Part shown: piece after piece, positions 1 to 64,000 of the stretch | Layout: each line of letters begins with the position of its first letter | Numbering within the stretch: the first letter of the stretch is position 1 | From: Bacteroidota bacterium | Lineage (GTDB): Bacteria; Bacteroidota; Bacteroidia; UKL13-3 | DNA: 64,000 nucleotides | Direction: 5' to 3' | Assembly: GCA_947477885.1 (NCBI GenBank) | Contig: CANJUD010000007.1 | Location: 1 to 64,000, forward strand | The notes under the pieces: generated by a model | The model's input: the letters and a program-made list of their open reading frames with translations, nothing else | Told to the model about the DNA's origin: nothing | Database searches by the model: none | Made by a program: the position numbers and the translations under genes

Positions 1-101
1 AGATAGAAAAATATATTAAAAACATGAAAAACAGAAACTATATAATCGGTCTTAAAGAAAATCCACACTGGGTTGAAAACCTAAAAAATAAATTTCACTA
101 G
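1..101 (+). CDS. C-terminal end of a gene cut by the window edge, possibly a GIY-YIG endonuclease
   Basis: An open frame (frame 3) runs from the window edge to a TAG at 99-101 and gives about 32 residues. It contains IKNMKNRNYI followed by ENPHWVENL. This resembles the last helices of small stand-alone GIY-YIG (YhbQ/UvrC-like) nucleases, where a lysine-rich IKxMKxRxYI or KKWNRxWK segment precedes a D/E-NPxW tail. The catalytic GIY-YIG part would lie to the left of the window, so the call rests on a short tail only. The frame is clearly coding-like in composition, but the family assignment is an inference. Confidence 0.4.
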   Translation, partial: IEKYIKNMKNRNYIIGLKENPHWVENLKNKFH

Positions 102-104
102 GTC

Positions 105-142
105 CCTGGTTCGCCCCGAATAAGATTCGGGGCAGGTCAGGG
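105..142. repeat. Palindromic intergenic repeat with a CCCGAAT-AAG-ATTCGGG core
   Basis: Positions 113-121 and 125-133 form a perfect 9-bp inverted repeat around AAG. They are flanked by weaker complementary arms, TCCCTGG on the left and a CAGGGA on the right. The same 17-bp core recurs at 63111-63127 with different outer arms, so this is a dispersed element. It lies just after the stop of the truncated gene at the left edge and could also fold as a terminator, but it lacks an immediate T tract. Confidence 0.7.
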
Positions 143-223
143 AGCAGGAGAAAAAATATGGGTTTCGGGAAACGGGAGCATTTTTTTATTTACAAAAAAT
201 ACTTGTGAACCTTTGTACCATAT

Positions 224-231
224 TATATTTG
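224..231 (+). promoter_or_regulatory. Bacteroidetes-type -7 promoter box (TATATTTG)
   Basis: TATATTTG matches the Bacteroidetes sigma-factor -7 consensus TAnnTTTG and lies 80 bases before the start chosen for the YeiH-type transporter. A 6-bp inverted repeat, TGTGGC/GCCACA (230-235 and 249-254), sits at the beginning of the presumed leader. Confidence 0.5.
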
Positions 232-311
232 TGGCAAAAATATAAATAGCCACAAAGGCACTAAGAAAAACTAGTATATCACCTTTGTTTTTCAAATATA
301 TAAAATAACCT

Positions 312-1250
312 TTGTTCAAATCAATCAATATATTATATAGACAAATCATTTTTGCAGTACTGGCAATCCTCTGCTTCACGCCTTTTATCGACCCCCCATT
401 GGCTTTGTTATTGGGCTTTATTGTGGCACAAACTATTGGCAATCCATTCAAACAATTAAATAGTAAAGCCACACAGTTATTATTAAAAGTGTGTGTAGTT
501 GGTTTGGGGTTTGGGATGAATTTGCAACAAGCCATGCAAGCCGGGAAAGAGGGTTTTGTTTTTACTATTTTTACTATTGTTCTCACGTTAGTATCGGGAT
601 TTTTAATTGGCAAATGGTTGTCGGTTGATAAGAAAACTTCCTTTCTTATTTCGAGTGGAACTTCTATATGTGGTGGCAGTGCTATTGCTGCGGTATCACC
701 CATTGTGGAGGCTGATGAAAGACAAATAAGTGTGGCCTTGGGTGCAGTGTTTGTGCTCAACTCTGTAGCATTAATGTTATTCCCGTATTTGGGAAATTTA
801 TTTAATATGAGTCAGCACGATTTTGGATTGTGGAGTGCGATTGCCATACATGATACAAGTTCGGTAGTGGGTGCTTCATCCAAATTTGGGCAAGAAGCAT
901 TGCAAGTTGCAACTACTGTAAAATTGGAAAGGGCTTTATGGATAATTCCGCTTTCTATTATATCAGCTATTATATATAAACGCAAAGGCAAGGCCATAAA
1001 AATTCCTTATTTTATTGGGTTGTTTATAATAACCATGTGCATCAGTACCTATTTGCCCGAGTATAAATATATATATGATGGAGCAGTTGTTGTGTCAAAA
1101 AAAGGATTGTGCCTAACTCTATTTTTAATAGGGACGGGTTTAAGTTTAAACAACCTCAAAGCAGTTGGTGCAAGGCCTTTTATACAAGCCGTCGCACTGT
1201 GGGTTATTATCAGTTCAGTCTCTTTGGCGGTGATACTGCTGATTAAGTAA
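312..1250 (+). CDS. YeiH/UPF0324 family putative sulfate exporter, multi-pass membrane protein
   Basis: A 312-residue, very hydrophobic protein with about nine to ten membrane segments. It fits the UPF0324 (YeiH, 'putative sulfate exporter') family: the repeated glycine-rich segments GLGFGMNLQQA near residue 60, SSGTSICGGSAIAAVSPIVEA near 115-135 and HDTSSVVGAS near 180 are typical of it, and the length is usual. Family members are inner-membrane permeases whose substrate is mostly inferred, so transport of sulfate or other small anions is not established here. The start is taken as TTG at 312 because no ATG occurs in frame for about 60 codons and the first membrane helix begins right after it. 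The start is the weak point. The gene converges on the SDR gene, with one base between the two stops. Confidence 0.88.
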   Translation: MFKSINILYRQIIFAVLAILCFTPFIDPPLALLLGFIVAQTIGNPFKQLNSKATQLLLKVCVVGLGFGMNLQQAMQAGKEGFVFTIFTIVLTLVSGFLIGKWLSVDKKTSFLISSGTSICGGSAIAAVSPIVEADERQISVALGAVFVLNSVALMLFPYLGNLFNMSQHDFGLWSAIAIHDTSSVVGASSKFGQEALQVATTVKLERALWIIPLSIISAIIYKRKGKAIKIPYFIGLFIITMCISTYLPEYKYIYDGAVVVSKKGLCLTLFLIGTGLSLNNLKAVGARPFIQAVALWVIISSVSLAVILLIK

Positions 1251-1251
1251 T

Positions 1252-2049
1252 TTAATTTGATTTTACCTTTCTCGCAATCCGAACAAACAAATTTCTAGAA
1301 AATTTCTTAATCAGCCACAACCATTTTTCTTCTTTTGCTATAATATATAAATTCTTTTTTTGTAACATGGCTTTTATTATTTTCTGGGCACAAATATCAA
1401 CCGAAATCCCATTCACTTGTCCCTCGTCCATTTGCCCATGAGCCTGGCCTGTGGCTGTGATTGCGGATAGTGATATATTAGTTTGTATTCTGCCAGGGCA
1501 TATAATAGTAGTATATAAATTATTAATAGGTTGTTCAATTTGCATCGATTCAAAAAAACCATGAAGGGCATGTTTCGATGCGGCATACGCTGACCTGTTT
1601 TTAAAACCAAATAATCCAACCACACTGCTAATAACTACTATATGTCCACCGCCTATTTTTTCAAAATTTGGGAGGAGTGCTTTTGTAATAGCGACAGTTC
1701 CAAAATAATTTACCTCCATCAGCTTGCGGTCAATGTCTATGGGCGTTTCCATCACTTGTGAGCGTTGACTGATTCCCGCATTATTAATCAAAATATCAAC
1801 TTTGCCAAATGTAGATAATGCTTTTTCTACTGCAGTTTTTATTTGATTAGAATCGGACACATCTAGCTTTTCTATATATATATCTTTTGTATATTTTTGG
1901 CAACTATTTTCAGTTTCTTTCAGTTCATCTATATTTCTGCCCGTTAAAAAAAGTTTACAATTGTGTTTGGCAAATTCTACTGCCAATGCCCTGCCAATGC
2001 CAGAAGTGGCACCTGTTATAAATACTACTTTATCTTTTAAATTTTCCAA
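1252..2049 (-). CDS. Short-chain dehydrogenase/reductase (SDR)
   Basis: A 265-residue classical SDR, the usual length. The NAD(P)-binding motif TGATSGIG is at residues 12-19, NNAG at 89-92, the catalytic serine in VISSVVG near 141, and the catalytic pair Tyr155 and Lys159 in YAASK. The Arg/Asn pattern after the second strand (TGRN) suggests NADP(H) preference. The family oxidises or reduces hydroxyl/keto groups on many substrates, and the sequence does not show which one here. The extended C-terminus with a basic, aromatic tail (KWLWLIKKFSRN) may associate with membrane, as in DHRS7-like members. It lies 8 bases downstream of the serine hydrolase gene on the same strand, so the two may be co-transcribed. 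Confidence 0.93.
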   Translation of the reverse strand: MENLKDKVVFITGATSGIGRALAVEFAKHNCKLFLTGRNIDELKETENSCQKYTKDIYIEKLDVSDSNQIKTAVEKALSTFGKVDILINNAGISQRSQVMETPIDIDRKLMEVNYFGTVAITKALLPNFEKIGGGHIVVISSVVGLFGFKNRSAYAASKHALHGFFESMQIEQPINNLYTTIICPGRIQTNISLSAITATGQAHGQMDEGQVNGISVDICAQKIIKAMLQKKNLYIIAKEEKWLWLIKKFSRNLFVRIARKVKSN

Positions 2050-2057
2050 TATATATA

Positions 2058-3218
2058 TTATTTATAATATGCTTCCAAAATGGCTTTCATATATTCATAT
2101 ATATCTGCACGGTGCTCGCCTATTAGTGTTTTGCTTCTCATTTCACCTAGACGCACAATTACCAGATTATAATCAGGAATTACTATAGTATACTGACCCA
2201 ATACACCCCGCATATAATATACTTGATGCTCCTTGCCTTGGTGTTGTATTTTTGCAAGCCACCAACTTAGTCCATAGAAATCGCAGGGATTTCCATACTC
2301 GTCATTGATTTGTGCAGGGGTGATGGATTGTGTCACCCATTCTTTACTCACCACTTGTTTTCCTTTCCAGTTTCCTTCATGCAAAAATAGCATTCCTATT
2401 CTCGCAAAATCGCGGGCATTGGAATTGATACAACAAAATGCTTTTTCGTTTCCTCCTTCCTTGTCTATACTCCACGATGCATCATGATTGGCATGAAGCG
2501 GCTTCCAAAGTTTTTCTGATAAATAATCTGACAGCTTTTTTCCTGTAGCTTTTTCCAAAATTTGTTGTAATACTATTTGATTACAACTTTGATAATTGAA
2601 CGTTTTTCCCGGCTCTGTAACCACTGCCAATTTGTTGGCCAAGGCTGCTAAGTCATCACCATAATATGATTCGGTTGTATATGAAAATGGATTGGCGTAG
2701 CTTTCTTCCCAATTAAAACCCGCACTCATTTGCAATAAGTTTTTGATAGTAAGTTTGGCTTTATTTCCTTCCTTATAACCTTCTAAATAATTAGAAACAG
2801 GCTCATCAATAGATTTTATTTTTCCTTCATCAACCGCAATTCCAACCAAAATACTTACTATACTTTTGGCCATTGAAAAAGAACCGCTCACACTAGCGGG
2901 ACCATATTCTTTCCAATACTTTTCGTGAATTACTGAATCGTTTTTAATAGCGACAAAAGCAACAGAATGATAATCCTCAAGCCACTTTATATAATTACTT
3001 TTTAACGTTTGGGTATTATAATACTTGTGCTTTGGAAGTTCCTCAGGATTTTCGGTGGCTACTTTGCGGCTAGGAAATATTTCCCAGTCGTCAATATTTT
3101 CAAAGTTATAGTACAGGGCTTTGTATACATAAAATTGGCCTGTAGCTACAATATATATATTTGTTAAAATAACAAGTACACCAATAGCGGTTAAACTCTT
3201 TTTAACCCAGCGTTTCAT
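2058..3218 (-). CDS. Membrane-anchored serine hydrolase, beta-lactamase/penicillin-binding-protein class C fold
   Basis: 386 residues. An N-terminal membrane anchor (about 8-26) is followed by a periplasmic serine hydrolase domain. The nucleophile motif SMAK is at 115-118 (SxxK) and the second motif YQS at 209-211. A third glycine-containing strand lies near MRGVLGQYT, replacing the KTG/HxG triad. Family members are esterases, D-aminopeptidases or DD-peptidases as well as class C beta-lactamases. Resistance cannot be inferred from this sequence. The first codon overlaps the stop of the upstream DUF4834 gene, which points to translational coupling. Confidence 0.9.
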   Translation of the reverse strand: MKRWVKKSLTAIGVLVILTNIYIVATGQFYVYKALYYNFENIDDWEIFPSRKVATENPEELPKHKYYNTQTLKSNYIKWLEDYHSVAFVAIKNDSVIHEKYWKEYGPASVSGSFSMAKSIVSILVGIAVDEGKIKSIDEPVSNYLEGYKEGNKAKLTIKNLLQMSAGFNWEESYANPFSYTTESYYGDDLAALANKLAVVTEPGKTFNYQSCNQIVLQQILEKATGKKLSDYLSEKLWKPLHANHDASWSIDKEGGNEKAFCCINSNARDFARIGMLFLHEGNWKGKQVVSKEWVTQSITPAQINDEYGNPCDFYGLSWWLAKIQHQGKEHQVYYMRGVLGQYTIVIPDYNLVIVRLGEMRSKTLIGEHRADIYEYMKAILEAYYK

Positions 3219-3406
3219 TTGATTTCTTCATAGTCAGTAAACCCGCCCACATCTTCTTTCTTCGGTGTAATTTCAACTTTTTCTTTTTTCTGCTCGTGGG
3301 GTTTATTATAATAATTATTGAATACATATATATTGCTTTTGCTGCCTCCAGTAAGCCAACGGTATATCATATAAAATACCAGAGCATATATTATAATCTT
3401 GAGCAT
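3215..3406 (-). CDS. DUF4834 family small membrane protein
   Basis: A 63-residue protein with one N-terminal membrane helix (IIIYALVFYMIYRWL) and a basic then acidic cytoplasmic tail. This layout, the aromatic FNNYYN segment and the C-terminal GGFTDYEEIK match the Bacteroidetes DUF4834 family, whose function is unknown. It overlaps the serine hydrolase start by 4 bases and begins 7 bases after the subtilisin stop, so the three genes look like one transcription unit. Identification rests on a short sequence. Confidence 0.75.
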   Translation of the reverse strand: MLKIIIYALVFYMIYRWLTGGSKSNIYVFNNYYNKPHEQKKEKVEITPKKEDVGGFTDYEEIK

Positions 3407-3413
3407 CGGTGTG

Positions 3414-5039
3414 TTATTTTTTAGCAGTAATTTCCATAGCCATTTTCACTGCACTATATGCATTAACTACACCACCCGATTGACAAAGAGCATTCATTTT
3501 TACTTTTTCTTTTGGCGTACCGGGCACTATTACTTTTTTGTTCATGGGGGTACAGCTGCTAATCAAAATTTGTTTTACCTGCGCAGAAGTAAGCTCTGGA
3601 AAGTATGACCATAACAACGCTGCAACACCAGCCACTACTGGAGCTGCCATGCTAGTACCTTGATAGCTGTCGAATTTATCATCAGGAACCGTAGAATATA
3701 TTTCTGTGCCTGGTGCAAATAAATCCACATTGGTTTTTCCATAGTTACTGAACGATGCTGGTAAGGTTTTGTCTTTCTTTGAACTCGAAGCACCTACCTC
3801 AATCCACGTAGAAGCCGTATCGGTAGAGTTATCATATACATCGCAAGGAAAATTATCGTCTTTGTCGTTGTTTTTACTATCATTACCTGCTGCATGAACT
3901 AAAATTACGTTCTTTGATACGGCATATTTTACAGCTTCATCGACCTTGTATTTACCTGGAGAAAAATCTTTACCAAAACTCATATTGATAATTTTTGCAC
4001 CATTGTCAGTAGCATATCTAATGGCATTGGCAATATCTTTATCACGCTCGTCGCCATCGGGCACTACCCGAAGTACCATAATTTTTGCATTGTCAGCTAT
4101 CCCATCCATTCCGTAATTATTCCCACGCTCGGCCGCTATAATACCTGCCACATGTGTACCGTGACCAGCCTTTGGGCCATCCAATTTGTTATTGCCGTAG
4201 TTGCGTTGGTCTATATCATTATAGTTGTCGCCGACAATAGTACGAGGATTAAAATCAGGATTCAAGCTATAGTCTAACGTGTGTGTAATTCGCGCTGCAC
4301 CAGCCTCTAATTGATCAAGGATAAAACTTTCAGGAAGTGCTGCCCTGGTTAAATTTGTAAGGTAACGCAAAGATTTTTTTTCCAAATCGCCATGAGCTTT
4401 GTATTTGCCAAGTGTTTTCACGGTTACACTGTCGCCCCCTTTTCTTATATTATTTTTAATTCCGTCGAAAGCTTTTTTGAGCGAGTCTTTTAATCCAGAT
4501 AAATATTCGAGCTGCTTTTTATTCTCGTCAACTTTTTTCAAATGGAACTCCTTAGCTTTTTGGTAAAGTTCATATTCATTTCTATCTTTATCAGTAACTT
4601 TTGCCGGATCCAGGCTTTCATATTTACTAAGGAACTTGCCATATATACGGGTGGCTTCATAAGTATCTTCTTCCACCATACTGTCTTTACCGCCTATATA
4701 ATTCCAGCCATTGATATCGTCAACATAACCATTATTGTCATCGTCTTTTCCGTTGCCTGCTATTTCCTTGGGGTTGGTCCACAATACATTTATTAAGTCT
4801 TTGTGTTTGGTATCAGTTCCGCCATCAATAACTGCTACAATAATGGGTGTAGATTTTTTGCCTTGCAACAATTCTTCATACGCTTTCTTATCACTTACAC
4901 CAAAGAGCTTGTCTTTTTTGAGATCGTCATGCTGCCATCCACGGGGCACAACATTTTTTTTCTTTTTTTGAGAAAACGATGGGTTGCCAAGGGCTACAAA
5001 GGCCAAGAGGCAAATTAAAATTTTAGTAAAAATATTCAT
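3414..5039 (-). CDS. Secreted subtilisin-family (S8) serine peptidase
   Basis: 541 residues with a signal peptide ending near SFSQ (residues 1-24). The catalytic triad is visible: Asp72 in VIDGGTD, His293 in GHGTHVAG and Ser463 in GTSMAAP. The oxyanion-hole Asn386 sits in AAGN. About 220 residues separate Asp and His, where ordinary subtilisins have roughly 30. The insertion starts with a calcium-loop-like acidic stretch (GNGKDDDNNGYVDD, 96-109) and continues with a charged helical region, as in other Bacteroidetes S8 peptidases. No T9SS C-terminal domain is present, so it is probably periplasmic or exported through the Sec pathway only. A -7 promoter box lies at 5058-5065. Confidence 0.95.
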   Translation of the reverse strand: MNIFTKILICLLAFVALGNPSFSQKKKKNVVPRGWQHDDLKKDKLFGVSDKKAYEELLQGKKSTPIIVAVIDGGTDTKHKDLINVLWTNPKEIAGNGKDDDNNGYVDDINGWNYIGGKDSMVEEDTYEATRIYGKFLSKYESLDPAKVTDKDRNEYELYQKAKEFHLKKVDENKKQLEYLSGLKDSLKKAFDGIKNNIRKGGDSVTVKTLGKYKAHGDLEKKSLRYLTNLTRAALPESFILDQLEAGAARITHTLDYSLNPDFNPRTIVGDNYNDIDQRNYGNNKLDGPKAGHGTHVAGIIAAERGNNYGMDGIADNAKIMVLRVVPDGDERDKDIANAIRYATDNGAKIINMSFGKDFSPGKYKVDEAVKYAVSKNVILVHAAGNDSKNNDKDDNFPCDVYDNSTDTASTWIEVGASSSKKDKTLPASFSNYGKTNVDLFAPGTEIYSTVPDDKFDSYQGTSMAAPVVAGVAALLWSYFPELTSAQVKQILISSCTPMNKKVIVPGTPKEKVKMNALCQSGGVVNAYSAVKMAMEITAKK

Positions 5040-5057
5040 GTTTTTAAATTAAGGGTT

Positions 5058-5065
5058 CAAAGGTA
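5058..5065 (-). promoter_or_regulatory. -7 promoter box (TACCTTTG) of the subtilisin unit
   Basis: Read on the minus strand, TACCTTTG matches TAnnTTTG, about 19 bases before the ATG of the S8 peptidase. It probably drives the peptidase, the DUF4834 gene and the serine hydrolase. Confidence 0.5.
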
Positions 5066-5189
5066 TAACTCAACGGGCAAATGGAATGAAGGTTACGCGG
5101 GAAAAAATGGGATTGGGGAACTTGGGGCTAAAATTTTGGATTGGGGGAAACTACGGTCAGCTTGCATAAGCCCCAAATCCAATACCCCA

Positions 5190-5633
5190 TCATTTCACCA
5201 TATACACATGCAAAATTTCATCCTCTTCAAAGGGTTCACTGATTGTTTTAAAACCAAAGTCGCTATAAAATTTTTCTAAATAGCATTGCGCCATAATTTT
5301 AATGGTCGTATTTGGATACATTTCTTGGCTCTGTTTTATTGTATAATCCATGATGAGTTTACCCATGCCTCGTCCCCTATATAATGGCGATGTTAACACC
5401 CTGCCTATGGAGGACTCTTCATATAATACTCCCGGTGGTGCTATACGAGTATAAGCCATCATGTCAGCCTGCCCGTTTAGCCCAAGCACATGGTAGCAAA
5501 ATTGGTCGTGATTATCTTGGTCCAAAAAAATACATTTTTGCTCCACTACAAATACTTCGCTGCGAAGCTTCAACATCTCATATAGATGACGGTTACTTAG
5601 TTGGTCGAATGACTGTGTTTGAAATTGTAACAT
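5190..5633 (-). CDS. GNAT family N-acetyltransferase, ElaA-like
   Basis: 147 residues from the chosen ATG. The sequence follows the ElaA branch of GNAT acetyltransferases: LYEMLKLRSEVFVVEQ near the N-terminus (strand and helix 1), then SSIGRVLTSPLYRGRGMGKLIMDYTI, which holds the acetyl-CoA pyrophosphate-binding RGRGMG loop, then the FYSDFGFKTISEPF C-terminal strand. It should transfer an acetyl group from acetyl-CoA to an amine, substrate unknown. A longer frame begins at a TTG at 5645, but that TTG is part of a TATATTTG promoter box (5643-5650), so the ATG at 5633 is preferred. Confidence 0.93.
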   Translation of the reverse strand: MLQFQTQSFDQLSNRHLYEMLKLRSEVFVVEQKCIFLDQDNHDQFCYHVLGLNGQADMMAYTRIAPPGVLYEESSIGRVLTSPLYRGRGMGKLIMDYTIKQSQEMYPNTTIKIMAQCYLEKFYSDFGFKTISEPFEEDEILHVYMVK

Positions 5634-5642
5634 AATAGGGTT

Positions 5643-5650
5643 CAAATATA
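5643..5650 (-). promoter_or_regulatory. -7 promoter box (TATATTTG) of the GNAT gene
   Basis: Minus-strand TATATTTG, a perfect TAnnTTTG match, lies 9 bases before the GNAT ATG. This implies a very short 5' leader. Confidence 0.5.
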
Positions 5651-5660
5651 TGGGAAAATA

Positions 5661-5792
5661 GTAATCAGTGGTCAGTAATCAGTAGTTAGTAGCTGAAGCC
5701 GCATGGCACTGACCACTGGTTACTGACTACTGTATACTGGTAGTTGGTGGCATGACCCCGCATGGCACTGACCACTGGTTACTGACTACTGT
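5661..5792. repeat. Cluster of direct and inverted repeats (35-bp unit repeated)
   Basis: A 35-bp unit beginning CCGCATGGCACTGACC is present twice without a mismatch, at 5699-5733 and 5758-5792. The copy-to-copy period is 59 bases. Upstream, at about 5661-5690, a diverged inverted version (CAGTGGTCAGTAATCAGTAG) is present. The second copy runs into the thioesterase gene and supplies its last codons and stop. Confidence 0.85.
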
Positions 5793-6186
5793 TTACTAGT
5801 ACATCAATCAAATATTGGGGGCATCGCGTTGGCCGACTAGTGGTTTTATCTACGAAATAAAGAGTAACTTGGGCATTGGTTAGCAGCTCTTTTTCCTGGT
5901 TATATATTTCGTAGCGAAATTTTATTCTTACCGTGGGTAGCTCTTCTAGAATAGTTTTTATGCTAAGTAAATCATCATAATACGCTGCTTTTTTAAATTC
6001 AAAATTCATGTTATGTACGGGCATGGCCACGCCCAAATCTTCAACATTTTTATAACTTACGCCAAGCGAACGCAATGCTTCCGTTCGTGCTTCTTCGGTA
6101 TATAATACATAGCTGCTGTGGTGCACCACGCCCATTTGGTCAGTCTCGGCATAGCGCACGCGGATGGTGTGTTCGTGTGTAAACAT
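5779..6186 (-). CDS. Acyl-CoA thioesterase of the YbgC/4HBT hot-dog family
   Basis: 135 residues from the chosen ATG. The N-terminal motif RYAETDQMGVVHHSSY contains the catalytic Asp16 and the His/Tyr context of 4-hydroxybenzoyl-CoA/YbgC thioesterases, and RIKFRYEIYNQ forms a central strand. It should hydrolyse acyl-CoA thioesters in the cytosol; YbgC members act on short acyl-CoAs or acyl-ACP in phospholipid-linked roles. The frame extends to a TTG at 6201, but that TTG belongs to a TATTTTTG promoter box, so ATG 6186 is preferred. The last four residues and the stop are encoded by the intergenic repeat at 5758-5792, so the natural C-terminus may have been replaced. Confidence 0.9.
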   Translation of the reverse strand: MFTHEHTIRVRYAETDQMGVVHHSSYVLYTEEARTEALRSLGVSYKNVEDLGVAMPVHNMNFEFKKAAYYDDLLSIKTILEELPTVRIKFRYEIYNQEKELLTNAQVTLYFVDKTTSRPTRCPQYLIDVLVNSSQ

Positions 6187-6198
6187 ATATTCGGTTGG

Positions 6199-6206
6199 CA
6201 AAAATA
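6199..6206 (-). promoter_or_regulatory. -7 promoter box (TATTTTTG) of the thioesterase gene
   Basis: Minus-strand TATTTTTG matches TAnnTTTG and lies 12 bases before the chosen ATG of the YbgC-like gene. It is back to back with the plus-strand box at 6214-6221, so the two genes are divergently transcribed from a very compact control region. Confidence 0.55.
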
Positions 6207-6213
6207 GTTGTTT

Positions 6214-6221
6214 TATCTTTG
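6214..6221 (+). promoter_or_regulatory. -7 promoter box (TATCTTTG) of the T9SS protein gene
   Basis: TATCTTTG matches TAnnTTTG and is 7 bases before the ATG at 6229. It argues against the upstream TTG at 6208 as the start. Confidence 0.5.
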
Positions 6222-6228
6222 TGCACTG

Positions 6229-8136
6229 ATGGTATATCTAAAATATCTAAATCTATTTGATGCCTTTGGTTGGTTCGCCGCGGCGAATCACCGACCAAAA
6301 CGGGTTGCAAAACTCAGTTTTTATACTATATACTATATACTTTATACTTCGTTTTCCTCCCAAGCCCAAACAGCCTACAACAAAAAAATAAATCTTCCAC
6401 TATATAAAACCGTATATCATATCGATACTGTTTCTCCTTCATTTAATTTTCAATTAATAACACTTACTAAGCACGAAGATGATGAGCGTGAAGATACCAC
6501 AGGGAATTATAATAAAATACAAAAGAAGAAAACGATAACACATTATTATGGAGAAGATCTGCAAGCTGGAAAAGTTAATTTCGATTCGCCACAAGTAGTT
6601 AAAAAATTTGCGGGAAACCAAGCCCTGCATTTTACGCCCACAGATAACAGTATTGCTGCATCCGATGGGAATATTATAATAAGCTGTATCAATTCTTCTA
6701 TGTTTGTCTTTGACACTACGGGCAAAAAATTATTGGAGAAAAACTTTGCGACTATTATAAACGACCCAACATTAATCGGTCATTATTATTATGATCCACG
6801 TATTATGTACGACCACGTTTCACAACGTTTTGTTATATCAATATTATATGGCGATAAGCCTACCAATAGCAATCTGATTATATTAACATCCCTGTCAGCA
6901 AACGATTATAATAATTGGCATATATATAAATACAATATAGCAAATAACTGGCCTGGTAACTGGCTTGATTATCTCAGTTTGGCTATCAATTCGCACGAGA
7001 TATTTATTAGTGGAAACTTGTTTGATGCCAATAATAACTTTGTATCATCCGTTGTTTTTCAAATAGGAAAACCTTCGGCATATAGCGGACAAACCTTGCA
7101 GATTAATTTGCATGGAGCCCTTAGTGGTAGGCCGTTTAACCTAGTTTCTGTATATCATCCTGCATCGCATACTTATGATAGTTATATGTATTTTGTAAGC
7201 AATATCCCTGCTGGCGGCGACAAACTATATATATATAAAATAAAAACCCCTACAGATAATAGTGATGTATTAAGTAATACTATTATAGTTGATCGCTATA
7301 GTCCGCCAATTGACGCCTTGCAAAAAAATTCAACCATGAAACTAGATCAAGGACGTTGTAGAATTCGGGGTGCTTTTTGGCAGAATGGCATTATACATAC
7401 TGTGTTTGTAAGCAAAGATGCGAACAACTTTGGAAAACTATATTATATGCGTTTCGATGCGGGAAATAATGTGGCTCAATGGCAAACCTTTGGATTGGGT
7501 AGCGTGGACTATGCCTACCCTGTAGTGTGCCCATTCACAAACGATAGTTTAAATCAAACTTCTTTAATCTCGTTTTTGGCTAGCGGACAAGACCGTTTCC
7601 CGGAATGCCGTGCAGTAATATGTGACAATGATTTTATATTTTCTTCATCTACTTTAATTCGCAAAGGCGATAACAGTGTGAAAACTTCCGCAGCACAAAA
7701 TGGTGTAGAGCGATGGGGAGATTATACTGGGAATATATTTGTAAATGCTCCTGGAAACCCACATGCATGGATGGCCGCAGCTTTTGGCAATTCATCGCAA
7801 TCATGGAATACCTATATAGCAAAAATTGGTCGGCCAAATGATACCACGCAAACTATTATACCGCAGAATAAAATGAGTATATATCCCAACCCTATGATGG
7901 ATGTTGCAACTATAGAATTTGAAGCAGGAGAAAGCAATATATATTCGCTCGATATCATCACGTTGGATGGTAAACGCATTGATGCAGTGTGGAATGCCAC
8001 TGTATTTAAAGATAATAAATATATATTACAATTTGATAAAAGCCCCTTGGCTCCAGGAATATATATTATAGTTCTTCGAAAACAAAATGGTAAAGAAATT
8101 CTAAAGCAGAAAATGGTGGTTTTTGGTAAGGGTTGA
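6229..8136 (+). CDS. Secreted protein with T9SS type A C-terminal sorting domain
   Basis: 635 residues from ATG 6229. A hydrophobic stretch ending in SFSSQAQ (about 30-47) looks like a signal peptide with the common Bacteroidetes AQ cleavage context. The body has repeated beta-rich segments (FVFDTTGKKLL, DPRIMYDHVSQRFVISIL, WLDYLSLAINSHEIFISGN) like those of Bacteroidetes surface proteins with a propeller-like core. The C-terminal 75 residues (YPNPMMDVATIEF ... LAPGIYIIVLRKQNGKEILKQKMVVF) are a Por-secretion-system sorting domain. It is therefore exported across the outer membrane; its activity is not recognisable. Oddly, a palindromic repeat (6265-6299) lies inside the first codons and gives an unusually long, polar signal n-region. 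Confidence 0.88.
   Translation: MVYLKYLNLFDAFGWFAAANHRPKRVAKLSFYTIYYILYTSFSSQAQTAYNKKINLPLYKTVYHIDTVSPSFNFQLITLTKHEDDEREDTTGNYNKIQKKKTITHYYGEDLQAGKVNFDSPQVVKKFAGNQALHFTPTDNSIAASDGNIIISCINSSMFVFDTTGKKLLEKNFATIINDPTLIGHYYYDPRIMYDHVSQRFVISILYGDKPTNSNLIILTSLSANDYNNWHIYKYNIANNWPGNWLDYLSLAINSHEIFISGNLFDANNNFVSSVVFQIGKPSAYSGQTLQINLHGALSGRPFNLVSVYHPASHTYDSYMYFVSNIPAGGDKLYIYKIKTPTDNSDVLSNTIIVDRYSPPIDALQKNSTMKLDQGRCRIRGAFWQNGIIHTVFVSKDANNFGKLYYMRFDAGNNVAQWQTFGLGSVDYAYPVVCPFTNDSLNQTSLISFLASGQDRFPECRAVICDNDFIFSSSTLIRKGDNSVKTSAAQNGVERWGDYTGNIFVNAPGNPHAWMAAAFGNSSQSWNTYIAKIGRPNDTTQTIIPQNKMSIYPNPMMDVATIEFEAGESNIYSLDIITLDGKRIDAVWNATVFKDNKYILQFDKSPLAPGIYIIVLRKQNGKEILKQKMVVFGKG
6265..6299. repeat. Palindromic repeat inside the 5' end of the T9SS gene
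   Basis: The left arm TTTGGTTGGTTCGCCG (6265-6280) is complementary to the right arm CGGCGAATCACCGACCAAA (6281-6299), apart from a small bulge and one mismatch. The outer arms (TTTGGTnGGT / ACCnACCAAA) resemble those of the element at 63101-63140. Here it is read as codons between the start and the signal peptide. Confidence 0.7.
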
Positions 8137-8240
8137 TTTATATATATTCTCCAATCCCCGCTCTGAAGAGTAGGGTAATAGATAAACTTAACATATCGCC
8201 ATACAAAAAAATATACACTCAACATATAATTGTGGTTAAC

Positions 8241-8248
8241 TATGTTTG
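8241..8248 (+). promoter_or_regulatory. -7 promoter box (TATGTTTG) of the arginase-fold gene
   Basis: TATGTTTG matches TAnnTTTG and is 33 bases before the ATG at 8282. The open frame extends to 8246, which overlaps this box, supporting the downstream start. Confidence 0.5.
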
Positions 8249-8281
8249 CCCATTGTAGGCTTTATTTGTTTCTTTGCTGCA

Positions 8282-9388
8282 ATGGAAATTAATCATTACT
8301 TCCGACCCATTAATCCTGATGATTTGCCACAGGATGCTCATGGACAATCGTGGTTTACAAAAAGTCAATTATATATTGATATTATGCCTGGCCTCGATGG
8401 GGTTCAACTGGCTATAATAGGTTTCGATGATCGTGCTGCCGATAATGTGCGTAAAGAATTATATCGCCTATCACAAATATATCAAATAGAAATTGTTGAC
8501 TTGGGAAATATAATAACAACTGTTGACCCAGAAGATACAGAATTTGCAATCTCGCATGTGATGAGCTATTTGCAAGAACGCAAAGTAATTCCTATTTTCA
8601 TTAGTGCCGATAATCGCTGGGACTACGCCATCTACCGAGGGTTTGAAGACCAAGACCTGATGGTAACGATGGGTATGATAAGCCCCAATATAGATTTGGG
8701 AAAACACAGTCCGCTGAGTAAAATGGTGGTACATAAACCCAATTTTTTATTTAACTTAAGTTTACTTGCTTATCAAACATATATGACCGACCCGCTTGCT
8801 CTCGAAGCATTCCAGCATATGTATTTTGATGCATTTAGATTGGGTTGGGTTAATACCCATATGGAAGAAGTGGAGCCTGTACTTCGCAGTTGCGATATGC
8901 TAAGTTTGGATATGCGTTCTGTTCGGATGAGCGATGCTCCAGGAATTACCGATGGCTCGCCCAATGGATTGTTTGGCGATGAAGTATGTCGCCTTGCACG
9001 ATACGGTGGCATGGGTCAGAGCCTAAAAGTATTTATGCTGAATGGTATAAATATATCGAATGATATTAACAATCAAACTGCTAAACTTGCAGCACAAATT
9101 ATATGGTATGTGGTGGATGGATTTATGGCTCGTCACAGAGAAAATCCAGAAGAAAATCCCGATGATTTTTTCAAGTTTGTAATAGGTTTAAAAGACAATG
9201 CACACTCTATCAATTTCTACAAAAGCAAGCGTACTGAACGCTGGTGGATGGAAGTTCCCACACATGTAAACCGCCACACACACCATGGCCCGCATATGGT
9301 TCCCTGTTCTTACCAAGATTACCAGCAAGCATGTAAAGATGAAATTCCCGAAAGGTGGTGGAATATGTATCAGAAGTTTTTGGTATAG
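8282..9388 (+). CDS. Arginase/formiminoglutamase-fold protein with degenerate metal site
   Basis: 368 residues. It aligns by memory with the Bacteroidetes 'formimidoylglutamase' family: VQLAIIGFDDRAADNVRKELY at the N-terminus, FDAFRLGWV in the middle, SLDMRSVRMSDAPG, and the C-terminal RWWMEVP plus IPERWWNMYQ. True ureohydrolases bind two Mn ions through GGDHS, DAHxD and SxDxDxxDP motifs. Here the matching places read FISADNRWDY, ISPNIDLG and SLDMRSV, so most metal ligands are missing. Hydrolysis of formiminoglutamate or arginine is therefore doubtful; a binding or structural role is possible. No histidine-degradation gene is adjacent, although an isolated urocanase lies 1.6 kb further on. 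ATG 8282 is chosen because the longer frame begins inside the promoter box. Confidence 0.85.
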   Translation: MEINHYFRPINPDDLPQDAHGQSWFTKSQLYIDIMPGLDGVQLAIIGFDDRAADNVRKELYRLSQIYQIEIVDLGNIITTVDPEDTEFAISHVMSYLQERKVIPIFISADNRWDYAIYRGFEDQDLMVTMGMISPNIDLGKHSPLSKMVVHKPNFLFNLSLLAYQTYMTDPLALEAFQHMYFDAFRLGWVNTHMEEVEPVLRSCDMLSLDMRSVRMSDAPGITDGSPNGLFGDEVCRLARYGGMGQSLKVFMLNGINISNDINNQTAKLAAQIIWYVVDGFMARHRENPEENPDDFFKFVIGLKDNAHSINFYKSKRTERWWMEVPTHVNRHTHHGPHMVPCSYQDYQQACKDEIPERWWNMYQKFLV

Positions 9389-9471
9389 TATACCAATGTT
9401 GCATCCCCATCGGGTCTATAAATCACCATTATATATAATATACTTATAGGGTGAAAACAAATCCCGCTATA

Positions 9472-9499
9472 AATATTACAAATAATAAATTGTAATATT
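9472..9499. promoter_or_regulatory. Operator-like perfect dyad AATATTACAA-N8-TTGTAATATT
   Basis: Positions 9472-9481 and 9490-9499 are perfect 10-base inverted repeats. They end 4 bases before the -7 box at 9504-9511, so the dyad covers the expected -33 region. The geometry fits a homodimeric repressor site in front of the menaquinone genes. No regulator gene is adjacent. Confidence 0.45.
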
Positions 9500-9503
9500 C
9501 CAT

Positions 9504-9511
9504 TATTTTTG
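9504..9511 (+). promoter_or_regulatory. -7 promoter box (TATTTTTG) of the menaquinone gene pair
   Basis: A perfect TAnnTTTG match lies 13 bases before the ATG of the hot-dog thioesterase, directly downstream of the operator-like dyad. Confidence 0.55.
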
Positions 9512-9524
9512 CACCACCAAAATT

Positions 9525-9977
9525 ATGATTATACCCGCATTAACCCTGAGCAAACAATACACCCTAGCCGAGATAAACGACCGCTGCAAGAATACTTTGA
9601 ACGAGCACTTGGGCATGGAGTTTATTGAGTTGGGCGAGAATTTTTTAAAAGCCCGCATGCCTGTCGATCATCGCACTTGCCAGCCCTTGGGATTGTTGAA
9701 TGGTGGTGCTTCATTGGCATTGGCCGAGAGCACGGGAAGCATGGCTGCCAATTTATGTATCGATAGAGAAAAATATGTAGCCTTGGGTTTGGACATTAAT
9801 GGCAATCATCTAAAATCAGTGAAGGGTGGCTGGGTATATGCGATTGCAACGCCGTTTCATATAGGCAAAAGCACGCAGGTGTGGCAGATAAGAATTGAAG
9901 ATGAAGAAGGAAACTTGGCTTGTATTTGCCGTTTAACAATGGCAGTGGTGGAAGTTCAAAAATTAAAAAATCCCTAA
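9525..9977 (+). CDS. Hot-dog fold thioesterase, probable 1,4-dihydroxy-2-naphthoyl-CoA thioesterase
   Basis: 150 residues, PaaI/MenI-type hot-dog thioesterase. The motif QPLGLLNGGASLALAESTGSMAAN (about 52-75) contains the H/N-GG and catalytic Glu/Asp context of the family, and VYAIATPFHIGKSTQVWQIRIEDEEGNLACICRLTM is the C-terminal hot-dog strand pair. Its stop is followed directly by the start of an isochorismate synthase gene, the first step of menaquinone synthesis. This makes DHNA-CoA hydrolysis, the step after MenB, the best guess. The function is inferred from context and a general PaaI-type thioesterase remains possible. Confidence 0.88.
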   Translation: MIIPALTLSKQYTLAEINDRCKNTLNEHLGMEFIELGENFLKARMPVDHRTCQPLGLLNGGASLALAESTGSMAANLCIDREKYVALGLDINGNHLKSVKGGWVYAIATPFHIGKSTQVWQIRIEDEEGNLACICRLTMAVVEVQKLKNP

Positions 9978-10955
9978 TTGGAACAGGAAGCTTTTATAGC
10001 AAGTCGCTTGCCCGGCAAGGAACCTGTATATTATCGTGGGCAAATAAATTATTCTGAAAACTATATATTTGCCAAAGATGCGACAGTATTTGTGGTGAAG
10101 CCTTTTCACTTGGATAGGGGATTATATATAATAAATAGATTAGAAGAAATTAATTCAAATGATTTTGCATACTATTATAATACAGATATTAGCATGCAAA
10201 ATTCTCAAGATGATTATCATACTGTTTTCCAAAATATATATAATGAAATATTATCAGATTCGGGATTGAAAAAAGTTGTTTTGTCTCGCACAAAAACTTT
10301 GGATAGACCAGATGATTTGATCAACTATTATCATACTTTGTGCGAAAAATTTCCAAATTGTTTTGTCAATTTATTTTCGAGCAAAGCCACAGGAACATGG
10401 ATAGGTGCGAGTCCTGAGGTTTTATTTAAGATGGGAGAACACAGCTTAGAAACTATGGCTTTGGCAGGAACCAAGAATAAGCAAACAGAAAACTGGGGAA
10501 ACAAAGAACAAGACGAACAAAAATTTGTTGTGGATTATATCAAACATTTTTTTGAAAATTTGAATCTGGACTATGATATAAAACATGAGTATTTACATAT
10601 GGGGAACATCGAGCACTTACTTACGAAATTTTCTGTAAAAAACAACATGCAAATTTGGAATTACCTTCCCGAGCTATTAAACAATTTTGCTCCAACACCT
10701 GCGGTATGCGGGTACCCCAAAGAGCAAGCTTACAACACTATTATACAAAACGAATTATATAAACGCGAATTATATACGGGTTTTTGGGGATATATAAACA
10801 ATGAAAAATCGGCAGATATATATGTAAATCTTCGTTGTGCCCAGGTATCAGAAAAAGAAATTATATATTATGCTGGAGGTGGGATAAATGAAGGTTCTGA
10901 GGTGCAGCAGGAGTGGGGTGAGACGGAAATGAAGATTGGACTACTAAATTTTTAA
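9978..10955 (+). CDS. menF: Isochorismate synthase / chorismate-binding enzyme
   Basis: 325 residues, a short member of the chorismate-utilising family. Recognisable are KKVVLSR (97-103, with the general-base Lys of MenF/EntC), TGTWIGASPEVLFKM near 137-150, the METMALAGTK-type strand (LETMALAGTKN), and the metal-binding C-terminus YYAGGGINEGSEVQQEWGETEMKI. It converts chorismate to isochorismate for menaquinone. The neighbouring hot-dog thioesterase supports menaquinone over siderophore synthesis. Translation starts at a TTG placed immediately after the upstream TAA, so the genes are coupled. The N-terminal half is shorter than in E. coli MenF (about 430), which is common in Bacteroidetes. 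Confidence 0.9.
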   Translation: MEQEAFIASRLPGKEPVYYRGQINYSENYIFAKDATVFVVKPFHLDRGLYIINRLEEINSNDFAYYYNTDISMQNSQDDYHTVFQNIYNEILSDSGLKKVVLSRTKTLDRPDDLINYYHTLCEKFPNCFVNLFSSKATGTWIGASPEVLFKMGEHSLETMALAGTKNKQTENWGNKEQDEQKFVVDYIKHFFENLNLDYDIKHEYLHMGNIEHLLTKFSVKNNMQIWNYLPELLNNFAPTPAVCGYPKEQAYNTIIQNELYKRELYTGFWGYINNEKSADIYVNLRCAQVSEKEIIYYAGGGINEGSEVQQEWGETEMKIGLLNF

Positions 10956-10994
10956 TCGCTTCCTTTAATCGCCCCTTTTTGATATATTATATTA

Positions 10995-12656
10995 CTATTT
11001 CAACCGTTCTTTCAAATCCAACCGATGCTTTCTCGCTGTATCAATAGCTATATCATATCCCGCATCGGCATGGCGTATCACACCCATTGCAGGGTCATTC
11101 TGTAATACACGTTTCAGGCGGACTTCGGCTTCGGGTGTGCCATCGGCCACTATTACCATACCTGCGTGTATACTATAGCCCATGCCTACACCTCCGCCAT
11201 GGTGAAGGCTTACCCAACTTGCCCCGCCTGCAGTATTTATAAGTGAATTTAATACTGGCCAATCGGCTACTGCATCGCTGCCATCCATCATCGCTTCTGT
11301 TTCTCTATTGGGACTTGCCACACTTCCTGTATCCAAATGATCACGACCAATTACAATAGGTGCTTTTACTTTTCCGGTGCGAACTAATTCATTAAATGCC
11401 AATCCTGCTTTTTCTCTTTCACCTTGCCCTAACCAACATATACGAGCAGGTAAACCTTGAAATGCAATACGTTCTCTTGCCATTTTCATCCAGCGTTGCA
11501 GTCCTTCGTTTTCGGGGAACATTTCCATGATTACTTTATCAGTTGTATATATATCTTCGGGGTCTCCGCTTAGTGCCACCCAACGGAATGGACCTTTGCC
11601 TTCGCAAAAAAGTGGACGTATATATGCAGGCACAAACCCTGGAAAATCAAATGCATTTTTTACACCTCCTTCCAAGGCACGTGCACGCAAATTATTTCCA
11701 TAATCGAAAGTTACTGCTCCGCGTTTTTGTAATTCGAGCATCAGCTCCACATGATGGGCCATGGTTTTATAGGAGAGCTTTGTATATTCATCGGGATTGG
11801 TGCGACGTAAATTGTCTGCAACTTCTTCTGGCAAGCCTTGTGGGTAATAACCCACCAATGGATCGTGGGCACTGGTTTGGTCGGTGAGTAAATCGGGTGT
11901 GATATTGCGTTCTATCATACGCTCGAGCAAATCAACAGCATTACAACAAACGCCCAATGATATAGCTTCGCCCAAACTTTTATATCTCACTGCCAAATCA
12001 ATTGCTTCGTCAATACTCATACACATCATGTCGAGGTAACGAGTTTCCAAACGTTTTTTGATACGCCATTGTACTACATCGGCAGCCAAACAAACACCAC
12101 CATTCATAGTAACCGCAAGTGGCTGAGCACCGCCCATACCGCCGAGTCCGGCAGTTACGGTTACGGTATTTTTTAGTGTTCCGTTAAAATGTTGTCTCGC
12201 TGCTTCGCCAAAAGTTTCATAAGTTCCCTGCACAATTCCTTGCGAACCTATATATATCCAACTGCCCGCAGTCATTTGTCCGTACATCATTAACCCTTTT
12301 GCTTCAAGTTCACGGAAATGTTCCCACGTAGCCCATTTGGGAACGAGTTGCGAATTACTTATTAATACTCTCGGGGCATCTTTATGCGTAGGTAAAATTC
12401 CAACAGGTTTGCCACTTTGTATCAATAAAGTTTCATCATCATTCAAATCTTTCAGAGCTTTCACAATCAGGTCGAATGCTTCCCAATTTCTTGCTGCTTT
12501 TCCCAGTCCACCATATACAATCAAATCCTCGGGACGCTCGGCCACCTCAGGGTCTAGGTTATTGCATAGCATACGCAGGGCAGCTTCCTGTATCCAGCCT
12601 TTGCACTGTAGTGTGGTGCCTGTATTTGCTTTGATGTGTTTGTGTATGGTGTCCAT
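10995..12656 (-). CDS. hutU: Urocanate hydratase (urocanase)
   Basis: 553 residues, the normal length. Landmarks: [15 protein letters not shown] near 48-62, the NAD-binding segment [13 protein letters not shown] (168-180), [15 protein letters not shown] with the family's active-site-region Cys near 408, [18 protein letters not shown] and the C-terminal [25 protein letters not shown]. It converts urocanate to imidazolonepropionate using tightly bound NAD+ in histidine breakdown. No hutH or hutI gene lies within the window, so the pathway genes are dispersed. It converges on the isochorismate synthase gene and is divergent from a T9SS gene. Confidence 0.98.
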
Positions 12657-12728
12657 TATATAACGATTTAGTGGTGCAAAAATACCTTTAATTACTATAT
12701 ATAATAGATTATTTTTCTACCTGTTTGC

Positions 12729-12791
12729 CACCCTGAGCGGAGGCAATGTCACCCTGAGCGAAGTCGAAGGGTGACTGCGCTCAGGGTGACA
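12729..12791. repeat. Palindromic intergenic repeat (CACCCTGAGCG type)
   Basis: TGTCACCCTGAGCG (12747-12760) and CGCTCAGGGTGACA (12778-12791) form a perfect 14-bp inverted repeat. Inside it is a second complementary pair (CCCT...AGGG) around GAGCGAAGTCGA. A further CACCCTGAGCGG copy lies at 12729-12740. It sits between divergent hutU and a T9SS gene. Elements of this sequence are, from memory, common between genes in Bacteroidetes. Confidence 0.85.
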
Positions 12792-12842
12792 GATTGTTGT
12801 TTTAAAAGCTAGATGCTACATTTGTTTTTAAATTATACATTT

Positions 12843-13751
12843 ATGAAAAACACGATTCTCAAAACTATTATACTTTTTTTGCTGACGATTCCTTTTCAAA
12901 GCCATGCTCAGAAATATAGGAAGATGTTGGGGGATAGTAGTGTGTGGTATGAGGTTTATGTATTTGAGGGGGCCGGTACAACTTTGCATTTAGTATATGG
13001 AGATTCAACAGTTGGAGGAATTCATTACAAAATGTTGTTTTCAGAGGGAAATTCTAATATTTCGGCTTTTTTAAGAGAAGACACCTTAGCACAAAAAATA
13101 TACTTAAAAAGAATTGATAGTTCAAATTTGCCAGAGAAAGTATTATATGACTTCAGCAAGAAAGTTGGAGACTCAATTAATATTGGATATGTCTATGGAG
13201 GTCTTTTAAGGATTGAAGATATGGACACAGGATATATAGTTGATTCTATTAAAACGCGTCCTATACTTTCAGATAGTTTACGATATTTTTATGGTCATAG
13301 TTTGGCACATCATAAAAACGCAGTTCAATGGATTGAAAGTGTGGGTAATCCATCAGGCCTGCTCAAAAGCATCTATAATTTTGATATCTGGAATTTCACA
13401 AGTTGCAAGTTTAGTGACGGTCTGCATCAATATAGATTACCTAAAGGCAATAGTCCTTTTGACAACTGGATTGATACATCTTGCTATATATATTATAGTA
13501 GTCTCACCCAAATTGAAAACAATAACTTCTCCATCTACCCCAACCCCTTCACCAACCAACTAACTATAGAAGGAAAACCACTCCAAAACTGCAAAGCAGA
13601 AGTATATGATATAACAGGAAAATTATTGGAAACTATTATAATAAACGGGAATGGAATTAGTTTCAATAACTATTATAATGGTTTGGTTTTAATTAGGATT
13701 TTCGATAGGCGGGGAAATGTGGTTGGGGTGGTGAAGGGAGTGAAGTTGTAG
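12843..13751 (+). CDS. Small secreted protein with T9SS type A sorting domain
   Basis: 302 residues from ATG 12843, where a clear signal peptide begins (MKNTILKTIILFLLTIPFQSHAQ). The mature part has no domain I recognise; it contains a DSTVGGIHYKML-like segment often seen in Bacteroidetes secreted proteins that measure elapsed text or time properties, and it is rich in aromatic beta strands. The C-terminus (FSIYPNPFTNQLTIEGKPL ... VYDITGKLLET ... GLVLIRIFDRRGNVV) is a standard T9SS type A sorting signal. Cargo function is unknown. Confidence 0.82.
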   Translation: MKNTILKTIILFLLTIPFQSHAQKYRKMLGDSSVWYEVYVFEGAGTTLHLVYGDSTVGGIHYKMLFSEGNSNISAFLREDTLAQKIYLKRIDSSNLPEKVLYDFSKKVGDSINIGYVYGGLLRIEDMDTGYIVDSIKTRPILSDSLRYFYGHSLAHHKNAVQWIESVGNPSGLLKSIYNFDIWNFTSCKFSDGLHQYRLPKGNSPFDNWIDTSCYIYYSSLTQIENNNFSIYPNPFTNQLTIEGKPLQNCKAEVYDITGKLLETIIINGNGISFNNYYNGLVLIRIFDRRGNVVGVVKGVKL

Positions 13752-13763
13752 GAGTATTGCTAC

Positions 13764-13792
13764 ATGGTTGGGTTGGTGTCCCCACCAACCAT
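13764..13792. terminator. GC-rich hairpin between convergent genes, repeat-like
   Basis: ATGGTTGG (13764-13771) pairs with CCAACCAT (13785-13792), or alternatively GGTTGGTG (13771-13778) pairs with CACCAACC (13783-13790). It lies between the stops of the T9SS gene and the FKBP gene and could end transcription from both sides, although no T tract follows. The TTGGTTGG/CCAACCA arms resemble those of the dispersed palindromes. Confidence 0.45.
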
Positions 13793-13806
13793 ATAGAGCC
13801 ACCACC

Positions 13807-14265
13807 CTAATTCAAATCCACCAATTCCACCTCAAATTGCAAAACAGAATTTGGAGGAATTGAACCTTGACCAGCAGTGCCGTAAGCCAGCACGGAAGGA
13901 ATAAACAATCTAGCTTTCTCCCCTTTTTTCATCAATGCAATTCCTTCATCCCACCCACCTATAACACTGCCCGCACCTATAACAAAACTAAAGGGTGAGT
14001 TTTTGTTTGTATTTTGATCAAACACCGTTTCGTCCATCAACTTGCCTGTGTAACAAACTGATGCCACAGCTCCTAGTTTTGCTTGTGTGCCATTGGTGGG
14101 CGAGGTAATTATATAATATAGTCCATCGTAAGTTTTGGTGGCAACTATATTGTTTTTAGCGAGGTAGTCTTTGATGATTTTATCATCTTTTTCATTCTGT
14201 TGATTGGCCTTGTTACACTGCACAAAAAACAATGACGCAATAGCTATTATATATATTGGTTTCAT
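13807..14265 (-). CDS. FKBP-type peptidyl-prolyl cis-trans isomerase, probable lipoprotein
   Basis: 152 residues. The N-terminus MKPIYIIAIASLFFVQC is a lipoprotein signal with the modified Cys at about residue 17. The FKBP domain follows: GAVASVCYTGKLMDETVFDQN, PFSFVIGAGSVIGGWDEGIALMKKGEKARLFIPSVLAYG and a C-terminal IPPNSVLQFEVELVDL strand, all hallmark segments. It should catalyse prolyl isomerisation of exported proteins in the periplasm or at a membrane face. It lies 41 bases downstream of an M16 peptidase gene on the same strand. Confidence 0.95.
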   Translation of the reverse strand: MKPIYIIAIASLFFVQCNKANQQNEKDDKIIKDYLAKNNIVATKTYDGLYYIITSPTNGTQAKLGAVASVCYTGKLMDETVFDQNTNKNSPFSFVIGAGSVIGGWDEGIALMKKGEKARLFIPSVLAYGTAGQGSIPPNSVLQFEVELVDLN

Positions 14266-14306
14266 GATACAAATATAAGGTTTATTTTGATTTTTATATA
14301 ACGTTA

Positions 14307-15551
14307 TTATTTATCGTTTTTGGGCACATAGCTTAAACTACACAAATGCTTGCTATCCCAAATTTCATTGGCCATATCCATGAGTTTGGAAGCTGTTGTT
14401 TTTTCAATTTCAGCAGCTACTTCTTTAAAGGTGGCCACCCGACCATTATCTAGCAAAGCGCTGGCAATCGCAGTAAGCACCGCAGATTTATTTTCTTCTG
14501 ACATTTGCATCTGCCCAATAAACTGCCGTTTGGAAGTGGCAAGTTGAAGCGTGCTCATCTTTTTGTTTTTGAATAGTTCAATTTCTTTATGTACCAGTTG
14601 TAAGCACCTATCAAAATTCTTTTGGTCAGTAGCAAAGGAAACTGTTGCCAATCCGGTATCTACAAATGATTGTACATCGGAATATATATTATAACAAAAA
14701 CCATATTTTTCTCTAATTCCCATATTCAATCGACTGTTCATTGCAGGGCCACCCAATATATTATTAAGTAAAATAACTTTATATTTATTGGGATGGTTAT
14801 TTTGATATGCTTTATAGCCCAACATACAATACATTTGGTGCAAATCTTTTTTAATTTCTTTGGCAAAAGGCTTGGCAGGCTTGGGTTTTATACGGGTAAT
14901 GGTATTTGCTTTATACGGAGAATTATTTATATATTTAGAGCAAATTGTTTTCACTTTTTCAAATGGCAAACTTCCCACAGTAGCAAACACCATATTGGTA
15001 TTGTGGTAACTTCTTTTCACAAATTTTTGCAGATTTTTGCTGTTGAAACTATTCAATGATTCTATAGAGCCCAATATATTATTTCCCAATGAATGGTCTT
15101 TATAATACACTTCTAAAAAATCATCATATAAGCTTTCATCGGGATTATCTTGGTACATGGTAATCTCATCGGCCACCACATTGCGTTCTTTTACCAATTC
15201 AATTTCGGGGAAAGTAGAGTTATACGTAATATCACAAATCAATTCCACTGCTCGTTCAAAAAACTGCTGCGGGAATGAGCTGTATATACAAGTTTTTTCT
15301 TTGCTGGTATAGGCGTTTAGCTCTGCTCCTACATTGTCCATGCGATTGAGTATATGGTGCGATTTGCGTTTTTTTGTTCCTTTAAAAAGCATGTGCTCAA
15401 TAAAATGTGCAAGCCCAACTTCACCCTCCTGCTCATCGCGTGAGCCGCAGTTGATAAAGAAACCACAGTGGGCTATTGCACTCCCACTAATTTGATGATG
15501 AAGCAATCGTACGCCATTGTCATATTCGTGTATATATATATTTTCGTCCAT
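14307..15551 (-). CDS. M16 family zinc metallopeptidase
   Basis: 414 residues, the size of a single PqqL/MPP-beta-like unit. The inverted zinc motif HFIEH is at 49-53 with the third ligand Glu near 129 (VVADEI), and ELNAYTSKEKTCIYSSF is the conserved substrate-binding segment. The second half has the non-catalytic M16_C domain (GPAMNSRLNMGIREKYGFCYNIYS). No signal peptide is visible, so it is probably cytosolic. Together with the downstream FKBP gene and the upstream GHL10 gene (14 bases before) it may form a transcription unit. Confidence 0.95.
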   Translation of the reverse strand: MDENIYIHEYDNGVRLLHHQISGSAIAHCGFFINCGSRDEQEGEVGLAHFIEHMLFKGTKKRKSHHILNRMDNVGAELNAYTSKEKTCIYSSFPQQFFERAVELICDITYNSTFPEIELVKERNVVADEITMYQDNPDESLYDDFLEVYYKDHSLGNNILGSIESLNSFNSKNLQKFVKRSYHNTNMVFATVGSLPFEKVKTICSKYINNSPYKANTITRIKPKPAKPFAKEIKKDLHQMYCMLGYKAYQNNHPNKYKVILLNNILGGPAMNSRLNMGIREKYGFCYNIYSDVQSFVDTGLATVSFATDQKNFDRCLQLVHKEIELFKNKKMSTLQLATSKRQFIGQMQMSEENKSAVLTAIASALLDNGRVATFKEVAAEIEKTTASKLMDMANEIWDSKHLCSLSYVPKNDK

Positions 15552-15565
15552 CTTTTATCTCGTCA

Positions 15566-17038
15566 TTATATTATCGTTGCAGTCTCGCTCTCGTTGCCGA
15601 ATTTATCTACATACTTAATGGTATACTTCGAGATTGCCTTGTTTTTCTCAATAAAATCTACTTTTATATTTTTGTCAGCTGCAATTACTTTATATAATAA
15701 ATTATTATTATATATAACAATATACCGTAAACTTTTTATTGTAATAGTATCTAAATCCAACTGTATTGTTTGGGTATTGCTATCATAAATTTTAATTTTA
15801 GGTGCTGGAATTTTAGTTTTTGAAACACCCTCTTTTAAAGGAGCTAAACAACGTACACTATAATAATTCAACCGCAACGAATCCATAATATGATGCGGGT
15901 TTTTCATCATAGAATTGGTATTATAATATATACTTCCTTGCACATTATCGTGATTCCGCAATATTTTTACCTGATTACATATTTGAGATGAATTGCACCA
16001 TGACGGTGTTTTTTCGAATAGGCGATACGATGCATGGCCAACATATATTTGCTTGCCATAACTATGGTCGTTCCACCACTGTGTTAGGGTATAATAATCG
16101 CAAACACGATTGCCTGTTTCCCAGTACAATTGCGGGGCAGCATAATCAATCCAATCATTTTTTAACCACTTTAATATATCGGCATATAAATCATCGTAAT
16201 TGGTACAGCCTGCACGCGTAGCCGATCCTTCAGCATCTATATGCTTGTTTCTCCACACACCAAATGGACTTACCCCAAATCTTATATAGGGTTTTTCTTT
16301 ATTAATGGCTTCATGCAAAAGATGTATCACGGTGTCCACATTCTGCCTACGCCAGCCATCAAGTTTCATTCCGTTATTATATATATTATATGTTTTTAAG
16401 TCGGGGAATGGTTTTCCTGGAATTTTATAAGGATAGAAATAATCGTCTAAATGTACCCCGTCTATATCATATTTCTTTACCACGTCCATTACAATTTCTT
16501 TTATATAAGTCCACACCTCTGGAATGCCAGGGTTGAATAATTTTATATTGCCATAGGTTATAAACCATTCTGGTTTTAGTTTGGTGATATGCGATATATC
16601 AGTATGGTCGTTATGTATATTGATGATGGCCCGATATGGATTGAACCAAGCATGAAACTCCAAACCTTGGCGGTGGCATTCTTCAATCATAAATTTGAGT
16701 GGGTCATACCCTGGGTCTTTTCCTCTTACGCCTGTTAGATATGGGCTCCAAGATTCGTAGGGTGATGGATAAAACGCATCGGCACAGGGACGAATTTGCA
16801 CAAACAAGGCATTAAAACCCGCCTCTGAATACCTACTCACAATATTTTTAAATTCATTTTGTTGCTGTTCGGCAGTAAGTTTTTTGGACGACGGCCAATC
16901 AATATTTTCAACCGTTGCTACCCACGCTGCACGCATCTCTCGCTCACTATCCAAAAATTTTTGCGTGGTTTGTCCATTAACACTATTGCAAATGAATATA
17001 TATATAATAAGAGATAAAAGCTGAGCAAATGAAATCAT
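15566..17038 (-). CDS. Secreted glycoside hydrolase, GHL10/DUF187 family
   Basis: 490 residues. A signal peptide (MISFAQLLSLIIYIFICNSVNG) is followed by a TIM-barrel of the GHL10 ('glycosyl hydrolase-like 10', DUF187) family. Hallmarks are REMRAAWVATVENIDWPS, FNALFVQIRPCADAFYPS, GLEFHAWFNPYR, YDIDGVHLDDYFYPY with the catalytic-type Asp pair, and DWIDYAAPQLYWETG. Members act on polysaccharides, in some cases peptidoglycan-derived glycans, but the substrate here is unknown. ATG 17038 is preferred over the longer frame (17071) because a TATTTTTG promoter box lies between them and because the signal peptide then begins at the start. Confidence 0.9.
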   Translation of the reverse strand: MISFAQLLSLIIYIFICNSVNGQTTQKFLDSEREMRAAWVATVENIDWPSSKKLTAEQQQNEFKNIVSRYSEAGFNALFVQIRPCADAFYPSPYESWSPYLTGVRGKDPGYDPLKFMIEECHRQGLEFHAWFNPYRAIINIHNDHTDISHITKLKPEWFITYGNIKLFNPGIPEVWTYIKEIVMDVVKKYDIDGVHLDDYFYPYKIPGKPFPDLKTYNIYNNGMKLDGWRRQNVDTVIHLLHEAINKEKPYIRFGVSPFGVWRNKHIDAEGSATRAGCTNYDDLYADILKWLKNDWIDYAAPQLYWETGNRVCDYYTLTQWWNDHSYGKQIYVGHASYRLFEKTPSWCNSSQICNQVKILRNHDNVQGSIYYNTNSMMKNPHHIMDSLRLNYYSVRCLAPLKEGVSKTKIPAPKIKIYDSNTQTIQLDLDTITIKSLRYIVIYNNNLLYKVIAADKNIKVDFIEKNKAISKYTIKYVDKFGNESETATII

Positions 17039-17050
17039 ATAATTGTTGTG

Positions 17051-17058
17051 CAAAAATA
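17051..17058 (-). promoter_or_regulatory. -7 promoter box (TATTTTTG) of the GHL10 gene
   Basis: Minus-strand TATTTTTG, 12 bases before ATG 17038. It forms a divergent pair with the plus-strand box at 17124-17131. Confidence 0.55.
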
Positions 17059-17123
17059 GTGTTAATGACAATTGCTTTAAAGCTGTGGCGTATTTTATGT
17101 TTCAGAATGTTAACAACATTGTA

Positions 17124-17131
17124 TATTTTTG
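17124..17131 (+). promoter_or_regulatory. -7 promoter box (TATTTTTG) of the GEVED/PKD protein gene
   Basis: TATTTTTG lies 33 bases before ATG 17165. The longest frame opens at a TTG (17129) that is the end of this very box, so that start is rejected. Confidence 0.55.
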
Positions 17132-17164
17132 CAATCCTTTAACTATAAAGTAACAGACAGCCTG

Positions 17165-20100
17165 ATGAAAAAAAACCATACGCACTCCACACTCAAGTTA
17201 TTTCTGGTTATTTGCTTCTGCGCTATTGCTGGGCAAGTAGGAGCACAATACCAGTACTGCGCTCCTACTTGGAATGTACAGGCGGGCAACTGCTCAGGGG
17301 CTGATTTAATTACCAATGTATCAATTGCTGGCACTGCATTGAACCACAACATAACTGCGTGCAACGGCACATCTCGTTATAAAGATTTTACAGGAAACAA
17401 TCCAGCCATTGTGCATAAAAACTCGGGATATAGTACCTACTCCTTAAGTGTAACTGCTAACTGCCCTTCGGGTAGTACCATTTCAGTATGGATTGATTTC
17501 GATAATGATTCTAATTTTGCTACTTGGGAATGGTGGCAAGTATCTACAAACACAACTGCAAACGTGCCTAGTACTGTAACTATTACTATTCCCGATAGTG
17601 CTCAGCTTGGCTCTACAATGATGCGGATTCGCACTCGCTCGGGATATAATAATGGGGCTAACGATGCATGCAGCAAATTCGGGACTGGCGTTGCTTATGA
17701 TTACAGCATCACCATAGATTCGCTTACTCCTTGTTCGGGCCAACCCACAGCTGGCAATGCCGGTGCACAGGATACAGTATGCAATGGCGACGTATTTTGT
17801 TTAACTGCTTTAAATGGCACAATAGGCTTGAACCAATTATACCAATGGCAATATTCGAATGATAATATTAATTGGGCCGATATCATGAATTCGAACAGTT
17901 ATTATATATATAGCAAACAATATACATCTACTTATTACAGGTATTATACAACCTGCAGCGGCAATACTGATACCTCATCGTCAAAATACGTAACCTCCAA
18001 AACATGTTATTGTACAGCCTCAGCAAGTAGTTCTATGGACGATGATATTGGTAATTTTACAATGGGTTCTTATTCAAATGGAAGTGATACGGTTCCCTCT
18101 GTAAATAATAGTAAAGCCACGGGTACCTTTTCTGATTTTTCAGCAAATAATTTGGGGACTTTTTTCAAAGGTAAAAACTATAATACAAAAATCACACAGA
18201 TAAATAGTAGTGCATTTTTTTACGGATGTTTTGGAAAAGTGTTTATCGACTTCGACCAAAGTGGAACCTTTGATAAAGGAGAGGAAGTAGATACCGGACA
18301 GACCGTTAGCGGCAAACGTTATATATATGGAAATGTAAATATCCCCGCTACTGCCAAAACAGGTTATACACGCCTGCGAGCGGTATTGCGTGAGAATGCA
18401 AGTTATGCAAGTACCAATGCATGTGGCAATTTTAATTATGGCGAAGTAGAAGATTATACAATTCTTATTTTGGATCAAGCACAAAAAGATATATCCGTTT
18501 CAAGTATTGTCAACCCGCCAACGTCAAAAACTACTTGTAGTGGCAACAGCTACCAAGCCATTGCCGTAAAAATACAAAATACCGGAAGCGACACTTTAGA
18601 TTTTACAATAGACACACTCAATATTGGTGTTGATGTGGACGTGAGTGGTAGCATTTCTAATTTGTCAACGCAAGTAACTTCAGGCTCGCTTGCTCCTTTA
18701 AGTTATAAAACGATTACATTGCCCACTGCATTCAACATGTCAAACGTGGGAATATATACTTTGTCGGCATGGTGTCAAATGACTGCAGATACTATTTATT
18801 TAAACGATAGCATTAAAGGCCCTCAAATCAATATTCAACAAATTATATCTCCAACTTCTTCGTCTCCCTACTTTCAAAAATTCGAAAAGGGTAGTGGAAT
18901 GTGGACTTCTGGAGGTAATTCGAGCAGTTGGGTTTTAGGAGCACCAACAAAGTCTATAATAGATACGGCAGGTGTTGGTGGTTCAAATTGTTGGACAACC
19001 AGTTTAACCGCCAACTATAATATCAACGAAGGATCATATATAGAAAGCCCTTGTTTTGATCTCAGTAATATGGATTCATTTAATACAGCTGTTAGTTTCG
19101 ATATTTGGTGGAATACTGAAAGAGATTATGATGGACTAACACTTCAAGTTTCGACAAACAATGGCAACACATGGAACAGAATTGGTAATTATGGTGAAGG
19201 AACCAATTGGTATAATGATACTGTAATCACGACTACTGCTGTGCAAACATTTCTAGATGGTTCTCACAGCTGGAGCGGAAGAAATAGCAGCTATGATGGT
19301 AGTGGAGGATGGGTAAAAGCTATGCATTTATTGCCTTCAAATTTGTTTGTCGGAAGCGTTAAATTTCGATTCGCATTTGCTTCTGATTATGCGGTAGTGG
19401 ATGATGGTGTTGCTATCGATAATTTTAGAATATATGAATTACCAAGCATTGATGCGGCAGTAAATAAATTGGTATTACCTGTAGCAACACCTTGTAAAAA
19501 TAGCAAACAAGATTTAACTGTTCAAATATTAAACTCGGGAGCTTATAGTATTAATCTTTCTGTAGACCCTATTACTGTAGCTATTGTGGCCAGCAATGCT
19601 GGTTCAGGTACTTATAGTAAAACATTCAATAATGGTATTATACTTTCTGGAGCTACTATGAATTTCAATATTACTAAAACGTTTAATATGGGAAGTGTCG
19701 GCACTTATAATTTTAAAGTGTATTGTTATACTTCCAAAGATGGTGACCGAACCAATGATACCAATTCATTTACCCGTACTACTGCATCCTCATCTTCTTT
19801 ACCTGTGTTTGAAAATTTCGATGTTGGACTTTTGGCTGGCTATACTGCAACCAGCAATATAGCACTTAGTTCGGGATCAGGTGTAGCAGGCTCTGCAAGC
19901 TTACGTTGTACAATAAATTCTAATGCTCCATATGGCATTGCCCAAACGCCCACATTTGGTGTGCTGGGTAAATTAAGTGCCCTCAAATTTGATTATAGAT
20001 TCTCTACTACTTTATCGAGTGACGATACCGTAAACTTATATATATCCATCGACTGCGGTGTTAATTTTATTAATATATACCAATTTACTACTAATAATAG

Positions 20101-21757
20101 CAGTAACAGCGCTTACAAAAGCTTCCAATATGATTTGGGAATGTATAGTGGTGACAATATTACAGTTGCTTTGGAAGGTATATATGGCAGCGTAAGCTAT
20201 ATTATGGATGTCGACAATTTTGCCATTGGCGACAAACCCGATATTAATCTTGGGAATGATACAGCAGCGTGTGATATGCTTATGCTTAATGTCGACCCAA
20301 AGGCAATAGGGTGGGTTATAAAATGGAGCAATGGACATAATACGGATACAAATACGATATTCACTACGGGCGATTATTGGGTAAAGGCAACTGATACAAA
20401 AACTGGCTTATTTAATTTTGATACTACCCATATTGATATATATAGTTTCCCTATTATATCTTTAGGAAACGATACTGCTGCATGTTCCGGAAGCGGTCTC
20501 ACATTGTCAGCAGGAAACTGGCCTGCCGGTTACAAATATAACTGGTCCACTGGTGATACAACTCTTACCATAGTGCCAACCCAATCGGGAGCATATATAT
20601 GTGCAGTTACTTCTCTAGGCGGTTGTGTTGGAATAGACACCATCAATGTTACTATTAATCCAAAACCAAAAGGCGTATCAATTATTAAAGGAAGTACTTT
20701 TGTTGGTAGCTTTAATACTGGCACTATTGCAAATGCAGATGGTGTATGCGTGGGTAATAAAATTATATATGAAATAACACCTCCTTTAGCGTATAAAAAT
20801 GCACAATACGGAAGCAAATGGATATTTGCAAGTGCACCTACGTTCAAAACAGCAAGTGGAATCAATCCCTCCGCTGGAACTGCAACTGTAGTCATTCCGG
20901 GCAGTGCAAATGGCAGCTTAGAATTTATTCCCACTGCTGCCGAGGCTGGATTTACTTATGTACTTTCTGTTAAAATAATTGATATAATAACTGGATGCGA
21001 CACAACTGTTTTGCGATATATAGACGTTAACAGCAATACTCCAATAAGTTTGGGTGCCGACAAAGATATATGCCCTGGCGACTCGGCTATATTGGACGCG
21101 GGAACCGGACTATCATATATATGGAATACTGGTGCTACTACACAAACAATCTCTGCCAATTCTTCTGGAATATATTGGGTAACAGTTATCAAAAATGGCG
21201 GCTGCTCTGCCACGGATAGTATTGCTATAAAAGTTTTACCAGCACCTAATGCCAATTTTGCAATCAACAATTCAGCAAAAAAAATAGATTGCACACCCGC
21301 CGATGGAACACATAGCGGCTTCGCTTGGGACTTTGGCGATGGTGGGCAAAGCAATCTTAAAAACACCTCACATATATACGCTGCTGATGGGAATTATACC
21401 GTTAAATTAACTGTTATTGATGCAAAAGGGTGTACAGCTACTAGCACAAAAACTGTAAATATAAAAACGGGCATTGCGGATGTGAAAGGCAAACAATTTA
21501 CTGCAATCGTGATGCCCAACCCATTTTGCAGTAATGCTACTTTGTTAATTGATTTGAATACTGGCAAAACAGTAAAAATAGAGTTATATGATATGGCCGG
21601 ACGCTTATTAAATACCTTAAGTAATGGTATGATGGGTGCGGGAGAACATCGTTTACCTATTAACACTTCCAATACAAATACAAGTGGTATATACTATATC
21701 CGTATTACAGTAGATAATGAAACATATAATATTAAAGTAGTCTATTTGGGGCAATAA
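17165..21757 (+). CDS. Large secreted surface protein with GEVED, MAM-like and PKD domains and T9SS type A signal
   Basis: 1530 residues. Signal peptide MKKNHTHSTLKLFLVICFCAIAGQVGAQ. Two GEVED-type modules: around 35-190 (ISVWIDFDNDSNF ... GVAYDYSITI) and 290-450 (KVFIDFDQSGTFDKGEE ... NYGEVEDYTILIL). Next is a CARDB-like module (about 450-560), a MAM/jelly-roll-like module (SWVLGAPTKSIIDTAG ... FRFAFASDYAVVDDGVAIDNFRI), further CARDB-like and jelly-roll units, several Ig-like strands with repeated LGNDTAAC / LGADKDIC phrases, one PKD domain (FAWDFGDGGQSN ... GNYTVKLTVIDAKGC), and a C-terminal T9SS sorting domain (VMPNPFCSNATLLIDL ... GIYYIRITVDNETYNIKVVYLG). It is likely an adhesin or surface-structural protein. 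No catalytic motif was seen. Confidence 0.9.
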   Translation: MKKNHTHSTLKLFLVICFCAIAGQVGAQYQYCAPTWNVQAGNCSGADLITNVSIAGTALNHNITACNGTSRYKDFTGNNPAIVHKNSGYSTYSLSVTANCPSGSTISVWIDFDNDSNFATWEWWQVSTNTTANVPSTVTITIPDSAQLGSTMMRIRTRSGYNNGANDACSKFGTGVAYDYSITIDSLTPCSGQPTAGNAGAQDTVCNGDVFCLTALNGTIGLNQLYQWQYSNDNINWADIMNSNSYYIYSKQYTSTYYRYYTTCSGNTDTSSSKYVTSKTCYCTASASSSMDDDIGNFTMGSYSNGSDTVPSVNNSKATGTFSDFSANNLGTFFKGKNYNTKITQINSSAFFYGCFGKVFIDFDQSGTFDKGEEVDTGQTVSGKRYIYGNVNIPATAKTGYTRLRAVLRENASYASTNACGNFNYGEVEDYTILILDQAQKDISVSSIVNPPTSKTTCSGNSYQAIAVKIQNTGSDTLDFTIDTLNIGVDVDVSGSISNLSTQVTSGSLAPLSYKTITLPTAFNMSNVGIYTLSAWCQMTADTIYLNDSIKGPQINIQQIISPTSSSPYFQKFEKGSGMWTSGGNSSSWVLGAPTKSIIDTAGVGGSNCWTTSLTANYNINEGSYIESPCFDLSNMDSFNTAVSFDIWWNTERDYDGLTLQVSTNNGNTWNRIGNYGEGTNWYNDTVITTTAVQTFLDGSHSWSGRNSSYDGSGGWVKAMHLLPSNLFVGSVKFRFAFASDYAVVDDGVAIDNFRIYELPSIDAAVNKLVLPVATPCKNSKQDLTVQILNSGAYSINLSVDPITVAIVASNAGSGTYSKTFNNGIILSGATMNFNITKTFNMGSVGTYNFKVYCYTSKDGDRTNDTNSFTRTTASSSSLPVFENFDVGLLAGYTATSNIALSSGSGVAGSASLRCTINSNAPYGIAQTPTFGVLGKLSALKFDYRFSTTLSSDDTVNLYISIDCGVNFINIYQFTTNNSSNSAYKSFQYDLGMYSGDNITVALEGIYGSVSYIMDVDNFAIGDKPDINLGNDTAACDMLMLNVDPKAIGWVIKWSNGHNTDTNTIFTTGDYWVKATDTKTGLFNFDTTHIDIYSFPIISLGNDTAACSGSGLTLSAGNWPAGYKYNWSTGDTTLTIVPTQSGAYICAVTSLGGCVGIDTINVTINPKPKGVSIIKGSTFVGSFNTGTIANADGVCVGNKIIYEITPPLAYKNAQYGSKWIFASAPTFKTASGINPSAGTATVVIPGSANGSLEFIPTAAEAGFTYVLSVKIIDIITGCDTTVLRYIDVNSNTPISLGADKDICPGDSAILDAGTGLSYIWNTGATTQTISANSSGIYWVTVIKNGGCSATDSIAIKVLPAPNANFAINNSAKKIDCTPADGTHSGFAWDFGDGGQSNLKNTSHIYAADGNYTVKLTVIDAKGCTATSTKTVNIKTGIADVKGKQFTAIVMPNPFCSNATLLIDLNTGKTVKIELYDMAGRLLNTLSNGMMGAGEHRLPINTSNTNTSGIYYIRITVDNETYNIKVVYLGQ

Positions 21758-21777
21758 TGTTTTGTTGAAAATAGTAT

Positions 21778-21811
21778 AAAAAAAACTCCAAGTTTTGTGG
21801 GGCTTTTTAAT
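21778..21811 (+). terminator. Probable intrinsic terminator after the large T9SS gene
   Basis: AAAAAACTCC and GGGGCTTTTT can pair around AAGTTTTGT with one mismatch, followed by a T run. It begins about 20 bases after the stop of the surface-protein gene. Confidence 0.5.
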
Positions 21812-21867
21812 GATAGATTATTTAATACATACCTGCTACATTTGTGCAATAATATACAATATATAAA

Positions 21868-22669
21868 TTGAAAATTTGTGCAACAGAATTAGTTTTTTTC
21901 CTTTAGTAGTACAAATGCCCAAAATACAAATCCCCAAATTGATAGCTTAGAGAAGCAATTACCTAAAATTAGTGGTGTACAAAAAGTAACTATACTAAGT
22001 GATTTATCATTCGAGTATATATTCGCCTTGGAAAAATGGACCTAGCACTAACTTATTCGGTACTAGCTAAAGATATATATGAACAAAATAACTACCGTCA
22101 CGATTTGGTTAGTATATACAAAGATATCGCAATGGTCTATACCTGCAAAAGAATGGACGATTCTTCTGGATATTATTGGAACAAACATGAAGCTTTGGCC
22201 GACTCATTATATAATAGTGAGCAAGCCGAAAAAACAATGGAATACGAAGCAAAATTTCAAACAGAAAAGGAAGGAAAGCAAATAGCCGAAAAGGATTTGG
22301 AATTGAGCAAACGAAATATACTTATTAGATCATTATGCAGTATGATAGTTTTAGTTATTCTAGGTTGGCTATTATATAATAACCGTGTTAAAGCTAAACA
22401 ACAAGCCGAAAAATTATATCAAAAAGAATTGCAATCGAAAGCTATAATAGAAGCCGAAGTGCTTACCGAAGTCTTAAAAGCAATATACAGTGGCTGTTTA
22501 CTTGGTAAGATAATATGCCATTAATATTCCCAATACTACCAATGCTATTGATGGTCATTTTGTCGATTTAAAAAACAAACTCCGAAACCATAATGGTTTA
22601 TCGGTTACTCGAAAGAAAAAATTTGCGGATGAATTTTTAAAGGTCTGTAAAAATATCAATGGGCTATAG
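21868..22669 (+). pseudogene. Decayed gene for a TPR-type sensor/signalling membrane protein
   Basis: Reading frames join to give a Bacteroidetes TPR sensor remnant. A signal-peptide-like start (about 21868) loses frame before SSTNAQNTNPQIDSLEKQLPKISGVQK (to 22031), which ends at a TAG. The main intact piece (22036-22524, 162 codons) has one to two TPR-like helices (YSVLAKDIYEQNNYRHDLVSIYKDIAMVY), a coiled coil (AEKTMEYEAKFQTEKEGKQIAEKDLELSKRN), a membrane helix (LIRSLCSMIVLVILGWLLY) and the start of a second coiled coil, after which the expected kinase or response domain is absent. A last open piece up to 22669 (FVDLKNKLRNHNGL) is in another frame. At least three lesions are needed to explain the arrangement. 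What the lost output domain was cannot be told. Confidence 0.7.
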
Positions 22670-22865
22670 CAACTACAACCCATTGATTAGACATTTTTGT
22701 CGACCACTGATACCATTCCTTAACAAGTTGCTCTCCAGCAGTGCATGCATCGGTTTATATCAGTTTTGTAAAAATATGAAAAGGTAAATCAGTATAAAAA
22801 ACAACTCAAAAATCAACACCACCACAAATGTCTATTACGCCGAAAATTGTTTAAATATAATAGTC
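22670..22865. other. Intergenic stretch between two broken genes
   Basis: No coding frame, hairpin or promoter stands out. The sequence is AT-rich and probably degraded coding DNA, lying between the 3' ends of two pseudogenes. Confidence 0.4.
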
Positions 22866-23188
22866 CTAATTACACAACTTCTGTTTTTGCTTAAATGACC
22901 GAGCCGCCTTTTGAAGTGTAAAAATATGTTCCTGTGTTTTACTATATGCTTCCACATTATAACTAATCTCTTTGCCATCAATATATAATTTGTAGAAATT
23001 GGTTTCTTTTACATTTATAAAATTCTTTCTGTCAACCGAATGATACCCATGACCCAACCTGTACCTTGCATTCTACAATAATCATTCTCAAATTTATTGG
23101 TGATAACACTATCAACAGATGGCCCAGCCAAAGCTGATCCAAGAGATAGTATGTTACCAGTTAATATATATAATATTTTCTTATACAA
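22866..23188 (-). pseudogene. Frameshifted gene for a small exported protein
   Basis: Two minus-strand frames join across one missing base near 23057-23062. The upstream frame starts at TTG 23188 and reads a signal-peptide-like LYKKILYILTGNILSLGSALAG followed by PSVDSVITNKFENDYCRMQGT. The downstream frame carries on with LGHGYHSVDRKNFINVKETNFYKLYIDGKEISYN and ends at 22866. Joined, they make about 107 residues of a secreted protein with no family I recognise. The site (GGTACAGGTTGGG) is not a slippery sequence, so programmed frameshifting is unlikely. The gene is either freshly broken or carries a sequencing error. It lies 16 bases downstream of gmk on the same strand. Confidence 0.6.
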
Positions 23189-23204
23189 CGGATTTTACGG
23201 TTTG

Positions 23205-23789
23205 TTAATCTTTAGATTCCAATCCTGTAAAATTAGAAACCAATGTTTCTGCTTCAGTAAATGCCATTTTCAAATCAGCATTAATCAGTATGCAATCAAA
23301 TTGGTTTTCATATCGCAATTCAGATACCGCTTTATTCAATCTCACTTCAAGTTGTTCAGGTGTTTCTGTAGAACGATTGTGTAGTCGTTCTTTCAACACT
23401 TCAATAGATGCTGGTTTTACAAAGACAGATAATGCTTTATCCATATATTGTTTTTTTATGTTCAAGCCCCCCTCCACGTCTATATCAAATAGTACATGTT
23501 TTCCCATATCCCACAACCTGTCTATTTCTGATTTTAAGGTGCCGTAAAAATTTCCTGGGTACACTTCTTCATATTCTACAAATTCATTGTTTTCAATTTT
23601 TTCATTGAACAAGTCTGTATCCAAAAAGTAATAATCTCGACCATCTATTTCCCCTTCACGTCTTTTCCTTGTGCATGCGGATACTGAAAAAGCCAAACCA
23701 TCAAACTTATCAAGCAAGTGCCTGACAATGGTGGTTTTACCACTACCCGATGGTGCTGAGAAAATAATTAGTTTACCTCCTTTATTCAT
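23205..23789 (-). CDS. gmk: Guanylate kinase
   Basis: 194 residues from ATG 23789. The P-loop SAPSGSGKTT lies near residues 10-19, the GMP-binding segment FSVSACTRKRREGEIDGRDYYF near 32-53, NEFVEYEEVYPGNFYGT near 64-80, and the Asp-rich DIDVEGGLNIKKQY near 98-111. It phosphorylates GMP to GDP. The longer frame (to 23831) adds MLIHTSGIIFAFQK, which is encoded by the promoter region including a TATCTTTG box at 23801-23808, so it is rejected. Confidence 0.97.
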   Translation of the reverse strand: MNKGGKLIIFSAPSGSGKTTIVRHLLDKFDGLAFSVSACTRKRREGEIDGRDYYFLDTDLFNEKIENNEFVEYEEVYPGNFYGTLKSEIDRLWDMGKHVLFDIDVEGGLNIKKQYMDKALSVFVKPASIEVLKERLHNRSTETPEQLEVRLNKAVSELRYENQFDCILINADLKMAFTEAETLVSNFTGLESKD

Positions 23790-23800
23790 TTTTTGGAAGG

Positions 23801-23808
23801 CAAAGATA
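23801..23808 (-). promoter_or_regulatory. -7 promoter box (TATCTTTG) of gmk
   Basis: Minus-strand TATCTTTG, 11 bases before the gmk ATG, a perfect TAnnTTTG match. Confidence 0.55.
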
Positions 23809-23949
23809 ATCCCCGACGTATGTATCAACAATTTATTAACCTCTTCTATTTGCTCTAAAACTTACATATCCTTTTTGTTTTCAACTAAATAGCTCAAATA
23901 CAGACACAAATAAACCTAAAAAATAAGCCCAGTTTGATTTTTTGTGCTT

Positions 23950-23957
23950 TATATTTG
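23950..23957 (+). promoter_or_regulatory. -7 promoter box (TATATTTG) of pdhA
   Basis: TATATTTG lies 24 bases before ATG 23982. A TTTG lies upstream at 23933-23936, though closer than the usual -33 spacing. Confidence 0.5.
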
Positions 23958-23981
23958 CCCCCCTATTTTTAAACCATCGTT

Positions 23982-24983
23982 ATGGTAGTTAAAGAGTCCA
24001 AATATAAAAAAGAGCAGTACACAGAATGGTTCAATGCCATGCTGATGATGAGGCGTTTTGAAGAAAAATCAGCTCAATTATACGGGCAACAAAAAATTAA
24101 AGGATTCTGCCATTTATATATTGGGCAGGAGGCTGTTGTAGCTGGTACCATGAGTGCAATTGAAAAAGACGACCGCATTATTACTGCTTATCGTGACCAT
24201 GCTCATGCTTTGGGCTGCGGCATTACTGCGAAAGCGGTGATGGCTGAGCTTTATGGCAAGTCGACAGGGTGCTCAAAAGGCAAAGGGGGTTCCATGCATT
24301 TGTTTAGCAAGGAACATAACTTTTTTGGAGGGCACGGCATTGTGGGCGGGCAGATACCACTAGGTGCAGGTATGGCTTTGGCCGACCAATATCGCGGAGG
24401 CAAACAAATAACCGTTTGTTATATGGGCGATGGGGCTGTTCGTCAGGGATCTTTGCACGAAGCTTTTAATATGGCAATGCTGTGGAAACTACCCGTAATT
24501 TTTGTTTGTGAAAACAATGGATATGCTATGGGTACTTCAGTAGAAAGAACCACCAACATGTTGGACATCTATAAAATCGGTCTTGCTTACGACATGCCTT
24601 CAAAAGAAGTGGATGGAATGACTGTTGAAACAGTTCACGAAGCAATGTCTGAAGCGGCAAAACATTGTAGAGATGGCAGTGGGCCTGTTTTTCTTGAGAT
24701 AAAAACATATCGCTATCGTGGCCATAGTATGAGCGATCCAGCAAAATATCGCTCAAAAGAAGAGGTAGACGAATATAAACTTCAAGACCCATTAGAAAAG
24801 GTGCGGAATATTTTGGTTTCAAAAAAACATCTATCCGAAAAAGATATTGAAGATATTGAAACACGCATTGAAAATGAAATTAATGAAAGTGTTGAGTTTG
24901 CCGAAAACTCATCATACCCTGATCAGTCTGAAATTTATTCAGATGTATATGTAGAAAACGATTACCCTTTTATCACACAATAA
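23982..24983 (+). CDS. pdhA: Pyruvate dehydrogenase E1 component, alpha subunit
   Basis: 333 residues, the usual length for the alpha chain of a heterotetrameric E1. N-terminal MLMMRRFEEKSAQLYGQQKIKGFCHLYIGQEA, the phosphorylation-loop-like region GGSMHLFSKEHNFFGGHGIVGGQIPLG, the thiamine-diphosphate/Mg motif GDGAVRQGSLHEAFNMAMLWKLPVIFVCENN (GDG to NN, about 149-179) and RYRGHSMSDPAKYRSKEEV are all present. With PdhB it decarboxylates pyruvate and reductively acetylates E2. No pdhB or pdhC follows; the next gene encodes a TPR protein 32 bases downstream. Confidence 0.97.
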   Translation: MVVKESKYKKEQYTEWFNAMLMMRRFEEKSAQLYGQQKIKGFCHLYIGQEAVVAGTMSAIEKDDRIITAYRDHAHALGCGITAKAVMAELYGKSTGCSKGKGGSMHLFSKEHNFFGGHGIVGGQIPLGAGMALADQYRGGKQITVCYMGDGAVRQGSLHEAFNMAMLWKLPVIFVCENNGYAMGTSVERTTNMLDIYKIGLAYDMPSKEVDGMTVETVHEAMSEAAKHCRDGSGPVFLEIKTYRYRGHSMSDPAKYRSKEEVDEYKLQDPLEKVRNILVSKKHLSEKDIEDIETRIENEINESVEFAENSSYPDQSEIYSDVYVENDYPFITQ

Positions 24984-25015
24984 ACACACAAAGTATACAA
25001 TAATATCTATTTAAA

Positions 25016-25735
25016 ATGGAGCAAAACGAAACAACAGAATTCAACCAAGAAAATGTGGATGTACCATCCAAAATGCCAAAGAAAAAATTTGATTGGTCTA
25101 CCTTTTTTATCAATAACAAAAAAGGCTTAACTATTGGAGGCAGCGCTATTGTGCTGCTCTTAGGATGTTACCTAGGCTATAAATATTTTATAGTAGATCC
25201 TGCCCAAGAGGAAGCAAATATTAAAGCCTATAAAGCTGAAGACATTATGGATTTTGATGATTCGCTATCAATGGCGTTGAACGGAGATCCAAAAATGGGA
25301 ATCACGGGGCTGAAAGAAATAGCTGACGAGTATGGTTATACGAATGCAGGAAAACGTGCAGCATTAAGAGTTGGTAAAATATTATTGGAACAGGGAAATC
25401 CAGATGAAGCAATTGAGTACCTAGAAAAATTTGACTTAAACGACAAAGTGGGTCAAACTCATGCTTTCGGAAATTTAGGACAAGCCTATGCCGATAAAAA
25501 AGACTTTGAGAAAGCTGCAAGTTATTTTCAAAAGGCTGCCGATCAAGCAAAACTAGTAAATATATCATCTCGCTATCAAAAACTTGCTGGCCTAGCTTAT
25601 GAAGAATTAAAAGAGTATGATAAAGCAGTAGATTGCTACCAGAAAGTTCAAAAAGAATATTTCAATAGCGACCAAGCACGAGATATAGACAAGTATATTG
25701 AACGTGCAAAAGGACTTGCTAAAAGTAAAAAATAA
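25016..25735 (+). CDS. Membrane-anchored tetratricopeptide repeat protein
   Basis: 239 residues. A polar N-terminus (1-35) precedes one membrane helix (KGLTIGGSAIVLLLGCYLGYKYF, about 36-58), and the rest is periplasmic with three to four TPR-like helical pairs (HAFGNLGQAYADKKDFEKAASYFQKAADQA, SSRYQKLAGLAYEELKEYDKAVDCYQKV). The layout resembles YfgM, the ancillary SecYEG/chaperone-linked protein, but this is only structural likeness. The neighbour order TPR protein then ribH is, from memory, common in Bacteroidetes. A strong terminator follows, so it ends the pdhA transcript. Confidence 0.88.
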   Translation: MEQNETTEFNQENVDVPSKMPKKKFDWSTFFINNKKGLTIGGSAIVLLLGCYLGYKYFIVDPAQEEANIKAYKAEDIMDFDDSLSMALNGDPKMGITGLKEIADEYGYTNAGKRAALRVGKILLEQGNPDEAIEYLEKFDLNDKVGQTHAFGNLGQAYADKKDFEKAASYFQKAADQAKLVNISSRYQKLAGLAYEELKEYDKAVDCYQKVQKEYFNSDQARDIDKYIERAKGLAKSKK

Positions 25736-25753
25736 ATTATTATAAACTATACC

Positions 25754-25793
25754 AAACCCTTGGCTCATTCAAACATTTGCCAAGGGTTTTTTT
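25754..25793 (+). terminator. Intrinsic terminator after the TPR gene
   Basis: AACCCTTGGC (25755-25764) pairs perfectly with GCCAAGGGTT (25779-25788), followed by a T run up to 25793. Confidence 0.9.
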
Positions 25794-25807
25794 ATTAAAC
25801 AAAATTT

Positions 25808-26269
25808 ATGACACAGGCTCCCTCAGAAGATTATAAAACATTGCAGGTTAACAATCCCGATAAACTTATAATTGGTATCGCCACCGCACAGTGGAACGCC
25901 CACATTACTCATAAATTATTGCAAGGTGCAGCAAAGGTATTAAATTACTATAATATACAATTTGTTGAGGTTCAGGTTCCTGGTAGCTTCGAACTACCAC
26001 TTGCGGCTCAAAAGCTTGCTCAAAAAGAAAACATAAATGCTATTATATGTTTGGGTTGCGTAATACAGGGCGATACAAAACATTTTGATTATGTTTGCCA
26101 AGCAGCTGCCCATGGAATACTTGAAGTAGGTCTCAAATACAATAAACCAGTAATATTTGGTTTGTTAACTACAAATAACGAACAACAAGCTCTTGATAGA
26201 GCTGGTGGCATACTAGGAAATAAAGGTATAGAAGCTGTGATCACGGCATTAAAAATGTTGGACATTTAA
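25808..26269 (+). CDS. ribH: 6,7-dimethyl-8-ribityllumazine synthase
   Basis: 153 residues, the normal length. Segments characteristic of the family: IGIATAQWNAHITHKLLQGA, VEVQVPGSFELPLAAQKLA, ICLGCVIQGDTKHFDYVCQAAAHGI (with the catalytic His of the GDTxHFD motif) and PVIFGLLTTNNEQQALDRAGG. It condenses 5-amino-6-ribitylamino-uracil with dihydroxybutanone phosphate in riboflavin synthesis and forms large capsid-like oligomers. The start of fmt is 2 bases after its stop, so the two are co-transcribed. No FMN riboswitch was seen upstream. Confidence 0.97.
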   Translation: MTQAPSEDYKTLQVNNPDKLIIGIATAQWNAHITHKLLQGAAKVLNYYNIQFVEVQVPGSFELPLAAQKLAQKENINAIICLGCVIQGDTKHFDYVCQAAAHGILEVGLKYNKPVIFGLLTTNNEQQALDRAGGILGNKGIEAVITALKMLDI

Positions 26270-26271
26270 AG

Positions 26272-27201
26272 ATGAATATAGTTTTTTATGGTACACCCCA
26301 ATTTGCCGTTCCTTCTTTGAAGGCAATTGTAGATGCTGGCTATCAGGTGAAAGCTGTTGTTACTATGCCTGATAAAGAAGCAGGAAGAGGAATGAAGTCC
26401 ATGCCTTCTGCCGTAAAAATTGCAGCAATTGAATATGGTATTCCTGTTTTACAACCTGAAAAAATGAAATCTCCTGAATTTATTGAGCAGCTAAAACAGG
26501 TAAATCCCGACTTGCAAATTGTTATCGCTTTTAGAATGATGCCTGAGATAGTTTGGAATTTTCCCAAGCTTGGTACTTTTAATTTGCATGCATCTATGTT
26601 GCCCCAATATCGTGGCGCTGCTCCTATTAACCACGCTATTATGAATGGGGAGACGAATTCTGGTCTTACTACATTTTTTTTGAAGCACGAGATTGATACA
26701 GGCAATATTATATTGCAAAGAGAAATCACCATTGCAAAAACTGAAACTTATGGTCAGTTGCATGATAGAATGATGTTTGAAGGAGCTGATATAGTGGTTC
26801 AAAGTTTAAAGCTAATTGAAACTAATAATTTTCAATTAAAACCTCAAATCGAATCCCCCGACCTAAAACATGCTCCTAAAATATTTAAGACAGATTGCGA
26901 AATAAAATGGTCGTCGAAATGCGAAGAGATATATAATAAAATTCGGGGGTTAAGTCCTTACCCCGCTGCCTACACAACTATTAATGGCGAGCAGCTAAAG
27001 ATATATACTGCAGGTTTTGAAGAAACAACGACGCACGGGTTTCCTGGCGAAATCATAATAGAAAAACATTCAATGAAAATAACCTGTCACAATGGTTTTA
27101 TTTGCCCTACAGAAGTTCAGCAGGCCGGCAAAAAAAGAATGGGTATTGTCGATTATTTAAATGGCTTAAAGGATCAAAGCTTTATGTTGGCTGGTTCTTG
27201 A
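26272..27201 (+). CDS. fmt: Methionyl-tRNA formyltransferase
   Basis: 309 residues, the usual length. The formyl-THF-binding Rossmann part starts IVFYGTPQFAVPSLKAIV. The catalytic residues are Asn104 and His106 in FNLHASMLPQYRGAAPI and Asp142 in HEIDTGNI. The C-terminal OB-like domain contains KIRGLSPYPAAYTTI. It formylates initiator Met-tRNA with 10-formyl-THF. The last 28 bases overlap the 3' end of the convergent MFS transporter gene. Confidence 0.97.
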   Translation: MNIVFYGTPQFAVPSLKAIVDAGYQVKAVVTMPDKEAGRGMKSMPSAVKIAAIEYGIPVLQPEKMKSPEFIEQLKQVNPDLQIVIAFRMMPEIVWNFPKLGTFNLHASMLPQYRGAAPINHAIMNGETNSGLTTFFLKHEIDTGNIILQREITIAKTETYGQLHDRMMFEGADIVVQSLKLIETNNFQLKPQIESPDLKHAPKIFKTDCEIKWSSKCEEIYNKIRGLSPYPAAYTTINGEQLKIYTAGFEETTTHGFPGEIIIEKHSMKITCHNGFICPTEVQQAGKKRMGIVDYLNGLKDQSFMLAGS

Positions 27202-28508
27202 GAAGATTCGCCTCTCAATATTTTCCACTTAGCCATTGATTTTCGATGATAATAAATCGCAAATAATAATAATAAAATTGAAGCAATAAATGCTCCTACA
27301 AAACTAAACATCGAAAACAACAATGTGCCAATAATAGGGGCCAATAAACCTCTGATACCCGTAAGCGAGCAATGAATAGCTTGATAGGTTGCAACTTGAT
27401 CGTTTGGGGCAAAATAACTACTACCAATCCCCCACAAAATGGTCATACTGCTTTGGAAAAAACCATACGCTATATATGCCAATGCTAAAAATATAAATAT
27501 CCGAACACTATTGATATGAATGGGTTGATGAAAATAAAGTGCGACTACCATTAATGCAAAAAACAAAGCACATAAAATAAAACTCATATTGCCAAATCTT
27601 CTAGGATCTTTCCTATCTAATATCAACCCAAACAATGGGAACGTCAATATCGCTAGCACCAAGGCTATGCCTTTATAACCAGCAACCTCGCTATAGTTCA
27701 AATCATATTGGTCATTTAAGAATTTTGCGACTACCCCAAGGTTCATCAAAAAAGCAACTCCATATATCATCATTCCAATTTGAAAATCACGAAAGGGTTT
27801 ATTCTCAGCAAGTATCTTAATCGATTTATCTAAAGTATTACCCCATGATTCGAATAAACTAATATCATCATAATACTTTTGCTCAGTTTCATTTTTTATT
27901 TTTGATATCAGATAAATTGAAAATAACCCTATCACCCCTAATACAGGATATACATAAGCAAACGATGTAGGAAATTCATCTAACAGCCACCCAAACAACA
28001 AGCTCGAAATTAACTGCGTAAACAAATTAATTGACCAAGAATAACTATATAGTTTACCTAATTTATCAGGGCTATAGTTTAATTTGAGCAAGTGATTTAT
28101 GAGTGGAATAGTAAATGGAGATGCAAAATAAAACAGCAAGAAAACTATTAAAAAAACGTTTTGGACCCAATCACTTTGGAGTTGGTCTGCCGGAAGAATA
28201 GGGAAGAATACAAATAGCAATAACGGTATTCTAGTAAATAAACCTATTCGAGCAAGCAACCTCTTTTTATTTGCTACTTTTTCATAAAACTGGGTAAAGA
28301 AAATACTAAAGGGCAATACCAACACCCCTAATTGAAACAATAAACTTATCTTGAACAAATCAGGATGAAAGTTCTTTTGAAATACAAATTCATTTAAAGT
28401 GAAACCGCCCAATATTAAACCATCCAAAAGGCTATAAATGGTATGCAATAAAAAAGTACGCCTCTCGTTTTCACTTAAGTCGGTGTATATATTTAGTACA
28501 CTGTTCAT
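27174..28508 (-). CDS. Major facilitator superfamily transporter
   Basis: 444 residues with about twelve hydrophobic segments in two halves, joined by a charged central loop (KIKNETEQKYYDDISLFESWGNTLDKSIK, about 200-230). The general MFS pattern is seen, including a loop with FEKVANKKRLLARIGLFTR after helix 2 and GLILDRKDPRRFG after helix 8 (degenerate motif A positions). The substrate is not evident. The ATG at 28508 is chosen over a TTG at 28523. The 3' end overlaps fmt by 28 bases on the opposite strand. Confidence 0.87.
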   Translation of the reverse strand: MNSVLNIYTDLSENERRTFLLHTIYSLLDGLILGGFTLNEFVFQKNFHPDLFKISLLFQLGVLVLPFSIFFTQFYEKVANKKRLLARIGLFTRIPLLLFVFFPILPADQLQSDWVQNVFLIVFLLFYFASPFTIPLINHLLKLNYSPDKLGKLYSYSWSINLFTQLISSLLFGWLLDEFPTSFAYVYPVLGVIGLFSIYLISKIKNETEQKYYDDISLFESWGNTLDKSIKILAENKPFRDFQIGMMIYGVAFLMNLGVVAKFLNDQYDLNYSEVAGYKGIALVLAILTFPLFGLILDRKDPRRFGNMSFILCALFFALMVVALYFHQPIHINSVRIFIFLALAYIAYGFFQSSMTILWGIGSSYFAPNDQVATYQAIHCSLTGIRGLLAPIIGTLLFSMFSFVGAFIASILLLLFAIYYHRKSMAKWKILRGESSQEPANIKL

Positions 28509-28550
28509 ATAGTTGGGCTTCAAAGGAAAATACTCTAAATATAGGAGACA

Positions 28551-28580
28551 AAAAAAAAGCGGACTAAAGCCCGCTTTTTA
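28551..28580 (-). terminator. Intrinsic terminator of the small secreted protein gene
   Basis: AAAAAGCGG and CCGCTTTTT pair around ACTAAAGC. Runs of A on the left and T on the right make it usable in either direction. On the minus strand it directly follows the gene ending at 28596 and precedes the MFS gene. Confidence 0.85.
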
Positions 28581-28595
28581 AATATTTTAAAAGGT

Positions 28596-29138
28596 TTATG
28601 CTTTGTATATTTTTATTCTAACCTCGTATCCAGCTCCTCCGCCATTAACCTTACGCAATTCTAGTTCTATTGTTTTGCCAGATGGCACTGCATCCCAATT
28701 AGAATATGCCCTCCTTTTTTCATCTAAGTTAGTTTCACCCCCATTAGCATTCTGAGCCTGCATACTTTCACTATAGAAGTGTGTCATCATGTGCTCTCCT
28801 GAATTATCAAAAGTCCAATCTTGCATGCCTGATGTACATCCTTTAAGTTTAGTGGCTAGTTCTTTAAACTTCGCTATAGCAGCACCTTCACTAACCCCAC
28901 TAACCATAGTAGCTATATACCAACCGCTATTTTCCTCTATAACACACGACTTAGCACCAGCTACATTTTGAGTTGCAGCCCAGTGTCCATCGTATTCAGC
29001 ACCTACATATTTACCTTTCATGGCCTCAAAGCCTGTGGTAGATGCAGCGACTACTGTTGTAACGTTTCCGCAAAGGTCTTGTGCCGCAGTAACGCCATAG
29101 GCGAATAATAATGCGGCAAATAATGATAATTTTTTCAT
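28596..29138 (-). CDS. Small secreted protein of unknown function
   Basis: 180 residues from ATG 29138, which begins a clear signal peptide (MKKLSLFAALLFAYGVTAAQ). The mature protein has a pattern of short strands (GFEAMKGKYVGAEYDGHWAAT, CVIEENSGWYIATMVSG, EHMMTHFYSES, KTIELELRKVNGGGAGYEVRIKIYK) and two or three cysteines (C22 region, C in AKSCVIE, C in LKGCTSG) that may form a disulphide. I do not recognise the family; similar short exported proteins occur in Bacteroidetes. It has its own terminator and is a single-gene unit between the giant PKD gene and the MFS gene. Confidence 0.75.
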   Translation of the reverse strand: MKKLSLFAALLFAYGVTAAQDLCGNVTTVVAASTTGFEAMKGKYVGAEYDGHWAATQNVAGAKSCVIEENSGWYIATMVSGVSEGAAIAKFKELATKLKGCTSGMQDWTFDNSGEHMMTHFYSESMQAQNANGGETNLDEKRRAYSNWDAVPSGKTIELELRKVNGGGAGYEVRIKIYKA

Positions 29139-29255
29139 GGCAGATTTTATTATATACTTTTTTGCAAAATAAAGACACTTTTCCCGTTTATTCAAACATT
29201 TCAACATCTAAATGTGTAGAAACATTGTAGGTGATTGGTTTTAAGAACGTTGTAG

Positions 29256-32200
29256 TTATCGAATCAATTGCACTACTCCATTCTTACTATATTCATATCC
29301 ATCCATCCCTCTACCTCTCAATACCCACATATATACACCATCGGGCATTGGTGTGCTATGGAACGTACCATCCCAGCCAACTGTATGGTCAGTAGTGTAA
29401 AATACTTCTTGCCCCCAACGATCGTATACAATAAACTCGAATTTCTTAATCTCGTCATCAAGGTTTTTGTTAAATACTGAAATCAATGTTGGTTTAAATA
29501 TTTCGTTTTTCGCAGGGCCTCTTCCGTTGGGCGTAAATGAATTAGGAATCCATATACGTGATGGTACAGCAGCACAAGCCACATTTGATATGCTTGTATC
29601 GCCAAAAGTATCATTTTCAAGTGCCATAATACGGTAACAATAATTCGTTGTTATTTCTTCATGCACATCATTATCAATAAATGGGGTACCAAAAGTATTA
29701 AGCGTGGCCAAGTCTCTCCACTGGCCATTAAAGTTTAATTGCACGCGATATTCTTTGATTCCATTCGCCCAATATTCATAGGGAGTCCAATCCAAATTGA
29801 CATACTCGTTTACAACTTTCGCTGTTAGCAAAATAGTTTTTCCTATATCCGAACTAGTAGGGCTATAGCTTCCACAATAATCTTCGACACTCACCCTGTA
29901 AGCATAGGATACGCCTTTCACATCTACATTTACATCAGTAAAATCAGTTTGATTGTTTGCAACAATACCGTATCGATTTGCCCATGTGTTCCCTCCGTCA
30001 ATACTCCTATCCACTATATAGTTTTTGATGGCACTGTGTGTGCTTGCATTCCAACTTGTATTGGTGTATTGGTCATTTAACACAGTCGACCTTAATACAC
30101 CCACAGCAGTATCGGGGCTACCATAAGGCGGATGGTTCATACTCTTATTGCTAAGTGATTGATATAAACCGTTGCGACTATAAGCTAATATTACATATTG
30201 ATAATCAAAATCGCAAAGAAGGGAATCAATAATTGAAGTATCAGTGGGCTGAACCGTTTTAAATAAATCCAGGCTGCCGAAATTTCCAGATAAACCTGTA
30301 TTTTTATATATTTCATACTTCGAAATACCATTTACGCCCCACCCTATATATGGTGTCCATGTTACAATATTCGTCATTGGTGCAAAGGTGGCTGCTTTTA
30401 ACAGCATGGTAGTATGCATCACACTTGGTAATGAGGTATATTTACAAGTATCGGTAGTTGTGATATAATAGCCGTAGGTTTGGCTATTCACCAAGTTTGC
30501 TCCACCATCGTTGAATGTTACATCTGTTGTATTTGAACTTGTATATACATTCAAAGGGTTAGGGTCCAAACGATATAATTTGTTATTATCGAAACTAGAA
30601 TCTTTATTCACCTCCCAAAATGCTATTACTTGCTCAAAACCTGCTGTTGTATCAACTGTTACATATTGTATTTCTGTAACAACTGGCGGAATAGAATCAT
30701 CGACAAATATTAAATTAGTCTTTGTTATCGTGTCTTTGCATCCATTAGAATTAGTTATATAGAATGATACTGTTTTAAAGCCCGCTGCAGGATATATATG
30801 AGCAGCGGGGAATTGGTTCGTGTCTGTTGATGCGTCACCAAAATCCCAAAGCCATTTTGTTAAAGCAACATCGGAAGTGCTTACATCGGCAAACGAAACC
30901 GTTTCGCCAAAACAAGTACTTGGTTTATTGCTTACAAAATCAGCCGTAGGTTTTATATATACAGTGAACAGGTTAACTATAGTGAGCGAATCCACACAAC
31001 CTAAGTTGCTTGTCGCAATCAATTTAACCGAATGTTTTCCGGGAGGTAATGATAAAGTAGGGTTTTGAGCGGTGCCATCTATGGTGCCATCTATATCGAT
31101 ATCCCAACTGTAATTATTTGCATAAAGTGTCGAATCGCCAAACAATACAGAAGTGAAAGGCTCACATCCAGTGGGGATTTGTGTGTACATTTTAGGCTTT
31201 GGCCTGCTGTTAACAGTTACGCGAGGACTTATTGTAATGCTATCGGAGCAGCTATTTACATTGGTTGCCCAAAGCTTTATATTATATTGCCCTATCCCGA
31301 AACCGATTTTGGGATTTACCAATGTGGATGTAACCCCATTCCCAAAATCCCAGTTATAATTACTGGCGTATAAACTTGTGTTGGTGAAAGTAACCACTAA
31401 GGTGTCGCAACCTATCGAGTCATTTACGGAATAAGATGGTACCGCTCTGCGATATACTGTTATTAGGCTAGTCTTTATCAAAGAGTCAACACACCCAAAT
31501 ACATTAAAACAATATTGCTTAACAGTATACGTGCCCGGTGCATAGTTATGAGATGGGTTACGCAAATTTGAAAAAGAGCCGTCCCCAAAATCCCATAACA
31601 CACTATCTGTAAATGCTGATGAGTCATTAAACTGTGCTGAAAAAGGTTCGCACCCTTGTGTTTTATCAACTACGAATTTTGGTCTGGGTATATCATACAC
31701 TTCTACCAATGTATCATATGTAAGTGAATCGGCACAGCTATTTACGTTTGTTGCCCAAAGTTTTACTTTGTAATATCCTGGAGCATAGGTGTGGGTTGGG
31801 TTTTTGGCTGTGGAGGTTACTCCGTCTCCAAAATCCCAAGAAAAAGTAGTTGCACTGGTAGATGAATTTGTGAATATGGCATTTAAACTATTACATTCAG
31901 CAGTGTCATTAACCGAGAAAGCTAGTTTGGCCCGCGTATAACTATAAATATAGTTTGTTTTGCTAACAGAGTCTGCACAACCAGAACCATTCGTCACCCA
32001 TAATTTAATCGTATACGTTCCGGGATTAAAATGTACGGATGGAAATTGACTTGTAGAATCCGTCCCATACATATAGTTAAATGTAGAAGGGGTAATGGTC
32101 CAACGCCAAACTGTTGCAAACTTAGAAGTATCTGTCAATGTTACTTCCATTGGTTCACATTGCTTTGTGGTATCAGAACTAAAATATGCTTTTGCTCTTT

Positions 32201-35200
32201 TATATACGACAACGCTGTCTGGATTTTTATTGGTTGACAAAGGGTATTGGGCGTAGCAGCCAGCCCCGTCAGTTCCTGAAAGCGATGGATAATACACACT
32301 ATACAAAGATGCTCCTGGAGAATAATAAGTATGGTTTGCAGGAACACTTCCATTTGTTTGTGTATTGCCATCTCCAAAGTCAAATGTGGGTTGTTTCATT
32401 TTATAGCTTTTGTCAGCTATTGAAACAGTAAGCGGCTCACAACCAATGTAGTTGCTTAAGTTAAATTTAGGAACAGGCCCATTAAATTTAAGATAACAGG
32501 GCAAAAGCAAGGTGTCTGCACATCCGTTTTGGTCGGTAGTAATTAGCGTAATGTCTTTACACGAGTCATTTGTTTGGTAATAGTTAACTGCACTATCTGT
32601 AGTGGAGGTTAGAGTGTTACCGTCCCCAAAATCCCACTTATATAATACAGCGTTGATAGAGCTACCTGCATAAAAATGAGCCAATTGCGGTGCACAATAA
32701 AAGAATGTATCTGATGCATAGAATTTAGGAACAGTTCTTTGAATGCAAATAGTATGTGAAATTGTATCTGAACATGTTGATTTATATACTGTCTGCAGTA
32801 TCTGATAGCATCCTGAATCAAGAAACTTAACCTTGGGATTTGCAGGAGATCCATTAATGGTTGAATCAAAAACTACTTTTGAGGCCATAGACGCTGGTAA
32901 AATATTCCACTTTACTGATGTAGGACTATTTTGAGAGCCATCTGTTATTGATATATCCTCTTTCACACAACCCCCTTGCGGTATATTGAATCCTGCAACT
33001 ACGCCAATGGTAATATAACTTATTTTAACAATACTTGGGGCTGAGCAACTATCTGCATTTTTGATGGATAAGGTGATATCATATGATCCATTGTCTCCAA
33101 ATGTAATGTTGGTACTTGCTGCATTTCGATTTGCAATAGTTACATTTGTGCTAGGGTTTACTGACCATGCGTATTTGAGTGCTTTTGACGCTTTGATATT
33201 ATGGTTTACGATATTCATCGTATCAAATTTAATAGCTGTATTTTTACACCCAGACGTAATAGCGGCCTTAAAATCTCCACTTACGGAACTCACTTTTATA
33301 TATTGCATTCGGGTTATGCTATCTTTACAAAACCCTTGTTTATAAGCTACATAGCCTACATCATATATTCCTGGATCGTTCAATACTAATGACGGGGCCC
33401 CGATTTGCCAACTGGAGCTGTCTTTATTTTTATAATACCATTGCTCTGTTAAGAGCAATACTGGGGTAGTGTAGCCCTTGGGGGAAATATAAGATGTAAA
33501 TGAAACTTGACTTCCCGCGCATATAAAATTTGTATCTGCATGTATGGAATCTATTTTAGGTGAGGCTACTGTAATAGTGTCCCAAATCGTGTCTCTGCAA
33601 CCAAAATCTGTATAAACCATAAGCCTCACTAAGTATCGCCCTGTGTCAGTGAACTTGTAACGCATCGTATCTTTTGGTGCAAGAAAAGAGGTTAATTTAT
33701 ACCTTAAAATTTTAGTCGTGTCAAGTTTATTAAACAATGTAAATTCTTTCCTAATTGTATCATTAGAAAAGCCCGCGGTATTGTTTTTTATCAAAACAGA
33801 ATCGAAGGGGCATAGAATTTTAGGACTAATGCTCACATTGGCCGATGGTTCTTTAATACTCAAAAAATTAGTTAGTGTAACTACATCAGAACATCCATTT
33901 GCTGTGTTTTTTACTGTCAATTTCACACTGTAATCCCCATATTTTTTGAGTGTTACATAGGGTGTGTCCAAAACACCATATGACGAGTCAGACAACCTAC
34001 CCGGACTGAAACTGCCTGTTGTGTCTGAAATTTTCCAATAAAAACTATCTACCCCCCCACCAGGAAGATTTGAGAGTGATTTAAGTTTAAATGTATATGG
34101 AGGAGAGCAGTACTTAACAATGCCATCTAAAGATGCTGCCGATGCTTTGGGGTATAAAGTTCTTATCTGGAAATTGTAATAGGTTTTGCAACCATTTACC
34201 GAAAACCTAAGGCTTACTGTGCCTGCTCCAAAATTACTAAAACCGCCTATAAAAGTGTCTGCTTTAGCACTTGGTTTATATATAGAAAAATTGTTAGAAG
34301 AAGAGTACCAATAAGCAATACCTTTGGGGAAAGATGAAAAGTTTTTTATAATAAATGTATCGTTTTGGTACTTACAAACCGCTGTGTCCTTAACACTCAC
34401 TTGCAGTGCGGCAGAATCTCCCGTTCTAAGAAAATCTTTTTTATATTCGGTGAATGTGCATCCTACTGAATTTGTTACTTGTAAGGAAGCATCGTACTGC
34501 CCCACAGAAGAATATGTAATTTTGGGAGGCGTTAAGTTTGTATCAGACGAAGGGCTCCCGCCAGGAAAACTCCATAAATAGCTCGTCAAAGTAGTGCCAT
34601 TACTGCTTACCGATGGCGTAAACGTAGCTTTGTGTATTAAACACCCTGCTGTATCAGGAGATGAAAAATCAACACTCACTTTATTATAAACACAGATAGC
34701 TGAATCGTAAGTTTTATTAATAGTACACCCGTCTGTGTTTTTTAAACTCACAATTACTTTTTTACACCCTATTGTGGTGATTTTATGCTTTATGTTTCTT
34801 TGGTTTTGATAAACTGTTCCGTCAATAATAATAATACTGCTCACAATATTTGGAGTACTATCTATAACGGTTAAAGTGTCCGGCCCAGCACATAATATTG
34901 CTGGCGAAATAGTAATATTTGGTGCAGTCGCTACCCCTAGTTTATACATGCTATCCCGCAGGATCGTGCAAAGAAGATTGCCGTTTCCATCAAGCACTTC
35001 AACTTTTATGTTCACATATCCATTATATCCAACATATTGCTTGCTTACTGTATCTGCGAATTGGTTTATTGAACTTGCTCCAAAATAGTATTTAAACTGA
35101 GAACCTGAAGGGTATCCAGATACTTTTAGCCTCACCGTGTAGTAATCGCATGAACTATCCTTGTCAAGATAGATGGTGGAATCGGCAGTATTATTATAGT

Positions 35201-35333
35201 TACGAATGGTCTTTACTGCTTTCAAAACTAGACTAGAGCACTGAGCATTTGCTATATTACTATAGCTTGATAGAAGCAGGCAAAAGCTTGTCAATATTGA
35301 AAGTAAAACAATACGCTTGTAGAGTTTTATCAT
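29256..35333 (-). CDS. Giant secreted PKD-repeat protein with T9SS type B sorting domain
   Basis: 2025 residues from ATG 35333 (signal peptide MIKLYKRIVLLSILTSFCLL ... NAQ). The body holds about ten or more PKD domains, seen as WDFGDG-type cores: YLWSFPGGSPSSD, YKWDFGDGNTLT, PTFDFGDGNTQT, FSWDFGDGVTSTAKNPTHTY, VLWDFGDGSFSNLRNPSHNY, YNWDFGNGVTSTLVNPK, WLWDFGDASTDTNQ. Two neighbouring repeats share KLWATNVNSCADS/SDS, pointing to recent duplication. The last 500 residues carry fibronectin type III-like units, and the C-terminus (NSFTPNGRGPAKNEIFKP ... FEFIVYDRWGQEVFYTTDHTVGWDGTF ... GVYMWVLRGRG) is the CHU_C/type B sorting domain. It is probably a surface adhesin or gliding-type filament protein. 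tilS lies 62 bases upstream on the same strand. Confidence 0.92.
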   Translation of the reverse strand: MIKLYKRIVLLSILTSFCLLLSSYSNIANAQCSSLVLKAVKTIRNYNNTADSTIYLDKDSSCDYYTVRLKVSGYPSGSQFKYYFGASSINQFADTVSKQYVGYNGYVNIKVEVLDGNGNLLCTILRDSMYKLGVATAPNITISPAILCAGPDTLTVIDSTPNIVSSIIIIDGTVYQNQRNIKHKITTIGCKKVIVSLKNTDGCTINKTYDSAICVYNKVSVDFSSPDTAGCLIHKATFTPSVSSNGTTLTSYLWSFPGGSPSSDTNLTPPKITYSSVGQYDASLQVTNSVGCTFTEYKKDFLRTGDSAALQVSVKDTAVCKYQNDTFIIKNFSSFPKGIAYWYSSSNNFSIYKPSAKADTFIGGFSNFGAGTVSLRFSVNGCKTYYNFQIRTLYPKASAASLDGIVKYCSPPYTFKLKSLSNLPGGGVDSFYWKISDTTGSFSPGRLSDSSYGVLDTPYVTLKKYGDYSVKLTVKNTANGCSDVVTLTNFLSIKEPSANVSISPKILCPFDSVLIKNNTAGFSNDTIRKEFTLFNKLDTTKILRYKLTSFLAPKDTMRYKFTDTGRYLVRLMVYTDFGCRDTIWDTITVASPKIDSIHADTNFICAGSQVSFTSYISPKGYTTPVLLLTEQWYYKNKDSSSWQIGAPSLVLNDPGIYDVGYVAYKQGFCKDSITRMQYIKVSSVSGDFKAAITSGCKNTAIKFDTMNIVNHNIKASKALKYAWSVNPSTNVTIANRNAASTNITFGDNGSYDITLSIKNADSCSAPSIVKISYITIGVVAGFNIPQGGCVKEDISITDGSQNSPTSVKWNILPASMASKVVFDSTINGSPANPKVKFLDSGCYQILQTVYKSTCSDTISHTICIQRTVPKFYASDTFFYCAPQLAHFYAGSSINAVLYKWDFGDGNTLTSTTDSAVNYYQTNDSCKDITLITTDQNGCADTLLLPCYLKFNGPVPKFNLSNYIGCEPLTVSIADKSYKMKQPTFDFGDGNTQTNGSVPANHTYYSPGASLYSVYYPSLSGTDGAGCYAQYPLSTNKNPDSVVVYKRAKAYFSSDTTKQCEPMEVTLTDTSKFATVWRWTITPSTFNYMYGTDSTSQFPSVHFNPGTYTIKLWVTNGSGCADSVSKTNYIYSYTRAKLAFSVNDTAECNSLNAIFTNSSTSATTFSWDFGDGVTSTAKNPTHTYAPGYYKVKLWATNVNSCADSLTYDTLVEVYDIPRPKFVVDKTQGCEPFSAQFNDSSAFTDSVLWDFGDGSFSNLRNPSHNYAPGTYTVKQYCFNVFGCVDSLIKTSLITVYRRAVPSYSVNDSIGCDTLVVTFTNTSLYASNYNWDFGNGVTSTLVNPKIGFGIGQYNIKLWATNVNSCSDSITISPRVTVNSRPKPKMYTQIPTGCEPFTSVLFGDSTLYANNYSWDIDIDGTIDGTAQNPTLSLPPGKHSVKLIATSNLGCVDSLTIVNLFTVYIKPTADFVSNKPSTCFGETVSFADVSTSDVALTKWLWDFGDASTDTNQFPAAHIYPAAGFKTVSFYITNSNGCKDTITKTNLIFVDDSIPPVVTEIQYVTVDTTAGFEQVIAFWEVNKDSSFDNNKLYRLDPNPLNVYTSSNTTDVTFNDGGANLVNSQTYGYYITTTDTCKYTSLPSVMHTTMLLKAATFAPMTNIVTWTPYIGWGVNGISKYEIYKNTGLSGNFGSLDLFKTVQPTDTSIIDSLLCDFDYQYVILAYSRNGLYQSLSNKSMNHPPYGSPDTAVGVLRSTVLNDQYTNTSWNASTHSAIKNYIVDRSIDGGNTWANRYGIVANNQTDFTDVNVDVKGVSYAYRVSVEDYCGSYSPTSSDIGKTILLTAKVVNEYVNLDWTPYEYWANGIKEYRVQLNFNGQWRDLATLNTFGTPFIDNDVHEEITTNYCYRIMALENDTFGDTSISNVACAAVPSRIWIPNSFTPNGRGPAKNEIFKPTLISVFNKNLDDEIKKFEFIVYDRWGQEVFYTTDHTVGWDGTFHSTPMPDGVYMWVLRGRGMDGYEYSKNGVVQLIR

Positions 35334-35394
35334 AGGATTAATTGGGTAAATATTTAACATGCGAATTTATAGGTTTTAAGTTGAATATTAAAAA

Positions 35395-36723
35395 TTATTT
35401 TACTGTGCTTATAATCAAGTTGTTTGCTGTGTTTTCTTTAGCTAGAAATTTTTCTGATACTTTTAAAAAATCTACACTAACTAATTCTCCATCACCATTT
35501 TGTATAACAAATATTTGTTCCTTTTCAAATAAATTAAATTTAAAGTCAGTAAGTAGGTCGCTTACTTTCTTCGCCCCCGTCATTCCTTTTAATAAAATTT
35601 TGTCCGCTGGTTTCCAGTGTCTTAGCGTTATAGGATATGATAGTTTTTGTTTTGCAATTGAAATTCCTTCGTTCCTTATTAATATTGATTTAGAACCCTT
35701 TTGAATTTGTATTTCCCGGTCGCCAACTATTTGTCTGAATGAACCTATTTGTTTTTCTGTAATTTTATATGTCAATAATTTCCTCTCCATTTTTTCTCTC
35801 AATATTAAACAGTCGCGGTCTTTTAAAATTTGGTGAGATCCTGTTTCCCATATTTTACCTGGCTGTGACTTTAAAGACAAAAAAATGTTCTTCGAGGTTG
35901 TGTAATTGAAACCATATTTTTTTAAAATCTCCCACAATAAAACTTCATCTACACTGTTTTTCAACAACTTATCAATATATATATATAAGTATTCTTTCTT
36001 TTTTACTATGCATTTTTTTTCAATCTTACTCAAACTAGCATCTATAAACCCAATATACCGCTGGGTAGCTCTGCTATTATCATAAACTGTTTCTTCGATA
36101 TTCGGATTGATTTTTTTTAATAACGGAATAACCTCATTTCTTAAAAAATTGCGGCTATAATCATTGCTTATATTACTTGTATCTTCCCGCCAGCTAAGCG
36201 ATAACTTCTTGCATATTAAATCAATATCTTCTCTAGTATAGCATAACATTGGACGAACCAATTTCTCATTCGCCGCCCTTATGCCGCCATACCCTCTAAG
36301 TTTAGATCCTTTAACCAAATTGTACAGGATTGTTTCTAAATTATCGTCTTTGTGGTGGGCTGTAAGAATATATTTAAATTTATAGTCTTTATGTAACTGC
36401 TCAAACCAATCGTATCTTAATTTACGTGCAGCTTCTTGCGTAGAAAATTTGTTTAGTTTTGAATACGCTTTGGTATTAAACCTTTTAAAAAAAAATGGAA
36501 CATTATATTTTTCACAATACTTTTTTACAAATTCTTCATCGCCTTCACTTTCATCTCCCCGAAGTTGGAAGTTGCAGTGGGCTACAGAAATATTATATCC
36601 ACCCGATGCTAAAAGATAAAGCATCAGCATTGAGTCCCTGCCACCGCTTATTGTTACTAATAGCTTGTCGGTCTTTAAAAAAAGAGAATTTGATTTGATA
36701 TGTTTTTCAAATTTTTGGCGCAT
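35395..36723 (-). CDS. tilS: tRNA(Ile)-lysidine synthase
   Basis: 442 residues. The PP-loop motif SGGRDS lies at 26-31, followed by the family segments VAHCNFQLRGDESEGDEEFV, TAHHKDDNLETILYNLVKGSKLRGYGGI and RPMLCYTREDI. The C-terminal TilS domain ends with ILLKGMTGAKKVSDLLTDFKFN. It ligates lysine to C34 of tRNA-Ile(CAU), using ATP, to read AUA codons. This is a relevant activity, because ATA is used freely in this window. It is divergent from the OstA-like gene. Confidence 0.97.
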   Translation of the reverse strand: MRQKFEKHIKSNSLFLKTDKLLVTISGGRDSMLMLYLLASGGYNISVAHCNFQLRGDESEGDEEFVKKYCEKYNVPFFFKRFNTKAYSKLNKFSTQEAARKLRYDWFEQLHKDYKFKYILTAHHKDDNLETILYNLVKGSKLRGYGGIRAANEKLVRPMLCYTREDIDLICKKLSLSWREDTSNISNDYSRNFLRNEVIPLLKKINPNIEETVYDNSRATQRYIGFIDASLSKIEKKCIVKKKEYLYIYIDKLLKNSVDEVLLWEILKKYGFNYTTSKNIFLSLKSQPGKIWETGSHQILKDRDCLILREKMERKLLTYKITEKQIGSFRQIVGDREIQIQKGSKSILIRNEGISIAKQKLSYPITLRHWKPADKILLKGMTGAKKVSDLLTDFKFNLFEKEQIFVIQNGDGELVSVDFLKVSEKFLAKENTANNLIISTVK

Positions 36724-36823
36724 GTACGGCTTTGCTTTTAACCCACAAAATAAAGCAGATAGGTTTACAAATCCTATTTGACAAGGTATTTGTACTTAAT
36801 TTTGCGACTTCATTTTTTCGATA

Positions 36824-38350
36824 TTGAAAATATTTCATCGCCAAATACTTATTTTAATTCTTGTATATTTATACAATTGTTCAACTGTTCATGCCCAGTC
36901 CACAATTCACAGCCAACAGGGAACCCCTATTGAAATAAAAAATAGTGACGAGATGATCTTTGATCAAAATAAATATGGAAAAGTGAAGAGACTCATTGGA
37001 AACGTAATTCTTAAAAATGAAAATATCTTCATGATGTGCGATAGTGCCTATTTGTATGATGAAGATCAAAGTTTTGAAGCTTTCTCGAATGTAAGAATTA
37101 ATCAAACTGATAGTGTGACAGTAACAGCAAAACACTTATTATATGCCAGCAAGGATAAAGTTGCACATCTCGATGGCAATGTGTCACTTGTGCAAGGTAA
37201 AATGACTTTAAATACTGAAAAACTAGACTATTCTTTAAAAGATAAAAGAGCATATTATAATACACCCGGCAGGCTTACCAATAAAGAAAGTGTGCTTACC
37301 AGCATGAGTGGCGAATATTGGACGCAAACAAAGGAAGCTCATTTTAGACAACATGTAAAGCTCAAAAACCCAGATTATGAATTACTGACAGATACACTTA
37401 TATATAATACTGGTAATGAGGAGTCAAAATTCTTTGGGCCAACAACCGTTGTAACCAAAACGGATAGTATATACGCTCTTAAAGGATGGTACGATACTAA
37501 AAATGAGGTTGGTAAATTTGCCAATCAAGTAGTTATAAAAACGGGCAGCCAAATATTATTTACAGATAGTTTATATTTCAATCAAAAACTTGGGAAGGGT
37601 TACGCCCACGGAAATGTAGACTTGCTTGACAGTCTAGAAAAAATGCATATTATAGGTGACGAAGGTTATTATACTAAAGCACCTCAAAAAGTACAAATAA
37701 ACAACAATGCATTTGTTAGCAAAATTATGGGACAGGATACTGTTTTCATTTGGGCTGACACCTTGTTTTATGATGGTGACTCTGTAAAACACGACCGTCG
37801 TTTGAATGCCTGGAGCAAGGTGCGGCTGTTTAAAAACGATGTTCAAGCCATTTGTGATACGCTGTGCTATATGATAGATGACAGCAATGTTTCAATGTTT
37901 AAAAACCCCATCCTTTGGAGTTCATACAATCAGCTAACTGCTGATAGTATTTATCTGCTATTAAGCAAAGATCATATTCGCCATATTATCCTTCAAAAGC
38001 ATGGTTTTATAGCATCGCACGAAAGAGGGACACACTATAATCAAATAAAAGGGGACAGTTTGGTTGGGTTTTTTAATTTGGGAGAATTAGAACGAGTGAA
38101 GGTTTTCGGTAAAGGACAAAGCATATACTATGCTCGGGAAGATAGCAGCAAGTACATTGGTGTAAACGAAATTGACTGTCCTGTTATGGAGGTTTTTATT
38201 TCATTAGAAAAGGTTAAAGGAATTAAATTTTTAGGAGCGAGTAAAGCCACACTTCATCCAGTAGAAAAAACCAGATCCCAAAAGTTTTGGCTAAAGGGGT
38301 TTAATTGGCAAGAAAGTCTTCGCCCTTCTAAGCCGGACCTCCATTTTTAA
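36824..38350 (+). CDS. OstA/LptA-like periplasmic protein
   Basis: 508 residues. Signal peptide MKIFHRQILILILVYLYNCSTVHAQ. The N-terminal 200 residues are OstA-like (GKVKRLIGNVILKNENIFMMCDSAYLYDEDQSFEAFSNVRINQTDSVTVTAKHLLY), followed by repeated strands with the pattern 'xGxVxLxxxxxxxxxDxxxY' (AHLDGNVSLVQGKMTLNTEKLDY, GKFANQVVIKTGSQILFTDSLYF, AHGNVDLLDSLEKMHIIGDEGYY). This repeated beta-jellyroll form is that of LptA/LptD-N, which carry LPS across the periplasm. It is longer than E. coli LptA (185) and lacks the LptD barrel. The start is a TTG at 36824 with no ATG nearby; a TAATTTTG box is 18 bases upstream (36799-36806). Confidence 0.88.
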   Translation: MKIFHRQILILILVYLYNCSTVHAQSTIHSQQGTPIEIKNSDEMIFDQNKYGKVKRLIGNVILKNENIFMMCDSAYLYDEDQSFEAFSNVRINQTDSVTVTAKHLLYASKDKVAHLDGNVSLVQGKMTLNTEKLDYSLKDKRAYYNTPGRLTNKESVLTSMSGEYWTQTKEAHFRQHVKLKNPDYELLTDTLIYNTGNEESKFFGPTTVVTKTDSIYALKGWYDTKNEVGKFANQVVIKTGSQILFTDSLYFNQKLGKGYAHGNVDLLDSLEKMHIIGDEGYYTKAPQKVQINNNAFVSKIMGQDTVFIWADTLFYDGDSVKHDRRLNAWSKVRLFKNDVQAICDTLCYMIDDSNVSMFKNPILWSSYNQLTADSIYLLLSKDHIRHIILQKHGFIASHERGTHYNQIKGDSLVGFFNLGELERVKVFGKGQSIYYAREDSSKYIGVNEIDCPVMEVFISLEKVKGIKFLGASKATLHPVEKTRSQKFWLKGFNWQESLRPSKPDLHF

Positions 38351-38482
38351 CTTCATTATTCACAAACTGTTAAAAAATTATTTTTTTAACAGGCAACTAT
38401 TTTGCTAAAATTGCGTACTTATAATTACAAGTATATAATTTTTAATCAATAGCACCATTTTTTTATTTTAACGCTACTTATT

Positions 38483-38674
38483 ATGGCACATTCTAAAATT
38501 ATTTGGCAATCAGTGATAACCGCTATTGTTTTTTGCATTGCAGCTCAGTTAACAGGCTCTCAGTTAAGGCTCACATTGGTTGTGTTGGCAGTATCTCCAT
38601 TGTTTGTTCTTGCTCTAACGTTGGCCAAGCGATATATGACAGATGAGCATTTGATCGAAGATGACACGATTTAG
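38483..38674 (+). CDS. Small membrane protein of unknown function
   Basis: 63 residues with two predicted membrane helices (IIWQSVITAIVFCIAAQLTG and LTLVVLAVSPLFVLALTLA) and an acidic tail (TDEHLIEDDTI). The ATG has an in-frame stop upstream, and a perfect terminator lies 19 bases after its TAG, both supporting a real gene. No family was recognised. Confidence 0.65.
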   Translation: MAHSKIIWQSVITAIVFCIAAQLTGSQLRLTLVVLAVSPLFVLALTLAKRYMTDEHLIEDDTI

Positions 38675-38692
38675 AGAGCCGAATCGTGAAAT

Positions 38693-38727
38693 AAAAAAAC
38701 CGTCAGTTTAACTGACGGTTTTTTTAT
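38693..38727 (+). terminator. Intrinsic terminator after the small membrane protein gene
   Basis: ACCGTCAGT and ACTGACGGT pair perfectly around TTA, flanked by A7 and T7, so it could work in both directions. Confidence 0.92.
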
Positions 38728-38871
38728 GCGTATTGCTAGCCATTTTTTTGTTATGCTAATCTATTAGTCAGTATGTGATTGCGTTTGTTTAGTAGTATAA
38801 TTTGCGTAAGAATACTCGCTATTGTAACATTTTGTTTGGTCAATCGGTAATCCTAAGGCAATTTTGCCGAA

Positions 38872-40242
38872 ATGAACAAAACAAAGAACGATAAATCACC
38901 ATCAACAGGATTTTTCCAAACTTATTGGTCCAAACTTAGTCGCAATCAACGGTTTTGGTTAGTTACTCTATCAAGTCTCAATATACTTTTTTTTCTTATC
39001 ATGCTCATTGCCGCGGGGGCTGATATTTTTCCTATTACAACGTTGCTTCTTATTGGGCAGGGACTTTTGTTTCTATATTATCATTATTTCAATGCATCCA
39101 AACCAAAAAACAAATTACACGAATGGGTTGATGCAATTGCTTTTGCCGTTGTTGCTGCTACAGTTATCCGAAGTGCATTTATGGAAGCCTATACAATTCC
39201 TACACCTAGTATGGAGCGGTCACTCTTAATTGGAGATTTTTTGTTTGTAAGTAAGATTCATTATGGCCCTCGTATGCCGATTACTCCGCTTTCATTCCCT
39301 TTTGCCCACCACACTTTACCTTTTACCGAAAAAACCAAAAGCTATATAGAGTCCCTTCAATTGCCATATTTCCGTTTACCGGGTTTTAGCTCAGTACAAC
39401 GCGGTGATGATGTAGTGTTCAATTGGCCTGCAGATAAAGTGAACAATAGACCCGTAGACAAAAAAGAAAATTATATAAAACGATGTATTGCAATTGCAGG
39501 CGACACTTTACAGCTAATCAACAGTGAAGTTTATATTAATGGAAAAATGCAACCTAAGCCTGAAAAATATTTGGCCGAATACACACTCTCTGCTACTTCT
39601 CCGCTTGACCCGGCCGCCATTCGGGATATGGGCTTTCGCTATAATCCGGAAAAATACGGCGAAAAATTCCATCCTGGTTCAGGCGAGTTTTATGACAATG
39701 TTATTCCTGAAGATATGAGCGGGAATATATATCGCGTTCATGCCACCAACGAGCAAGCTGCTATGCTTAAGAAACTGCCCAACGTTGCCAAAGTTGAGCG
39801 AAATATATACACCCAAGACCGGCCCATTGGTGACCCCATGCACAGTGACTTTGGTTTTCGTGCACCCGATGCTTTTCATTGGTCTCTTGATTTTTATGGA
39901 CCACTTGTTATTCCTAAAAAGGGCATGACCGTTCCATTGGACAGTGCCCACTATTTTATATATGAAAAAGCTATTCATGACTATGAAGGAATGAAAGATT
40001 TACAGTGGACATCGGGAAAAGCATATAATGGCAGCACCCAGATAAATAGCTACACATTTAAGATGGACTATTACTGGATGATGGGAGACAACCGTTATAA
40101 CTCTGAGGATAGCCGATTTTGGGGATTTGTACCCGAAGACCATATAGTAGGTAAAGCAGTTTTTATTTGGTTAAGCTGGGACAGTTATGCTAAAGGGTTA
40201 AATAAAATACGTTGGGACAGATTGTTCCATTTTCCTAATTAA
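38872..40242 (+). CDS. lepB: Signal peptidase I
   Basis: 456 residues. Two membrane helices occupy about 28-72 and a third begins near 85 (WVDAIAFAVVAATVIRSAF), followed by the periplasmic catalytic domain. The nucleophile Ser113 is in PTPSMERSLLIGDFLFVSK and the general-base Lys203 in YIKRCIAIAGD. The C-terminal MGDNRYNSEDSRFWGFV (404-420) is box E. Between Lys203 and box E there is a long insertion (about 200 residues), usual in Bacteroidetes type I peptidases, including KMQPKPEKYLAEYTL and a segment with IYRVHATNEQAAMLKKL. It cleaves signal peptides of the exported proteins encoded elsewhere in this window. Confidence 0.97.
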   Translation: MNKTKNDKSPSTGFFQTYWSKLSRNQRFWLVTLSSLNILFFLIMLIAAGADIFPITTLLLIGQGLLFLYYHYFNASKPKNKLHEWVDAIAFAVVAATVIRSAFMEAYTIPTPSMERSLLIGDFLFVSKIHYGPRMPITPLSFPFAHHTLPFTEKTKSYIESLQLPYFRLPGFSSVQRGDDVVFNWPADKVNNRPVDKKENYIKRCIAIAGDTLQLINSEVYINGKMQPKPEKYLAEYTLSATSPLDPAAIRDMGFRYNPEKYGEKFHPGSGEFYDNVIPEDMSGNIYRVHATNEQAAMLKKLPNVAKVERNIYTQDRPIGDPMHSDFGFRAPDAFHWSLDFYGPLVIPKKGMTVPLDSAHYFIYEKAIHDYEGMKDLQWTSGKAYNGSTQINSYTFKMDYYWMMGDNRYNSEDSRFWGFVPEDHIVGKAVFIWLSWDSYAKGLNKIRWDRLFHFPN

Positions 40243-40296
40243 ATAAACATATTATGTCCTAGTTTAGATGATAAGGACTAAGTAGCCATTCCAACA

Positions 40297-41295
40297 ATGA
40301 AGTCTGCGATATTAGCACAGTTAAATGAACCTCTTCGTATAATAGAAAGCCCTAAACCTGAACTATCTTTAGGTCAAGTATTAGTTGCTATTAAAGCTGC
40401 GGCACTAAATCACCGAGATGTCTTTATACAAAAAGGGTTATACGCAGGTATCAAAATCCCAATTATACTAGGTTCTGATGGCTCTGGTATCATTACTGAA
40501 GTTGCCCACGACTTAGATTCAAACTTGTTGAATAAAGAAGTCATAATGAATCCTAGCCTTAATTGGGGCGACGATAAAAAACACCAGGCCAAGGATTATA
40601 TTATTATGGGTACACCCACAAATGGCACCTTTGCTGAATATGTATCTATTGCGGCAGAACTCATACACCCTAAACCTTCACATTTGGATTGGGAGCAAGC
40701 AGCCGCACTGCCTCTTGCAGGATTAACTGCGTACCGCGCATTAATGGTGCAAGGTAATTTGCAAGCAACCGATAAGGTGCTGATTACGGGAATAGGTGGA
40801 GGTGTGGCTCAAATGGCCTTACAGTTTGCTATAGCAAATGGGAATGAAGTATGGGTTACTACAAGCAATACTGATAAATTACAGAAAGCTATTCAAATGG
40901 GAGCTAGGGGAGGAGTAGATTACAAAAAAGAACGTTGGAATAAGGATCTGATACAACAATCAGGTGAATTTGATCTAATTATCGAATCTGCCTGTGGTGA
41001 TGGTTTCGGTTTTGTTATAGATTGTTGTATGCCTGGCGGCAAAATTGTGATTTTTGGAGGTACTGCAGGCAATATAGAAAATATAATTCCTGCCAAAATT
41101 TTTTGGCGACAAATATCCATCATTGGCTCTACAATGGGTTCAAATGAAGATTTTAGTCAGATGTTAAGCTTCGTAAATAAGCATAAAATCACTCCAAATG
41201 TTAGTACTATTTTCCCTTTGGAGCATGCACAAAATGCATTGGATTTATTAGATTCAGGAAATCAATTTGGTAAAGTCGTGCTTAAAGTTTCATAG
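40297..41295 (+). CDS. Zinc-independent alcohol dehydrogenase / quinone oxidoreductase-like (MDR)
   Basis: 332 residues of the medium-chain dehydrogenase/reductase superfamily. It starts with a GroES-like domain (GQVLVAIKAAALNHRDVFIQKGLYAG, LGSDGSGIITEV), then a Rossmann domain with KVLITGIGGGVAQMALQFAIANGNEVWVTTS. The Cys and His ligands for structural or catalytic zinc are absent at the usual places, so this is a quinone oxidoreductase or enoyl-reductase-like member using NADPH. The substrate is unknown. The next gene is convergent, 6 bases away. Confidence 0.92.
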   Translation: MKSAILAQLNEPLRIIESPKPELSLGQVLVAIKAAALNHRDVFIQKGLYAGIKIPIILGSDGSGIITEVAHDLDSNLLNKEVIMNPSLNWGDDKKHQAKDYIIMGTPTNGTFAEYVSIAAELIHPKPSHLDWEQAAALPLAGLTAYRALMVQGNLQATDKVLITGIGGGVAQMALQFAIANGNEVWVTTSNTDKLQKAIQMGARGGVDYKKERWNKDLIQQSGEFDLIIESACGDGFGFVIDCCMPGGKIVIFGGTAGNIENIIPAKIFWRQISIIGSTMGSNEDFSQMLSFVNKHKITPNVSTIFPLEHAQNALDLLDSGNQFGKVVLKVS

Positions 41296-41301
41296 CACTT
41301 C

Positions 41302-41931
41302 TTATAACGTATAAAATTCCGTTTTCTCGGTATTGTGCACTCTTACTACCCCTATGCTAACTAAGTTAACTAACATTCTTTGAGCACGCCAGCGGGCAAT
41401 ATTCAGCATATTGCATAATTCCTTTACTGTTATACGGTCGTTGCTGGTAAGGAAGTCGAGCAAGGCTTTTTCTTGTGATGAATAGTTAATTCTGACCCCT
41501 TCGTTGCTATTTTGTTTTCTTAATACATCTACCATTACTTTGCTTGCCAACAAACTTTCATCTTTTACCCTAATGTATACCCACCACTTACCATCTTCAT
41601 CTTTTGCTGCAAAAGGGCGATGCTCGCCTTTAGGTATGCTCACTTCTAAAATAGTCTTGCCTTCAAACTCCCATTCTTCAATAGCAATTTCTATTGCGGG
41701 CTTGCAAAAAAAACCAGCTGCCATGTCGAGCATATATTTTTCCTCATCGCTTCGAACCCCGCTGATTGTGCCATTATCGTTAACACCCACCAACAATTTC
41801 CCGCCTTTATGGTTGGCAAAGGAGACCATTGTTTTGGCGATTTTGCTAACAGAAGTAATTGTTTTTTTAAAGTCAAGCGTCTCACTTTCTCCACTTAAAA
41901 TCATTTGGAATATATGTTTGGGGACACTCAT
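41302..41931 (-). CDS. AlbA_2/Schlafen-type ATP-binding domain protein with a C-terminal winged helix
   Basis: 209 residues. The N-terminal AlbA_2 domain (formerly AAA_4) shows GESETLDFKKTITSVSKIAKTMVSFANHKGGKLLVGVNDNGTISGV. Its core matches the divergent Schlafen-core ATP/nucleic-acid-binding fold. A C-terminal helix-turn-helix (KALLDFLTSNDRITVKELCNMLNIARWRAQRMLVNLVSIGVV) follows. Such proteins are often transcription regulators, but the target is unknown. It is a single-gene unit, divergent from the sigma factor gene. Confidence 0.9.
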   Translation of the reverse strand: MSVPKHIFQMILSGESETLDFKKTITSVSKIAKTMVSFANHKGGKLLVGVNDNGTISGVRSDEEKYMLDMAAGFFCKPAIEIAIEEWEFEGKTILEVSIPKGEHRPFAAKDEDGKWWVYIRVKDESLLASKVMVDVLRKQNSNEGVRINYSSQEKALLDFLTSNDRITVKELCNMLNIARWRAQRMLVNLVSIGVVRVHNTEKTEFYTL

Positions 41932-42117
41932 AGAACAATAACTACAAATAAATGATATCGAATAAGATATTCAAAATATTTTTATCCCTATATTTGTATA
42001 ACAATGGTTTGTGCAGTTAATGAAGCACAAATAAAAACTCAAAATTAAAAAAAGAATAAAAACAACCGCTCAACACAACCATCGTTAAAATAAAATTGTC
42101 ATTACATAACTAAACCT

Positions 42118-42696
42118 TTGACTAAACAAAATTACATAGACCAATTAGACGAACAGAAAATCATAGATGGGGCAATAAAAAAAGACCATGCCTGCCAAAA
42201 ATGGATTTATGAAAAATTTGCCAATAAAATGATGGCTGTTTGTTTACGCTACACTGCTGACGCTGATGAGGCCAAAGATTTATTGCAAGATTCATTCATT
42301 CGAGTGTTTGATTATTTGCACCAATTTGGGCACAAAGGTTCTCTAGAAGGATGGGTGAGAAGGGTGGTTGTAACCTCTGCTCTTAACCACTACAATGTGT
42401 CAAAACGAAGGTTTACTGATGTTGATATAGATGCAGTAGATTGGGAAAAAGGAGCATCATATACACCCTATAGTGCTCAGTATACAATGGATGAATTGAC
42501 AACCCTTATAAAACAGCTGCCCCCGATGGCACAAACCGTGTTTAACCTTTTTGCAGTAGACGGATACAGCCATAATGAAATAGCAGAAATGTTAAATATT
42601 AGTGATGGAACATCGAAAAGTAATTTATTTAGAGCGAGAGCATTATTACAAGAAAAATTAAAAAAAATAGAACAATATAGTTATGGACAAGTTTGA
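42118..42696 (+). CDS. ECF-type RNA polymerase sigma factor
   Basis: 192 residues with region 2 (ACQKWIYEKFANKMMAVCLRYTADADEAKDLLQDSFIRVFDYLHQFGHKGSLEGWVRRVVVTSALNHYN) and region 4 (LIKQLPPMAQTVFNLFAVDGYSHNEIAEMLNISDGTSKSNLFRARALLQEKLKK, with the helix-turn-helix). It directs RNA polymerase to alternative promoters in response to envelope or other signals. The start is a TTG; no in-frame ATG occurs before residue 38, inside region 2. The stop overlaps the start of the next gene by 14 bases, so the two are translationally coupled. Confidence 0.94.
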   Translation: MTKQNYIDQLDEQKIIDGAIKKDHACQKWIYEKFANKMMAVCLRYTADADEAKDLLQDSFIRVFDYLHQFGHKGSLEGWVRRVVVTSALNHYNVSKRRFTDVDIDAVDWEKGASYTPYSAQYTMDELTTLIKQLPPMAQTVFNLFAVDGYSHNEIAEMLNISDGTSKSNLFRARALLQEKLKKIEQYSYGQV

Positions 42697-44005
42697 CAAC
42701 ATAGATGATTTATTTTCCAAGTTGGGCAACGATGAAAAGCAACCTCCAAGCGTTGCTTGGCAATATATATTAGCTGACCAAAAGAGAAAGAAAAGAGCGG
42801 GGATGCTTTGGTGTTATTATGGTTTCGCGGGACTTATTCTTGTTGGTGGGCTTATAGGTTATTATCAATTCAAATCTGATAAAGCCAGTTTGCAAAGTAA
42901 CAATGTGGCAAAAAGGGAAGTGCTTGCAAAAAATGCCAATACTGAATCATCTAATAATCCTGTTTCTGAAACACCTAACACGCCAAGAACTCATATTGCA
43001 AGTGTGACATCTTCTATACCTACTGCATATTCTTCATTCTTTTCAAAACCCAACATCTCAATTGGAAGCACTTCAAACAGTAACAATAATATAACTGAAG
43101 TAGAAGTTCTATTAGGACCTGAAATCGATGTAACTGAAAATGTGATAACAAAAACAAATACTTCTGAGGATGAAATTGCAACGACTACTCTAACAGTCCC
43201 TTTGCAAGATAAGGGTATTAATAATGAGGAAGAAGAAAAAGACAAAAAAATCAGGAAAGACCCTCTAGTAAAAATACAAAAATGGTTTATAGAGCCTGTT
43301 GTAATGGGTACATATTCTTTCCGAACACTCAAAGGCGGTGCAGATATGACCGACTATATTAATCAACGTAATAGGTCTGAAGTAAGGCTATTAAAATTAG
43401 GGTTTGGAGCCACAATTGGGAAAGCCTTGAATAAGAATTTGAATTTTCAAGGAGGCATTCTCTATAATATACAGGGACTAAGTGCGAGCTATACTGCTTC
43501 TACTGCTCAAAAGAAAGTGTTTGTTGAAGTTGACCCTACCCTAAATAAATACGCTTCATCTGCTATTTATATATATGTACATGATTCTGTTTATAAATTA
43601 GAAAAAGGTAATGCCATTAATGGTGACCAAAAATTCCATTACATAAGAATACCTTTTTTGGTTGAGGGGCAAATTGGCATCAAAAAAACAACCTACTCGT
43701 TTTATGGCGGTGTTGGCGTGTCATTAAACTGGTTGCTAGCTGCTCGTGGTGATATTCAAGATTATCAAAGTACACAATCTAGCGTTTTTGTTCCTGTTAA
43801 TCAGGTTTCATTGCAAAGGTTTGGAGCCGACGTGATTGCTCGCACAGGATTCTTGATGCCCCTATTTGGTAAACCTGATATACAATTTTCAGTAGGTTTT
43901 CGAGGCATCTTCAGTCCTATTTCTGCATTCAGCAAAGAAGTTCCTGTTAAGCAATACAACCGTACTATTGGGTTTGAAGTAGGTATAAGAAAGATAGTAA
44001 AGTAA
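42683..44005 (+). CDS. Membrane-anchored protein with C-terminal outer-membrane-barrel-like domain, coupled to the sigma gene
   Basis: 440 residues. A cytosolic N-terminus (1-37), one membrane helix (MLWCYYGFAGLILVGGLIGYYQF, about 41-63), then a low-complexity Ser/Thr/Asn-rich and acidic linker (about 64-200) and a beta-strand-rich C-terminal domain (about 210-440). That domain resembles the PorT/OmpA-like outer-membrane beta-barrel family (LLKLGFGATIGKALNKNLNFQGGILYNIQG, IRIPFLVEGQIGIKKTTYSFYGGVGVSLNWLLA, IQFSVGFRGIFSPISAF). The overlapping position right after an ECF sigma gene is where an anti-sigma factor is expected. The short cytosolic end may bind the sigma factor, but no known anti-sigma zinc motif was seen. 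Confidence 0.85.
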   Translation: MDKFDNIDDLFSKLGNDEKQPPSVAWQYILADQKRKKRAGMLWCYYGFAGLILVGGLIGYYQFKSDKASLQSNNVAKREVLAKNANTESSNNPVSETPNTPRTHIASVTSSIPTAYSSFFSKPNISIGSTSNSNNNITEVEVLLGPEIDVTENVITKTNTSEDEIATTTLTVPLQDKGINNEEEEKDKKIRKDPLVKIQKWFIEPVVMGTYSFRTLKGGADMTDYINQRNRSEVRLLKLGFGATIGKALNKNLNFQGGILYNIQGLSASYTASTAQKKVFVEVDPTLNKYASSAIYIYVHDSVYKLEKGNAINGDQKFHYIRIPFLVEGQIGIKKTTYSFYGGVGVSLNWLLAARGDIQDYQSTQSSVFVPVNQVSLQRFGADVIARTGFLMPLFGKPDIQFSVGFRGIFSPISAFSKEVPVKQYNRTIGFEVGIRKIVK

Positions 44006-44040
44006 ATAAGAGATTATCAGTCTCTGCTTTATGAAATATA

Positions 44041-45291
44041 TTATACTCCGGCCTCTACTATTTGATCCACTTTATATTGGCCCGCCTCTAGTTTTTCTTT
44101 CACTTCTTTAAAGGCTTTTATAGTTTTATCAACATCAGCTATCATGTGAACCGCCGTGGGGATAAGACGCAACATAATAACATCTTTTGGCACTACAGGA
44201 TAAACTACAATAGAGCAAAATATGTCATAGTTTTCGCGTAAGTCCAAAGTTAATGCTGTCGCCTCTGGTATTGCACCGTTTAATAGCACTGGGGTTACAG
44301 GCGTTGTTGTAATACCTATATTAAAACCTGCATTTCTTAACCCCGTTTGAAGAGCGTTTACAATCTTCCATAAATTCGCTTTTAATTCGGGTTGGGTACG
44401 CAACAATTCTAGTCTTTTCCTTGCACCTTGCACCAAAGGCATGGGCAAAGATTTGGCAAAAATTTGTGAGCGTGAATTATACCTAAGGTAGTCAACTATT
44501 TTTTTTGTGCTTCCAATAAAAGCACCTATAGAGGCCATACTTTTGGCAAACGTGCTAAAATATAAATCTATACCATCCATGCATGCTTGCTCTTCGCCTG
44601 TGCCTGCTCCGGTTTCACCCATAGTTCCAAATCCATGTGCATCATCCACAAACAAACGGAAACTATATTTCTGTTTCAATGCTACTATATCTTTTAAATT
44701 GCCCTGTGCCCCGCTCATTCCAAAAACACCTTCGGTAATTAGTATAATAGAACCCGATGTTTCTTTTACTAGTTCAGTAGCTCTTTGCAATTGTTTCTCA
44801 GCACTTGCCACATCGTTGTGTTTAAATATAAAGCGTTTGCCTGCATGAAGTCTCACACCATCAACAATACATGCATGACTTTCAGCATCATAAACTATTA
44901 CATCGTGCCTGTCAACCAGTGCATCAATGGCACTTACCATTCCCTGGTATCCAAAGTTTAAAAGAATCACTTCTTCTTTGCCAATAAAACTAGCAAGTTC
45001 GCGTTCCAAAGATTCGTGATTGTTCGTTTCACCGCTCATCATTCTCGCACCCATAGGATATGCCATCCCAAACTGTGCTGCTGCTTCTGCATCTGCTTTA
45101 CGCACTTCTGGATGGTTTGCTAAACCTAGATAATTATTCAGGCTCCACACCAATTTTTCTTTCCCTCTAAAATGCATATGAGAGCCTATCTCGCCCTCGA
45201 GTTTTGGAAATGTATAATATCCGTGAGATTGTTTTGCATGCATACCCAATGGGCCCATATTGCGTTCAAGTTTTTCAAATAAATCTTGCAT
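44041..45291 (-). CDS. PLP-dependent alpha-oxoamine synthase (AONS/KBL/serine palmitoyltransferase-like)
   Basis: 416 residues from ATG 45291. It belongs to the alpha-oxoamine synthase family: LVWSLNNYLGLANHPEV, ARMMSGETNNHESLERELA, the PLP-stacking His139 in AESHACIVDG, VDDAHGFGTMG (D216/H219 region) and the Schiff-base Lys250 in FSTFAKSMASIGAFIG. Members condense an amino acid with an acyl-CoA (8-amino-7-oxononanoate, 2-amino-3-ketobutyrate or sphingoid base synthesis). No biotin genes are adjacent, and Bacteroidetes make sphingolipids, so serine palmitoyltransferase is a candidate. The frame extends to TTG 45309, but that codon sits in the promoter box. Confidence 0.9.
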   Translation of the reverse strand: MQDLFEKLERNMGPLGMHAKQSHGYYTFPKLEGEIGSHMHFRGKEKLVWSLNNYLGLANHPEVRKADAEAAAQFGMAYPMGARMMSGETNNHESLERELASFIGKEEVILLNFGYQGMVSAIDALVDRHDVIVYDAESHACIVDGVRLHAGKRFIFKHNDVASAEKQLQRATELVKETSGSIILITEGVFGMSGAQGNLKDIVALKQKYSFRLFVDDAHGFGTMGETGAGTGEEQACMDGIDLYFSTFAKSMASIGAFIGSTKKIVDYLRYNSRSQIFAKSLPMPLVQGARKRLELLRTQPELKANLWKIVNALQTGLRNAGFNIGITTTPVTPVLLNGAIPEATALTLDLRENYDIFCSIVVYPVVPKDVIMLRLIPTAVHMIADVDKTIKAFKEVKEKLEAGQYKVDQIVEAGV

Positions 45292-45306
45292 GTTATTTTT
45301 TTGCCG

Positions 45307-45314
45307 CAAAGATA
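45307..45314 (-). promoter_or_regulatory. -7 promoter box (TATCTTTG) of the alpha-oxoamine synthase gene
   Basis: Minus-strand TATCTTTG lies 15 bases before ATG 45291. Confidence 0.55.
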
Positions 45315-45353
45315 AGCAGGTAACTCAATTTGGGAAGCGTGACTGTTGAGGAA

Positions 45354-45385
45354 TAAAAAAAGCCTCAAACAATTAATTCGAGGCC
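45354..45385 (-). terminator. Intrinsic terminator of recQ
   Basis: On the minus strand GCCTC and GAGGC pair around a 13-base AT-rich loop and are followed by a run of seven T. It lies 24 bases after the recQ stop. Confidence 0.8.
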
Positions 45386-45408
45386 TAATAGAATTATTAT
45401 ATATAATG

Positions 45409-47604
45409 CTAGTTTGCTACTTCCGAAATAAATATCATCCGCATCAATCGCATTTCTTCATGGTTATAGTCCCCATCAAAATATTTAACCGCTTCTTCTA
45501 AATCATCAGTGGTCGATTGTTTATAATATTCAAATATTTCATCCTGCTGGTTTTGATCAAGTATTGATTGGGCAGCATAGCGGAGGTTAAGTTTGGTTCC
45601 TGTATATATAATACCTTCAATTTCTGCAACCATTTCGTCTCTGCTCATTCCACGGCCACGAGCGATATCGTCAATAGAGTTCTTTTTGTCAATATTAAGT
45701 ATTAAAGCCACCTTGGCTCCTGATTTATTGACAACAGATTTCACCACCATATCTTGTGGTCTTTCTATTTCGTTTTCTTCAACATAGTTAGATATAGCTT
45801 CAATAAATTTTTGACCATATTTAGATGCCTTGTTACTGTTTACTCCTTGCATATTCTGTAGCTCCTCCATGGTAATGGGGTACTTTACAGCCATATCCTC
45901 CAAACTTGGGTCGGTGAAAATTACATAAGGTGGTAGTTTCTTTTCTTTGGCAACGGTTTTTACTAGTTCTTTTAATATTGAAAACAATTCGTCATCATAT
46001 ACTGCTTCTACTTCAAATGAGGCACCGTCTTGATCTGTAACACGCTCAAAAGCTGTGTCTTTGGCCATCATCTCTTTCTGTGGAGAAGCTAACCATGCTT
46101 CGCCCTTTTCGTTCATTTTTACCAAACCGTAGTTTTCTATATCTTTAAAAGTATATAGATTTAGCATACAGAGTCTTCCTATCGATTTCCAGAAAGCCAT
46201 GTCGCGGTATGTTCCTGAGGCAAATATGGGTAATTTGTCGTGGCGGTTTAGCGTAATAGCTTGGGTACGATCGCCCATAAATATTTGAGCCAAATGATCG
46301 ACATCAAATTTTTCTCCTAAGTCTCTTACAGCTTCCAAAAATATTTTTGTTTCTTTGGTTACATCTTCCTTAGGCTTAGGGTGGCGACAATTGTCGCACA
46401 TATTATTACAGTTTTCATCATTGAAACTTTCACCAAAATAATGCAGCAACATTTTGCGACGACAGCCGCTTGATTCAACAAATGACTGTGTTTCGAATGT
46501 GAGTAGAGAGCCAATTTCACGCTCAGCAACAGGCTTGTCTTTCATAAAACTTTCCAACTTTTCAATATCGGCTGGATTATAATATAATACACAATCGCTC
46601 TCAATACCGTCTCGACCAGCACGACCTGTTTCTTGGTAATAACCTTCTAATGACTTGGGTACATCATAATGTATCACAAATCTTACATCGGGTTTGTCTA
46701 TACCCATTCCAAAAGCTATAGTGGCTACTACTACTTTTACTTCCTCCATCAAAAATTTATCTTGGTGCGAGGCCCTAGTTTTAGCATCTAGCCCAGCATG
46801 ATAAGGAATCGATTTTATGCCATTTACATTGAGTATCTCTGATATTTCTTCAACTCTTTTACGACTCAAACAATATATAATACCACTGCGATTGGGTTTT
46901 GATTTTATATACGAAACTATATTTTTTACATTCGCATCCTTTTTCCCTTTTGGTCTAATTTCATAATACAAATTATGGCGATTGAATGACGACTTAAACA
47001 AAGTAGCTTCCGTCATTTGCAAATTCTTTTGGATATCGCTTTGCACCTTGGGGGTAGCTGTAGCGGTTAATGCCATCATGGGCACATTGCCAAGCTCTTT
47101 TGTGATAAGTTTTATTCTGCGGTACTCGGGTCTAAAATCGTGGCCCCATTCACTAATACAGTGAGCTTCGTCCACTGCTATAAATGACACTTTTATTTCT
47201 TTAAGAAAATCTATGGTCTCTTCCTTTTTAAGTGTTTCGGGAGCGATATACAACATTTTGGTTTTCTGAGAACGGGTATCATCTTTCACTTTTTGTATAT
47301 CTACTTTCGAAAGTGAAGAATTGAGAAAGTGTGCAACTGTATCGCTTTCGTTAAACCCTCTTATTTGGTCAACTTGGTTTTTCATCAACGCAATCAATGG
47401 CGATATGATAATAGCAGTACCTTCCATCATTAAAGCAGGCAATTGGTAGCAAAGACTCTTTCCAGCCCCTGTGGGCATAATCACAAAGCTGTCTTCTCCA
47501 TTAAGTGTAGCATTAATAATATTTTCCTGATGTCCTTTAAATGTGTCGAACCCAAAATAATGTTTCAGGGCTTCCTTGGGGCTTTGCAATTCTATATCTG
47601 TCAT
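45409..47604 (-). CDS. recQ: ATP-dependent DNA helicase RecQ
   Basis: 731 residues. Helicase motif I PTGAGKS at 44-50, motif II DEAH at 145-148 with CISEWGHDFRPEYRRI, motif VI region QETGRAGRDGIESDC. The RecQ zinc module CRRKMLLHYFGESFNDENCNNMCDNC and a winged helix follow, then an HRDC domain (AKEKKLPPYVIFTDPSLEDMAVKYPITMEELQNMQGVNSNKASKYG). It is a 3'-5' DNA unwinding enzyme in recombination and repair. The start is ATG 47604, because the longer frame (to 47691) adds only an atypical basic/hydrophobic stretch in the intergenic region. Confidence 0.97.
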   Translation of the reverse strand: MTDIELQSPKEALKHYFGFDTFKGHQENIINATLNGEDSFVIMPTGAGKSLCYQLPALMMEGTAIIISPLIALMKNQVDQIRGFNESDTVAHFLNSSLSKVDIQKVKDDTRSQKTKMLYIAPETLKKEETIDFLKEIKVSFIAVDEAHCISEWGHDFRPEYRRIKLITKELGNVPMMALTATATPKVQSDIQKNLQMTEATLFKSSFNRHNLYYEIRPKGKKDANVKNIVSYIKSKPNRSGIIYCLSRKRVEEISEILNVNGIKSIPYHAGLDAKTRASHQDKFLMEEVKVVVATIAFGMGIDKPDVRFVIHYDVPKSLEGYYQETGRAGRDGIESDCVLYYNPADIEKLESFMKDKPVAEREIGSLLTFETQSFVESSGCRRKMLLHYFGESFNDENCNNMCDNCRHPKPKEDVTKETKIFLEAVRDLGEKFDVDHLAQIFMGDRTQAITLNRHDKLPIFASGTYRDMAFWKSIGRLCMLNLYTFKDIENYGLVKMNEKGEAWLASPQKEMMAKDTAFERVTDQDGASFEVEAVYDDELFSILKELVKTVAKEKKLPPYVIFTDPSLEDMAVKYPITMEELQNMQGVNSNKASKYGQKFIEAISNYVEENEIERPQDMVVKSVVNKSGAKVALILNIDKKNSIDDIARGRGMSRDEMVAEIEGIIYTGTKLNLRYAAQSILDQNQQDEIFEYYKQSTTDDLEEAVKYFDGDYNHEEMRLMRMIFISEVAN

Positions 47605-47940
47605 ATAATTTAGTATGTTCTTGTTGAGTTCTCTTTTATAGGCTGATGCCTTTTTAAAATCGGATGGTAAAATTATACAAAAAAAGACCAAATAAACAAA
47701 TTTTTTTTAATTTATTATTTTAACTCAAGATATTTGAATTTTAACGTATTAATTAACATATTAAAAATAATAAATTTGCAAGTTGCGTTATCTTCTTTCT
47801 TTGCTACCCAACTTTTTTGCTTTCTTAATAGTCTTTTTATCGGTCAAAACAAATCCAACTTGTTTTTTGTACAATAAGCCTATAATTGCAATTCGTTTAA
47901 TAACTATATATCATAGTTTAATAAAAAGAAAAATTCAACT
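47605..47940. other. AT-rich divergent control region between recQ and rsmA
   Basis: No gene is supported here. A TAAATTTG -7 box lies on the plus strand at 47771-47778, 163 bases before the rsmA start. Homopolymer A and T runs are frequent. A short 60-codon frame (47783-47965) has no RBS or family likeness and is rejected. Confidence 0.5.
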
Positions 47941-48699
47941 GTGGTTACTCCAAAAAAATATTTAGGTCAGCACTTTTTACGTGATGAAAATATAGCAAAG
48001 AAAATTGCCGATATCCCAATGCAAAGTGGTTATGAGGGCGACATACTTGAAATAGGCCCAGGCATGGGTGTACTTACTAAGTATATGATTGATGCTTTCC
48101 CAAAATTAAATTTGAAAGTGTGCGAAATTGATGGAGAATCTGTTGAATATTTAACAAAGGCTTATCCAAAATTAACAATTATCCATCACGATTTTTTGAA
48201 ATTAGATTTGACCTCTTATTTCGAAAAAGAAGTATATGTTATTGGAAATTTCCCTTATAATATATCGTCACAAATCGTTTTCCAAATTATTGACCAACGA
48301 CATTTGGTTCCTGCTGCTGCTGGCATGTTCCAAAAAGAAATGGCTGAACGTATAGCCGCAAAACATGGGGGCAAAGATTATGGTATTTTAAGTGTGCTTA
48401 CACAATCGTTTTACGATGTTGAATATTTATTCACAGTGCATGAGCATGTTTTTAGCCCACCACCACGTGTAAAGAGTGGTGTGATAAAACTTACCCGAAA
48501 AGAAAACCTAGGTGATTTTGACCCTGGGTTTTTGAAAACGATTGTTAAGACATCATTTAACCAACGCCGAAAAACTATGAGGAACTCTTTGTCGGCATTT
48601 ATTAAAAACAGCGAAATGAAAAGCAATTCAGTTTTCGACAAACGTCCAGAACAACTTTCGGTATTGGAGTTTCAGCAGTTAAGCAATATGATGCTTTAG
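47941..48699 (+). CDS. rsmA: 16S rRNA dimethyladenosine transferase
   Basis: 252 residues, start GTG at 47941 because MVTPKKYLGQHFLRDENIAKKI is the standard N-terminus. The SAM-binding motif I is ILEIGPGMGVLTKYM and the catalytic motif IV reads NFPYNIS (usually NLPYNIS). The C-terminal helical part contains SFNQRRKTMRNSL. It dimethylates two adjacent adenines near the 3' end of 16S rRNA during ribosome assembly. Confidence 0.96.
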   Translation: MVTPKKYLGQHFLRDENIAKKIADIPMQSGYEGDILEIGPGMGVLTKYMIDAFPKLNLKVCEIDGESVEYLTKAYPKLTIIHHDFLKLDLTSYFEKEVYVIGNFPYNISSQIVFQIIDQRHLVPAAAGMFQKEMAERIAAKHGGKDYGILSVLTQSFYDVEYLFTVHEHVFSPPPRVKSGVIKLTRKENLGDFDPGFLKTIVKTSFNQRRKTMRNSLSAFIKNSEMKSNSVFDKRPEQLSVLEFQQLSNMML

Positions 48700-48706
48700 T
48701 AACCTT

Positions 48707-48730
48707 ACTATTATATATTTATATAATAGT
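48707..48730. repeat. Perfect AT-only palindrome after rsmA
   Basis: ACTATTATATA and TATATAATAGT form perfect 11-bp arms around TT, starting 8 bases after the rsmA stop. It has little GC to stabilise RNA, so a role as terminator is uncertain; a protein-binding site is possible. Confidence 0.5.
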
Positions 48731-48778
48731 ATTGCTCCTTGTAAATTTTATATCATTGCAATTAACAGGATGAAACCT

Positions 48779-48786
48779 TAAATTTG
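48779..48786 (+). promoter_or_regulatory. -7 promoter box (TAAATTTG) of the alanine dehydrogenase gene
   Basis: TAAATTTG is a perfect TAnnTTTG match 23 bases before the ATG at 48810. Confidence 0.5.
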
Positions 48787-48809
48787 CATAAATTATATTT
48801 ATTAAGGTT

Positions 48810-50033
48810 ATGGATCAAGGGAAATCAGGTTTCAGTGAATTAGCCAAACAGGCAACATTACAGCCGCAAGAAATGCCGGCGGCGATAATTACTAGTAACC
48901 AACAATTATTGATTGGTGTTGCCAAGGACAGCACCTTTCAAGAAAACCGTGTTCCACTTACCCCATCATCTGTTGGCCTATTGGTTAACAATGGACACGA
49001 TGTTATTATAGAGTCTGGTGCGGGCAAGGGAGCGAATTTTTCTGATACCAACTATAGCGAAGCTGGTGCCCGCATTGGTTATGATAAAAAACAAGTGTTT
49101 GAGGCTGAAATATTGCTTAAGGTGGACCCGCCCACTATGGAAGAAATAGAATTGATGAAGCCTGACCAGTTGCTTATCTCTGCTTTACAACTAACAAGCT
49201 TAAATGCAGATTATATAACTGCTTTACAAAAGAAAAAAGTGAATGCCGTTGCTTATGAGTTTTATAAAGATTCATCGGGAAGTATCCCAATTATAAGGTC
49301 TATGAGTGAGATTGCAGGTAGTACAAGCTTGCTTATTGCTGCTGAATATTTGTCGAGTGCGAGTGGTGGCAAAGGTGAAATGCTGGGCGGCATATCGGGC
49401 ATCCCGCCAAGTGAAGTAGTAATTATTGGTGCGGGAACTGTGGGCGAATTTGCAGCAAGAGCAGCTATTGGCCTAGGAGCATCAGTCAAGGTCTTTGATA
49501 ATTCCTTGTTCAAATTACGCCGATTACAAAATAATATTGGAGAACGCTTATTTACTTCAGTATTACAACCCAACATATTGTCTCGTGCTCTCAAAACAGC
49601 TGATGTAGCCATTGGTGCCTTGCGAGGGGAAGACAATGCCGGTATGTGTGTGGTAAACGAACAAATGGTGATGCAGATGAAACCTGGGGCTGTAGTTATT
49701 GATGTATGTATAGATTTGGGTGGCTGTTTTGAAACAAGCGAAGTGACTAATCATACCAATCCTGTTTTCCGCAAACATGATGTGATACATTATTGCGTAC
49801 CTAATATACCATCACGCGTAGCCCGCACTGCCAGTTATGCTCTAAGCAATGTTTTAGCACCGCTACTCATGAACATTGCGGATAGTGGAAGTTTCCACAA
49901 ATTGATCTGGGAAAGACCTGGTGTGCGACAGGGCATATATGTATATAAAGGGCAGCTTACCAATAGGTTTGTGGCCCAGCGTTTCAATATGCAAAGCAAA
50001 GATATTGACTTGCTTATTGGTGCCCATTTATAG
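48810..50033 (+). CDS. ald: Alanine dehydrogenase (AlaDH/PNT family)
   Basis: 407 residues. The AlaDH/PNT N-terminal domain shows IGVAKDSTFQENRVPLTPSSVGLLVNNGHDVIIESGAGKGANFSD, and the C-terminal NAD-binding domain shows SEVVIIGAGTVGEFAARAAIGLGASVKVFD. RVPLTP and the later PGAVVIDVCIDLGGCFETS and SRVARTASYALSN segments are conserved in alanine dehydrogenase. It catalyses NAD-linked L-alanine to pyruvate and ammonia. Members close to the transhydrogenase alpha subunit look alike, but no membrane pntB gene follows. Its 3' end overlaps the convergent glycosyltransferase gene by 20 bases. Confidence 0.9.
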   Translation: MDQGKSGFSELAKQATLQPQEMPAAIITSNQQLLIGVAKDSTFQENRVPLTPSSVGLLVNNGHDVIIESGAGKGANFSDTNYSEAGARIGYDKKQVFEAEILLKVDPPTMEEIELMKPDQLLISALQLTSLNADYITALQKKKVNAVAYEFYKDSSGSIPIIRSMSEIAGSTSLLIAAEYLSSASGGKGEMLGGISGIPPSEVVIIGAGTVGEFAARAAIGLGASVKVFDNSLFKLRRLQNNIGERLFTSVLQPNILSRALKTADVAIGALRGEDNAGMCVVNEQMVMQMKPGAVVIDVCIDLGGCFETSEVTNHTNPVFRKHDVIHYCVPNIPSRVARTASYALSNVLAPLLMNIADSGSFHKLIWERPGVRQGIYVYKGQLTNRFVAQRFNMQSKDIDLLIGAHL

Positions 50034-51533
50034 GGTTGATATATATATAATACCCGAACCCTAAACTATCTGGGTTCTGTGAAATCAATTTGTATTTTGA
50101 ACCAAGCAAGTTTTGTATGTGATTTCCTGGAAAAACAGTGCCGTGGTCTGCATCTATAAATACTATTTTTTTATAATTATTGATAGTGGTAAATACAGAG
50201 TCGGAAGTTACATTGACTCCGTATATGTTCTGTTTATTTAGCTCAGCATCAATGTTGGCATATGCGTCTTTTTCATCGTACTGTTTAAAAATATTTCTAT
50301 CATAATAATAACTAAAACTGAACATTGTCCAATGTGGTTGCACCAATGTTAGCGTTCCCTCATTTGCTCTTTGCGTTTTCACAAGTTCCACCATCTTATC
50401 CGTCCGAATATTTGGTTCAGGATTAAAGTCTACAGTAACTACAAAAAATAAAGGAAGTAATATATATATGTATTTCAAATGCCGAATCTGGGTAACCACA
50501 TTAATTATATAAGCCATAAACAGCGGGAAAGCCACACCTGCAGGCATCAAATATCTGCCCAGAAACATGGGTACCTTAAAAGACACAAAAAACATTAAGA
50601 AATATACTGAACTAAACCAGCATAAAATTACAAGCCCTTCTTTAGAAATGATCCTTCTTTAGAAATGATCCTTTTTTTGATGAGTGCCAATACTATAAAT
50701 ATAGCCAATATAATTAAAGAAGTCACTGCATTTAGAGGCTTATTGCTAAATGACCAGATGTTGTTATATAATGGTTCAATACCTGTTACTTTTTGCACCC
50801 AACTATCGGCCCAATTATTATTTCCATGAATTTTTTGTAACAATATATATAATAATGGTGTGAGCAAAACCACAACTATCATATTTGCCCATATGAGAAC
50901 TTTAATTTTATTACGATAAATAAAAAATATGAGGAAAGCTGCAATTGCTTGAGAAACCAATACCCATGCTGCAAAATAATGCAAATACATCATCAAGGTA
51001 TTTGCAAGTATATAATATACAATATCTAGTTTACCGGGGTGGTTAAAAACAATCTTGAGAAAGCAATAGAAAGATACTACAGTAAGTAAAGCAAAAAAAC
51101 TATAACACCTTGCTTCGTGCGAAAAAAAGATATGATAATTTGAAAATAAGAACAAAAAACTTGCAACAATTACCACCTGATTGTTGAAAAATCGTTTGCC
51201 TATTTTATATATAAACACAGCTGTTAATGATGATGCCAAAACGGATAATATCCTTACCGAAAATGCATCTATTCCAAAACATTCTACCCAATAATGCAAA
51301 ATAAGTTCATATAGGGGTGGGTTATTGCCTGAAAATAATTGTTCCGTAATTGCACCCACATTCATTTGGCTCATATAAACTGAAAAGGGCTCATCTCCGC
51401 TCAAAGGTTGTGCCGACAGGTATAGTAACTTCAATATAAAATTAACGACAAAAACAATCAAACACATCAAGCCTGTTTTGCCCAAAAGCATTTCAATTTT
51501 TTCTGAATACGATTTAATAATATAGCTATACAT
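50014..51533 (-). pseudogene. Membrane glycosyltransferase (GT39/ArnT-like) broken by a 17-bp tandem duplication
   Basis: The N-terminal part (51533 down to 50628) and the C-terminal part (from 50595 to 50014) are in different frames. Between them CCTTCTTTAGAAATGAT occurs twice in a row, at 50636-50652 and 50653-50669. Removing one copy restores one open frame of 500 codons from ATG 51533 (KKRIISKEG then LVILCWFSSVYFLMFFVSFKVPMF ... ). The protein would have about eleven membrane helices, an extracytoplasmic PLSGDEPFSVYMSQ loop with acidic residues (as in the GT39 DxD/DE motif) and a C-terminal periplasmic domain. It probably adds sugars from a lipid-linked donor. As sequenced, the protein stops early. 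Confidence 0.85.
50636..50669. repeat. 17-bp tandem duplication in the glycosyltransferase gene
   Basis: Two exact adjacent copies of CCTTCTTTAGAAATGAT, 17 bases each (17 is not a multiple of 3), are responsible for the frame change. Confidence 0.95.
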
Positions 51534-51536
51534 TTG
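51529..51536 (+). promoter_or_regulatory. -7 promoter box (TACATTTG) of the M20 amidohydrolase gene
   Basis: TACATTTG lies 7 bases before ATG 51544 and overlaps the minus-strand glycosyltransferase start, leaving only 10 bases between the two start codons. Confidence 0.45.
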
Positions 51537-51543
51537 CACAACG

Positions 51544-52746
51544 ATGCAGGACAAAGAAACGCTAAAAAACATTATCAAAACGAAAGCAAATGAAATTAGC
51601 AATCATATTGCAGGCTTCCGTCATCATTTGCATGCCCATCCAGAACTGAGTTTCAAGGAATTTGAGACTTGTAAATTTGTTGAACAGAAACTTCAGGAAA
51701 TTGGAATCGGGCATATTCAACATATTGCAACCACAGGACTTGTTGCCTTGATAGAGGGACAAAACCCTGGCAAAAAAACCATTGCTCTTCGTGCCGATAT
51801 GGATGCTCTGCCCATTACAGAACTAAACGATGTGCCTTACAAAAGTCAAAACACAGGTGTGATGCATGCATGTGGGCATGATGTGCACACAAGTTGCTTA
51901 TTGGGAGCCGCAAACATATTATATAATACCCGCCACTTGTGGGAAGGAACCGTGAAATTATTATTCCAACCCGGAGAAGAAGTTTTGCCCGGCGGAGCAT
52001 CGCTTCTTATAAAAGAAGGGGCTTTGCAGAACCCTGAACCTACTGCTATTTTTGGGCAACATGTAATGCCGCTTATCCCAGTGGGCAAAGTAGGTTTTAG
52101 GCCCGGATTATACATGGCTAGTACCGATGAAATATATGTAACCGTAAAAGGCAAAGGTGGCCATGGAGCTATGCCACATCTCAATATTGATCCTGTATTA
52201 ATTACCAGCCATATTATTATAGCATTGCAACAAATTGTTAGCAGGAATGCCAATCCAATTGTTCCTTCAGTTTTAAGTTTCGGGAAAGTAATTGCCAATG
52301 GTGCTACCAATATAATACCCAACGAGGTGAAACTGGAAGGCACTTTCCGCACTCTTGATGAAGCTTGGCGAACAAAAGCTCATGAGCTGATGATAAAGAT
52401 GGCAACAATCATAGCTGAAAGTATGGGCGGAAGTTGTGAATTTAGAATAGACCGTGGTTATCCGTTTTTACACAATGATGAAAATTTAACTAATCAAGCC
52501 AAGCAGAACGCTATTGAATATCTAGGTTCAGAAAATGTACTTGATCTCGATATATGGATGGCTGCGGAAGATTTTAGTTTCTATAGCCAACAAATGCCCG
52601 CTTGTTTCTATAGGTTGGGGACACGCAATGAAGCTAAAGGCATTATATCGTCAGTACACACTCCTACTTTTGATATCGACGAAGCTGCATTGGAAATAGG
52701 CAGTGGGCTTATGGCTTGGCAAGCAGTATGTGAATTGGCAGAATAG
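51544..52746 (+). CDS. M20 family amidohydrolase (N-acyl-L-amino acid / hippurate hydrolase type)
   Basis: 400 residues. Dinuclear metal motifs: HLHAHPELSFKE near 29-40, ALRADMDALPITE near 82-94, HACGHDVHTS near 106-115, and PGEEVLPGGASLLI near 140-153. HFDV-like and VKGKGGHGAMPH segments of the dimerisation domain follow, and the late DIWMAAEDFSFYSQQMPACFYRLG closes the metal site. It hydrolyses acyl-amino acids or peptide-like amides in the cytosol. It is divergent from the broken glycosyltransferase gene. Confidence 0.94.
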   Translation: MQDKETLKNIIKTKANEISNHIAGFRHHLHAHPELSFKEFETCKFVEQKLQEIGIGHIQHIATTGLVALIEGQNPGKKTIALRADMDALPITELNDVPYKSQNTGVMHACGHDVHTSCLLGAANILYNTRHLWEGTVKLLFQPGEEVLPGGASLLIKEGALQNPEPTAIFGQHVMPLIPVGKVGFRPGLYMASTDEIYVTVKGKGGHGAMPHLNIDPVLITSHIIIALQQIVSRNANPIVPSVLSFGKVIANGATNIIPNEVKLEGTFRTLDEAWRTKAHELMIKMATIIAESMGGSCEFRIDRGYPFLHNDENLTNQAKQNAIEYLGSENVLDLDIWMAAEDFSFYSQQMPACFYRLGTRNEAKGIISSVHTPTFDIDEAALEIGSGLMAWQAVCELAE

Positions 52747-52779
52747 TTTTTTCTTATGCCCATCGATAACTAAAAACTG

Positions 52780-54183
52780 ATGATTAAAAAGAAACAAATT
52801 ATATCCATTTTATCCGATTTTAGGTTTTGGATTTTCTTTTTTTTCATTCTTCGTTTAATTGGGATAACCAATGCTCCTTTAGAAGTTGGACACAACTGGA
52901 GACAATCATTAACTGACATGATTGCCCGAAACTTTGTGGAGGGGAATCCCAACTTATTATATCCGCAAATAGATATGGCGGGAAACCAAACTGGTATTAT
53001 CGGCTCTGAATTCCCTTTTTATAACTATTTAATTTATCTAGTATCTGTGGTGTTTGATTATTCTCATTGGTATGGCCGTTTAATTAATTTAATCGTTTCA
53101 AGCTTTGGTATATATTTCTTCTATTTACTTATAGAAAAAATTTGTAATAAGAAAATAGCTTTCAATTCTTCAACTGTTCTTTTATCATCTATTTGGTTTG
53201 GTTTCTCCAGAAAAATCATGCCCGATACGTTTAGTGTTTCATTGGTCATTATTGGGTTGTATTACTGTTATCAATATTTAACTACCGGCTCCTTTTTTAA
53301 ATTATTTTTATTTTTCGTATTTGCTACATTAGGTATGCTTTGTAAAATTCCTGCATTAAGTTTGATTGCTGTGATTCCAATAGTTATTATAGTTAAAGAA
53401 ATTTCTACAAACAGAAAATTGATCGTTTTAATTACAACTTCTATTGGCATAGCAATAGTAGGTTTATGGTATTTTTATTGGGTGCCTTATTTACTACAAA
53501 CTTATCAATACCAATTATATTTCCCAAGAGGACTAGTTGATGGGCTTAAGGAGATTCTTCAACTGCTGCCTCAGTTTTTTGAAAAATTCTATTTCACTTC
53601 ACTCTATTCTTATATTGCTTTGGCTTTCTTTTTTGCAGGAATATATTATATTGCCAGAAGTAAAAATTTGTATTTAAAAGGCGGAATTACAATAATCACA
53701 TTGACCTTTTTTATGTTCATTTTAAAAACAGGATACGTATTCCCTTTGCATAATTATTATATTATACCTTTTACGCCTATTATGGCTTTGCTAGCGGGCT
53801 ACGCACTATCTAAAATACCCACCAAATATGTATATATACCCTTGGTATTAATTTCGGTTGAAGGTATTGCAAACCAACAACATGATTTCTTTATAAAGGA
53901 TAGCGAAAAATATAAACTTTCTTTAGAAGGTATTATTAATAAACATATGGGAGCGAAAGAATTGATTGCTATAAATGGGGGGACAAATCCTCAAGAAATA
54001 TATTTTGCTCATAGGAAAGGGTGGAGTATTGGTAATAATATGATTAACAAGGAAGACCTAAATCATCTTGTTCAATCCGGTGCCTCGTATCTGATAATAG
54101 ACAAAAAATCTTTTACAAATAAGGTTGAATATTATCCCAAAATTTTTTCCGACAGGTATTTTGATATATACAAATTGAACTGA
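52780..54183 (+). CDS. Membrane glycosyltransferase, GT39/ArnT-like
   Basis: 467 residues with about ten to eleven membrane helices. The first periplasmic loop holds NAPLEVGHNWRQSLTDMIARNFVEGNPNLLYPQIDM, in the place of the acidic catalytic loop of GT-C enzymes, and a soluble C-terminal stretch from about 375 (HRKGWSIGNNMINKEDLNHLV). It probably transfers a sugar from a polyprenyl-phosphate donor to an envelope acceptor. A second such gene, broken, lies 1.2 kb upstream on the other strand. It starts 33 bases after the amidohydrolase stop. Sugar and acceptor cannot be told. Confidence 0.82.
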   Translation: MIKKKQIISILSDFRFWIFFFFILRLIGITNAPLEVGHNWRQSLTDMIARNFVEGNPNLLYPQIDMAGNQTGIIGSEFPFYNYLIYLVSVVFDYSHWYGRLINLIVSSFGIYFFYLLIEKICNKKIAFNSSTVLLSSIWFGFSRKIMPDTFSVSLVIIGLYYCYQYLTTGSFFKLFLFFVFATLGMLCKIPALSLIAVIPIVIIVKEISTNRKLIVLITTSIGIAIVGLWYFYWVPYLLQTYQYQLYFPRGLVDGLKEILQLLPQFFEKFYFTSLYSYIALAFFFAGIYYIARSKNLYLKGGITIITLTFFMFILKTGYVFPLHNYYIIPFTPIMALLAGYALSKIPTKYVYIPLVLISVEGIANQQHDFFIKDSEKYKLSLEGIINKHMGAKELIAINGGTNPQEIYFAHRKGWSIGNNMINKEDLNHLVQSGASYLIIDKKSFTNKVEYYPKIFSDRYFDIYKLN

Positions 54184-54293
54184 GCTTTTTAATCTCTAAC
54201 TTTTTGCCAGATTAATATCTATCGGTTAAATAAAAACTATACATTTTCAAAATCAATACTTTTATTTCCTGTAATTTCGTGCACGCAAAAAGC

Positions 54294-54665
54294 ATGAAGT
54301 GGTACAAGATATATGATTTTGTGATGGACGGAGCCGAGCCACAAGCTCTATATTCCGTTCGCACTGTTGAGGTAAGTAAAACCTTGGTGTGCCTAGGCCG
54401 TTTGCCCGATGGTTATTTTGCAGTGTCTGATAAATGCCCGCATGCCAGCGGCCGATTGGGATTGGGCGAATGCACGCATGAAGGAAAAGTAGTATGCCCA
54501 CACCACCGCTATAAGTATGATATGAAAACAGGCAGCGGTAACCCAGAGCAAGGCGATTATGTAGAAACTTATATAGTAGAAACCCGCAATGACGGTGTCT
54601 GGATTACCCTCGATAAACAAAAAGAAAATAATATCCCGTGGTGGAAATCCCTATTCGGCAAATAA
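54294..54665 (+). CDS. Small Rieske [2Fe-2S] protein
   Basis: 123 residues from ATG 54294. The cluster motif is CPHASGRLGLGECTHEGKVVCPHH, that is CxH and CxxH separated by about 17 residues. It has no signal peptide or anchor, unlike the Rieske subunit of bc complexes, so it is like the soluble Rieske ferredoxins that feed oxygenases. The C-terminus ends IPWWKSLFGK. An alternative GTG start at 54279 adds five residues. It is followed by a dehydrogenase gene, with no oxygenase next to it. Confidence 0.9.
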   Translation: MKWYKIYDFVMDGAEPQALYSVRTVEVSKTLVCLGRLPDGYFAVSDKCPHASGRLGLGECTHEGKVVCPHHRYKYDMKTGSGNPEQGDYVETYIVETRNDGVWITLDKQKENNIPWWKSLFGK

Positions 54666-54751
54666 CAAAAAATGATATGTACACCGCACGGTTCACCAGT
54701 GCTCACTAACAAATAAAAACTAAAAGAACCTCAAAGAGGTACCATTATTCT

Positions 54752-55996
54752 ATGAACTACAACATCCCCTTCAAAAAACTACTTGAAACCTTTGAACACA
54801 AAAAACCCGAAATTGTATTTGAATGGAACGACCGCGAAACAGAAGCTCGTGGTTGGATTGTGATAAATAGTCTCAGGGGCGGAGCAGCAGGCGGCGGCAC
54901 ACGCATGCGAAAGGGCCTTGACCAACGCGAAGTAGAATCGCTTGCCAAAACTATGGAAGTAAAATTCAGTATCTGCGGCCCCAATATAGGCGGTGCAAAA
55001 TCAGGCATTAACTTCGATCCAGCCGACCCTCGTAAAGAAGGTGTTTTAAAACGTTGGTATCAAGCAGTGATGCCTTTACTTAAAACATATTATGGAACCG
55101 GTGGCGATTTAAATGTAGATGAGATACATGAAGTAATTCCTATTACCTCTGAATATGGATTATTACATCCGCAAGAAGGTGTGGTCAATGGCCACTTTAA
55201 AGCTGATGGAGAATCGAAGAAAAAAAGGATAGAACAGCTGCAGATTGGCGTATCCAAAAAGTTGGATAACCCCGCATACTCGCCTGATGTGACCAAAGGC
55301 TATACTGTTGCTGATATGATAACTGGCTGGGGTGTTGCTGAGTCGGTACGCCACTACTATAATATATGGGGTGGAACCGCGGTGGGCAAAAATGCGGTGG
55401 TACAAGGTTGGGGTAATGTGGGTGCTGCTGCAGCATGGTACCTTGCAAAAATGGGAGCAAACATAGTGGGAATTATTGATCGCAACGGTGGTATAATAAA
55501 CCGCAACGGATTAACATTTGAGCAGGTGGATAAACTCTTCCACGACAAGCAGAGTAACACTTTGGTAGGAGCTAATATGCTTTCTTTTGACGAAACGCAA
55601 GAACAGATATGGGATCTTGGTTGCGAAATATTTATACCTGCCGCTTCATCACGATTGGTTACCCTTGAACAATGCGAAAAACTTGTAAAAGGGGGCATAG
55701 AAGTAATTGGCTGCGGAGCCAATGTGCCTTTTGCAGATGCCGAAATATTTATTGGCCCGATAGCAGATTTTATTGATGACCAAACCGCTGTCGTTCCTGA
55801 TTTTATTGCAAATTGTGGCATGGCTAGAGTATTTGCCTATCTAATGCAAGAGAATGTAGAACTCACAGACGAAGCTATATTTAATGATGCATCAGATACT
55901 ATAAGAAAAGCACTAATGAGGCTTAACCAATTTAACCAACGCTCAACAGGGCTTTCAAAGAAGGGATTGGAAATGTCGTTGAGTACGTTGGTATAA
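54752..55996 (+). CDS. Glu/Leu/Phe/Val dehydrogenase family amino acid dehydrogenase
   Basis: 414 residues. The substrate-binding part has GGAAGGGTRMRKGLDQREVESLAKTM and KFSICGPNIGGAKSGINFDP, where the catalytic Lys of the GAK motif is seen. The NAD(P)-binding domain starts NAVVQGWGNVGAAAAWYLAKMGANIVGIIDRNG. The domains suit glutamate or branched-chain amino acid dehydrogenase, and the family does not allow choosing by eye. It deaminates an amino acid to its keto acid. A bidirectional terminator separates it from groEL. Confidence 0.92.
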   Translation: MNYNIPFKKLLETFEHKKPEIVFEWNDRETEARGWIVINSLRGGAAGGGTRMRKGLDQREVESLAKTMEVKFSICGPNIGGAKSGINFDPADPRKEGVLKRWYQAVMPLLKTYYGTGGDLNVDEIHEVIPITSEYGLLHPQEGVVNGHFKADGESKKKRIEQLQIGVSKKLDNPAYSPDVTKGYTVADMITGWGVAESVRHYYNIWGGTAVGKNAVVQGWGNVGAAAAWYLAKMGANIVGIIDRNGGIINRNGLTFEQVDKLFHDKQSNTLVGANMLSFDETQEQIWDLGCEIFIPAASSRLVTLEQCEKLVKGGIEVIGCGANVPFADAEIFIGPIADFIDDQTAVVPDFIANCGMARVFAYLMQENVELTDEAIFNDASDTIRKALMRLNQFNQRSTGLSKKGLEMSLSTLV

Positions 55997-56036
55997 GTTT
56001 TTGAACCCAATAAAATAGAACAATAATTCTTCTAAA

Positions 56037-56072
56037 TAAAAAACCCTCAACTCTTTAGCTGAGGGTTTTTAT
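56037..56072. terminator. Bidirectional intrinsic terminator between the dehydrogenase gene and groEL
   Basis: ACCCTCA and TGAGGGT pair around a loop containing CTCTTTAG, flanked by A and T runs. It serves both convergent genes. Confidence 0.85.
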
Positions 56073-56092
56073 TATTGTTTTGAATCGATAGT

Positions 56093-57745
<1,653 letters not shown>

Positions 57746-57802
57746 TTATTTTATGATTAATATTTTTTATTTTTCTACACTCCACAATTGGGGTTGTAAA
57801 TA

Positions 57803-58075
57803 CTATACTACTGCGAAGATATCACTCTCACGCATGATAAGGTAGTCTTTACCATCGATGGTGATTTCGGTGCCGGCATATTTACCATATAATATGTTGT
57901 CTCCAGCTTTTACAGATGCGGGTTCGTCCTTTTTACCAGGGCCTGCAGCTATGATGATGCCGCGTTGCGGTTTTTCTTTAGCAGTATCGGGGATAATAAT
58001 TCCTCCTGCCGTTTTAGTTTCTGCTGCAGCGGGTTCTACAAGAACGCGATCTGCTAGGGGTTTAAAATTTACCAT
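57803..58075 (-). CDS. groES: Co-chaperonin GroES
   Basis: 90 residues of the usual length. [45 protein letters not shown] contains the mobile loop (GGIIIPD), and [32 protein letters not shown] the core strands. It caps GroEL. First gene of the groESL operon; a TACCTTTG box lies about 100 bases upstream, and no CIRCE (TTAGCACTC) element was found there. Confidence 0.99.
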
Positions 58076-58176
58076 AATTTTTATTTGATATTTTATTAAA
58101 ATGTTTGATTAAAGATGCAAGTCGGTTTTCACTAATTGTGCCAGCGAATGTTTTCTGCCATTTTTACAGCGGGGGG

Positions 58177-58184
58177 CAAAGGTA
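58177..58184 (-). promoter_or_regulatory. -7 promoter box (TACCTTTG) of groESL
   Basis: Minus-strand TACCTTTG lies 102 bases before the groES ATG, giving a leader of about 95 bases. Confidence 0.5.
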
Positions 58185-58190
58185 CAAAAT

Positions 58191-58228
58191 AAAAAAGCCT
58201 TGACTATCAAAATAATCAAGGCTTTTTT
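58191..58228 (-). terminator. Intrinsic terminator of the YceI gene
   Basis: On the minus strand AAAAAAGCCTTGA and TCAAGGCTTTTTT pair around a 12-base loop, ending in T runs. It is directly after the gene ending at 58243, and upstream of the groESL promoter. Confidence 0.9.
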
Positions 58229-58242
58229 GTGGTTTGTGATTT

Positions 58243-58797
58243 TTATTCCATATTAGCCATCATGTCTATTTTAATATCTTCTCCGATCTTGGCAAAAACC
58301 AACGAAGGGACTTCAATATTATGCTCTTTTAGGTTTATATTAAAAATGGATGTAATGGTTACTTTTTTATTTTCTACTTTAATAGAAACAGGCATGGTGC
58401 GTGTTTTTTTCACACCATGTATATCCAGTACCCCTGTTATATTTGAATTGGTTGTGCTGTTTTTGTTTAAATCGATTGCTTTATCTAGTTTGCCTGAAAA
58501 AGTGCCATATTTATATTTTTCTGTCTCTAAATATTTTTCGTTAAAATGCTCTTGCATCGATTTGTTTTCGAACTCGAAAGTCCGCATTCTTATTCCAAAG
58601 AAAAAACTATTTGTGTTGAGGTTTATAACACCTGTCATTATTTTGGTAACAGCTGCCACATCTGTGGCCGGGGAAGTTCCTTTTAAATTGACCTCACAGG
58701 TTTTGATACTAATAGTTGTGTCTACCTTTTTAGGGGTGACAAATGCTAAACCGCTAATAGATACGGCAAGGATGAGTAATGAGAAATACTTTTTCAT
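58243..58797 (-). CDS. YceI family periplasmic lipid-binding protein
   Basis: 184 residues with a signal peptide (MKKYFSLLILAVSISGLAFVTPK). The YceI/lipocalin-like features are TSPATDVAAVTKIMTGVINLNTNSFFFGIRMRTFEFENKSMQEHFNEKYLETEKYKYGTFSGKL and the GVLDIHGVKKTRTMPVSIKVENKKVTI strand pattern. In family members a beta-barrel binds isoprenoid or other lipids. It starts 20 bases after the stop of an upstream gene of unknown function. Confidence 0.9.
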   Translation of the reverse strand: MKKYFSLLILAVSISGLAFVTPKKVDTTISIKTCEVNLKGTSPATDVAAVTKIMTGVINLNTNSFFFGIRMRTFEFENKSMQEHFNEKYLETEKYKYGTFSGKLDKAIDLNKNSTTNSNITGVLDIHGVKKTRTMPVSIKVENKKVTITSIFNINLKEHNIEVPSLVFAKIGEDIKIDMMANME

Positions 58798-58817
58798 TTT
58801 AGTTGATAGTTAATGGT

Positions 58818-59522
58818 TTATAGATATTGTATGATTTTTCTTTTCACGATTGGCAAAAGTGATTCCAAAATTGGAATTTCTATTTCGGCATGTGCTGCAA
58901 ACGCCGCTGGGTTTGGCAAAAATTTATTTTTTTTCACCAAGTCTTGTTTGATAAATTCAAAATGGGTTGTGAGGCTGTATTCATAATCGCATACCCATTG
59001 CGTGTTTATACTTCTATATTCTTGCGTATTTTGTGCAAATGAAGACACATGGTATTGAAAGACTTTTGTAGTTTTATCACTATAGGTTTTCAAAAAAAGA
59101 TAGCCATCGTTTTTATATATTGGCATAATGCCTATAGGTTCTATTTTAATTCGGTTCTCCAGTGTTTCGTAAACATCTTTCCCTTGATTCAGAGCATGTT
59201 TCATCATCATCATGCTTTGATTAACAATATTCATAATCTCTTGCATCAGCTCATCGTCAGCTACTATTTTTTCATAAATCAGCCTAAATTGTTGGGCATC
59301 TATGCTGGTAAGTATTTCTGGGAAATTTTGCTGCACCAAGTTCTTCGACTCCTTAAACCCTACTAAATTGCGATAGTGTGAAATAAGCTCTGCCAAATTA
59401 GGATAGAGCTTAAAATGTTCAAAATCGTCCTCCACCTGTTGCAGATAAGCAAGCATAACATACTTTTTAAGTTCTGCATCTATGCTGCCTTCGATGAACC
59501 AATTGGGAGATAATTTTTCCAT
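58818..59522 (-). CDS. Conserved protein of unknown function
   Basis: 234 residues, no signal peptide or membrane helix. It begins MEKLSPNWFIEGSIDAELKKYVMLAYLQQVEDDFEHFKLYPNLAELISHYRNL, then has helices with VADDELMQEIMNIVNQSMMMMKHALNQGKDVYE and a beta-rich C-terminal half (GYLFLKTYSDKTTKVFQYHVSSF, FEIEIPILESLLPIVKRKI). It reminds me of Bacteroidetes hypothetical proteins, but I cannot assign a family. It precedes the YceI gene with 20 bases between them, so the two are likely co-transcribed. Confidence 0.75.
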   Translation of the reverse strand: MEKLSPNWFIEGSIDAELKKYVMLAYLQQVEDDFEHFKLYPNLAELISHYRNLVGFKESKNLVQQNFPEILTSIDAQQFRLIYEKIVADDELMQEIMNIVNQSMMMMKHALNQGKDVYETLENRIKIEPIGIMPIYKNDGYLFLKTYSDKTTKVFQYHVSSFAQNTQEYRSINTQWVCDYEYSLTTHFEFIKQDLVKKNKFLPNPAAFAAHAEIEIPILESLLPIVKRKIIQYL

Positions 59523-59573
59523 AATCTAAAATACATAGCAAATATTATGACAAATATAGATTAAAATGGAAAA

Positions 59574-60365
59574 TTATTTAAATGTTATACCGAGCTTCTT
59601 CAAAACAGATTTAACCGTATTCTTAGCTATTTCTTTAATAGGGGTTAAAGCTTTTTTCATCCCGCTATCAGTTGGGCGAGGCTTGAAAACAGTATCATGA
59701 TATTTGTGTGCATCTGCTCTAAGTGTGGTATAGAAATAAGAATAAAAAGATTTACGACTTACATCTTCAGGTATTTTTATTTTGTCATAACCGTGGTAGC
59801 TAATTTCGTTGGTTTCAAATATTACACAACGATTAAAATTGGGCTGTACCACTTTTTCAAGTTTGGTCATGTCGGCATTCCACATCTCAGTGCCACCACC
59901 ATATTCATCTTTCCAGTCTTTATTGAAAAAAACCAAGAGGTTAATACGGCGGTGTATGTTCTGTTCTACGTGGATATTAAAATCTATATGAATATCCAAA
60001 AAACTACCATTGCCTCCTTGGTGAAGACCCGCACCCAGTGCATCGGGAACTGAATATAAATCTTCCATGCCAGAAACCTCGCTCAACCATTTGCAAAATT
60101 CTTTGCTTGCAATTTCGTCACGCATTTGGGCAAAGGCAGGATCAAAATCTTGAAAATTTGAACCTTCGGCTTTAAACTCATTCAAGCCCTTGTATTTCTT
60201 ATTAAACAATTCGTATGCTGGGAAATTCGCATACACATAATCAGCTTTTTCTGAATTAAGAAAATTATCTATCACCAAATGCTTATAAGGTTTGGCGGTT
60301 TGAAAATCATTTTTCAATTGTGCAATTTTTTGCGGGTCAAATATTTCTGGGTTTATAAAATTCAT
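59574..60365 (-). CDS. 2-oxoglutarate/Fe(II)-dependent oxygenase
   Basis: 263 residues from ATG 60365. A double-stranded beta-helix core with HxD motif His126-x-Asp128 (LDIHIDFN), distal His191 (EISYHGYDK) and 2OG-binding Arg204 (RKSFYSYFY). The N-terminal YKHLVIDNFLNSEKADYVYANFP is typical of the 2OG-FeII_Oxy family that hydroxylates proteins or polyols. A basic C-terminal helix (IKEIAKNTVKSVLKKLGITFK) follows. The substrate is unknown. The longer frame up to 60428 is ignored because it runs through the promoter box (60393-60400). Confidence 0.92.
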   Translation of the reverse strand: MNFINPEIFDPQKIAQLKNDFQTAKPYKHLVIDNFLNSEKADYVYANFPAYELFNKKYKGLNEFKAEGSNFQDFDPAFAQMRDEIASKEFCKWLSEVSGMEDLYSVPDALGAGLHQGGNGSFLDIHIDFNIHVEQNIHRRINLLVFFNKDWKDEYGGGTEMWNADMTKLEKVVQPNFNRCVIFETNEISYHGYDKIKIPEDVSRKSFYSYFYTTLRADAHKYHDTVFKPRPTDSGMKKALTPIKEIAKNTVKSVLKKLGITFK

Positions 60366-60392
60366 ATGGGTAAATAGTGATATTCGTTGGGG

Positions 60393-60400
60393 CAAAGTTA
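60393..60400 (-). promoter_or_regulatory. -7 promoter box (TAACTTTG) of the oxygenase gene
   Basis: Minus-strand TAACTTTG lies 27 bases before ATG 60365. Confidence 0.5.
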
Positions 60401-60498
60401 GTTTTATTTCAAAACATAATAGCCACAATAAAAACTAAATGTTTCACAAGAGAAATATTTCTAAGATATTTCAAGATTATATATGTTCGGGAAGTGCT

Positions 60499-60506
60499 TA
60501 ATTTTG
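60499..60506 (+). promoter_or_regulatory. -7 promoter box (TAATTTTG) of surE
   Basis: TAATTTTG is a perfect TAnnTTTG match 7 bases before the surE ATG at 60514. Confidence 0.5.
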
Positions 60507-60513
60507 CAACTTC

Positions 60514-61284
60514 ATGCAAAAAGAAAAACCCCTTATACTCATTACCAATGATGATGGTATTGCCGCACCAGGTATTAAAGCATTGGTTGAAAGTGTAAAA
60601 CATTTAGGCACAATAGTGGTGTTGGCACCTGACAGTCCGCAGTCGGCAATGGGACATGCTATTACGATTAATAAACCATTAAGGGTAGACAGGAGCCATA
60701 TATTTGAAGATATCGAAAGCTACCAATGCAGCGGCACACCTGTAGATTGTGTGAAACTAGCCCACGATAAAATTTTGCCTCGATTGCCCGATTTGGTTTT
60801 ATCGGGCATAAACCATGGCAGCAATAGCAGCATCAATGTGATATATTCGGGAACCATGTCTGCGGCTGTTGAAGCTGCAATTGAAGGAATTCCGTCTATC
60901 GGTTTTTCATTATTGGATTATAGTTTAGATGCCGATTTTGAGCCAGCCAAACACTATATAACTCATATTGTTGAAAAAGTGATACAATATAGTTTGCCCA
61001 AATACGTTACTTTAAATGTGAATATCCCAAAGCTATCGAAAGAAGAAATAAAGGGAATAAAAATATGCAGGCAAGCAAGAGCCAAGTGGGATGAAGATTT
61101 TGACGAACGCATTGACCCCAATGGAAGAAAATATTACTGGCTGGTTGGCAAATTTACACTGTTAGAAGAAAGCAATGATACTGATCAAGCAGCGTTGAAT
61201 GATGGGTATGTTTCCGTGGTTCCGATAAAATTTGATATGACTGATTACGACGCTTTGGATGTTTTAAAAAATATGAACTTGTAA
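60514..61284 (+). CDS. surE: 5'-nucleotidase SurE
   Basis: 256 residues. The metal motif ILITNDDGIAAPG (8-20, with Asp13 and Asp14) is followed by LAPDSPQSAMGHAITI, GTPVDCVKLA and VLSGINHGSNSSINVIYSGTMSAA, all SurE signatures. It dephosphorylates nucleoside 5'-monophosphates and is a stationary-phase survival protein. It is followed after 4 bases by a small membrane protein gene. Confidence 0.97.
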   Translation: MQKEKPLILITNDDGIAAPGIKALVESVKHLGTIVVLAPDSPQSAMGHAITINKPLRVDRSHIFEDIESYQCSGTPVDCVKLAHDKILPRLPDLVLSGINHGSNSSINVIYSGTMSAAVEAAIEGIPSIGFSLLDYSLDADFEPAKHYITHIVEKVIQYSLPKYVTLNVNIPKLSKEEIKGIKICRQARAKWDEDFDERIDPNGRKYYWLVGKFTLLEESNDTDQAALNDGYVSVVPIKFDMTDYDALDVLKNMNL

Positions 61285-61288
61285 TATA

Positions 61289-61558
61289 ATGAACCTGCTC
61301 AAAAATAAAGACCACGATTTAATTGGAATTATATATGGAATCATATTTCCTGTGGTATGTTTTGCATTCTTTATTTTATTGGGAGATTATGGAATCAAAC
61401 TTAGCGATGAGTTTACAGGTATTATATGTATTGGAACAAACTTATCTATATTTTATTATTATATAAACCGTCACTTTTACAAATCTGTTAGAGGCATTGT
61501 TTTGGTAACCATTATATGGGCTATTATATATATTGTTCGATTTAAATTCAGCCAATAA
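61289..61558 (+). CDS. Small membrane protein of unknown function
   Basis: 89 residues with three predicted membrane helices (LIGIIYGIIFPVVCFAFFILLGDYG, FTGIICIGTNLSIFYYYI, GIVLVTIIWAIIYIVRFKF). It begins 4 bases after the surE stop, so it should be read from the same transcript. I recognise no family. A similar small membrane protein next to surE and lpxB would be conserved if real, and this has not been checked. Confidence 0.7.
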   Translation: MNLLKNKDHDLIGIIYGIIFPVVCFAFFILLGDYGIKLSDEFTGIICIGTNLSIFYYYINRHFYKSVRGIVLVTIIWAIIYIVRFKFSQ

Positions 61559-61616
61559 AAAAATAATGAATTATTAATGATAAATAATGAATTAATATAT
61601 CGTCTTTTGTCTTTTG

Positions 61617-61643
61617 TATTCCCAATAGCTATCGGGATATTTT
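61617..61643. repeat. Near-palindromic intergenic repeat (TATTCCCAATAGCTATCGGGATA)
   Basis: The sequence reads the same on both strands except for two mismatches, centred on AGCT. It lies in the 94-base gap between the small membrane gene and lpxB. This palindrome type is, from memory, common between genes in Bacteroidetes. Confidence 0.6.
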
Positions 61644-61652
61644 CTTCTTAAA

Positions 61653-62765
61653 ATGAAATACTATATCATATCGGGCGAAGCTTCTGGCGACCTACACGGC
61701 GCCAACCTTATCAAAGAATTGGTAAAGCTAGATCCTGCTGCTGATATCCGCTGCTGGGGTGGTGATATGATGGAGGCTGCCGGAGCTAAAGTGGTAAAGC
61801 ATTATAAAGAATTAGCCTTTATGGGTTTCAAAGAAGTGATTGCAAATATTGGAACCGTATTAAGTAATATCAATTTTTGCAAAAAAGACATTATACAATT
61901 TAATCCTGATGTGGTTATATTTATTGATTATCCTGGTTTCAATTTAAGGCTTGCAAAATTTGCAAAAAAACAAAGATTCAAAACATTATATTATATAGCT
62001 CCCCAAGTATGGGCATGGAAAGAAGGACGCGTAGAAATCATCAAAAAATATATAGATAAATTATTGGTGATTTTGCCTTTTGAAGTTGCTTTTTTTGCCA
62101 AACATCATTGCCCTGCTGCATTTACAGGCCATCCTTTGCTGGATGCCGTTTCAACATTTGAAATCAATACAAATTTTCATATACAATACAAACTCGATTC
62201 ACAAATACCTATTATAGCTTTGTTGCCTGGAAGCAGAAAACAAGAGATACTAAAAATGTTGCCCATAATGTGCGAAACGGCAAAAAATTTTTCACACTAT
62301 CAATTTGTAATTGCTGCCGCACCCGGACAAACTTTGGAATTTTATGAAAGTATATTATATAATTACCCCAATATAAAAATAGTGAGCGGGCAAACCTATC
62401 AATTATTAAAACATGCTTGCGCTGCTTGCGTTACATCGGGCACAGCAACGCTAGAAACCGCTTTGTTCAATGTGCCCCAAGTAGTTTGTTATAAAGGCAG
62501 CTGGTTTAGCTATCAAATTGGCAGACGTTTGGTGAAGGTAAAATATATATCTTTGGTAAATCTTATTTTGGACAAACCTTGCGTTAGTGAATTGATTCAA
62601 GATGGGTTCACAACAGAATCGTTAACTACTGAACTAGAAGATATATTGACCGATAATCGCGAAGATATGCTAGAAGATTATATAGAATTGAAAGGCATGC
62701 TGGGCAATGGCGGTGCCTCGCAAAAGGCAGCAACCGCCGTATTTGAGTTGACCACAAAAAAATAG
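61653..62765 (+). CDS. lpxB: Lipid-A-disaccharide synthase
   Basis: 370 residues, the typical length. N-terminal YYIISGEASGDLHGANLI, then VKHYKELAFMGFKEVIANI, VIFIDYPGFNLRLAKFAKK, TLYYIAPQVWAWKEGRVEIIKKYIDKLLVILPFE, and LLPGSRKQEILKMLPIM, which is the nucleotide-sugar-binding segment; VTSGTATLETALFNVPQVVCYK completes it. It joins UDP-2,3-diacyl-GlcN and lipid X to make the lipid A disaccharide (GT19), so the organism makes lipid A. It is immediately followed by a tRNA gene region. Confidence 0.97.
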   Translation: MKYYIISGEASGDLHGANLIKELVKLDPAADIRCWGGDMMEAAGAKVVKHYKELAFMGFKEVIANIGTVLSNINFCKKDIIQFNPDVVIFIDYPGFNLRLAKFAKKQRFKTLYYIAPQVWAWKEGRVEIIKKYIDKLLVILPFEVAFFAKHHCPAAFTGHPLLDAVSTFEINTNFHIQYKLDSQIPIIALLPGSRKQEILKMLPIMCETAKNFSHYQFVIAAAPGQTLEFYESILYNYPNIKIVSGQTYQLLKHACAACVTSGTATLETALFNVPQVVCYKGSWFSYQIGRRLVKVKYISLVNLILDKPCVSELIQDGFTTESLTTELEDILTDNREDMLEDYIELKGMLGNGGASQKAATAVFELTTKK

Positions 62766-62815
62766 TTGCACAGTTGGCGTATCTAGTTTTTCGAGTCTAT
62801 AATATAGCGACTAAA

Positions 62816-62846
62816 CAAAAATATCCCGATGTTATGCGGGATATAT
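62816..62846 (-). terminator. Terminator of the tRNA gene
   Basis: On the minus strand ATATCCCG and CGGGATAT pair around CATAACAT, followed by TTTTG. It lies directly after the 3' end of the tRNA. Confidence 0.65.
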
Positions 62847-62847
62847 G

Positions 62848-62921
62848 TGGAGAATATCGGAGTCGAACCGATGACCTTTTGCATGCCATGCAAACGCTCT
62901 AGCCAACTGAGCTAATCCCCC
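62848..62921 (-). tRNA. tRNA-Ala (anticodon GGC)
   Basis: A complete cloverleaf is seen on the minus strand. Acceptor stem GGGGGAT/ATTCTCC (with G-U pairs), D-arm GCTC...GAGC, anticodon stem TTTGC/GCAAA with loop ATGGCAT and anticodon GGC, variable AGGTC and T-arm ATCGG-TTCGACT-CCGAT. The discriminator base is A. The 3' CCA is not encoded. Confidence 0.97.
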
Positions 62922-63273
62922 TAAAGGACTGCAAATGTAAAACCGTGTGGCAAACTTTGCAACTATTTTTTTCGCTCTGTATTTGTAGCGGAGCTCCTTG
63001 TCAGTTTTTAGATTACAATTTAATAGGCATAGATTACTATTTAAACGCCTCCCTCGTCAACCACTTCAAAGGATTGTGAAGCAGCAGCTGATTAATGCCT
63101 ATGGTTTGGTCCCGAATAAGATTCGGGATTCACCAACCATAACTAGATACTTTAATGAGCATGGCACTGGTCGGTGAAAACACACGACCCGAGGCAGGCA
63201 TTGCCTTTTATTCAGTAACAATTTTTTTTCAATGGCCTTCATGAACCGAAGCGGTTTGTCATTAGTCTTTATA
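62922..63273. other. Intergenic region with repeats and a possible gene remnant
   Basis: This stretch contains a palindromic element (63101-63140) and, on the minus strand, an open end reading INQLLLHNPLKWLTREAFK before a TAG at 63037-63039. That end may be the tail of a lost gene. A second imperfect inverted pair, GGTCG/CGACC, lies near 63160-63180. No complete gene was supported. Confidence 0.35.
63101..63140. repeat. Palindromic repeat with the CCCGAAT-AAG-ATTCGGG core
   Basis: The inner hairpin CCCGAATAAGATTCGGG (63111-63127) is nested in outer arms ATGGTTTGGT and CACCAACCAT. The core is identical to that at 113-133, about 63 kb away. Confidence 0.75.
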
Positions 63274-64000
63274 CTATTGTCTCTTTTCTTCTTCCTCAAT
63301 TAACAAATCCAACATATCATAAGCAGATAAGTTATAATCCCAGCCAAGCTCAGTTTTAGCTTTATCGTTGGCACCATATATATTTTCTATTTCGGCAGGG
63401 CGGAAGAGGTTGGTGTCTATATGTATTTTGGAATGAGGGATATGGAGTTTGTTGAAAGTATATTCTATCAAATCCCTTAATGATACTGAGCCCCCCGAGC
63501 ATATATGATAATCGTTGGATGTTTCTTTTTGCATCATCAAGTACATTGCCTCCACATATTTTGGAGCGTAGCCAAAATCACGCATGATATCTATATTTCC
63601 CACATTTAATTGTTCCTGTTCGCCCTTGCTAATTTTAATAGCTTGGGTAATGATTTTCTTCACAAAAAAACTATCGGTGCGTAAATACGATTCGTGGTTG
63701 AAGAGGATACCGCAGCATATAAACATGTTATAGGATTCACGATAGTTTACACAAATCCAATGAGCAGATGCTTTTGAAATAGCGTACGGACTCAGCGGGT
63801 GAAAAACGGTATTTTCCCGGATGGGCAGTTCGGGCACACGTCCATACATTTCGCTGCTCGAGGCTTGATAGAATTTTATGTTGGGGTCTGTGATTTTTAT
63901 AGCTTCCAATAAATTAAAAACAGAAATGGTATTGAATTTAAAGGTAGCAATAGGATTGGCGAACGATTGCGAGACAGAACTTTGTGCCGCCAAATTATAG
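63274..64000 (-). CDS. gmd: GDP-mannose 4,6-dehydratase, partial (N-terminus beyond window)
   Basis: The frame covers about 242 residues of an extended SDR and runs off the window. It begins within the conserved YNLAAQSSVSQSF segment and continues with SSSEMYGRVPELPIRENTVFHPLSPYAISKASAHWICVNYRESYNMFICCGILFNHES, where the catalytic Ser/Glu-Tyr-Lys residues lie (SSE and YAISK). It converts GDP-mannose to GDP-4-keto-6-deoxymannose for fucose-type sugars in the envelope. The missing part should hold the GxxGxxG motif. Confidence 0.95.
   Translation of the reverse strand, partial: YNLAAQSSVSQSFANPIATFKFNTISVFNLLEAIKITDPNIKFYQASSSEMYGRVPELPIRENTVFHPLSPYAISKASAHWICVNYRESYNMFICCGILFNHESYLRTDSFFVKKIITQAIKISKGEQEQLNVGNIDIMRDFGYAPKYVEAMYLMMQKETSNDYHICSGGSVSLRDLIEYTFNKLHIPHSKIHIDTNLFRPAEIENIYGANDKAKTELGWDYNLSAYDMLDLLIEEEEKRQ

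Follow-up and report, generated by a model that had tools for sequence, protein, structure and literature searches.

Simple-sequence-repeat phase variation is known for surface glycosyltransferases, for example in siaD of Neisseria and in Campylobacter, and two short direct repeats bracketing a unit are the classic set-up for slipped-strand duplication. As to the capsule genes of Streptococcus pneumoniae, spontaneous and reversible tandem duplications are described for cap3A, cap8E, and tts (Waite 2001, 2003, as described in PMC4243769 and PMC4022640). Here we describe a gene for a GT-C membrane glycosyltransferase (PMT_2 family, ArnT-like fold), encoded on the minus strand from 51533 to 50014 of a 64,000-nucleotide stretch of DNA (the window) from an uncultured member of the Bacteroidia (Bacteroidota), whose reading frame is split by a tandem duplication of 17 bp. 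With the two-copy state read from one assembly (one consensus) of the species, we consider it probable (at about 0.7) that this is a recent loss-of-function slippage mutation in a single-copy GT-C gene, caught in the sampled population.

A 17-bp Tandem Duplication within Coding Sequence

The duplication described in an earlier note on this DNA is exact, its two copies of CCTTCTTTAGAAATGAT being identical and adjacent (Table 1), and the frame arithmetic of that note is also correct: the gene spans 1520 bp, 1520 mod 3 is 2, and (1520-17) mod 3 is 0. In the whole 3.12-Mb genome the unit occurs only at these two adjacent sites, 50636-50669, and the whole-genome 17-mer search gave no sign of a separate allele with a single copy. 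Exact tandem repeats with a unit of at least 10 bp were listed in 861 kb of the genome (the window plus 797 kb), with three third-order Markov simulations of the same 861 kb as the chance control. The simulations produced 0-5 such repeats each, none with a unit longer than 12 bp, and the 17-bp tandem copy exceeds this chance expectation. Most of the real tandem repeats in the 861 kb are either intergenic heptamer arrays or in-frame protein repeats with units divisible by three.

Table 1. Features of the broken locus and heptamer arrays; positions are those of the window unless a contig of this genome (G000; C1, C2, C3, C7) is named.
Feature	Position	Strand	Remarks
17-bp unit CCTTCTTTAGAAATGAT, copy 1	50636..50652	.	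exact
17-bp unit, copy 2	50653..50669	.	exact; followed by a further CCTT at 50670-50673
5' fragment of broken gene	50628..51533	-	301 aa from ATG at 51533; PMT_2 domain and invariant GDEPFS motif
3' fragment of broken gene	50014..50595	-	193 aa from first ATG; two membrane helices and C-terminal domain
AlaDH (alanine dehydrogenase)/PNT-like gene	48810..50033	+	convergent; syntenic in both congeners
M20-family peptidase/amidohydrolase gene	51544..52746	+	divergent; syntenic in both congeners
Second PMT_2-family gene	52780..54183	+	intact; remotely similar to broken gene
Heptamer arrays, window	5660-5692, 5708-5739, 5767-5797		
Heptamer arrays, C2	14329-14794, 21898-21952, 70840-70930, 101241-101289		
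Heptamer arrays, other contigs	C1:55780-55852, C3:50794-50826, C7:75960-75988		

The unit starts with CCTT, and the four bases that follow it are also CCTT. These form a 4-bp direct repeat around the unit, so the state before the duplication would have been two copies of CCTT placed 17 bp apart. Replication slippage between these two copies probably duplicated the intervening unit, and the slipped-strand origin proposed in the earlier note is plausible given this flanking repeat. The same slippage could occasionally restore the gene through loss of one copy, with no dedicated switch involved. No hairpin that might have caused slippage is predicted at the repeat (z +1.2).

An assembly or sequencing artefact, with the true genome having one copy and an intact gene, is an unlikely explanation, even though the assembly, with 25 contigs and no detected 16S rRNA gene, looks like a metagenome-derived draft, the nearest relative with a name is also a metagenome-assembled genome, and all five other PMT_2 matches of this genome are long open frames of 425-628 codons. 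Against this explanation, the assembly is not strewn with such duplications, the 17-bp unit being the only exact one of at least 15 bp, with a length not divisible by three, inside coding sequence in the 861 kb, and the microhomology at the flanks matches the prediction for a biological event. Moreover, an array of 34 bp is far below ordinary short-read length, and base-calling errors do not typically take the form of a clean tandem copy of 17 bp.

Other repeats are also present in this genome. Related heptamers (for example AGTAATCAGTAGTC, which reads ACTGATTACTGACC on the opposite strand) build mostly intergenic arrays at many places in this genome, with 14-bp and 21-bp periods. These arrays are similar to direct repeats of the heptamer TAACTGA, known from Beggiatoaceae, Cyanobacteria, and a small number of Bacteroidetes (PMC4679880). 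Two exact tandem repeats of approximately 2.6 copies each are found outside long open frames, one with a 46-bp unit (C2:135502-135621) and one with a 32-bp unit (C3:27083-27168). A crude screen for other frame-broken genes returned mostly ordinary overlapping genes.

Orthologues and the Age of the Break

Orthologues are present in both congeners, the closer one (G001) and a second one (G002), in each case with the AlaDH/PNT-like gene on one side and the M20 peptidase gene on the other, and both are single open frames, of 525 and 523 codons from stop to stop, respectively. A two-frame structure shared by the orthologues, which would have pointed to separate genes, was therefore not observed. 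With the halves of the broken gene searched separately, the N-terminal part is 68% identical to G001 and 63% to G002, and the C-terminal part 61 and 55%, respectively. The DNA alignment with G001 contains one 17-bp gap at the site of the duplication, while the alignment with G002 is less clear there, this stretch having diverged. The repeat is absent from both congeners, and in G001 the second CCTT is missing here as well. From the intact syntenic orthologues and the single 17-bp gap relative to G001, the two-copy form is, on sequence comparison, the derived one in this genome. A second genome of the same species was sought and not found, the sole close match being G001.

Further homologues, 40 in number, were taken mainly from other Bacteroidia, with a few from elsewhere. 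Of these, 36 are full-length frames (478-565 codons); of the others, two run into contig ends (L047, L074), one contains an N-gap (L073), and one is broken elsewhere (L075), where no tandem unit of at least 8 bp is involved. A recurrent break in the gene family, for which L073 and L075 were the candidates, was rejected on these grounds, and tandem repeats do not interrupt any other family member examined.

As to the age of the break, relative rates were compared between this genome and G001, with G002 as the outgroup. In the N-terminal part, 19 unique amino acid changes are seen in the window lineage versus 25 in G001 (Tajima chi-square 0.82), and in the C-terminal part 14 versus 30 (chi-square 5.82), the direction being toward slower change in the window lineage; with dS between the congeners at approximately 1.6-2, near saturation, this test is blunt, and it would miss a gene death that is recent on this scale and yet long ago in generations. 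In the broken gene dN is much smaller than dS, and further frame lesions are absent. Since neither half shows acceleration, a second frame lesion is lacking and the two copies are identical, the sequence points to a recent break. Of the options raised in the earlier note, a new mutation is thus favored, the two-copy state being derived and the break apparently recent.

Fold and Predicted Consequences for the Enzyme

The assignment of the disrupted gene to glycosyltransferases, with two separate frames here and single-frame orthologues in the congeners, is supported by the Pfam PMT_2 domain (PF13231), matched by the 5' fragment at 43.3 bits and by the intact orthologues at 36.7 and 36.3 bits (cut-off 26.1). 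The 3' fragment by itself matches no Pfam family at a score above the cut-off. The predicted model of the intact orthologue is of the GT-C fold (pLDDT 85.8, pTM 0.88), and a fold search with this model returned ArnT (5f15) as the best match (E 1.8e-7, TM 0.54), with OST/PglB and ALG9/ALG12 as further matches; a sequence search of the PDB returned no match. In agreement with a GT-C enzyme, the first periplasmic loop carries an acidic motif, GDEPFS, which is invariant in 23 homologues and is present in the window. A more specific function is not indicated: the score against the NCBIfam equivalog model for ArnT (aminoarabinose transferase) is 16.4 bits versus a cut-off of 567, and scores against the NCBIfam mannosyltransferase models are likewise far below their cut-offs.

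In the orthologue model, the break site maps to the loop that connects helix 266-284 to helix 292-311. Of the 301 residues of the 5' fragment, approximately 294 are in the ancestral frame, followed by an out-of-frame tail; the frame shift caused by the duplication would thus truncate the protein in this loop, before the last three membrane helices. What is missing from the 5' fragment are the predicted helices 292-311, 320-342, and 345-361 and the C-terminal domain, and 9 of the 39 residues invariant in 23 homologues fall beyond the break. With these three predicted helices, the C-terminal domain and the nine invariant residues removed, loss of enzyme function is very likely.

One could propose instead that the two fragments form a functional two-piece enzyme, or that the function is rescued through reinitiation or frameshifting. 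Both halves are conserved, the ATG of the 3' fragment (at 50595) is 33 bp downstream of the stop codon of the 5' fragment, in an open frame that extends back to 50658, and the model places the break in a connecting loop and not within a helix. However, translation from this ATG would begin within the next helix (292-311 in the orthologue) and leave part of it out, and no relative has a split gene, making this proposal most improbable.

Genomic Neighborhood and the Question of a Switch

The neighboring genes are housekeeping ones (rRNA adenine dimethylase, AlaDH/PNT-like, M20 peptidase, Rieske, glutamate dehydrogenase family, chaperonin). The 3' ends of the broken gene and of the AlaDH/PNT-like gene overlap by 20 bp (50014-50033), and their counterparts overlap in G001 too. 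No RNA families were found near the broken gene, the only one within the window being a tRNA elsewhere, and a plasmid search returned no match. The earlier note also pointed to a second, intact gene of the same family nearby. This holds at the Pfam level, but the gene is not a close paralogue: in BLASTP the two proteins share 21% identity over 91 residues (E = 0.07), and a profile comparison gives a probability of 5%. Its counterpart does not adjoin the locus in G001. Because it is a remote relative and is away from the locus in G001, there is no reason to expect redundancy from it.

A selected phase-variation switch, in which gain and loss of a 17-bp copy toggles the gene and varies a glycan, would have a precedent in the reversible duplications of pneumococcal capsule glycosyltransferase genes (PMC4243769), and coding capacity is preserved on both sides of the break. 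However, the copy number is no more than two, both the repeat and the second CCTT are missing from the closest congener, the neighbors do not represent a surface-polysaccharide cluster, and a tandem-repeat interruption occurs in no other family member examined. We thus regard a selected switch as highly unlikely, and we are just as doubtful of its extended form, a phase-variable membrane glycosyltransferase in which a 4-bp microhomology would prime gain and loss of a non-repetitive segment of 17 bp and so generate glycan heterogeneity in the population. The on/off switch of a cell-surface sugar suggested in the earlier note has therefore found no support, given the two copies, the absence of the repeat in the congeners and the housekeeping neighbors. 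Switching as such is possible; a dedicated switch is unsupported, and the present features do not tell an accident from a switch.

Comparison with Known Systems

A recent slippage mutation remains our preferred account, and the locus presents a clean case of a recent gene break of the reversible type, one that automatic annotation would present as two short hypothetical genes. The protein itself is like ArnT and other GT-C/PMT_2 enzymes in the predicted fold of its orthologue and in its PMT_2 Pfam match, but it is unlike ArnT in sharing only 11% identity with it and in scoring far below the NCBIfam cut-off. Like in Neisseria siaD and Campylobacter, slippage shifts the frame of a glycosyltransferase; however, those systems rely on hypermutable tracts of homopolymers or short units in many copies, while here a 17-bp unit is present in two copies and is absent from both congeners, and so does not form a many-copy conserved tract of a contingency locus. 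The pneumococcal capsule genes are more similar: there too a tandem duplication inactivates a gene for a sugar polymer and is in principle reversible by the loss of one copy, and here as with cap3A an exact duplication, of a length not divisible by three, is found in a glycan gene, with the one-copy form intact in the congeners. In the pneumococcal case, according to the accounts cited above, switching was seen in culture and the capsule is known, whereas here there is one consensus sequence and no evidence of switching. If reads showed both alleles, this locus would become an environmental example, from Bacteroidia, of tandem-duplication phase variation, which has been described mainly in pathogens.
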